39,860 nucleotides of DNA from Chitinophagales bacterium 62-2. GTDB taxonomy: Bacteria; Bacteroidota; Bacteroidia; Chitinophagales; Chitinophagaceae. The notes below the pieces were generated by a model. That model searched no databases and was not told the DNA's origin. It saw only the letters and a list, made by a program, of their open reading frames with translations. Positions 1 to 39,860 of the stretch are shown here, one piece after another. The stretch is from contig MWYU01000677.1 of assembly GCA_002050375.1 (NCBI GenBank), positions 1 through 39,860 on the forward strand, given 5' to 3'. Every line of letters begins with the position of its first letter. Within the stretch, counting starts at the first letter, position 1. The translations under genes were made by a program, and so were the position numbers.

Positions 1-2
1 CC

Positions 3-1685
3 TCTAAATCTTCTGCCGGGTTATTTTACGCGGTTCAAACACTAAAACAGATGATAGAAGGTAGTGGCAACACTGCTGCAATCCGTGTGTCTGATGTTCA
101 TGATTGGCCATCATTGCCGTACAGAGGGCTAATGATGGATATGAGCCACATGCAACTACCTAAAGTTGAAGAGATAAAAAAGCAGCTTGATTTTCTGGCG
201 CTTTGGAAAACGAATCAATACTTATTTTATTCAGAAGGTAGTATAGAGTTGGAAGGTTATCCATTGTTGATGGCTAATGCCCGGTACACGCAGGAACAGG
301 TAAAAGATATTATCGCCTATGCTAAAGAGCGTCATATAGATGTTATCCCAAACATGGAGTTGTACGGACACCTGAATGATCTGTTTCGTTTAGAGCAATA
401 TGCTGATATGTCTGTTACAACACACGGAGCCGAGTTTAAACCTGCTGACCCACGTGTTAAACCACTTGTGAATGATTGGATCACGCAAATTTCAAAATTG
501 TTTCCAAGCCCGTTTTTTCACATAGGTTTTGATGAAACGTGGGTGATAGATATAGAAGCAAAAAGAACAAAGCAACCTGCCGAACAGCTTTATCTTGAAA
601 TGGTAAATCAAACTGCTGCAATGGTTCAAAAGCAAGGTAAAAAGCCTTTGATTTGGGCTGACATGCTTCAAAAATACAATTCTATTATTCCTAAAGTATC
701 CAGGGATATGATAGCTGTACCCTGGCACTACTTCCCAAAAACTGAACAGGAATATGACGCATTATTAAGCCCGTTTCCCAAAGTGGATGTTGATATCATT
801 GTTCAATCTGCTCTTATCAACTGGAAAGATCTTACCCCTTCTTTTGATATATCATTTGAAAATATTGATCTGCTTCTTAAAGCCGGCAGAAAACACAATG
901 CTATTGGTTATATAAACTCTGCATGGACAGATGATCCCCAAACTCTTACCCGTTTAGGTTTACCTGATCTGGCTTACGGCTCCATCGCAGCATGGCAAAG
1001 TACACCTATGGACAGGGCCAACTTCTTTAAAAATTATGCAAATGCGCTATATTCTCCGGCACTTGCAAAAGAGGTAGCAATGGGTCATGAAGCCACGCTG
1101 AAAGCAGCACAGTTAATAAGAGGAGCACTAGGCAGAACCAATCAACCGTTTTGGGCAAATCCATTTACAACTAAAGCGCAAAAAACAATTAAAGACAATG
1201 TAGATAATTTACGAAACGGACGGTTAGCATCGCAGGAAGCACAAATACACATTCGCCAGGCATTGAAATCCGGAGTAGATACAGGAACGCTTTACACAAT
1301 GTTGGTGGGCGCTAAAGAACTCGACCTTCTTGCTTTAAAATATTTATACGCCGGTGAGATAGCTGACTTCTATAATGAGTATAAGGATGGTAAACCAAGA
1401 AATACCGCAAACGATAGAGACTTCAACAGGTTGATGCAGGAAATAGTTGCTGATTATCATTCAAAAACTTTTTATATGATGGATGATATTATGGAAGTTA
1501 AGGAGATGTTCAAAAAAGCATATCTGAATGAATATGAACCTTTCCGTTTAGGAATTGCTATGGGAAAATTTGATTACGAATTTCAATTCTGGCTTAGGTT
1601 GCAACGCCGTTTATGGACAGCCAAACAACATTATTTTGATAAGGGAACTTTACCTCCTTTTGAATCTATTGTTGATATGAATTAA
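3..1685 (+). CDS. GH20-type beta-N-acetylhexosaminidase-like glycoside hydrolase, 5' truncated by window edge
   Basis: Frame is open upstream of the listed ATG (SKSSAGLFYAVQTLKQM-, typical end of a GH20b-like domain); catalytic-type motif HIGFDETW; TIM-barrel-like sequence. Confidence 0.8.
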   Translation, partial: SKSSAGLFYAVQTLKQMIEGSGNTAAIRVSDVHDWPSLPYRGLMMDMSHMQLPKVEEIKKQLDFLALWKTNQYLFYSEGSIELEGYPLLMANARYTQEQVKDIIAYAKERHIDVIPNMELYGHLNDLFRLEQYADMSVTTHGAEFKPADPRVKPLVNDWITQISKLFPSPFFHIGFDETWVIDIEAKRTKQPAEQLYLEMVNQTAAMVQKQGKKPLIWADMLQKYNSIIPKVSRDMIAVPWHYFPKTEQEYDALLSPFPKVDVDIIVQSALINWKDLTPSFDISFENIDLLLKAGRKHNAIGYINSAWTDDPQTLTRLGLPDLAYGSIAAWQSTPMDRANFFKNYANALYSPALAKEVAMGHEATLKAAQLIRGALGRTNQPFWANPFTTKAQKTIKDNVDNLRNGRLASQEAQIHIRQALKSGVDTGTLYTMLVGAKELDLLALKYLYAGEIADFYNEYKDGKPRNTANDRDFNRLMQEIVADYHSKTFYMMDDIMEVKEMFKKAYLNEYEPFRLGIAMGKFDYEFQFWLRLQRRLWTAKQHYFDKGTLPPFESIVDMN

Positions 1686-2099
1686 ATATAATAGCTATGA
1701 TAGTAATGCGCAGGATCTTCACTATCAAAGAATTCATCTGCTTCGTATTGTTGATTAACATTGCCGGGTACGTACGCTTACCTTTCTAAATAAAAGTATT
1801 ATTAATCCATATAAAAGTACAAGGAATTTAAAGCCTGAATAAATAGCTTTGGTTATACACTTTCTTCTAAGAATGATATTCTAATAAGTCTTATTAATAA
1901 TGTTTCAGATAGAGTGTTATAATCCTTAATAAGTCAGACAACGCTTGTTGCAGCCCAATGAAATAATAGTAATTGAATATGTAGAAACCCGATGAAAACT
2001 TTCTTATAAGGCAATAGAATAAACAAATGCATAAGCATTGGCAGGATAACTTTTGCGTAACAAATATTCTTTTAATAATAAACTAAATCCTTAACAATA

Positions 2100-5000
2100 A
2101 TGAAAAATAAATCTACCCAAAGCAATCGTATCAAAAGCTTTTATAAACGGTTAGGCGGGTACGTTTTTAAAAGAAGAGCGCTTTGTCTTTTACTTGTTCT
2201 TCATATCTTTTCTTTTCATGCTTTTGCACAAACAGTTGTTACAGGTACTGTAAAGGATTCAAAGGGAGAAAACCTTTCAGGGGTAAGCATTAATCTTAAG
2301 GGATCCACAACCGGAACCACTACCGGCACCGATGGCAGGTATTCAATTAATGCTCCCGTAAAAGGAGTATTAGTATTTACATACGTTGGTCATGCTGATC
2401 AGGAAGTTGCTGTAAGAAATCAAAGAACTATTAATGTTATACTTGATGAAACCAATAAATCTTTGGATGCAGTGGTTGTTGTAGGTTATGGCACTGTACG
2501 AAAAAGGGATCTTACCGGATCAGTTTCATCTGTATCCCGCGAAGAGATCAATGCCTTCCCTGCAGCTAATGTGATGCAGGCTTTAGCTGGCAGAGCAGCA
2601 GGCGTACAGGTGAAGCAAAACACAGGTGCTCCGGGTGCACCGATCAGTATAAGGATAAGGGGAACAAATTCAATAGTTGGAAATAATGAACCGCTGTACG
2701 TAGTTGATGGTTTCCCCGTGAGCACGCCCGATGTTATTAATAATTCCAGTATAAGAAGTATTGAGGTTTTAAAAGATGCATCGGCGATTGCTATTTATGG
2801 GTCAAGGGCATCAAATGGAGTAGTATTAATCACTACAAACCGGGGAGCATCAGGCACTTCAAAAGTAACACTTGAGTCAAGTTACGGCACTCAGCAAATA
2901 ATCAAAAAGGTGGAGATGATGAACCCGCTTGAATATGCTACCTATTATAATGAGTTATATGCTAACATGGCCCGGCCTCCTCTTTTTACTGCCGATCAGG
3001 TAGCAGGTTATGCTGCCCTCGGTGAGGGTACTGTATGGCAGGATGTAGTGTTTAAAAAAGCGCCTGTACAAAACCATTCTTTAAATATCGCAGGTGGAAA
3101 TGATAAAACCAGGTACTCCATCACCGGAAGCATGTTTGACCAGGAAGGTATTATCAGGAACAGCAACTATAAACGTTATGCCGTAAACAGCAGTATACAG
3201 CAAAGTATTAGCGATGCATTTTCTGTAGACCTGAACTTATCGTTATCTAAAAATAAAAGTGCACGGCAACTTTCAGATCAGGGAAGATTTGGCACCTCAC
3301 TTATAGGCAGAGCATTTAGTATTCCTCCCATGCTACCGGTTTATAATGATGATGGCACTTACACGGAACCGGTAAGGCGTTTTCCTTTTGTTTCCGAAGC
3401 GCTTTACAGTCCTCTCAATTTTATTAATGAACAAAGCAATATCCTTGAGCAGAAGAATGCACTTGCCAATGCCGCACTTTCCTATAAAATTCTTGACGGG
3501 TTAACCTTAAGAGTATCAGGTGGTGTAGAAAGCATTACTTCACGTACAGATTTTTACCAAACCAAGAAATTTCAGAACGACCCGAATGGAAGAGCCACTG
3601 TAACTACAAGTGATTATACCAGTCTCTTAAATGAAAACACACTTAATTATATCGGGAAAATAGGTGACAAGCATGATATTTCAGCAGTAGCCGGTTTTAC
3701 TTACCAGGACTTTTTAACCACTACTTTAAATGCGGGTGGTTCAGCTTTTTTAAGTGATATACCAGGTAGTAATAGCCTTGCATCTGCAAGTGTATTTACC
3801 AATCCCGGAACCTCGTATACTAAGTCAACTTTGCTTTCCGGCCTGGGAAGAGTAAATTATACTTTTAATAATCGTTACCTGTTTACTGTTAGTATGCGTG
3901 CTGATGGTTCTTCCGTTTATTCTCCAGGTAATAAATGGGGTTATTTTCCATCGGTAGCTTTTTCGTGGAGGTTGTCTGATGAAAATTTCTTTAAGAACAT
4001 TGCCTTTATTCAGAATCTTAAATTAAGGACTAGTTGGGGCAAGGCAGGAAGCCAGGCGATAAGTCCTTATTCTACTTTGAACACACTTATACCGGGAAGC
4101 ACAGTATTTGGCAGTGCACTGTACACCACGATGGCACCAGGTGCAAGGCTTGCAGCAGATTTAAAATGGGAAACCACGGAGCAGGTAAATTTGGGATTGG
4201 AATTGACTGTTTTAAAAGGCCGCATCCAATTCACCGGCGATTACTATAGAAAGAAAACAAGTGATCTGCTGAACGCCGTTCAATTACCCCGCACTACCGG
4301 CTTTACCAATTCGCTCAGAAATATAGGCAGGGTGGCTAATAATGGCTTCGAATTTGAAATCAACTCGAGGATTTTCGACAAGGGCGCTTTTAGATGGAAT
4401 ACGGGGGTTAACATGTCCTTTAACCGTTCTAAAGTATTAGAACTCTATGGTGGACAAGATATATTAGCAGGGCAGTTACAAATGATCAGGTTTACCGATT
4501 TTGCCAATACTTATAGACAAGGCCAGCCAATGGGCATCATATATGGATACCAGGAAGATGGATACGACGAGAAAGGCTTTATTAAATACAAATCGAACGA
4601 CAAGGTGCAAATTGGTGATCCCAACCCGGATTTTATATTTGGACTTAACTCCGACATGTCGTTTAAGAATTTCACTTTGTCTATGTTCTTCAATGGCTCG
4701 CAGGGAAATGATATTGTTAACATGAGCGCACTTGCCTTTACAGTTGACAATACCAACGGTCAGAATAAATTGAAGGAAGTAGCTAATAACCACTGGACTC
4801 CGGAAAATACAAATGCTAAATATCCGCTTCCTCACACAGGTCATGTTTATAGATTTTCTGATCGCTATGTAGAAGATGGCTCTTATATCCGACTCCGCAA
4901 CATTGAATTAGGCTACGATATACCTGTGCAGAAGTTTAAAAAATTAAGTAATGCAAGAATTTATATTAGTGGCCAAAACTTGCTAACGCTCACTAAATAC

Positions 5001-5120
5001 TCGTGGACAGATCCGGATGTAAATTCCCGTGGTGGCGCCAATTCACTTGATCAGGGTATTGATTATTCAACTTATCCGTCAGCTAAGTCCCTTACCGCAG
5101 GTTTCAGACTTGGATTTTAA
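2100..5120 (+). CDS. SusC/RagA-family TonB-linked outer membrane protein
   Basis: Signal peptide, carboxypeptidase-regulatory-like domain (VTGTVKDSKGENLSGVSINLKGS), plug motif VVVVGYGTVRKRDLTGSVSSV, PLYVVDGFPV, SIEVLKDASAIAIYGSRASNGVVLITT. Confidence 0.97.
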   Translation: MKNKSTQSNRIKSFYKRLGGYVFKRRALCLLLVLHIFSFHAFAQTVVTGTVKDSKGENLSGVSINLKGSTTGTTTGTDGRYSINAPVKGVLVFTYVGHADQEVAVRNQRTINVILDETNKSLDAVVVVGYGTVRKRDLTGSVSSVSREEINAFPAANVMQALAGRAAGVQVKQNTGAPGAPISIRIRGTNSIVGNNEPLYVVDGFPVSTPDVINNSSIRSIEVLKDASAIAIYGSRASNGVVLITTNRGASGTSKVTLESSYGTQQIIKKVEMMNPLEYATYYNELYANMARPPLFTADQVAGYAALGEGTVWQDVVFKKAPVQNHSLNIAGGNDKTRYSITGSMFDQEGIIRNSNYKRYAVNSSIQQSISDAFSVDLNLSLSKNKSARQLSDQGRFGTSLIGRAFSIPPMLPVYNDDGTYTEPVRRFPFVSEALYSPLNFINEQSNILEQKNALANAALSYKILDGLTLRVSGGVESITSRTDFYQTKKFQNDPNGRATVTTSDYTSLLNENTLNYIGKIGDKHDISAVAGFTYQDFLTTTLNAGGSAFLSDIPGSNSLASASVFTNPGTSYTKSTLLSGLGRVNYTFNNRYLFTVSMRADGSSVYSPGNKWGYFPSVAFSWRLSDENFFKNIAFIQNLKLRTSWGKAGSQAISPYSTLNTLIPGSTVFGSALYTTMAPGARLAADLKWETTEQVNLGLELTVLKGRIQFTGDYYRKKTSDLLNAVQLPRTTGFTNSLRNIGRVANNGFEFEINSRIFDKGAFRWNTGVNMSFNRSKVLELYGGQDILAGQLQMIRFTDFANTYRQGQPMGIIYGYQEDGYDEKGFIKYKSNDKVQIGDPNPDFIFGLNSDMSFKNFTLSMFFNGSQGNDIVNMSALAFTVDNTNGQNKLKEVANNHWTPENTNAKYPLPHTGHVYRFSDRYVEDGSYIRLRNIELGYDIPVQKFKKLSNARIYISGQNLLTLTKYSWTDPDVNSRGGANSLDQGIDYSTYPSAKSLTAGFRLGF

Positions 5121-5145
5121 ATTTTATAAGAAACAAACTAACTAA

Positions 5146-6624
5146 ATGAAAAAGTCTATAATTTATTGTTCAGTTTTATTGTTTTTAGTAACAACATTCT
5201 CATGTAAAAAGTTGCTCGAGGAATCACCTAAAGGACTAACAGTTGAAGCTTTTTATAATACCCCCGCCGAAGTAGAAGCTGGCCTTGCTGCCATTTATAC
5301 GCCTTTACGCTCCCAGATGAGTGGGTTTTGGATTTCAATATTGGAATCCCATGCAGAATGGGGAGCAGGAATGAGTGGATCAGCAAATTTTGACCCCTTT
5401 AAATCAATGCAGGGTATTGACAAGGTTGGGGAAAATAATCTTATACCCATCTGGAATTCTTTTTACGTAGCTATCCTTAATGCAAACCTTGTTATCAGTA
5501 ACGCGCCTAATGGTAAGGCTTTAACCGATGCACAAAAAAATGTGTACGTAGCCGAGGCAAAGTTCCTGCGAGCTTTTACCTATTTTCAGTTGGTAAGAGG
5601 TTGGGGTGGAGTACCCCTTCATACAGAAGAAAATTTAAGTGAATCGGGCAGTATTCCTAAGGCTACCAAACAGCAGGTGTATGCCTTAATTACCAGTGAT
5701 CTTGAATTTGCTGAAATGCAATTACCCGATAAAGCCCCTCTTGTTGGCAAACCTTCCAAATGGGCAGCAAAAACGTTACTCGCCGATGTATATTTTTATC
5801 AGGCGCTTTATGATAAAGCTGCTTTAAAAGCTAATGAAGTAATAGTATCGGGTAAACATTCTCTTGAAAAGGTAACTGTTGCCGATGATTTTAATAAGGT
5901 GTTTGGAATGGGGTCAAATTCTGCGGAAGAGATTTTTTACCTAAAATACAATGTTACAAGTCCCAGCCAGATTGTGTTACACACCATGCAGATAACAACA
6001 CCGTGGTTTGGTTCCAATGGTTTTGGCAACATTAACTGGCACAATAATGCTAAATTTTATACCACCTGGAACGACAACGATTTACGCAAACGCTTTAACT
6101 GGTACAATGATACCAGGAGCAATCCCTTCTTAGCTAACCAACCAGAGTTTCCACGGACGGGGGTAACTATAATTTCACCAAAAAAATACAACAATCCCAC
6201 TGCTACTATAGCAACCTTTAGTTTACCATCGTACCGGTATGCAGATGTTTTATTGATTTATGCTGAAGCGATTGCTGCGGCAGGTAGTGGTCCTACAGCC
6301 GATGCAATGGAAAAACTAAACATGGTAAAACGACGGGCTTATGGATCAGACCCATTACAGCCTTCCGCCATTGATTACAAACTTGCAGATTACAATACCA
6401 AAAAAGCGTTTACTGACTTAGTTATTTTGGAACGTGGGTATGAAACACAGCTTGAAGGTAAACGATGGTTTGATCTGGTACGCTCAGGAACCGTTAAAGA
6501 AGTGATGAAAAATAATATTAACCGTGACGTTGCTGATAAACATCTTTTGTGGCCAATCCCAACTATTGAATTTGATTTGAATAAGGGCCTTGACCGTACA
6601 AAGGATCAGAACCCGGGGTATTAG
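5146..6624 (+). CDS. RagB/SusD-family nutrient uptake lipoprotein
   Basis: Lipoprotein signal (TTFSCKK), AEAKFLRAFTYFQLVRGWGGVPL, C-terminal LERGYETQLEGKRWFDLVRSG...LLWPIPTIEFDLNKGLDRTKDQNPGY; adjacent to susC. Confidence 0.96.
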   Translation: MKKSIIYCSVLLFLVTTFSCKKLLEESPKGLTVEAFYNTPAEVEAGLAAIYTPLRSQMSGFWISILESHAEWGAGMSGSANFDPFKSMQGIDKVGENNLIPIWNSFYVAILNANLVISNAPNGKALTDAQKNVYVAEAKFLRAFTYFQLVRGWGGVPLHTEENLSESGSIPKATKQQVYALITSDLEFAEMQLPDKAPLVGKPSKWAAKTLLADVYFYQALYDKAALKANEVIVSGKHSLEKVTVADDFNKVFGMGSNSAEEIFYLKYNVTSPSQIVLHTMQITTPWFGSNGFGNINWHNNAKFYTTWNDNDLRKRFNWYNDTRSNPFLANQPEFPRTGVTIISPKKYNNPTATIATFSLPSYRYADVLLIYAEAIAAAGSGPTADAMEKLNMVKRRAYGSDPLQPSAIDYKLADYNTKKAFTDLVILERGYETQLEGKRWFDLVRSGTVKEVMKNNINRDVADKHLLWPIPTIEFDLNKGLDRTKDQNPGY

Positions 6625-6728
6625 TTTTCATGATGACTACGATCAGTACCATTATAGTTTGTTTAAATATAGAAGCTGTTAAGAAAGTAAAGACTTTAAA
6701 TACTAAAGAACTTATTTAAAAACATGCA

Positions 6729-8147
6729 ATGAGCAGTTGTAACAAAGGATGGAACAAAAAAGTTTTTCTTTTACTAACCGGATGGTTCTTAGCATTAACT
6801 GCTTTTGCTGCCGATGTTAGAATTGGTGCAGCTTCAGTTAAAATAACACCACCGGTAGGTACACCCATGGCGGGCTATTATTACGAACGTGGTGTTGATA
6901 AAATTCATGATGATCTTTTTGCAAAGGCGCTTGTAATTGAAAAGGATGGTTCTAAAGTTGCCATTGTTACCTGTGATCTGATTGGTATCAGCGATCAAAT
7001 TGTAGCCGGGGTGAGAAATCTAATCCAGAAATCTTTAGGTATTGATGCCGACCATATCATGATCAGCGCAACCCATGCGCATACCGGCCCTGTAATTCCA
7101 GGGTTTAAAATGAGATATAACCCAACAGGTAAAAGTGCAGAAATCCTTGATAGTTATATTTCAAAGCTTCCAGGCCTTATTGCCAAAAGCATAACCGAAG
7201 CGAATAACGCTTTACAACCTGCCCAAATATCTTTTGGACTCGGACATGAAGAATCCATCAGTTTTAATCGTCGTTTTTTTATGACAGATGGAACTGTAGG
7301 CTGGAACCCCGGCAAACTAAATCCAAAGATCATTAAACCTGCAGGTCCAATTGATCCGGATGTTGCAGTGTTATATTCAGAAACACTTACCGGTAAGCCT
7401 ATTTCAACCTATGTTAATTTTGCACTTCACCTCGATAACGTTGGCGGAACTGAAATTTCTGCCGATCTTCCTTTTACACTCTCTAACATATTAGGCAAAT
7501 TCAAAGGTGAAGGTATGGTTACAACCTTTTCTCAAGGTTGTTCGGGTAATATCAATCATCTTAATGTAAAGAATAAAGATCCCCAAAAAGGTCATGGTGA
7601 AGCACAAAGAATAGGAACTGTACTTGCAGGTGAAGTTATTAAGACGTACACCAGACTATCACCTTTAAATATTAATGCTATAAGGGTGAAAAGGCAAATT
7701 GTAAAACTGCCGCTTCCTGAAGTATCTCCTGATGATGTTCCTGCAGCGCGGGAAATTACAGCCCGCTTTGGAAAACAGGATGCGGCTCCGTTCTTCGACT
7801 TTGTAAAAGCTTTTAAAACGATTGAAGTGTTTGAAAGGCAAGGCAAACCTATTGATGCAGAAATACAGGTTTTTGCTTTGAGTGATTCATTTGCGGTTGT
7901 TAGTCTGCCTGCAGAAGTTTTTACTGAATTGGGCATGTACATCAAGAGCCGTTCGCCCTATGCTAATACCATGATAGTTGAATTGGCTAATGGTTCAGTT
8001 GGCTATATTGCTGATCGTAAAGCTTACGTTGAAGGAAGTTATGAACCCTGGAGTTCAAGAGTAGCGCCAGGTTCAGGGGAAATTTTAGTTGAGAAAGCGC
8101 TTGAAATGCTTAATGCACTAAAAACAAAAGATCTTACAACAAAATAA
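6729..8147 (+). CDS. Neutral/alkaline ceramidase-family (PF04734-like) secreted protein, paralogue 1
   Basis: Signal peptide; VRIGAASVKITPPVGTPMAGY; ATHAHTGP; NFALHLDNVGG; GCSGNINHLN; ELANGSVGYIADRKAYVEGSYE. Confidence 0.85.
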   Translation: MSSCNKGWNKKVFLLLTGWFLALTAFAADVRIGAASVKITPPVGTPMAGYYYERGVDKIHDDLFAKALVIEKDGSKVAIVTCDLIGISDQIVAGVRNLIQKSLGIDADHIMISATHAHTGPVIPGFKMRYNPTGKSAEILDSYISKLPGLIAKSITEANNALQPAQISFGLGHEESISFNRRFFMTDGTVGWNPGKLNPKIIKPAGPIDPDVAVLYSETLTGKPISTYVNFALHLDNVGGTEISADLPFTLSNILGKFKGEGMVTTFSQGCSGNINHLNVKNKDPQKGHGEAQRIGTVLAGEVIKTYTRLSPLNINAIRVKRQIVKLPLPEVSPDDVPAAREITARFGKQDAAPFFDFVKAFKTIEVFERQGKPIDAEIQVFALSDSFAVVSLPAEVFTELGMYIKSRSPYANTMIVELANGSVGYIADRKAYVEGSYEPWSSRVAPGSGEILVEKALEMLNALKTKDLTTK

Positions 8148-8307
8148 CTTTGCAACCTTTTTTCTACCCGTCCTTTTTAAAAGTAACCTTAACTGCTAAT
8201 GCAAAGGTGCCGTACTGCTTCTTATAACCTGAAAGAAATTTTTGCTTGCTGCCTTGAAATACTTATATCATATTCTTGTATCAACAATTTGTTTTAAGAA
8301 AGGATTT

Positions 8308-9813
8308 ATGCATATGAAAAACATTGGATGGCAGAATGCTTTCAGGCTCTCCACCATTTGCTGCTATACTGTTATACTTCTAATACTCATATTAACAGCA
8401 TCAACAGGTAGTTGTCAAAACAGCATTAGAACTAATGCAATAAAAGTGGGCGTTGGAATGGTTGAAATTACCCCACCGATCGGTTATCCGCATTATAGGG
8501 GAGAGCTTGCAGGCATTATTACACACGGTACGGGTATTAAAAATCCACTCTACGCAAGGTCTTTAGTTTTTCGACAAGGCGATATGCAGGGTGCACTTCT
8601 AATATGCGACCTTAATGCTGTCCCGCGGGATTTGATCCGGCTTGTACGGGAAGGTGCTTCTAAACAGACTGGTATTCCTTACCAATACATTAGTGTCGCA
8701 GCTACCCACACCCATACAGCACCTTCTATCCGTCAACCTGTGCCTGCCTATGCTGATCGGGAGGCAACTGGCAAATTAACCACAGAAGATCAGAAAGGTT
8801 ATATCGCTCTTTTAATTCAGCGCATGACCCAAGCCATTGTTACCGCGTATAAGGATGCTAAGGAAGTAGACCTTATCTCTGGTATAAGTCAGGCAGCCGG
8901 AATATCTTTCAACCGTAGATTCCTGATGACTGATGGACGAGTTCGTTTTAATCCAGGTGTGCAGAACCCCAAAATTGTACACCCGGTTGGCCCTGTTGAT
9001 CCGGATGTTCACTTCGTTATGTTCCGCCCTGTTGCGCAGAAAGGTTACCATGCCTCCCTAACTGTTTTCGCAAATCACACTGATACTGAAGGAGGCACCG
9101 ATTTCAGCGCTGACTACCCGTTTTACCTTCATAAGTACCTCGGGGAAGCCTTTGGTAAGCAATTGGTGTCTGTTTTTGGCGCCGGGCCTTGTGGAGATAT
9201 CAATCACATAGATGTTAGTCAACCGAAAGGAACAGACCAGAAGAAGATTACGGAAAGGATTGGCAAAAAGCTTGCTGAAGCAGTTAGGGAAGCAGTTGCC
9301 AATGCACAGCAGCGAAGCCCATTGCTACATGTAGCTTCAAGAACTTTTTACCTGCCTCTTCAAGACTTTACTGCAGCCGACTTTCAATGGGCTTCTAAAG
9401 ACACCAACAAGCTATATCCGGAGCGGGAATTTTTAGATAATGTCCGCAGGAGAAAAATTCTTTCACTTGAGCAGCTTCGCAAACGTGAAGCTATTCCACC
9501 ATCTGTATCTGGAGAGCCATGGTTGCTACCCCTGGAAATCCATGTCTTTCAACTTAACGATCAAACTGCTATCGTTACATTGCCCGGAGAGGTTTTTGCC
9601 GAACTGGGCATGGATCTGAAAAAGCGCTCACCATTTGCCAATACCATAGTAATTGAATTGGCAAACGCAGACATCAGGTATGTTCCTACGCTTCGTGCTT
9701 TTGCCGAAGGGGATTATGAACCACTTCAATCCCGCATGGCACCAGGATCGGGTGAGAAATTAGTTGAAGAAGCAATCCGAATGCTTCACCAAATGAGAGA
9801 AAAGAAGGAATGA
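8308..9813 (+). CDS. Neutral/alkaline ceramidase-family (PF04734-like) secreted protein, paralogue 2
   Basis: ORF listed from TTG 8242; ATG at 8308 or 8314 is the more plausible start. KVGVGMVEITPPIGYPHYRGEL; AATHTHTAP; ANHTDTEGGTD; GPCGDINHID; ELANADIRYVPTLRAFAEGDYE. Confidence 0.82.
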   Translation: MHMKNIGWQNAFRLSTICCYTVILLILILTASTGSCQNSIRTNAIKVGVGMVEITPPIGYPHYRGELAGIITHGTGIKNPLYARSLVFRQGDMQGALLICDLNAVPRDLIRLVREGASKQTGIPYQYISVAATHTHTAPSIRQPVPAYADREATGKLTTEDQKGYIALLIQRMTQAIVTAYKDAKEVDLISGISQAAGISFNRRFLMTDGRVRFNPGVQNPKIVHPVGPVDPDVHFVMFRPVAQKGYHASLTVFANHTDTEGGTDFSADYPFYLHKYLGEAFGKQLVSVFGAGPCGDINHIDVSQPKGTDQKKITERIGKKLAEAVREAVANAQQRSPLLHVASRTFYLPLQDFTAADFQWASKDTNKLYPEREFLDNVRRRKILSLEQLRKREAIPPSVSGEPWLLPLEIHVFQLNDQTAIVTLPGEVFAELGMDLKKRSPFANTIVIELANADIRYVPTLRAFAEGDYEPLQSRMAPGSGEKLVEEAIRMLHQMREKKE

Positions 9814-9870
9814 TAGCATCAATGCCTCAACGTATGATAGTGCTATGAATAATTTTTTATAAATAATCAA

Positions 9871-11472
9871 ATGAAAAAAATAGAAAGAATTATCAAAAGT
9901 TTGAAAATTGAAAGGCGCCCATTCAATGAATTGCTCAACCGTGAAAATCGGAAGCCCTGGCTTATTGATCATCTATTATACTTTTTTAGGCAAGAGACTT
10001 GCTTTAGATTTATCCTCTGCTGCTTCCCCGTATTGCTTTTCAGTAGCGTGGTAACGAATGCACAAACTACATCCCAGGCAACCGGGTCAAAACCAGGCAA
10101 AATTTTTAAAGCAGGTGCATCCACGGGCAACATAACTCCACCACTTGGTCAAGGCATCGTCGGCAATTTTGGAACGCCCCCGCCGGCCATGCACATTCAC
10201 GATCAATTGCATGTGCGTTCCATTGTGTTGGATGATGGCGAGACGCGTTTGGTGTTTGTGGTCGTTGACAATGTAGGAGTCACCCAGGAAGTATTTGATG
10301 AGGCAAAGCGGTTGATAAACGCAGCTACAGGTTTACCAAAAGAAAATGTACTTACTTCATCTACACATACTCATTCAGCAACAAGCGCAGGAGGATCAGG
10401 CGATAAAAGAAGAGGTTACAATAAGGGAGGCCCTTTAGATGAATACCAATCCTTTCTTGCCCGGCGAATTTCTGATGGTGTACAGGTCGCCATTAATAAC
10501 CTTCAACCCGCACGTATTGGCTGGGGAGTTGGCAATGTTCCGCAACACCTGTTTAATCGTCGCTGGAAAATGAAACCCGGTAGCCCTGTACCAAATCCCT
10601 TTGGCGGGCAGGATAAAGTGATGATGAATCCGGGAGTAGGCAATCCAAATCTTCTTGAACCTGCCGGGCCTACTGATCCACAGGTGTCTTTTCTGTCAGT
10701 GCAATCACTCGAAGGCAAGCCAATAGCCTTGCTTGGAAATTATTCGTTGCATTATGTTGGAGGTGTTCCAAAGAATGATATTTCGGCTGATTATTTTGCT
10801 GTGTTTGCTGATCGCATCCAGGAGTTGCTGAAGGCGGATAGACAAGATCCACCCTTTGTCGCCATCATGTCTAACGGTACCTCGGGCGATGTGAATAACA
10901 TCAATTTTCGTGGTCCTGCTGAAAAACTTGCGCCTTACGAAAAAATGCGCATTGTTGCCAATGATGTGGCGCAGGAAGTTTTACGGGTTTATAAAACTAT
11001 ACAACATAAAGATTGGGTTCGTTTGCAGGCAGCACAATCTCTGCTTACCCTTCAGGTGCGAAAGCCAACACCGGAAATGATTACATATGCTAATAAGATA
11101 CTGGCAAAACCTGAAAATGACACGCCTTATCAAAAGAATGAGAGAGCTTATGCTGACCGAACATTACAATTGCATAAAGAGTGGCCGGATAAGATCGATA
11201 TAATTTTGCAAGCCTTCAACATTGGCGGCCTTGGTATAGCAGCTATTCCATTCGAAACTTTTACACAAACGGGCCTTGACATAAAAGCAAAAAGTCCGTT
11301 TAAACCCACATTCACTATTGAATTGGCAAACGGCAATTTTGGTTACCTGCCAACACCTGAACAACATTTATTAGGCGGATATGAAACCTGGCTCGGAACT
11401 AATAAAGTAGAGACTAACGCCTCGGAGAAAATTGTGAAAGAACTGCTTACGCTCTTTTCCGGATTTAAATAA
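9871..11472 (+). CDS. Neutral/alkaline ceramidase-family (PF04734-like) exported protein, paralogue 3
   Basis: Hydrophobic N-terminal segment ending VVTNAQ; FKAGASTGNITPPLGQGIVGN; SSTHTHSAT; NYSLHYVGG; SNGTSGDVNNIN; ELANGNFGYLPTPEQHLLGGYE. Confidence 0.85.
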   Translation: MKKIERIIKSLKIERRPFNELLNRENRKPWLIDHLLYFFRQETCFRFILCCFPVLLFSSVVTNAQTTSQATGSKPGKIFKAGASTGNITPPLGQGIVGNFGTPPPAMHIHDQLHVRSIVLDDGETRLVFVVVDNVGVTQEVFDEAKRLINAATGLPKENVLTSSTHTHSATSAGGSGDKRRGYNKGGPLDEYQSFLARRISDGVQVAINNLQPARIGWGVGNVPQHLFNRRWKMKPGSPVPNPFGGQDKVMMNPGVGNPNLLEPAGPTDPQVSFLSVQSLEGKPIALLGNYSLHYVGGVPKNDISADYFAVFADRIQELLKADRQDPPFVAIMSNGTSGDVNNINFRGPAEKLAPYEKMRIVANDVAQEVLRVYKTIQHKDWVRLQAAQSLLTLQVRKPTPEMITYANKILAKPENDTPYQKNERAYADRTLQLHKEWPDKIDIILQAFNIGGLGIAAIPFETFTQTGLDIKAKSPFKPTFTIELANGNFGYLPTPEQHLLGGYETWLGTNKVETNASEKIVKELLTLFSGFK

Positions 11473-11483
11473 CTTCTTACTTC

Positions 11484-11499
11484 AACAACTTAGGTTGTT
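11484..11499 (+). terminator. Small hairpin 12 bp after the paralogue 3 stop codon (possible weak terminator or RNA 3' end)
   Basis: AACAAC-TTAG-GTTGTT, perfect 6-bp stem with 4-nt loop; no T-tract. Confidence 0.25.
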
Positions 11500-11626
11500 A
11501 TGAAAGATTGTATTATAAATGTAAATGAAAGTTACAGCAATTGAAATCGGTAAGATATATTTTTGTTATAGAAGGGTGGATAGACACCTTTTACGAATCT
11601 CATTATTATTGAGAATTAAGAAACTT

Positions 11627-11648
11627 CTGCTTTATCAATATAAAGCAG
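11627..11648 (+). promoter_or_regulatory. Hairpin in the leader upstream of the RidA gene
   Basis: CTGCTTTAT-CAAT-ATAAAGCAG, perfect 9-bp inverted repeat with 4-nt loop, about 50 bp before the ATG at 11701; no T-tract. Confidence 0.35.
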
Positions 11649-11700
11649 GTTGAGTAATTCTTAAAAATTATTAATGCTTATATCAACACTGCTTAATAAC

Positions 11701-12084
11701 ATGAACAAAAAACAAGTAAACCACCCCGATCGTGATCCTGATTTTTCAACCGGCGCATATTCTGATGGAGTTATTGTTGATGGATTTCTTTATGTAAGTG
11801 GCCAGGCAGCAGTAGATTTTAAAACGTCGAAATTTGTATTAGGTACCATTGAAGAAGAAACTCATCTCACTTTAAAAAATATTCAATCAATTATAGAAGC
11901 TGCCGGTGGAACAATGGACCAGGTAATTAAATGTACTGTTCACCTCGCTGACATTAATGACTTCGATAGATATAACGCTGTTTACGCCAAATACTTTACC
12001 GGAATAAAACCCACCCGAACAACGGTTCAATCTGTATTAGCAGAGAAGTTGAAAGTAGAAATAGACTGTATAGTAAAACTTTAA
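11701..12084 (+). CDS. RidA/YjgF/UK114-family protein (probable enamine/imine deaminase)
   Basis: ORF listed from 11674; likely start ATG 11701 (MNKKQVNHPDRD). FSTGAYSDGVIVDGFLYVSGQ; conserved Arg in KPTRTTVQSVLAEKLKVEID. Confidence 0.88.
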   Translation: MNKKQVNHPDRDPDFSTGAYSDGVIVDGFLYVSGQAAVDFKTSKFVLGTIEEETHLTLKNIQSIIEAAGGTMDQVIKCTVHLADINDFDRYNAVYAKYFTGIKPTRTTVQSVLAEKLKVEIDCIVKL

Positions 12085-12106
12085 TACTGACCCGTTAAAT
12101 AACCAA

Positions 12107-13081
12107 ATGCAAAATACAGATAATGCAAAAGATGTAATTGTTGGAGTTGTAGGACTTGGTCTGATGGGCAGCAGTATTATAGCGTCCTTTTTAATTGCAG
12201 GGCATCAGGTGATTGCAGTAGCGCCTCTTCCGCAAGATTTGCCTGAAGCTTACCAACGAATATATAAGCAATTAGTACATGGCGATCACTCGGGCTTATT
12301 ATCCAAACCAATTGATAGTTACATAAGCCAGGTAATAATTTCTGATGACTACTCGTTGTTACAAAATTGTGGTTTGGTTATGGAGTGTGTGATAGAAAAT
12401 ATTGAGATAAAAGAAAGTGTATTTAATAAAATTGCTTGTGCTGTTAGTAAAGATGCTATTATCGCCAGTAATACTTCTGCAATTCCAATAAGCACATTAC
12501 AAAAACTGGTACCTAATCCTAAACGCTTTTTAGGCATACATTGGGCAGAGCCAGCTTACATGACACGTTTTCTTGAAGTTACCTGCGGAGAAGATACAGA
12601 TATAGCCTATGCCGAATGGGTTGTTGAACTTGCCGGTTTATGGGGTAAAGAACCCACGCTTCTAAAAAAAGACATCAGGGGCTTTATTACAAATCGTTTA
12701 ATGTATGCGGTTTACCGTGAAGGTCTTGCACTTGTTGAAAACGGTGATGTAACAATGGAAGATGCGGATAAGGCTTTCCGTTATGATGCCGGATCATGGA
12801 TGACCTTGATGGGTATTTTCAGGAGAATGGATTTCTTAGGGCTACAGGATAGCTTAGTAGCGTGGAACGCTATTTATCCAAAATTAAGTAATAGCGAAAC
12901 TGTTCCGGGTGTAATGCAGGAAATGGTTGATAAGCAGGCCCGGGGTATTCATAACCAGAAAGGACTTTACCCATACACTGCCGAAGAAGCTGAACAATGG
13001 GAAAAAGCTTATACCCAATTCAATGAAGATATTTTTAAGTTAGCCGCCCAATATCCGTCTCCTGTTACAGAGGTAAAATAA
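12107..13081 (+). CDS. 3-hydroxyacyl-CoA dehydrogenase family protein (NAD-binding, intact motifs)
   Basis: GVVGLGLMGSSI Rossmann glycine motif; SNTSAIPISTL; GIHWAEPAYMTRFLEV (catalytic His); GFITNRLMYAVYREGLALVENG (Asn). Confidence 0.88.
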   Translation: MQNTDNAKDVIVGVVGLGLMGSSIIASFLIAGHQVIAVAPLPQDLPEAYQRIYKQLVHGDHSGLLSKPIDSYISQVIISDDYSLLQNCGLVMECVIENIEIKESVFNKIACAVSKDAIIASNTSAIPISTLQKLVPNPKRFLGIHWAEPAYMTRFLEVTCGEDTDIAYAEWVVELAGLWGKEPTLLKKDIRGFITNRLMYAVYREGLALVENGDVTMEDADKAFRYDAGSWMTLMGIFRRMDFLGLQDSLVAWNAIYPKLSNSETVPGVMQEMVDKQARGIHNQKGLYPYTAEEAEQWEKAYTQFNEDIFKLAAQYPSPVTEVK

Positions 13082-13091
13082 AATGTAAAGT

Positions 13092-14399
13092 ATGTCCAGG
13101 TCTAAATCTTATGTGTACCCAATGATCATTCTTGGAATACTATTTTTTGTATTCGGGTTCATCACCTGGGTCAATGGTATTCTGATACCTTACTTTCAAA
13201 TTTGTTTGGAGTTAAGTAATACTGAAGCGTTTATGGTTGCTTCTGCTTCTTATGCTGCGTATTTTTTTATGGCAATTCCATCGGCATGGGTACTTAAATA
13301 TACCGGCTACAAAAAAGGGATGGTACTTGGTTTAGTGGTTATGGCAATAGGAACTGTCTTATTTATTCCCGCTGCTTATACAAGAACTTACCCGGTATTT
13401 CTTACAGGGCTTTTTATTACAGGAACGGGATTGGCATTGCTTCAAACAGCAGCTAATCCTTATGTAGCTATTGTTGGCCCGGTTGAAGCTACGGCTCAAC
13501 GGATTGGCTTTATGGGGTTATCAAACAAAATCGCCGGCATAGCAAGCCAGCGTATACTTGGAGCAATATTTCTGCTGAATGCCGACAGTATTATTGCAAG
13601 CATTACCAACGTTAGTGCAGCAGAAAGAGCACGTATTCTTGACGAATATGTTCTAAAAGTTATTAATCCATATCTCGTAATAACAGGAATACTTTTATTA
13701 CTTGCAGTGATGATCTTCTTTTCGAAGATGCCCGAAATAAATGAAAGCGAACGTGCTTTAGATGATGGTACTGTTGTAAAAAAATCACCTAAATCGAGTG
13801 TACTTCAATATCCATATTTAGTGCTCGGTGTAATAGCACTATTTGTTTCGGCAGCTTGTGAAGTAATACCAATTGATGGGATCATTGTTTATAGTCGCTC
13901 GTTAGGAATACCATTGTCGCAAGCCAGGCACTTTTCAGAATATACGCTTTACGCTATGTTGTTTGGCTACTTAGCCAGTATTATACTTATACCAAAATAC
14001 CTGTCTCAACAAAGTGCATTAATGGTTTGTGCTGTAATAGGTATAGGGCTTACTATAGGCGCTTACTTAAGCAATGGCATGTTTTCCATTTATTGTTTAA
14101 TTCTTATGGGTTTTGGTGCAGCATGGCTTTGGGGCACTATTTGGGGATTAGCAATACGCGATTTAGGTAAGCATACTAAAATGGGCGCGGCACTGCTGCT
14201 AATGTCGGTTGTTGGCGGTGGTATATTTCCGGTAATTTTTGGAAGGTTGATTGATTTAAACCCGGCCTATTCTCAAACCGCTGTACTCATGTTAATACCA
14301 TGTTTCTTATACTTGTTCTTTTATGGTATGTGGGGCCATAAAATAAACAGTTGGAAGTTAGCACCTGCCGCCGAACCAGCGGTTGGAATTATTAAATAA
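13092..14399 (+). CDS. FucP-type sugar/MFS transporter
   Basis: Multiple hydrophobic helices; FGFITWVNGILIPYFQICLELSNTEAFMVASASYAAYFFMAIPSAW; GTGLALLQTAANPYVA. Confidence 0.88.
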   Translation: MSRSKSYVYPMIILGILFFVFGFITWVNGILIPYFQICLELSNTEAFMVASASYAAYFFMAIPSAWVLKYTGYKKGMVLGLVVMAIGTVLFIPAAYTRTYPVFLTGLFITGTGLALLQTAANPYVAIVGPVEATAQRIGFMGLSNKIAGIASQRILGAIFLLNADSIIASITNVSAAERARILDEYVLKVINPYLVITGILLLLAVMIFFSKMPEINESERALDDGTVVKKSPKSSVLQYPYLVLGVIALFVSAACEVIPIDGIIVYSRSLGIPLSQARHFSEYTLYAMLFGYLASIILIPKYLSQQSALMVCAVIGIGLTIGAYLSNGMFSIYCLILMGFGAAWLWGTIWGLAIRDLGKHTKMGAALLLMSVVGGGIFPVIFGRLIDLNPAYSQTAVLMLIPCFLYLFFYGMWGHKINSWKLAPAAEPAVGIIK

Positions 14400-14412
14400 T
14401 CAGCTTGTAACA

Positions 14413-15717
14413 ATGGAAGGTATTACTTATACAAAATCAGCAGACTTACTTGAGAGATCAAAGAAAGTATTGGCAGGCGGTGTTTCATCAGAGTTTAGAA
14501 AATATAATCATCCTCATGCTATATTTTATACGCACGGTAAAGGCAGCAGGATATATGATGTGGATGGCAATGAATACCTTGATTTTACTTTAAGTCAGGG
14601 ACCCTTAATTCTGGGTCATTCTCATCCTTCTGTTTTAAAAGCTATTAATGAATATTCTGAACACGGTCAGCTTTTTGCAGGTCAGCATATTAAGGAAGTT
14701 GAGTTGGCAGAAAGGTTAAATAAGCATATTCCTTCTGCTGAAGTGATGAGATTTTGTTTAGATGGATCAGAGGCAGTACATACTGCATTCAGAGTGGCAA
14801 GAGCAAAAACAGGCAAGAAGAAATTCCTTCGTTTTGAAGGGCATTATCATGGATGGTTAGACAATGTAAGCTGGGGTTATTCAGGCCCTTCTGCCGAAGC
14901 TTTAGGTTCAGAAGAAAACCCGAATGTTTTTCCGTGGAGTGAAGGATTACCGGAAACTGCAAAAGAAGAGTTTATTGTAATTCCATGGAACGATCTTGAT
15001 TTGGTGAGGAAAACAGTTGCCCAAAAACATGAAGAAATTGCAGCTATTATTACAGAACCTATCATGTGTAATAACAGTTGCATTCAACCTAAAGAAGGTT
15101 ATTTGCAAGGACTAAGAGACATCTGCAATGAATATGAAATAGCTTTAATTTTCGATGAAGTTATTACCGGTTTTAGAGTAGGGCTTGGTGGTGCACAAAC
15201 ATTATATGGTATTGTTCCTGATCTTGCAATTTTCGCTAAAGCATTGGCAAGCGGTTACCCTATAAGCGCCATTGTAGGTAAGAAAGAATGGATGAACATG
15301 ATTATTGAGGCAAAGGTTATTCATGCCGGTACAATGAATGCCGGTAATGCTCCTGTAGCAGCAGCTTTAGCAACTCTTGATGTATTAGAAACAGAACAAC
15401 CCCACGATCGTATGTATAATCTTGGTAAAAAATTGATGGCCGGTTTACAACAAGCTGCAAGGGAAACCAATCAAAACTTATTGGTACAAGGTTTAGGCCC
15501 CATGTTCCATACTGGATTTACTGAACTTAAAAGTGTAAATAATTACCGGGACGCATTTAGTTATGATAAGACCAAATTAGGCAAACTGATTTCCGGTTTA
15601 CATAACAGAGGCATCAGAGTTATTGGACGTGGTTTATGGTACATAAGCGCTGCACATACAGAAGCAGATATTGATCATGCAATTGAAACTTCCAAAGAAG
15701 TATTATCAGGTATTTAA
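14413..15717 (+). CDS. Class III PLP aminotransferase, glutamate-1-semialdehyde aminomutase-like
   Basis: ORF listed from 14383; ATG 14413 (MEGITYTKS) sits 13 bp after the upstream stop. DVDGNEYLDFTLSQGPLILGHSHP; LIFDEVITGFR; FAKALASGYPISAIVG (PLP lysine context). Confidence 0.88.
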   Translation: MEGITYTKSADLLERSKKVLAGGVSSEFRKYNHPHAIFYTHGKGSRIYDVDGNEYLDFTLSQGPLILGHSHPSVLKAINEYSEHGQLFAGQHIKEVELAERLNKHIPSAEVMRFCLDGSEAVHTAFRVARAKTGKKKFLRFEGHYHGWLDNVSWGYSGPSAEALGSEENPNVFPWSEGLPETAKEEFIVIPWNDLDLVRKTVAQKHEEIAAIITEPIMCNNSCIQPKEGYLQGLRDICNEYEIALIFDEVITGFRVGLGGAQTLYGIVPDLAIFAKALASGYPISAIVGKKEWMNMIIEAKVIHAGTMNAGNAPVAAALATLDVLETEQPHDRMYNLGKKLMAGLQQAARETNQNLLVQGLGPMFHTGFTELKSVNNYRDAFSYDKTKLGKLISGLHNRGIRVIGRGLWYISAAHTEADIDHAIETSKEVLSGI

Positions 15718-15742
15718 AGGTTTTATTTATAAAGTCGCTTTT

Positions 15743-16762
15743 ATGAAAAAGGTAGTGATAGGCAGGAACTCAATTTTAGTGAAAGGAGAGGATAAGTTGG
15801 CATTCAGTGTTACTGCTTGTTTATTGAAGGGGGGTTATAATGTAACGCTATATACAACCGATGTACAAAAAGCATTTGATTGTCTTAATATTCATAAACA
15901 TGACATTGAAAGTGTTTCTTCCTGTACGCTAAACTTAGACAACCTGAATATTGCAGATCGGTTTACTGCTTCTGATTATCATCTGGCTATTGCCGTAACA
16001 TCCGAAAATATTGTAGAAAAGCAATCAGTAATAAAAGAACTGGAACAGAAGCTAAGCAACAAAGTACTCATCGCAATTAATACAGAAAGTATTGCTTTAA
16101 GTGATCTACATACTGATGCTCAAAATCCGGAGAGAATAATTGGAGCTAATTGGGTAGAACCGGCCCATACTACCCTGTTTCTTGAAATTCTTTACAACGG
16201 CCCAGGTAATAAAAAGTATGCAGAGAAATTCTGTGATACTGCAAAATTGACTCTAAATAAAGACCCATATGCAGTTGAAAATTTTAGCATTCGCGCAAGG
16301 TTAATGACCGCTCTTATAAGAGAAGCAGGATACCTGATTCAAAACGGTTATGCTACTGTAGAAGACATTGACAGAGCTTGCCGCAACGACCCCGGTTATT
16401 ACATGTCTTTTGCTGGTAATTTCAGGTACATGGATCTGATGGGAACCAATTCTTATGGAATGGTGATGAAAGACCTAAACCGTGAATTGGGTAAAGATTC
16501 AGATATACCTGAATGTTTTAAAGAAATAATTAAAAAAGGTGGTTTAGGTATGCAGAATAACCATGGTTTCTATAATTATAATGATGGCGACACGGAGAAA
16601 TGGGATGCAGTTTTTAGAAAATTCAGTTACGAGATTCAAAACATAATAAACAAGTATCCCTTTAATTATAATGACAAGGTTGCAGAAATGACAGGAACTC
16701 CTGTAAATAAAAAAGAAGATCACCTTGCTTCGGAAATGCTGATTGAGGAGCTAAATGCTTAA
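15743..16762 (+). CDS. Degenerate 3-hydroxyacyl-CoA dehydrogenase-like protein (probable pseudoenzyme paralogue of 12107..13081)
   Basis: ORF listed from 15671; ATG 15743 (MKKVVIGRNS) lies after the upstream stop. Collinear with the 12107 product (NPERIIGANWVEPAHTTLFLEI, ALIREAGYLIQNGYATVEDIDRACRNDPG) but lacks glycine motif and key catalytic residues. Confidence 0.8.
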   Translation: MKKVVIGRNSILVKGEDKLAFSVTACLLKGGYNVTLYTTDVQKAFDCLNIHKHDIESVSSCTLNLDNLNIADRFTASDYHLAIAVTSENIVEKQSVIKELEQKLSNKVLIAINTESIALSDLHTDAQNPERIIGANWVEPAHTTLFLEILYNGPGNKKYAEKFCDTAKLTLNKDPYAVENFSIRARLMTALIREAGYLIQNGYATVEDIDRACRNDPGYYMSFAGNFRYMDLMGTNSYGMVMKDLNRELGKDSDIPECFKEIIKKGGLGMQNNHGFYNYNDGDTEKWDAVFRKFSYEIQNIINKYPFNYNDKVAEMTGTPVNKKEDHLASEMLIEELNA

Positions 16763-16765
16763 GAG

Positions 16766-17848
16766 ATGGCGAAACCTTTTATAATAGATGCTCACCTCGA
16801 TTTGGCTATGAATGCCATTGAATGGAACAGGGATCTTTCGCGCCCCCTGGATGAAATAAGGCAGCGTGAAATGAATATGAAAGATAAACCTGATCGTGGC
16901 AAAGGAACGGTTTGTCTACCTGAATTGCGTAAAGCCCGGATTGGTTTGGTTGTCGCAACACAATTAGCCAGATATACACCACCCGGCAGCTTACTTCCCG
17001 GATGGAACTCACCACAACAGGCGTGGGCAATGACACAGGCACAGTTAGCATGGTATCGTGAGATGGAAGCGCTGGGAGAAATGGTTCAAATAAGAAATAA
17101 GCAGGAACTTGATACACACTTAGCATTATGGGATAACCAGGAAGTTGCCGATGAAAAAAAGCCGGTTGGTTACATCCTAAGTTTAGAAGGAGCGGATTCT
17201 CTTGTTAATATATCCTATCTGCACCGGGCTTATGAATATGGATTACGAGCTATTGGCTTATCACATTTCGGACCCGGAAGATATGCGCCGGGAACGAAAA
17301 TGGAAGGACCAATTACTCCTTTAGGCCTGGAATTACTTAAGGAAATCAGTAAGTTAAATTTGATACTTGATGTAACTCATTTAACAGATGAAGGCTTTTA
17401 CCAGGCAATGAGTATTTATGAAGGACCAGTTTGGGCAAGCCATCATAACGTTAGAAAGATTGTACCTAATCAACGGCAACTGAATGATGACCAGATTAAG
17501 CAGTTGATCAACAGGGGAGCGGTAATAGGCGCCATGCTTGATTGCTGGGCAATGGATATACGTTTTATAGATAAAATCTCTGACCCCTGGCAACTCAATA
17601 TCCGTTTAGAAAATATTGTTGACCATTGGGATCATATCTGCCAGATAGCTGGTAACGCTAACCATGTCGCAATTGGCAGTGACTTAGATGGTATTTTCGG
17701 AACAGAGCAATCACCCTGGGATTTGAACTCTATTGCTGATCTTCAAAAATACCAGGACATATTAAGCAACCGCGGTTACAAACAAGAGGATATTGATAAA
17801 ATTTTTCATGGCAACTGGCTTAGGTTTATAAATGAAGCATGGAGTTAA
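16766..17848 (+). CDS. Peptidase family M19 (renal dipeptidase-like), no signal peptide
   Basis: DAHLDLAMN, SLEGADSL, DVTHLTDEGFYQAM, ASHHNVRKI, IGSDLDGIFG: all expected metal-ligand motifs present. Confidence 0.9.
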   Translation: MAKPFIIDAHLDLAMNAIEWNRDLSRPLDEIRQREMNMKDKPDRGKGTVCLPELRKARIGLVVATQLARYTPPGSLLPGWNSPQQAWAMTQAQLAWYREMEALGEMVQIRNKQELDTHLALWDNQEVADEKKPVGYILSLEGADSLVNISYLHRAYEYGLRAIGLSHFGPGRYAPGTKMEGPITPLGLELLKEISKLNLILDVTHLTDEGFYQAMSIYEGPVWASHHNVRKIVPNQRQLNDDQIKQLINRGAVIGAMLDCWAMDIRFIDKISDPWQLNIRLENIVDHWDHICQIAGNANHVAIGSDLDGIFGTEQSPWDLNSIADLQKYQDILSNRGYKQEDIDKIFHGNWLRFINEAWS

Positions 17849-17895
17849 TTGTTGCAATTATTATCCTATAGCATTATTTATTTTGTATAAAGTAT

Positions 17896-19263
17896 ATGAG
17901 CATAGAACCATTAAAAGCCGGTGCAGCAAAAGTTGACATAACTCCGCCTTTAGGTACTTTGATCAATGGAGATTTTGTTTCTCACTATGCCAGAAATATT
18001 CATGATACCTTGTTTGCAAAAGCATTAGTGCTGCAAAAAAAAGATGTTTCGCTTGCTATTGTAGTTGTTGATATCTGTTTGATGGATAAAGATTTTCTGG
18101 ATGGAGTTAAGATAGAAATAAACACTAAAACAGGAATAGCGAGTTCAAACATTCTTATTTCAGGTACGCATACACATGCCGCTGGTTCTATAACGAGTGT
18201 TCTTTTAGGTGCAGCCGACTTACCTTACCGGCAATCACTTTTTGGCCGGATTGTACAAGCTGTAGAAGATGCCCAGGCCAACATTAAACCAGCTAAAGCA
18301 GGTTTTGGTTCAGCAGATGCGCCTGAACATGTTTTGTGCAGGCGTTATTTTATGAAAGATGGTTTTGAAAAACCAAACCCCATAACAAAACAACAGGATG
18401 AGGTTAAAACAAATCCCTTTGGCGGAGAACATTTGATTGACAGACCTGCCGCTGACGTGGATACACAGGTAAGTTATTTGGCCGTTAAGGATTTGGAGGA
18501 TAATTGGATGAGCCTTTTGGCTAACTATTCCTTACACTATGTAGGCGATTGGGAAAATGGAACGATCAGCGCTGATTACTTTGGTGTTTTCTCATCCGAA
18601 CTTCAAAAGAAAATAGGAGCAGGTGAAAATTTTATAGGGATGATGAGTAACGGAACCAGCGGTGATGCTAATATCTGGGATTTTCAGAATCCTGATCGTT
18701 ATCCCAAAGGCTTCTTCGAAAAAAGTAAATTGATTGGAACTGATATTGCCGAAAAAGTAGCTAACTCAATTCAAAATATAAACTGGCAGACTGAACCGGA
18801 TTTAGCAGTTGAATATGTTGAGTTTACAATTGGCACACGCAAACCATCTTCAGAAGAATTGGAAGCTGCGAAAGAGATGGTTATGCAAACTGATTATTCC
18901 ACTTTTAAGATTACAGATGATAGGGCTTTAGATAAGTTATATGCACGTGAGCAAATACTTTTAAATGAATATCCCGACAAAGTGAAACTTCCGTTGCAGG
19001 TAATAAAAATTGGCAATGGAATGATAGGGGGAATGGGAGCAGAGTTCTTTGCTGAAACCGGGTTAAGACTAAAAGAGAAAAGTCCGGCTCAAAATTGTTT
19101 TACCATCACAATGGCAAACGGATTTCTTGGCTATGTACCGCCGGCCCATGAAATTGAAAGAGGCGGTTATGAGAGTTGGCGCAGCAGAAACAGCTTTCTT
19201 GAAAACAATGCTGAAGAAGCTATAAGGGATAAAATGCTAAGCTTAATGAATGATTTGAATTAA
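17896..19263 (+). CDS. Neutral/alkaline ceramidase-family (PF04734-like) protein, paralogue 4, no signal peptide (predicted cytoplasmic)
   Basis: MSIEPLKAGAAKVDITPPLGTLINGDF begins directly with the domain; SGTHTHAAG; NYSLHYVGDW; SNGTSGDANIWDF; FLGYVPPAHEIERGGYESW. Confidence 0.84.
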   Translation: MSIEPLKAGAAKVDITPPLGTLINGDFVSHYARNIHDTLFAKALVLQKKDVSLAIVVVDICLMDKDFLDGVKIEINTKTGIASSNILISGTHTHAAGSITSVLLGAADLPYRQSLFGRIVQAVEDAQANIKPAKAGFGSADAPEHVLCRRYFMKDGFEKPNPITKQQDEVKTNPFGGEHLIDRPAADVDTQVSYLAVKDLEDNWMSLLANYSLHYVGDWENGTISADYFGVFSSELQKKIGAGENFIGMMSNGTSGDANIWDFQNPDRYPKGFFEKSKLIGTDIAEKVANSIQNINWQTEPDLAVEYVEFTIGTRKPSSEELEAAKEMVMQTDYSTFKITDDRALDKLYAREQILLNEYPDKVKLPLQVIKIGNGMIGGMGAEFFAETGLRLKEKSPAQNCFTITMANGFLGYVPPAHEIERGGYESWRSRNSFLENNAEEAIRDKMLSLMNDLN

Positions 19264-19274
19264 ATAATAAGGTT

Positions 19275-20708
19275 ATGATTAAAGGTTTTATAGGCTTAAT
19301 TCTTTTTGTAAACAGCATAAGTGTATTAGCACAAAATGCAGTTAATAATAAATCTAAAAAGCCAAATATCTTAATGATATGTGTGGATGATTTAAACGAT
19401 TATATCGGTGCTATGGGTCACCCTGATGCTATTACTCCTAACATGGATAAACTTATTAAAAGAGGTACTTTATTTACCAATGCTCAAACCCAATCTCCTC
19501 TGTGCGGACCTTCAAGGGCCGCACTGATGACCGGTTTAAGACCATCTACTACAGGCATTTATGGGTTAATACCAGATAATGATGTTAAAGGTTCTAATGA
19601 TGCTACACGCAATAATATTTTTATGCATCAGTATTTTAAAAACAATGGTTATTATACCATGGGCAGGGGTAAGATATTTCATATAAATGTACCTGATGGA
19701 TTAATGGATGAACAGGAAAGAGATAAAGAAATAGTTGGTCCCTTTCCGCCTAAAAAAATGAATTATTTTTTAGGCCGTACAGATAGTGACTGGGGAGCTT
19801 TTCCTGAAAAAGATGAGCAAATGCCAGATTATAAAACTGCTAAATGGGCGGTTGAGCGATTGGGTAGAAAGTACGATCAACCATTTTTCTTAACAGTAGG
19901 TTTTTTTAGGCCGCATGTTCCCTGGCATGTGCCGCAGAAATGGTTCGATATGTATGATCCGGCAAAATTACACCTCCCACCATATTTAAAAACGGATTTT
20001 GATGATTTGCCTGAAATGGCGTTAAAAGTAGAATCGACTTTTATGCCGAGCACAGAATGGGCTTTAGAAAACAACCAATGGCGTAAAATGCTTCAGGGTT
20101 ATTTAGCTTGTATATCCTTTGTTGATCATTATATAGGACAGGTCTTAAATGCATTAGACGATAGCCCTTATGCAAAAAATACAATCGTTGTGTTATGGTC
20201 CGATCATGGCTTTAGAATGGGTGAAAAGAACAGGTTTGCTAAACAGTGTTTGTGGGATAGAGCAACCAAAACACCGCTTGTTTATGCAGGTCCGGGTATA
20301 GCTGTAAATAAAAAGATTAGTGCTCCTGTTGAATTATTTTCAGTGTATCCTACATTAACAGATCTGGCAGGTTTACAATCGAATAAAAACCTTGAAGCTA
20401 AAAGCATCGCCCCTTTACTTAAAAACCCGGAATTAAAGTGGACACATCCAACCATAACAACTTGGGGCCGCAATAATCATGGAATTAGAATTCAGGATTA
20501 CCATTACATTCAGTATGAAGATCGGTCAGAAGAATTTTATAACCTGAAGGAAGATCCGAATGAATGGTACAACAAAGCAACCGATCAGAAGTATGCAAAG
20601 ATTAAGGAAGGTTTGAAAAAATATATTCCTGCTGTAAATGCAAAGTGGGCTCCGGGTACTAAATATGATGGAGTTGAATATTTTAAACAACAGAAGCTTG
20701 AGGATTGA
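19275..20708 (+). CDS. Sulfatase (S1 type, iduronate-2-sulfatase-like)
   Basis: Signal peptide; KPNILMICVDDLNDYIGAMG; formylglycine motif CGPSRAALMTG; SDHGFRMGEKN. Confidence 0.92.
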   Translation: MIKGFIGLILFVNSISVLAQNAVNNKSKKPNILMICVDDLNDYIGAMGHPDAITPNMDKLIKRGTLFTNAQTQSPLCGPSRAALMTGLRPSTTGIYGLIPDNDVKGSNDATRNNIFMHQYFKNNGYYTMGRGKIFHINVPDGLMDEQERDKEIVGPFPPKKMNYFLGRTDSDWGAFPEKDEQMPDYKTAKWAVERLGRKYDQPFFLTVGFFRPHVPWHVPQKWFDMYDPAKLHLPPYLKTDFDDLPEMALKVESTFMPSTEWALENNQWRKMLQGYLACISFVDHYIGQVLNALDDSPYAKNTIVVLWSDHGFRMGEKNRFAKQCLWDRATKTPLVYAGPGIAVNKKISAPVELFSVYPTLTDLAGLQSNKNLEAKSIAPLLKNPELKWTHPTITTWGRNNHGIRIQDYHYIQYEDRSEEFYNLKEDPNEWYNKATDQKYAKIKEGLKKYIPAVNAKWAPGTKYDGVEYFKQQKLED

Positions 20709-20759
20709 TGCTTCGATGCTATAATAATTAATGTTATCTGTTAAATCAACTAAAAGCAC

Positions 20760-21674
20760 TTGAGTAAAAAGATAGTAGTTATTGGAAGCTCTAATACCGA
20801 CATGGTTATTAAAGCTGAAAGATTTCCTTTGCCGGGAGAAACTCTTTTGGGAGGAACATTCTTTATGAACCCTGGTGGAAAAGGCGCAAACCAGGCTGTA
20901 GCTGCCGCAAGACTGGGTGGTGAAGTTGTTTTTATAGCAAGGGTAGGTACTGATATTTTTGGCAGCCAGGCTTTGCAGCAATTTAATAGTGAGGGGATCA
21001 ATACGCAGTATATTGTTGAAGATCCAAACAACCCTTCGGGTGTTGCCTTAATTACTGTAGATGCTAAAGGTGAAAACACTATAGTAGTTGCTTCGGGAGC
21101 TAATAATGCTTTATCAATAAGTGATATAAACAATGCAGAAGCTGCAATCAATGATGCGGATATTTTATTAATTCAATTAGAAATTCCAATAGAAGTAGTA
21201 GAACAGGTAACAGGAATTGGAAAAACAAAAAACCTAAAAGTAATTCTTAATCCTGCTCCTGCAATGCCTTTAAATGAGAAAGTATTTCGTGGCCTGTATT
21301 TAATAACTCCAAATGAAACGGAAGCAGAAATATTAACCGGTATTTCAATAACAGACAACCCGGGCATAGAAGAAGCAGCAAAGATCCTAAAAGCAAAAGG
21401 TGTACAAAATGTAATTATCACCTTAGGTAAAGAAGGGGCTTATGTACTCACCGATACTATCAATAGTTATGTGCCGGCTCCCAAGGTTGTTTCGATTGAT
21501 TCAACTGCTGCCGGTGATGTTTTCAGTGGAGCTTTAGCAGTAAGTATTTCAGAAGGGAAAGAATTAATGGATGCAGTGGTTTTTGCATCAAAAGCGGCTG
21601 CAATATCAGTAACTAAATTAGGTGCCCAGGCATCTGCTCCTTTAAGGGAAGAAGTAGAGAAAATGGTTAATTAA
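20760..21674 (+). CDS. rbsK: Ribokinase (PfkB family), TTG start
   Basis: VVIGSSNTDMVIKAERFPLPGETLLGGTFFMNPGGKGANQAVAAARLGG; DSTAAGDVFSGALA anion-hole/active-site Asp motif. Confidence 0.92.
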   Translation: MSKKIVVIGSSNTDMVIKAERFPLPGETLLGGTFFMNPGGKGANQAVAAARLGGEVVFIARVGTDIFGSQALQQFNSEGINTQYIVEDPNNPSGVALITVDAKGENTIVVASGANNALSISDINNAEAAINDADILLIQLEIPIEVVEQVTGIGKTKNLKVILNPAPAMPLNEKVFRGLYLITPNETEAEILTGISITDNPGIEEAAKILKAKGVQNVIITLGKEGAYVLTDTINSYVPAPKVVSIDSTAAGDVFSGALAVSISEGKELMDAVVFASKAAAISVTKLGAQASAPLREEVEKMVN

Positions 21675-21676
21675 TA

Positions 21677-21846
21677 AGAAGCTGTCCAAAAATTCAGATA
21701 GTTCTCTTTGTAGTTCTCTGTGATCCCTTTTCTCTGTGTTCTCTGGTAAAAAAACATAAACCACAGAGAAATACAAAAGTTTAACCACAGAGTACACAGA
21801 GATACTACCTGTAAATAACTTTCTTTAATATTTTTAGACAGCTTCT
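21677..21846. mobile_element. MITE-like palindromic element with 17-bp imperfect terminal inverted repeats
   Basis: AGAAGCTGTCCAAAAAT (21677-21693) versus ATTTTTAGACAGCTTCT (21830-21846), 16/17 match as inverted repeat; interior carries a second inverted arrangement of CTCTGTG/CACAGAG motifs. Confidence 0.7.
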
Positions 21847-21895
21847 AAGAGAATACCTGTCTCAATAAATAATCAACCAACACAACTTACACCAC

Positions 21896-22897
21896 ATGTT
21901 TATTTTAGAAAATTATGGATTTGCAGTTGCTTTTTGCATTGTAACGATGATTTGCTGGGGCTCATGGGCTAACACCCAAAAGCTTACAGACAAAAGTTGG
22001 CGATTTGAATTATTTTATTGGGATTATGTTATTGGTATTATGATAATGGCTTTGATTTTTGCTTTCACTTTAGGCAGTATTGGCCACCAGGGCAGAAGCT
22101 TTCTTACAGATGCTTCACAAGCCGATCCGGCAAACATCCGTTCTGCATTAATAGGTGGTGCAGTATTTAACATCGCTAATATTTTATTGATTGCCGCAAT
22201 CTCTGTTGCCGGTATGTCGGTTGCCTTTCCTGTAGGTATTGGTATTGCTTTAATCTTAGGCGTTCTTGACAACTATAATGATAATCCAATCGGTAATGCA
22301 ACCATCTTATTTACGGGCGTTGGTCTAATTGCCTTAGCTATTATTTTAAATGCTTTCGCCTATAAACGGCTTACATCAACCATTAAAAAAGTATCAACTA
22401 AAGGATTGCTCCTTTCAGTTGTTGCAGGTGTGTTAATGGGTAAGTTTTACGGTTATGTCGCAAATTCTATGGTTAAAGATTTTGCGCAGCCCGAAGCAGG
22501 TTTACTCACGCCTTATACTGCTGTTGTATTTTTTGCAATCGGTATTTTTATAAGCAACTTTCTTTTTAATACCATATTAATGAAAGTACCTGTAGAAGGA
22601 GCACGGGTTTCTTATAGTGATTATTTTAAAGGCAGTCGCCGAAGCCATATAATGGGTATTGCAGGTGGACTCATCTGGTGTATTGGTATGTCGTTCAGTA
22701 TTATTGCATCGGGTAAAGCTGGTCCTGCTATTTCTTATGGATTAGGCCAGGGAGCTACAGTGGTGGCTGCTTTGTGGGGAATATTTGTTTGGAGAGAGTT
22801 TAAAGAAGCGCCAAAAGGAACTAATCCCTTGCTGTATTTAATGCTGCTATTTTATGTTATCGGTTTAGGTTTGATTATAGCGTCTCGAGCAATGTAA
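21896..22897 (+). CDS. GRP/RbsU-type sugar (probably ribose) uptake permease
   Basis: About 10 hydrophobic helices; CWGSWANTQKLTDKSWRFELFYWDYVIG; VAFPVGIGIALILGVLDNY; adjacent to rbsK. Confidence 0.78.
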   Translation: MFILENYGFAVAFCIVTMICWGSWANTQKLTDKSWRFELFYWDYVIGIMIMALIFAFTLGSIGHQGRSFLTDASQADPANIRSALIGGAVFNIANILLIAAISVAGMSVAFPVGIGIALILGVLDNYNDNPIGNATILFTGVGLIALAIILNAFAYKRLTSTIKKVSTKGLLLSVVAGVLMGKFYGYVANSMVKDFAQPEAGLLTPYTAVVFFAIGIFISNFLFNTILMKVPVEGARVSYSDYFKGSRRSHIMGIAGGLIWCIGMSFSIIASGKAGPAISYGLGQGATVVAALWGIFVWREFKEAPKGTNPLLYLMLLFYVIGLGLIIASRAM

Positions 22898-23433
22898 ATA
22901 AGGTTATTAGCAGATATAATGGTAATTGGATTAACAGCCGTTTTGCTATACAAGCTGATTTTAGAATTGGTAAGCCGATAAAGGCAGGAGATCAATTTGT
23001 AGCGTTTCCCTTCTCAAGTAAAAGATAGTTTTAGCACAATTTATATCTCGATGTAAAAACGCTTGCTCGATTTTATTTTTGACTGTTTTCTATTCCTTCT
23101 GTAGAAACTGAAAGTAGCTCTTTACAATGAAAGATAGTATCAGTAATATGGAATATACTCGTACCTATTGGAATAAGGGTAGCTTATATTTGTTAAGTGA
23201 TTGATGCTAATAGGATGTATAGAATTAACCTGTTTAAACATAGTTCCCTGTTCGACATATTAAAATCTGCTAGCCTGATTTCATTTCAAATCAGATGCAT
23301 TGAGTAGCAAGTAATAATGCAGAAAAATTTGAATATTTATAGTGCTGCCTGAGTAAGTAAAGGTTGTTTGATAAGCATCAGGTATTAGCAGATTTTGAAT
23401 AATTATAAATATCGTAACCTGTCTCGCATTCTT

Positions 23434-25947
23434 ATGAAGCAACTGCTCTCACCATCCATAAATATAAAACTTCTCATTGCTGTTTTATTCATTGCTATAC
23501 AAAGTACAGCACAGCCTAAAATTATCATTGGTGAAAATGGGAAATCATATTATTACATCTATATTAATTCTTCAGCTCCAAAATCAGTAAAGGCTGCGGC
23601 TGATGATTTAAAGCTTTATATCAATAAAGCTTCAGGTCTTTCGCTAAAAATAGTTTCAGGCGATAGAACTCCTTCAGGTAATTATATTAGTATAGGGAGC
23701 ACAACAGCATTAAAAGCTTCGGGCATAAATACAACGGGCATTTATAGTGATGGTTTTAGAATTACAACTAAAGACAAAAATCTTTTCATCTTCGGTAACG
23801 ATACGCCTGATGGTAATGTGAACTCCTTAGGCGGCAGAAGTAATGGCACAGCAAATGGCGTATATACTTTTTTAGAAAATTATTTAGGCATCAAATGGTT
23901 AATGCCGGGAGAAGCTGGTGAGTATATTCCGAAAACTGAAATTGTAGCAATACCTGCTATCAATATTTTGGAAAGCTCTCCTTTTCTGTATCGTCATGAA
24001 CCTCACATTGGTAACGGTGAACTGCCCGAAGAATGGGCTGGGCGCATGAAGCTCGGCAAGGTTTCTTTTCCACAATACAACCATGCCTGGGAGAAAACGA
24101 TACCTGCCTCTTTATATGACGAACATCCTACCTGGTTTGCACAAATAAATGGGAAACATCTGCCGCCGGGGGAACGATACAAACTGGAGACTACAAACCC
24201 GGAACTCGTACAAGCTTATGCTAATGTAATTATTAAAGAATTTCGTAAGGATACCAGTTTAAAATGGTATTCACTTTCCCCATCGGATGGTATAAGCGGA
24301 GAACTTGGGTGGAGCAATAGTAAAGAAGCGCTTGCACTAATTGAGAAGCGACCCAATGGCAGGAATTCGCGTACAAGCCTCATCCTGAAGTTTTATAATG
24401 ATGTAGCCAAAATTGTTGGCAAAGAATTTCCTGACAGGAAGCTGGGGGGTTATATCTATGCTGATTACTTCTATCCGCCAAGTAGTGGCATTCCTAAAAC
24501 GGAGCCAAATCTTGCATTTATGATTGCAACAAATGTAAGTTACGGTTACCAGCTATATCGCAAAGCAACACAGGTGGAGTGGGAATCAGTAGTTAGTGCA
24601 TGGGCTAAAAGTGCAAAAGAAAATGGCTTTGATATTTATTATTATGACCTGCCTACAGCCATTATGCAGCATAACGGTATCGTAATGCCACCAGCTCCTG
24701 AAATTCTCAATTTCATTTATCCAAGACTATTGAAGTATGGCTTTAAAGGCGCCTACATTTATGGCAGGCCGGTTTGGCCCGTATTTGGACCCAGCAATTA
24801 CACTATTGCAAAGATGAAATGGAATCCAAAGCTTGATGCTAATAAAGTTTTAAGTGAGTACTTTCAAAAAGCGTATGGTAATGCAGCCGCAGTGCATGTG
24901 GAGAAACTTTATAATAAATTGGATTCCGGATATAAAGTATTTTATAACAATCATCCTGAAGCAAATTACAATTTAGCGCCTGCTCTTTTGAAAGAGATCT
25001 ATGGTGTAATTTATCCTCAGCTTGAAATTGAGATGACACGGGCATTAAATGCAAAGTCTACAGACGAAAGCCAGGCAAAGCGGTTAGAGCAATTAGGCAA
25101 GGTGTTTTATGTGATGCATTGGAACCTTAGTTCTTTAGGGTTATTATCGAAAAATTTTACAGCATCGTTTGCAAAAAACGATGCAGAGTTAGATGAGCTT
25201 CTTACTAATAACAAGGGCGGTTTAGGAATTATTACAGATGAATCTAACACTATAATAAGCCAGCGTGTAAAAGTGGAAGGCATCACTGATAACCCCGGTA
25301 AAAGAAAGCTAACAAACTTTCCTACTAATGGCAGTGCTCAACTTCTCTTATATGCTCCTGCCGATGGAAAGGTGACTGTTACTTACAACAAGTTTAATTC
25401 ATTAGGAGAATTTGTGCGTTATTCACTTTTAGAGTCCGATGGTAAGTTTATTAAATCGGGAGCTTTAAGAGAGGGTAGAAAAATAGAGTTCGTTGCAAAA
25501 AAAGGGAAGTCTTACTTAGTTGATATGGTTAACAGGAGAACCGCTATGGATTTGTCTGTTGAGGGAGCGTACATAGCTTACAAAACCAATAGAGATAAAA
25601 GTAAAGGTTTTCGTATTCCATTAGAAATGGTAAAAGGCGATAATCTCCCCATGTATTTTTATGTTCCTGCAGGTACCGGAAATTTTGGTGTTAATATGAG
25701 CTTTGCTTCCGGGGTTATAGCTAAAATTTATTCTCCCGATGGACAAGAAGCAGGAGAGCTCAATACGGTTCAAACTCCATCATCAAGATTTACATATAAA
25801 CAAACAAATGCTACCGGTGGATTTTGGAAAATAGTAATTAATAAACCAACTGATGCTAAAAATAAAACCGTTGCCTTAATGCTTGACGAAGACTTACCAC
25901 AATGGTTTATGCCTGAAGATGAAGGGTTAATTAGAGTTGGTAAATAA
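23434..25947 (+). CDS. DUF4838-type protein with alpha-glucuronidase-like N-terminal region, secreted
   Basis: ORF listed from TTG 23395; ATG 23434 preferred. Signal peptide; YINSSAPKSVKAAADDLKLYINKASGLSLKI; NGVYTFLENYLGIKWLMPGEAGEYIP; SPSDG; YYDLPTA. Confidence 0.75.
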   Translation: MKQLLSPSINIKLLIAVLFIAIQSTAQPKIIIGENGKSYYYIYINSSAPKSVKAAADDLKLYINKASGLSLKIVSGDRTPSGNYISIGSTTALKASGINTTGIYSDGFRITTKDKNLFIFGNDTPDGNVNSLGGRSNGTANGVYTFLENYLGIKWLMPGEAGEYIPKTEIVAIPAINILESSPFLYRHEPHIGNGELPEEWAGRMKLGKVSFPQYNHAWEKTIPASLYDEHPTWFAQINGKHLPPGERYKLETTNPELVQAYANVIIKEFRKDTSLKWYSLSPSDGISGELGWSNSKEALALIEKRPNGRNSRTSLILKFYNDVAKIVGKEFPDRKLGGYIYADYFYPPSSGIPKTEPNLAFMIATNVSYGYQLYRKATQVEWESVVSAWAKSAKENGFDIYYYDLPTAIMQHNGIVMPPAPEILNFIYPRLLKYGFKGAYIYGRPVWPVFGPSNYTIAKMKWNPKLDANKVLSEYFQKAYGNAAAVHVEKLYNKLDSGYKVFYNNHPEANYNLAPALLKEIYGVIYPQLEIEMTRALNAKSTDESQAKRLEQLGKVFYVMHWNLSSLGLLSKNFTASFAKNDAELDELLTNNKGGLGIITDESNTIISQRVKVEGITDNPGKRKLTNFPTNGSAQLLLYAPADGKVTVTYNKFNSLGEFVRYSLLESDGKFIKSGALREGRKIEFVAKKGKSYLVDMVNRRTAMDLSVEGAYIAYKTNRDKSKGFRIPLEMVKGDNLPMYFYVPAGTGNFGVNMSFASGVIAKIYSPDGQEAGELNTVQTPSSRFTYKQTNATGGFWKIVINKPTDAKNKTVALMLDEDLPQWFMPEDEGLIRVGK

Positions 25948-26028
25948 TCATCAGTATTAAAATTAAAACGCCGTTTTTAGATAATACGAACGACTTGTAG
26001 AGGAAGTAGCGACCATAGTTATAAAAAG

Positions 26029-27276
26029 ATGAAAATCATATTAAATACAAAATTTATGGCGGGAAAGAATTTCATTTTTATTCTGCTGATTATTATTTTT
26101 ATTGGAGTCAGTAAAGCACAAACACCGGATAAGTTTCCGACGGTAAGCGAGGCTATACAAATAACTAAAAATGGCAAAGAACATTTTTATGCCAGTTATT
26201 ATGGCATTACCTCTTTTAATAGATCGCAGCAGTATGCAACAGTTTTACAAACAAGCATAAAACATAAACTTCCCACCGAAAATGAGCCTGCCACTTTAGG
26301 CCTGGTAGATATGAAAACTTTCGGTTTCATCCCATTAACTACAACCAGAGCATGGAATTTTCAGGAAGGCTGCATGGCTCACTGGCTTGATAATTCTACC
26401 ATCATTTTTAATGACTTTAGAAACGGGAAAAATGTATCGGTAATAATGAATATAGAAAACAAGAAAGAAAAAAAAGTGCTGCCTTTCCCGGTTAGCGGCG
26501 TTGCTCCAAATGGGAAAGAAGCAGTCAGCTTAAATTTTTCAAGGCTTAGAATTACTCGTACAGACTATGGCTATGGCGGAAATGGCCAGGATGCACAAAA
26601 AGATGTTGTTTTTCCGGATAATGATGGGATATTTCTGGTGAACCTTAAAACAGGTGCTTCAAAGCTATTGGTAAGTCTTGCTCAAATAAAAAACATGGTT
26701 CCTCCTTTTACTAAAAGCTCCATCGAATATTTTGCACATACGCGTTTTAATACTGATGGTACAAAAATATTCTGGCTTGCAAGAGGTATCCCTGAATGGA
26801 ATACCTCGGCTTTTACTGTAAATAAAGATGGCAGCAATTTACAAAGATGCTTTCCTGATAAATGGGGCGGCTCTCATTTCGACTGGCTCGATGAAGATGA
26901 ATTGATGATCACAGCAAACTATGATGGAAAAAAATATGCACATATTCTTTTTACCATTGGTAAGCAGGATTATAAAAAGTTAGGTAAAGGCGCTTTGGAT
27001 TTTGACGCTCATGGAACGTTTTCTCCTAATAAAAAATGGATGGTTACCGATGGTTATCCTGATAAAAATTCGGGCGAGCAAAAGATATATTTAATGGATA
27101 TGAAAACCGAGGAGGTAAAACTTTTAGGAAGTTATGTAGAACCGAAGGAATACAGTGACAAAGGGCAGTGGCGCTGCGATATTCATTCACGTTGGAGCCC
27201 TAAGGGAGACATGATTGGATTTAACTCTACAAAAACCGGTGAAAGACAGGCCTACATTTACCGTGTTAAAGAGTAA
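26029..27276 (+). CDS. Secreted beta-propeller (TolB-like/PD40, oligogalacturonate-lyase-like) protein
   Basis: Signal peptide; DAHGTFSPNKKWMVTDGYPDKNSGEQKIYLMDMKT; CDIHSRWSPKGDMIGFNSTKTGERQAYIYRV. Confidence 0.65.
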   Translation: MKIILNTKFMAGKNFIFILLIIIFIGVSKAQTPDKFPTVSEAIQITKNGKEHFYASYYGITSFNRSQQYATVLQTSIKHKLPTENEPATLGLVDMKTFGFIPLTTTRAWNFQEGCMAHWLDNSTIIFNDFRNGKNVSVIMNIENKKEKKVLPFPVSGVAPNGKEAVSLNFSRLRITRTDYGYGGNGQDAQKDVVFPDNDGIFLVNLKTGASKLLVSLAQIKNMVPPFTKSSIEYFAHTRFNTDGTKIFWLARGIPEWNTSAFTVNKDGSNLQRCFPDKWGGSHFDWLDEDELMITANYDGKKYAHILFTIGKQDYKKLGKGALDFDAHGTFSPNKKWMVTDGYPDKNSGEQKIYLMDMKTEEVKLLGSYVEPKEYSDKGQWRCDIHSRWSPKGDMIGFNSTKTGERQAYIYRVKE

Positions 27277-27313
27277 ACTTTAAGGAAAAAAATTTCAGCA
27301 TTAAATATAATTT

Positions 27314-28492
27314 TTGAAACGGGATAACATTAACCTACGCTGGCTTACAGGTTTAGACCTTTTAAGGTTTATGATGGCGGTTTCAATATTAATATTTCAT
27401 TTCCCTCACTTCGATAATATCCACTTTAATACACCTCGTCTTGAAGGTCTCGATAAAAATACATTTGATGGTATATCTGATCCTGTATTAATGATGGATC
27501 TGCCCCTGAAAAATATATTCTCAATTATTTATGTACACGGAGATTTTGCGGTAAGAATTTTTTGGATGATATCTGGCGCCATCTTCTTCATTTTTTATCT
27601 GGATGTTGTCCAAAATCAAAAACTTTCATTTTATAAATTTCTGTTTTTACGGTTCAGCAGGTTATATCCGCTACATCTTATAACATTGGTTGCAATGGCT
27701 GTTTTGCAATACATCTATCTTCAAAAGTTTGGTGATTTTTTTATTTATAAAAATAATTCAGTCATACATTTTATTCTAAACCTGTTCATGATAAGCTATT
27801 GGAACCCCAGGTTTGGCTATTCATTCAACGGGCCATTTTGGAGCGTGTCTATTGAAATGTTTTTATACATCATATTTTATGGGTTAGCCTTTCTTAAAAG
27901 CTTATCGTCAAACAAACATTTACTGTTTCTCACCTTACTATTATTTACATTTAATTATTTGGAAATACTCACTCCTTTTAATGAAGGCTTACTTTATTTT
28001 TTTGCCGGCTGCTTATTAATAAGTTCAATTATCAATGCTAAAAAGGATTTAATAATTGGTGCAGTATTACTGTTTTTGATTTTTGTGGTTTTAAAGTATG
28101 GTCTTTTAGAGTGGGAAGGAATTAGCAGAATAATCAATAGTTATATTAGCCTCGCCATATCTTTTCTTGGCGTACTCACTTTTATGTTTCTGTTCAGGAA
28201 AGCAAATGTTCGTATTCAAAAGTTATTCAGAAATATTGGAAACATGACTTATGCCATTTACATGATCCATATCCCGATGCAGGTAATTTTTATTTTATCT
28301 TTTTATGAAAGGGGAGTTTCATTTTTCATGAGTAGTACGTTCTTATTTATGTATCTACTCATTTGCTGCATATTAGGTCATTTCACTTTTAGGTATATTG
28401 AAAGACCAGCACAAAATTTTTTAAGAGGATATAAAAAGATGGAGACCGGATCAACCAAAGCAGACCTCTTTCTTAACAGGATTAAAAATTGA
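27314..28492 (+). CDS. Acyltransferase family 3 (OafA-like) integral membrane protein, TTG start
   Basis: RWLTGLDLLRFMMAVSILIFHF; FWSVSIEMFLYIIFYG; multiple transmembrane helices. Confidence 0.85.
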   Translation: MKRDNINLRWLTGLDLLRFMMAVSILIFHFPHFDNIHFNTPRLEGLDKNTFDGISDPVLMMDLPLKNIFSIIYVHGDFAVRIFWMISGAIFFIFYLDVVQNQKLSFYKFLFLRFSRLYPLHLITLVAMAVLQYIYLQKFGDFFIYKNNSVIHFILNLFMISYWNPRFGYSFNGPFWSVSIEMFLYIIFYGLAFLKSLSSNKHLLFLTLLLFTFNYLEILTPFNEGLLYFFAGCLLISSIINAKKDLIIGAVLLFLIFVVLKYGLLEWEGISRIINSYISLAISFLGVLTFMFLFRKANVRIQKLFRNIGNMTYAIYMIHIPMQVIFILSFYERGVSFFMSSTFLFMYLLICCILGHFTFRYIERPAQNFLRGYKKMETGSTKADLFLNRIKN

Positions 28493-28499
28493 TTAAACG

Positions 28500-30128
28500 A
28501 TGTATATAGCTTCTGATGTACTTCAAAAAGTTAGGATACGCGGAGTTGTATTTTTGACTTTGCTTATAACCTTCACGCTGCTTAGCTATAAAGGGTCTAT
28601 CAAAAAAACTAATTTAACACAGCGGGATAAAAGACCTAATATTCTTTTTGTAATATCTGATGATCAATCTTATCCTCATGCTTCAGCTTATGGATATAAA
28701 GCTATAAACACTCCAGCGTTTGATAGAATTGCAAGAGAAGGAGCGTTGTTTACAAACGCTATTGTTGCTTCTCCGGGTTGCAGTCCATCCCGTGCATCTA
28801 TACTTACCGGTAGAAATTGCTGGCAACTTGAAGAAGCAGGCACGCATGCCAGCAGCTTCCCGCAAAAATATATCACCTATCCGGACCTGTTAGAAAGAGC
28901 AGGGTATCTAATTGGTTTTACCGGCAAGCCGTGGGCACCTGGAGATTGGAGTAAATCCGGAAGAAAAAGAAACCCGGCGGGAACAGAGTATAATAAAATT
29001 AAATTGACTAATAATCCTTCCGGAATTTCTAGTATTGATTATGCGGCAAACTTTTCTGATTTTTTGTTTAAGAGAGAAATGAATCAGCCATTTTGTTTTT
29101 GGTTTGGCGCCACTGAACCTCACAGAGTCTTTTCGCAGGGAATAGGTTTGAAAAATGGAAAGAAATCAGAAGATGTTGAAGTTCCTGCATTTCTACCGGA
29201 TAATTCTGAAGTAAGAAATGATATTTTAGACTATTGCTTTGAAATAGAATGGTATGATAAGCAATTAAGCAAAATCATCTCCCTGTTGGAAAAGTCGGGT
29301 GAGTTAGATAATACTATCATCGTAGTTACTTCAGACAATGGCATGGCATTTCCCCGGGCAAAAGCAAATACTTATGAGTTTGGAATTCATGTTCCTTTAG
29401 CTATCAGATGGGGTATGAATATTAGAGCTGGTACTAAAATAAACAATGTAGTTAGCCTTATAGATCTGGCTCCAACTTTTCTTGAGGCTGCCGGCGTTAA
29501 ACATCCCGGAACTAAAACCGGCGATAATACTATGGAAGGTATCAGCATGTTAACTATCCTCACTAATAAAAAACGCACTGTTAAAGATACCTTACGCACG
29601 GGAGTATATTCTTCAAGAGAGCGCCATTCCTTTGCCCGGTGGAATAACCTAAGTTATCCGCAAAGAGCTTTACGGACAAATGATTATTTATATATCAGAA
29701 ACTTTAAACCTCATTTATGGCCTGCCGGCGATCCGCAAAAGATGGAGAAAGACTCAATCTCAAGTCAAATGAAATTAGGTCCGCCGCATAGTGGCTATCA
29801 TGATATTGATGCCAGTCCAACTTTAGATTTTTTGGTCAGGAACAGAGATGAAAAAGAGGTCTCTGAATATTTTCACTACGCAATAGATGTACGCCCTGCG
29901 GAAGAATTATATGATATTAAAATAGATCCGGCTTGTTTAAATAACCTGGCTAAAGATCGGGCATTTCTAAAAACCAGGAACTTATTGAAAAACCGGATGG
30001 ATAGTTATCTAAGAAAAACTAATGATCCAAGGGTTACAGGTAACGGAGATATTTTTGAAACATATCGCAGGTATGAAGGCGTGTCAAGAGATTTCCCGCC
30101 TCACCTGAAATCTATGCAGCAGAACTAA
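28500..30128 (+). CDS. Sulfatase (S1 type, heparan N-sulfatase-like)
   Basis: RPNILFVISDDQSYPHASAYGYKAINTPAFDRIAREGALFTNAI; formylglycine motif CSPSRASILTG. Confidence 0.9.
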   Translation: MYIASDVLQKVRIRGVVFLTLLITFTLLSYKGSIKKTNLTQRDKRPNILFVISDDQSYPHASAYGYKAINTPAFDRIAREGALFTNAIVASPGCSPSRASILTGRNCWQLEEAGTHASSFPQKYITYPDLLERAGYLIGFTGKPWAPGDWSKSGRKRNPAGTEYNKIKLTNNPSGISSIDYAANFSDFLFKREMNQPFCFWFGATEPHRVFSQGIGLKNGKKSEDVEVPAFLPDNSEVRNDILDYCFEIEWYDKQLSKIISLLEKSGELDNTIIVVTSDNGMAFPRAKANTYEFGIHVPLAIRWGMNIRAGTKINNVVSLIDLAPTFLEAAGVKHPGTKTGDNTMEGISMLTILTNKKRTVKDTLRTGVYSSRERHSFARWNNLSYPQRALRTNDYLYIRNFKPHLWPAGDPQKMEKDSISSQMKLGPPHSGYHDIDASPTLDFLVRNRDEKEVSEYFHYAIDVRPAEELYDIKIDPACLNNLAKDRAFLKTRNLLKNRMDSYLRKTNDPRVTGNGDIFETYRRYEGVSRDFPPHLKSMQQN

Positions 30129-30152
30129 CAAATTAATTATAACAATACGATT

Positions 30153-31520
30153 ATGCGCCTTCTATATTTACTTTTATCATTAATAATGGTGCTGTCTTTT
30201 TCTAGTAAGATTAAGGCACAAAATCAAAAACCAAATATCATAATCATTCTTGCTGATGATTTAGGCTATGGCGATTTAAGCTGTTACGGGCATCCAACCA
30301 TTCGTACCCCGTACTTAGATCAAATGGCAAAAGAAGGAATGCGCTTTACCCAATTTTATGTTGCTGCAAATGTATGTTCTCCAAGCAGGGCCGCATTATT
30401 AACAGGGAGATTGCCACTTAGAAATGGTATGGCGGGTGAACAAAGAGTTGTTCTTTTCCCAAATTCTTCAGGAGGATTACCGGCAAGTGAAATTACCATT
30501 GCAGAAGCGCTTAAAAGTGCAGGTTACTCTACGGGGATAATTGGAAAATGGCATTTAGGACATCTGCCACAATACTTGCCGGCGAAACAGGGCTTTGACT
30601 ATTTCTATGGTATCCCGTATTCTAATGATATGAATTCTATCAGGAATAAATCTAATCCTCCTTTGCCATTATATAAAGACTCAAAAGTTATTGAAGAAAA
30701 TCCTGATCAAAGTCTATCAACCAAAAATTATACTGAAGAAGCTATTAATTTTATTAAGAGAAATAAAACAAAGCCGTTTTTCTTATACTACGCTAATCAT
30801 TTTCCGCATGAGCCTCTTTCTGTTTCTAATGATTTTAAAGGTAAAAGTAAGAGAGGCTTATATGGCGACGTTGTAGCAGAATTAGACTGGAGTGTTGGAC
30901 AGGTTTTAAAAACTTTAAGAGAGCAAAAATTAGATAAGAACACGCTTGTAATTTTTACCAGTGACAATGGTCCCACACTGCAACATCGCGAAGCAGGGGG
31001 TTCTGCAGGATTGTTATACGAAGGAAAGAAAACTACTTACGAAGGTGGAATGCGGGTTCCTGCTATAGCATGGTGGCCGGGAAAAATACTTACAAATCAA
31101 ATTTCTGAAACTGTTGTTACTTCTATGGATATAATGCCTACCGTAATAAATTTGGCGAACATTAATTTTGCAAAAGACAGGCAATTAGATGGAGCAGACA
31201 TATTACCGGTATTAACAGGTGAACCTGGTAAGGCAGATAAGATAGTTTATTACTATAATAAAACAACACTTCAGGCAATTAGAAAGGGATCGTGGAAGGC
31301 GCATTTTTATATCCTGCCATCATCAGCACCAGCTAAAGAGTTTGGAAAGTTATTAGATCAGCCTCTGCTTTATAACCTGGATACAGATCCATCTGAAAGA
31401 TTAGATGTAAGCAAAGCCCATCCTGAAATTATAGAAGACATACGCAAAGAATACGACAGGCATGTAAAGTCATTCACTCCAATGCCGTTGCAATTTGATG
31501 CGATAATTGAAAATAAATAA
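30153..31520 (+). CDS. Sulfatase (S1 type, arylsulfatase A/GalNAc-6-sulfatase-like)
   Basis: Signal peptide; KPNIIIILADDLGYGDLSCYGHPTIRTPYLDQMAKEGMRFTQFY; CSPSRAALLTGRLPLRNGM; GKWHLGHLPQYLP. Confidence 0.93.
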   Translation: MRLLYLLLSLIMVLSFSSKIKAQNQKPNIIIILADDLGYGDLSCYGHPTIRTPYLDQMAKEGMRFTQFYVAANVCSPSRAALLTGRLPLRNGMAGEQRVVLFPNSSGGLPASEITIAEALKSAGYSTGIIGKWHLGHLPQYLPAKQGFDYFYGIPYSNDMNSIRNKSNPPLPLYKDSKVIEENPDQSLSTKNYTEEAINFIKRNKTKPFFLYYANHFPHEPLSVSNDFKGKSKRGLYGDVVAELDWSVGQVLKTLREQKLDKNTLVIFTSDNGPTLQHREAGGSAGLLYEGKKTTYEGGMRVPAIAWWPGKILTNQISETVVTSMDIMPTVINLANINFAKDRQLDGADILPVLTGEPGKADKIVYYYNKTTLQAIRKGSWKAHFYILPSSAPAKEFGKLLDQPLLYNLDTDPSERLDVSKAHPEIIEDIRKEYDRHVKSFTPMPLQFDAIIENK

Positions 31521-31562
31521 CTCGATTATAGGCGTGTAATAGATGCATGAATACACCTGTGG

Positions 31563-32207
31563 CTAACCAATCTCCTTTCTCAACATCCTTACAATAAATG
31601 TTGCAATCTTTTTATAACCTTCAGGCGTATAATGCACATCATCCGATCCTTTTCCATATTTTTTATGAGTGGATTTTGTTTTGGCAAAGATGTCGTTTAC
31701 CGCAATTCCATTTTTCTTCATTACCTCTTTAGCAATCTTATTATAAATCTCAGGATCCTTCATAAATCTGCCAGCCTCATTTTCGGGTACATAACTGGTA
31801 GTCACAAAAATCAATTTTGCATCGGTCTTCTTAAGAATTTGAACTAACGAGTCGAGGTTTATACGGTATTGCTCCGGTGTGTGTGTAATTGAACCTTTTA
31901 CTTTATCGCGGTTACCCTGAAATTTGGAATCCGGATGCCGGTAAGCTAAATCCCATAAGCCCCAGTTAAACTGAATAATATCCCAATCCTCATTTCCCAA
32001 CCATTCACTAATATTTTTTAAACCTGTTCCGGTGTGTTCTGCATTGCCTTTATTATGTACTACCTCTGCTACATCTGCAAGGGCTTGCTCTACAAAAGGA
32101 GTGTATCCAATTGAAATGGAATCGCCAATAATTAAGATCTTTTTTTTACGGGGAGCGAAGCCTGTAAAGAGAAGAACAAGGGCAAAAAGAATCAGAGTTA
32201 TCTTCAT
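31563..32207 (-). CDS. SGNH/GDSL-family hydrolase, secreted
   Basis: Signal peptide; ILIIGDSISIGY; DDVHYTPEGYKKIA (D-x-x-H motif). Confidence 0.85.
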   Translation of the reverse strand: MKITLILFALVLLFTGFAPRKKKILIIGDSISIGYTPFVEQALADVAEVVHNKGNAEHTGTGLKNISEWLGNEDWDIIQFNWGLWDLAYRHPDSKFQGNRDKVKGSITHTPEQYRINLDSLVQILKKTDAKLIFVTTSYVPENEAGRFMKDPEIYNKIAKEVMKKNGIAVNDIFAKTKSTHKKYGKGSDDVHYTPEGYKKIATFIVRMLRKEIG

Positions 32208-32310
32208 AGCTAATAATAGATAGTTGTAAGTGTCTCTTGTTTTTAAAATAGTAAAGCCTTCCTAAAACATGTTAGATGATTAATCTATCCTGTTCTTTCT
32301 CACTATGCAT

Positions 32311-33756
32311 TCATTTCTTCTTCCTGAAATCCAAAGGCGGCTTACGATCTCCAACAAGAGATTCATATTTAAAGGGAGTGCCCCTTCTTTTAAGAAACTC
32401 TTTTTTCGCTTCATCAACAATTGAAGGATTAAAAAACAGATCGTAAGCAGTTAAAGCAAGTGTTTTAGCTGCTGCAATCATACCTTTAACCCCAATAGTT
32501 GTACCGCTTGCAGCCGCCGATTGCCAACTGTGCGATGCGGTTCCCGGAACCCATGTAGCTGCATATAATCCTGCGGTTGGGGTAATCCAGCTAACATCTC
32601 CAACATCTGTTGACGCGCCGTTGCCAACACCGCCTTCAATTACTACAAAAGGTTTAATGGTATTTGCTTCTTCAACAGCAGGCTTTTCAGCTAAAGTTGT
32701 TTGTATTTTCTTAGCAAATGCCCTTTCTTCTGTTGAGTATGTTATACCACCAACATTTCTAAAATTCTTATCCGCCAGCGTGGAAACGGTTTCATTAATA
32801 AGTAAATTATAAGTACCATGAATTAACTCGTAATCCATTCTGGTTTCGGTGCCCATAGCTGCTCCTTCCGCTGCCTTCACTACACGGTAAAATATTTCTT
32901 TTACTTTATCTGCTTCAGGGTGACGTACATAATAGTACACTTCAGCAAAAGAAGGAACAACATTTGGCGCTTCACCGCCATAAGTAATCGCATAATGAAT
33001 TCGTGTATCAGAAGGAATGTGCTCACGCATCATGTTTACCATGTTATTCATTGCTTCCACTCCATCTAAGGCAGAACGTCCGAGATGCGGAGACCGGGCC
33101 GCATGTGCAGATTTACCATAAAACCGAAACTTTGCTGATTTAAGGGCAAGTGAAGATCTTGCAGATGCATTATTTTCATCAGATGCATGCCAATGCAGTG
33201 TAATGTCTACATCATTAAACAAGCCCGCGCGTACCAGGTAAACTTTACCTGCCCCACCTTCTTCTGCCGGGGTGCCATATAATCTTATAGTTCCCTTTGT
33301 TCCCGACTTTTGAAGCCATTCCTTAACCGCAACAACCGCTGCAACTGATCCTGCTCCAAATAAATTATGTCCGCATGCATGACCTGGTGCTCCCGGTAAA
33401 AGCGCTTTCTGTTCCGGCACCGCAGCTTGAGACATTCCAGGTAACGCGTCAAATTCAGCAAGAATTGCTATTACCGGTTTGCCGCTACCATACGAAGCCA
33501 GAAAAGCAGTGGGAATATTTGCCAGTCCCTTCTTCAGACTAAAACCATCTTTTTCCAACTGCTCCTGCAACAGTAAAGAACTCTTGTTCTCTTCATAACC
33601 CAATTCAGCATACTCCCAAATCTTTTTAGCTATATCAGCATACACTTCTTTATTTTTTTCAATCGCGATCAGCAGTTGTTCTTTGCCGGTCTTATTCTGT
33701 GCCGAAATGTTTGCAGAGATAAATAACAAACAAAAAGCAGATAGGATATTTTTCAT
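32311..33756 (-). CDS. M20-family amidohydrolase (AbgB-like), secreted
   Basis: Signal peptide; AILAEFDALPGMSQ; GAPGHACGHNLFGAGSVAAV; GTPAEEGGAGKVYLVRAGLF. Confidence 0.88.
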   Translation of the reverse strand: MKNILSAFCLLFISANISAQNKTGKEQLLIAIEKNKEVYADIAKKIWEYAELGYEENKSSLLLQEQLEKDGFSLKKGLANIPTAFLASYGSGKPVIAILAEFDALPGMSQAAVPEQKALLPGAPGHACGHNLFGAGSVAAVVAVKEWLQKSGTKGTIRLYGTPAEEGGAGKVYLVRAGLFNDVDITLHWHASDENNASARSSLALKSAKFRFYGKSAHAARSPHLGRSALDGVEAMNNMVNMMREHIPSDTRIHYAITYGGEAPNVVPSFAEVYYYVRHPEADKVKEIFYRVVKAAEGAAMGTETRMDYELIHGTYNLLINETVSTLADKNFRNVGGITYSTEERAFAKKIQTTLAEKPAVEEANTIKPFVVIEGGVGNGASTDVGDVSWITPTAGLYAATWVPGTASHSWQSAAASGTTIGVKGMIAAAKTLALTAYDLFFNPSIVDEAKKEFLKRRGTPFKYESLVGDRKPPLDFRKKK

Positions 33757-34014
33757 CTTAATAATTTTTTAGAGGGTACTTATTCTGTTAGTAGCAGGCA
33801 AGAATACTTAAATATTAATCCTTACAATGTATTTTAAAACCAAGATAATTTATAAGGCTTTAAATAAACCGCCGGTATATTAAAACATGTGAAAAATGAA
33901 ATATAGTATTACTTCTATGTGCTTACATACGATACTTTTAGGTGTTTGTATTATATAAAAACTTGCAGGTAATTCAACTTGTTTCCGTTGTTGTTTAGTG
34001 CCTGATTACTTATC

Positions 34015-35037
34015 ATGAAAAAAAAATCCACTTCCATATTTTCGCGTCGCACATTTCTGAAATCGTCTGCAATAACTGCTACCGGTTTATCAATGGGTTT
34101 CCCGGCAATTGCGAAAATTATTCCATCATCTAATGAAGGAACCAAAGTAATAGAGCCAACAGTTAAAACTCCGGGTGCAAAAGGTGCTTATCCCGTCAGC
34201 CTTTTTAGTAAATCTTTGCAATGGCTTGCAGTACCCGAAATGGTTAAAGAAGTTAGTTCGATGGGGTTTGATGGAGTTGATCTTACTATAAGAAGCAGCG
34301 GTGGACATGTTGAGCCAAAAAACGCAGAAAGAGATTTGCCGGTTGCAGTACAAAGTATTCGCAAAGCAGGATTAAATGTTGATATGGTTGTTACTGAAAT
34401 TATCGATCCGAAAAGTGCATTAAATGAATCAATCCTAAAGATGCTTTCTAATCTGGGGATTAGAAAATACCGTACAGCATTTATTCCATTCGATAGTTCT
34501 ATTGGTGTAGAAAAATCTCTTGAGAAGTTTAATATACAATTTCGTGAGTTAGCAGCTTTAAATAAAAAGTATGATATGCAGGGGATGTATCAGAATCATT
34601 CAGGCATACGCTTAGGAGGTTCTGTCTGGGATTTATGGGTGGCTATGAAAGATGTTGATCCGCAATATTTGGGTATTCAGTATGATCCAAAGCATGCAAC
34701 TATAGAAGGGCAGGCGTCGTGGGTTCATTCATTCGATTTGATTAAAAATCGCATTCATGCTATTAACGCTAAAGATTTTTACTGGGAAAAAGTAAATGAT
34801 AAATGGAAGCAAAAACAAGTGCCGCTCGGCACCGGAATGGTTGACTTTCCGGCATTCTTTGCTAAAGTGAAACAACACAATATACAGGTTCCAATTTCAT
34901 TGCATTTAGAGTATCCATTAGGTGGGGCAGAAGATGGAAATAAAATGCTGACTGTTCCTAAAGAAGAAGTACTTAATGCACACAGACGAGACATAAAGGT
35001 TTTGCGCAACATGCTTACAGAGGCTGGTCTTGTTTAA
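34015..35037 (+). CDS. Sugar phosphate isomerase/epimerase-like TIM-barrel protein with Tat signal
   Basis: SRRTFLKSSAITATGLSMGFPAIA twin-arginine signal; GFDGVDLTIRSSGGHVEP; YQNHSG; GIQYDPKHATIEG. Confidence 0.82.
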   Translation: MKKKSTSIFSRRTFLKSSAITATGLSMGFPAIAKIIPSSNEGTKVIEPTVKTPGAKGAYPVSLFSKSLQWLAVPEMVKEVSSMGFDGVDLTIRSSGGHVEPKNAERDLPVAVQSIRKAGLNVDMVVTEIIDPKSALNESILKMLSNLGIRKYRTAFIPFDSSIGVEKSLEKFNIQFRELAALNKKYDMQGMYQNHSGIRLGGSVWDLWVAMKDVDPQYLGIQYDPKHATIEGQASWVHSFDLIKNRIHAINAKDFYWEKVNDKWKQKQVPLGTGMVDFPAFFAKVKQHNIQVPISLHLEYPLGGAEDGNKMLTVPKEEVLNAHRRDIKVLRNMLTEAGLV

Positions 35038-35245
35038 TCAAATCATACAACTTATTTTATAGATTGGTATGATAAAAGCTGCGTTCTTTCTTTATAATAT
35101 TTTTATACCGTTTGCAAATAAGAACCAAATATTTTCAAATGAAATGGCACCGTTAGTATTAGCAGATATTAAAAGCTCGAAACTATATCTTGCTTCATGC
35201 ATTATAAACCAGTTTGAAACCTACCCATAACTAAATAAAAATCAG

Positions 35246-36178
35246 ATGAATTATACTAAAAACCTCGCTCATAAAGTTTTCATTACTGCATTTGTTTTAC
35301 TGTCTTATACAGGGTTTTGCCAGGAGAAGCGCGAAAAGCTGCGGCTCTTTATTATCGGTAATAGTTTTTCTATAAACGCGTCAAAATTTTTGCCACAACT
35401 TGCAAAAGAAGGTGGTCATGATTTAGAGATTGGACGTGCAGAACTTGGCGGTTGCCCTTTGGAAAGACACTGGTCTATTGCAGAAGCCTATGAAGCTAAT
35501 CCCAATGATCCTGATGGCAAAGCTTATAACGGCAAGTCATTAAAAATGCTGCTATCTAATGGCAGGTGGGATGTGGTTACCATACAACAATATTCAAGGT
35601 TCTCAGGCTTCATTGATACTTACCGGCCGTATGCTAAAAAACTGTATGATTATATAAAATCTATACAGCCTGATGCTAAAATTGTTATTCATCAAACATG
35701 GGCTTATCGCTCCGATGCTAAAAATTTTGGATTAGTCGGTAGAGACATTCAGGCTCAAACTGATAAAGAGATGTATGAAAAGTCAAGAGCTGCTTATCAT
35801 ACAATTGCCGATAAATTAAATGTAGAAATAATCCCTACAGGCGATGCTTTTTATGGCATTACATCTGATCCTGCATGGGCTTTTAAAAAGGATACTAAAT
35901 TTGATTATGCAAAACCTGTTTATCCCGCAACTCCTGCTGATGTTTATTCTTTACATGCAGGTTACAAATGGGATAAAGATAAAAAGTTAGTCTTTGATCC
36001 AAATCATGCAAGTGTTGCCGGAGAGTACTTAGGGTCGTTGGTTTGGTATCAATTTTTATTCAATCAATCACCAAAGAATTTGAACTTTAAACCTGAACAA
36101 GTACCTGAAAAGTTTGCAAAGCAATTAAAAAAAGTAGCGGCTTCAGCAGTTTCTAAATTTAAAATGCTTTATGAATAG
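35246..36178 (+). CDS. DUF4886-type SGNH-like secreted protein
   Basis: Signal peptide; LRLFIIGNSFSINASKFLPQLAKEGG; VTIQQYSRFSG; HASVAGEYLGSLVWYQFLF. Confidence 0.78.
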   Translation: MNYTKNLAHKVFITAFVLLSYTGFCQEKREKLRLFIIGNSFSINASKFLPQLAKEGGHDLEIGRAELGGCPLERHWSIAEAYEANPNDPDGKAYNGKSLKMLLSNGRWDVVTIQQYSRFSGFIDTYRPYAKKLYDYIKSIQPDAKIVIHQTWAYRSDAKNFGLVGRDIQAQTDKEMYEKSRAAYHTIADKLNVEIIPTGDAFYGITSDPAWAFKKDTKFDYAKPVYPATPADVYSLHAGYKWDKDKKLVFDPNHASVAGEYLGSLVWYQFLFNQSPKNLNFKPEQVPEKFAKQLKKVAASAVSKFKMLYE

Positions 36179-36269
36179 TTTCTTTGGTTACCGGGAGATT
36201 CGAAGTACCCTGAACAGATAAGAAATTTGCTGCATAAATATTATAAAGCTATTGACCAGAGCAAGTAAT

Positions 36270-37343
36270 ATGAAAAAAAGTGTTTTTAATATAATAGTCA
36301 TCGTATTTGTTTTTACAATAGTAACCAGTTGTTCAATCGTAACTAAATCTCAAACAACAACTAAAGGCAAACCTGTACTTATTATTTATGATACAGATAT
36401 TGATTTAGATGTGGATGATGTGGGCGCTTTAGCATTATTACATGCGTTAGAAGATAATGGCGAAGCTGAGATACTTGGTGTAATATGTAATGCTCCCACA
36501 CCTTATGGAGCAACTACAATTTCTGCAATTAATATGTATTATGGCCGTCCTGAAATTCCGATAGGTGATATGCCAATAGACGAATATGTTTACGATAAAA
36601 GTTTCAGCAAAAGATATCGGGGCTATTCTGTAAATACACCTTACGGCAATTTCAATCTTCCGATTTTTAAGCGCTTCGAAACGAATATTAAAAGCCGCGC
36701 TGATGTTTGGAATGGCGTCGCTTTATACCGCAAGCTATTAGCAGAAGCGCCGGATAACAGCGTAACAATAGCTTCGGTTGGATTGCTGACGGTATTAGAA
36801 GATTTAATGTTAAGTAGTCCTGATAAATACAGTAAATTAACTGGTAAAGAGCTAATTGAAAAGAAAGTAAATCAACTGGTTTGCATGGCAGGAGATAAGC
36901 AGCCTGAACCAGGAAAAGACCACTTCAACTGGGGATTTGAAGGACGAGGCGATGCAGAAAGAGTGAGCAGGCAATGGCCAACTAAATTAGTGATAATGCC
37001 ACATGGAGGAAAAATAAAAACAGGCGCACGTTTAACTACAGAAACCCCGGAGTCCAACCCCGTGCGTGCAGCCTACCAGTTGTTCCTGGCAAAACAAGCA
37101 GATAAAAATCGCTCAAGCTGGGATCAGTTGGCTTGCTTATATGCTGTTCGCGGAGCTGGTGAATTATTTACTGAAGCAGAGCCCCGGCGTTTAGATGTTA
37201 CTGCAGTTCCTCTCACTTATACCTGGCGGGAAATGAAAAATGGCGAAGCGCCGCATATTTTGCTTAAACAAAAAGCACCGGATGATACTTTTAAAAAAGT
37301 AGTGGAGGATTTGATGGTGCAGGCGCCGAAAAACATAAAATAA
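36270..37343 (+). CDS. Nucleoside hydrolase-like (inosine/uridine-preferring type) lipoprotein
   Basis: ORF listed from 36252; ATG 36270 preferred. VLIIYDTDIDLDVDDVGALALLHAL Asp-rich metal site; VTSCS lipobox-like signal. Confidence 0.8.
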   Translation: MKKSVFNIIVIVFVFTIVTSCSIVTKSQTTTKGKPVLIIYDTDIDLDVDDVGALALLHALEDNGEAEILGVICNAPTPYGATTISAINMYYGRPEIPIGDMPIDEYVYDKSFSKRYRGYSVNTPYGNFNLPIFKRFETNIKSRADVWNGVALYRKLLAEAPDNSVTIASVGLLTVLEDLMLSSPDKYSKLTGKELIEKKVNQLVCMAGDKQPEPGKDHFNWGFEGRGDAERVSRQWPTKLVIMPHGGKIKTGARLTTETPESNPVRAAYQLFLAKQADKNRSSWDQLACLYAVRGAGELFTEAEPRRLDVTAVPLTYTWREMKNGEAPHILLKQKAPDDTFKKVVEDLMVQAPKNIK

Positions 37344-37380
37344 ATTTACTGTTATGGTGAATGTGATTTTATGTATGGAA

Positions 37381-37413
37381 GTATTAATGTTTTTTTAAAA
37401 ATAGCGTTAATAC
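37381..37413 (+). terminator. AT-rich hairpin downstream of the nucleoside hydrolase gene (candidate terminator)
   Basis: GTATTAATG (37381-37389) pairs with CGTTAATAC (37405-37413), 8/9 plus one wobble, with an inner T-run/A-run. Confidence 0.3.
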
Positions 37414-37584
37414 ATGCAACATATAGGAAGTAGCCCACGGTTGATATCTGCTACTACCACACTTGGTCCTGAAAATATAGGGTCAATAGTAAGGCTTCAA
37501 TCAGACGCACCAAAGTATAATGAAACGGCTATAAGGGTTATGAAAAAACATAAAGTAGCAATTAATGACTTTTATACTTCGTAA
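37414..37584 (+). pseudogene. Fragment of an SGNH/GDSL hydrolase (about 56 aa), lacking the GDS and DxxH blocks
   Basis: Translates to MQHIGSSPRLISATTTLGPENIGSIVRLQSDAPKYNETAIRVMKKHKVAINDFYTS*, collinear with AKLIFVTTSYVPENEAGRFMKDPEIYNKIAKEVMKKNGIAVNDIFAKTKS in the SGNH hydrolase at 31563-32207. Confidence 0.7.
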
Positions 37585-37648
37585 TCAAAAATCAGGAAAG
37601 AAGGAAGAAAAGCTCATATTTTTACCACTGTTATATTAATAATATTCA

Positions 37649-39860
37649 ATGATACAAAATTCAAGAAGAAGCTTTTTTAGAAGGTTAAGTTTCAGCCTTG
37701 CTTCGTTATCATTCTCTTTATCAGGTATTGCATCCATATTTTCGATAAGTAAGAAAAGATCTTTTGTAGAAAAGTTTTTTGAAGTAAGCTTTCATGATGA
37801 TTTCTCTGCTTTAAACGATCGGGTTTGGATAGGTGAAAAATACTGGGCTATTCCTATGGAAGACTGGCATGTAAAAGCAGGAAGATTAGAATTTAGAGGA
37901 ACTCATAGATACTCAAGGGTTAACTTATTAACGACCGTTATAAAAGCAGGAAACGGAAGTTTTACTGCTTCAACCGATGTAGGATTAATAACTAAAAGCA
38001 TTCAAAACACAGGGGAAGCAGGGTTTTCTATAGGCATTAAAGATAACCTTGATGATGATGTAAAAGCAGCATGCTATTACGGAAAGAGTTTGAAAGCAGG
38101 TGTATCAACTGCCGGAAGTTTATTTATTGGTAACAAGGCAACACCCTTGCCAAATGATTTTGATTATTCAGATTTCAATTTAACTGTAACCGGTAAATAC
38201 TCTAATAATTCTACTCAACTCACTTTAAGTTGTAAAAGTAAAAATTCAACAACTGAAATCAGCTATACAGTTAATGAAGACATTTCAGGCCTTGTTGCCC
38301 TGACAAATAATTTTCAGCAGGAAAGTTCAGAGCATTTCTGGTTCAAAAACTTTAGTTTGAGCGGTTCCAAAGTAGAAGCAAAACCAAACAACAGTTTTGG
38401 TCCGATATTATGGACAATGCATACACTTTCAAATAACGCGCTTCGTATCATGGCTCAAATGCCGCCAATTAGCAGTAAGGATAACCAGAACGTTCAGTTG
38501 TTTTTAAAACAGAATAATGCATGGAAAATTGTATCTACACAACCAATTGATGATACTGCTTATACCGTTCATTTCATTATTGATAGTTGGGACTCAACAA
38601 AAGAAATTCCGTATCGGATAGTGTATAAAAATCACGGCAAAGAGTATAAATATGAAGGGCAAATTAGAAAAGAACCTAATGACCGTCCTTTAAAATTTGG
38701 TGGGCTTACTTGTCAGGAGTGGGGCGGTTATCCTTACACGCCGTTAGTTAAAAACCTAAAGAAACACAATCCTGATATACTTTATTTTTCAGGTGATCAA
38801 TTGTATGAGGGCAACGGAGGTTACCCCATAAAAAGACAACCCGAAAACGCTGCTATTCTTAGCTATTTAGGTAAATGGTATATGTTCGGCTGGGCGTTCG
38901 GAGATGTAATGCGGGATCGTTTAACCATTTGTACCCCGGATGATCATGATGTTTTCCAGGGAAATTTATGGGGCGAAGGTGGAGAGGGAATTTCTTTTAA
39001 AGAATGGGAACAAGTACGCGACGCACATGGTGGTTATGTTCAAACACCAAAAATGGTGAATGTTGTTGCTAAAACTAATTGCGGGCATTTGCCTAAATCC
39101 TTTCATTCACAAGCTCTAAAATCGGGTATAAAAACATGGCATACCGAACTTGTTTACGGCAATGTAAGTTTTGCAATCATTAGCGATAGGATGTTTAAAT
39201 CGGGACCGGAGATTGTAAGAAATGGCAGTGGTCGTATTGATCATATAAAAGAACCATTGAAACCAAATCAACTTGAAGATACAAACCTCGAACTTTTAGG
39301 TAAACTTCAAATGGAGTTCCTGGATCATTGGGTAAATAACTGGCAAGGGGCAAACATGAAAGTGCTGCTTTCTCAAACATTGTTTTGTAACGTTGGTACC
39401 CATCATGGTGAGGATAAAATGTTTCTTCATGGAGATATGGACTCGGGAGGATGGCCAAAACAAAAGCGTGATGAAGTTATTCGCTTAATTAGAAAAGCAA
39501 ATGCTTTTCATATTAATGGCGACCAGCATTTGCCCTTTATTGTTCAATATAGTTTAGATGAACCCAAAGATGCCGGCTGGACATTCTGTACTCCTGCTAT
39601 TTCAACGGGTTATATAAGGTGGGGACAGCCTGATGCTGTAAACGCACCGTTTACTGAAAGGCCAGCTCACAACCTGCCAAATACAGGAAATTATAAAGAT
39701 GTTTTTGGTAACACCAATTTCATTTATGCAGTTGGCAATCCCCAGGACAAATATCAAAGCCCGAACCGCTACCAACGCTCACAAAATAAATCCTCTGGTT
39801 TTGGTATGATTACTTTCGATACGGCCGAAAGAACTATTACAATAGATGCTATTCGTTTTT
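37649..39860 (+). CDS. Tat-signal PhoD-like metallophosphatase with an N-terminal extra domain, 3' truncated by window edge
   Basis: Frame open from ATG 37649 to window end (not in ORF track): MIQNSRRSFFRRLSFSLASLSFSLSG...; DILYFSGDQLYEGNGG; TICTPDDHDVFQGNLWGEGGEG; INGDQHLPFIVQYSLDE. Confidence 0.85.
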   Translation, partial: MIQNSRRSFFRRLSFSLASLSFSLSGIASIFSISKKRSFVEKFFEVSFHDDFSALNDRVWIGEKYWAIPMEDWHVKAGRLEFRGTHRYSRVNLLTTVIKAGNGSFTASTDVGLITKSIQNTGEAGFSIGIKDNLDDDVKAACYYGKSLKAGVSTAGSLFIGNKATPLPNDFDYSDFNLTVTGKYSNNSTQLTLSCKSKNSTTEISYTVNEDISGLVALTNNFQQESSEHFWFKNFSLSGSKVEAKPNNSFGPILWTMHTLSNNALRIMAQMPPISSKDNQNVQLFLKQNNAWKIVSTQPIDDTAYTVHFIIDSWDSTKEIPYRIVYKNHGKEYKYEGQIRKEPNDRPLKFGGLTCQEWGGYPYTPLVKNLKKHNPDILYFSGDQLYEGNGGYPIKRQPENAAILSYLGKWYMFGWAFGDVMRDRLTICTPDDHDVFQGNLWGEGGEGISFKEWEQVRDAHGGYVQTPKMVNVVAKTNCGHLPKSFHSQALKSGIKTWHTELVYGNVSFAIISDRMFKSGPEIVRNGSGRIDHIKEPLKPNQLEDTNLELLGKLQMEFLDHWVNNWQGANMKVLLSQTLFCNVGTHHGEDKMFLHGDMDSGGWPKQKRDEVIRLIRKANAFHINGDQHLPFIVQYSLDEPKDAGWTFCTPAISTGYIRWGQPDAVNAPFTERPAHNLPNTGNYKDVFGNTNFIYAVGNPQDKYQSPNRYQRSQNKSSGFGMITFDTAERTITIDAIRF

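Follow-up and report, generated by a model that had tools for sequence, protein, structure and literature searches.

The window, the whole 39,860-nt stretch of Chitinophagales bacterium 62-2 DNA analyzed here, encodes two members of the 3-hydroxyacyl-CoA dehydrogenase (HADH) superfamily close together on one strand, one of them intact (the partner) and the other, psHADH, apparently stripped of its catalytic residues. The question raised by the locus is what the second gene is for. The genes concerned are as follows.

11701..12084, + strand: RidA family enamine/imine deaminase (PF01042, TIGR00004 above cut-off), conserved upstream of HADH
12107..13081, + strand: intact HADH, the partner (324 aa; S124, H145, E157, N196 and GLGLMG present; PF02737 E 2e-39)
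13092..14399, + strand: MFS sugar permease, NagP/GluP/FucP-like (TIGR01272 above cut-off)
14413..15717, + strand: class III aminotransferase, GSA aminomutase/GntE-like (PF00202; best NCBIfam models below cut-off), adjoining psHADH in most loci
15743..16762, + strand: psHADH, predicted pseudoenzyme with the 3-hydroxyacyl-CoA dehydrogenase fold (339 aa; PF02737 E 2e-11, PF00725 E 5.5e-14; AlphaFold2 model)
16766..17848, + strand: M19 membrane-dipeptidase family protein (PF01244), starting 3 bp past the psHADH stop; orthologues adjoin psHADH in most loci
17896..19263, + strand: ceramidase-like protein (Ceramidase_alk N-terminal; PF04734), conserved downstream

The psHADH frame is unbroken from the ATG at 15743 to the stop codon ending at 16762 and encodes 339 residues, in agreement with the preliminary description of this DNA, which had reported an intact frame over 340 codons and a second HADH paralogue. 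The product is a true paralogue of the 12107-13081 protein (BLASTP, 30% identity over 320 columns, E 1e-40) and contains the 3HCDH_N and 3HCDH domains in order (PF02737, 44.6 bits against a cut-off of 22; PF00725, 52.9 bits against 22.1); both domains and a fold search place it in the 3-hydroxyacyl-CoA dehydrogenase superfamily. AlphaFold2 with 15 sequences left the C-domain unresolved, and 111 aligned sequences were used instead, giving a two-domain model (pLDDT 89.7) whose best PDB fold is 4om8 (TM 0.80/0.87, rmsd 2.5). This predicted model, the alignment for which includes active relatives, shows a compatible fold and not an NAD-binding pocket.

Active NAD-dependent HADHs have a GxGxxG loop, a catalytic His and Glu pair, and a Ser and an Asn that bind cofactor and substrate. 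Alignment of psHADH with its relatives locates the following changes.

15785..15802, + strand: degenerate dinucleotide-binding loop GEDKLA in psHADH (partner, GLGLMG)
16085..16087, + strand: codon GAA, psHADH Glu115 in place of the catalytic/cofactor-contacting Ser (partner Ser124)
16148..16150, + strand: codon AAT, psHADH Asn136 in place of the catalytic His (partner His145)
16295..16297, + strand: codon GCA, psHADH Ala185 in place of the substrate-binding Asn (partner Asn196), with a two-residue deletion of Gly-Phe just before it

GxGxxG is absent from psHADH, the His of the catalytic pair has become Asn while the Glu remains, and the Ser and Asn are both gone. The preliminary description was correct in noting the exchange of the catalytic His for Asn and the loss of the conserved Asn. 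It also rightly recognized that GxGxxG is lost, but had the register of this stretch wrong, in that GLGLMG aligns with GEDKLA, so that the first Gly (G15) is kept and the second and third are gone. The Ser124 to Glu115 exchange and the Gly-Phe deletion are further losses which it had overlooked.

The roles of HADH residues were assigned from the structure paper on the 3-hydroxybutyryl-CoA dehydrogenase A2HBD, where catalysis and substrate contact fall to Ser117, His136, Glu148 and Asn186 (PMC11476959), and counts were taken over 64 distinct psHADHs from Bacteroidota, 61 partners and 38 single-copy HADHs. Asn occupies the catalytic His site in 64/64 psHADHs, compared with His in 61/61 partners and 38/38 single-copy HADHs; at the catalytic Ser site, Glu is found in 59/64 psHADHs and Ser in 0/64, whereas all 61 partners and all 38 single-copy HADHs have Ser. 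None of the 64 psHADHs has the substrate Asn, and the Gly-Phe preceding it is deleted in every one. Their glycine loops have invariably lost the last Gly, the middle Gly (GxG) is retained in 35/64, and the full GxGxxG motif occurs in 0/64. Partners hold every catalytic residue wherever the sequence covers that part. Orthologues retaining the glycine motif and the His, which according to the preliminary description would point to decay in this strain, were looked for in this set and none was found. The substitutions are kept throughout the clade; fixed as they are in the whole set of 64 orthologues, or nearly so, the losses represent more than chance.

Loss of psHADH from the genome as a decaying duplicate has a negligible probability. 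It is true that psHADH evolves faster than the neighboring genes, with a dN/dS that exceeds those of the partner and the aminotransferase in most close pairs, yet the values (0.08-0.22 in 14 close pairs, the fifteenth being saturated) are far under 1, the frame is open, and identical losses recur in 64 distinct copies across Bacteroidota families. Decay in this strain in particular is ruled out by the losses common to the 64 orthologues and the low dN/dS. Fixation of the losses in the clade, together with clear purifying selection, upholds the earlier suggestion of selection for a non-dehydrogenase role, and the view of psHADH as a conserved pseudoenzyme rather than a normal dehydrogenase is well supported by the sequences. 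Residues of the cofactor pocket (partner E97, K102 and N122, equivalent to A2HBD Glu90, Lys95 and Asn115) are nevertheless kept in about 91-94% of psHADHs, which may therefore still bind nucleotide weakly. These residues and the GxG of 35/64 copies could be taken to indicate a divergent enzyme that retains some dehydrogenase activity with an unusual catalytic set (Asn for His), although this is most improbable given that the Ser, His, Asn and last loop Gly are absent from every copy and that the loop in the window is GEDKLA.

If psHADH serves the partner, the two would be expected to occur together. Among 299 genomes of the host family (Chitinophagaceae), in which psHADH and partner were searched for separately, psHADH clade members were found in 15, including the window's genome, and intact-partner clade members in the same 15 (in G127 the partner gene is cut by a contig end); 284 have neither. 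In the partner search, members of the partner clade showed 55-62% identity, compared with 47-53% for single-copy HADHs. Whether the orthologues always co-occur, a point raised in the preliminary description, is thereby answered for this family, the dead and active paralogues being always together. The two genes are about 14-23 kb apart in 5/15 of the genomes, still within one cluster, so their co-occurrence is more than adjacency. Genome G000 also has an extra single-copy intact HADH outside the cluster (G000:C32:8231-9151; L054), about 51% identical to the partner.

Searching a public genome collection for psHADH with a single sequence gave no matches; an alignment scan of the same collection did recover loci, in Larkinella, Dyadobacter, Spirosoma, Runella, Rhabdobacter, Cyclobacterium, Lunatimonas, Pedobacter, Mucilaginibacter, Chitinophaga and Saprospiraceae. 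The two loci that have no partner gene, L102 and L122, are short metagenome contigs that start inside the aminotransferase gene. The usual gene order, RidA - HADH - (MFS) - aminotransferase - psHADH - M19 dipeptidase - ceramidase-like, is conserved in other Bacteroidota families and orders. Many Bacteroidota hold an HADH pair in one operon, of which one member is intact and the other, to judge from its residues, catalytically dead but selected. A tree of 111 sequences placed the psHADHs in one clade (SH-aLRT 100) and the partners in another (SH-aLRT 100), with the single-copy HADHs outside both; this was a quick tree, the deeper branching order of which is not relied upon. Being fixed in many lineages and maintained by selection, psHADH is in these respects what would be expected of the dead member of a pseudoenzyme/active-paralogue heteromer.

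The partner has not remained as it was. Alignment columns that are conserved among single-copy HADHs were grouped by the copy in which they are lost: 32 are lost in psHADH alone, 21 of them in the N-domain and 11 in the C-domain (including the Gly-Phe-x-Thr-Asn stretch), whereas the 9 lost in the partner alone, which single-copy HADHs and psHADH keep, are all in the C-domain (9/9) and none in the NAD domain (Fisher p 5e-4 for the split between domains, only indicative as columns are not independent). Branch lengths refitted on one fixed topology gave the partner stem 0.034 changes/site in the N-domain vs 0.61 in the C-domain (bootstrap 5-95%, 0.00-0.12 and 0.42-1.18, respectively), and the psHADH stem 1.07 vs 0.54 (0.67-1.62 and 0.43-1.01). 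The cofactor domain of the partner has thus hardly moved, whereas its C-domain and that of psHADH have been rebuilt to a similar extent. Within psHADH, conservation is far less in the N-domain (0.47 overall) than in the C-domain (0.73). That the partner gene too has changed since duplication, as read from these alignments, is a new finding here. The segments most directly concerned are:

16349..16441, + strand: psHADH C-domain segment with Y203 and the long helix 206-233 (GYATVEDIDRACRNDPGYY...), helix taken from the model
12746..12796, + strand: remodelled C-domain segment of the partner, residues 214-230, with partner-specific K222, F224, Y226 and S230

The first retains the ancestral Y203, R211, C213, N215 and Y219, which are absent from the partner; in the second, K222 (60/61), F224 (61/61), Y226 (61/61) and S230 (60/61) stand where psHADH and single-copy HADHs have R, C, N and Y. 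Domain reshuffling was rejected as the origin of the psHADH C-domain on the strength of the whole-length tree, on which psHADHs form one clade, and of the shared states, which are ancestral. Two loci (L064 and L067) have a related operon, comprising ceramidase-like, aminotransferase, MFS, HADH and M19 genes, with a single HADH that has both sets of features, combining the catalytic residues with the ancestral C-domain residues; this variant is likely to represent the arrangement before duplication.

Complementary change of this kind is predicted by a shift of the dimer from self-pairing to cross-pairing, but not if psHADH were simply a regulatory or decaying duplicate. It fits the conversion of an ancestral homodimer into an obligate heterodimer in which a single NAD site still works, and indirectly supports a role for psHADH as a heterodimer partner. 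The best explanation of the locus is, we believe, that psHADH and the HADH encoded at 12107-13081 probably form an obligate heterodimer, of which psHADH is the non-catalytic subunit.

HADHs dimerize through the C-domain, mainly by helices 9 and 10, with His220 (A2HBD numbering) at the dimer center (PMC11476959). The His220 column contains Ser230 in the partner, Tyr219 in psHADH and Tyr in single-copy HADHs; helix 10 of the partner has Phe224, Tyr226 and Ser230 against Cys, Asn and Tyr in psHADH and single-copy HADHs, and on helix 9 the Tyr200 and Tyr203 of the others mostly correspond to smaller residues in psHADH. We infer that these large-for-small exchanges on helices 9/10 follow the pattern expected of an asymmetric interface. 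Of 20 clade-specific C-domain columns, seven fall on mapped interface positions of the homologue (p 0.008), only with the hydrophobic list of PMC11476959 shifted by one; the shift was made because that paper names both Ile187 and Arg187, which are mutually incompatible, and Asn186-Arg187 fits the HADH motif. With the residue numbers uncorrected the enrichment is gone (p 0.51), and HBD-type folds, the type of the interface-mapped homologue, superpose poorly as a whole on the psHADH model (rmsd near 8 vs 2.5 for 4om8). The overlap with interface positions ranks as secondary evidence for the heterodimer.

Evolutionary distances bear on which operon protein psHADH works with. Across 42 loci, psHADH and partner distances correlate with r 0.81, and with a partial r of 0.47 after removal of the share of the aminotransferase and M19 (permutation p 0.0005), whereas the corresponding values with the other two proteins removed are 0.29 for psHADH-aminotransferase and about zero for psHADH-M19. 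A metabolite sensor that uses the altered pocket to bind substrate or product and acts, without a stoichiometric partner dimer, on another operon protein, possibly the aminotransferase, would accord with the conserved pocket residues of psHADH, the usual adjacency of the two genes and their fusion in one species, but its distances track the partner more closely than the aminotransferase, 5/15 family genomes do not have the aminotransferase beside psHADH, and the fusion is one case; we regard such a sensor as quite improbable. In that fusion (Cyclobacterium qasimii, L125:8690-10921), aminotransferase and psHADH form one 743-residue open frame, which could be natural or could reflect a lost stop or an assembly error.

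Against the heterodimer, the cofactor-pocket residues kept by psHADH and its near-invariant new residues might point to an altered catalytic activity in psHADH itself. The new residues are E115 (92%), N136 (100%), D174 (100%), R184 (91%), Y220 (100%) and P222 (97%, with Ser at 222 in the window's own psHADH). These fixed residues lie in the pocket region and the C-domain, and the Glu that pairs with the catalytic His (psHADH E148, partner E157) is retained in 64/64 psHADHs under strong purifying selection. psHADH might then have neofunctionalized to act alone at another pathway step, with Glu115 as a new acid/base in a non-redox reaction such as that of an isomerase, hydratase or decarboxylase. 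This is unlikely, in that it leaves unexplained both the rebuilt C-domain of the partner beside its static NAD domain and the lower conservation of the psHADH N-domain than of its C-domain.

Under the heterodimer explanation, the ancestral single HADH would have been a homodimer joined via its C-terminal domains, duplicated either before the diversification of much of Bacteroidota or with the pair spreading later among them. As the sequences show, one copy has rebuilt its C-terminal domain and left its NAD-binding/catalytic domain nearly as it was; the second has lost the catalytic residues and cofactor loop and retained the ancestral C-terminal helix residues. Both copies are under purifying selection and occur together. 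Cross-pairing of their C-domains may have replaced self-pairing, with psHADH presenting a dimer-facing, perhaps substrate-facing, C-domain surface to the single working NAD site of the partner, and the rebuilt psHADH pocket (Glu115, Asn136, Glu148, Arg184 and others, nearly invariant) may be a structural or regulatory ligand site. More tentatively, the active site may itself be split, the partner supplying the NAD domain and catalytic residues and psHADH supplying Arg211, Asn215, Tyr219 and others in trans, so that neither homodimer works; if true, this would be complementary degeneration at the domain level inside an enzyme.

The operon lies in a cluster that also contains SusC/SusD, a GH20 family protein, three sulfatases and four ceramidase-like proteins. 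The sulfatase-family genes are at 19275-20708, 28500-30128 and 30153-31520; the Ceramidase_alk-type proteins (6729-8147, 8308-9813, 9871-11472 and 17896-19263) match no more than the N-terminal half of the ceramidase model, the 8308 protein scoring under the Pfam cut-off. To judge from the adjacent sugar permease, aminotransferase, RidA and dipeptidase, the pathway may break down an amino-sugar or N-acyl compound, and the putative enzyme pair probably oxidizes a hydroxy acid derived from the amino compound or sugar that these four proteins handle. For annotation the locus carries a warning, as psHADH and partner match the same dehydrogenase models, yet just one can be a normal dehydrogenase.

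L-gulonate 3-dehydrogenase is an active dehydrogenase of the HADH superfamily that acts on sugar acids and not CoA esters, and it is not known to be a member of a paralogous pair. Together with lambda-crystallin (3ado, 3f3s), it belongs to the same fold group as psHADH but is distant in sequence. The nearest solved structure by sequence to both psHADH and the partner, and by fold to psHADH, is 4om8, the FHMPC 5-dehydrogenase of Mesorhizobium loti (NF042925, HADH superfamily). Scores of 87.8 bits (psHADH) and 177.5 bits (partner) against a cut-off of 500 set the pair apart from the NF042925 family, and unlike FHMPC dehydrogenase psHADH is without catalytic residues; no pyridoxine pathway context was seen. 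3-Hydroxybutyryl-CoA dehydrogenase (A2HBD; also 4kug and 6aa8) is likewise a two-domain HADH, in which A2HBD Ser117/His136/Glu148 and Asn186 correspond to S124/H145/E157 and N196 of the partner, but it differs from the psHADH/partner pair in having identical subunits with a full catalytic site in each (PMC11476959).

A search of the open-access literature found no description of pseudoenzymes in the HADH superfamily, of such a pairing, or of a RidA-HADH-psHADH operon, and it yielded no structural papers on 4om8 or on carnitine or gulonate dehydrogenase. Most known examples of a dead paralogue serving an active one come from eukaryotes, and psHADH and its partner provide a bacterial candidate, in a dehydrogenase family that is well understood. 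In the trypanosomatid deoxyhypusine synthase DHSc/DHSp, a dead paralogue combines with an impaired active paralogue in a complex that raises activity 3000-fold (PMC3663545); the fold is unrelated, the organism is a eukaryotic parasite, and the complex is experimental there and predicted here. The bacterial pair, for its part, offers dozens of sequence pairs, single-copy relatives showing the likely pre-duplication state and a prediction at the level of residues, and constitutes a direct test of the transition from homodimer to obligate heterodimer.
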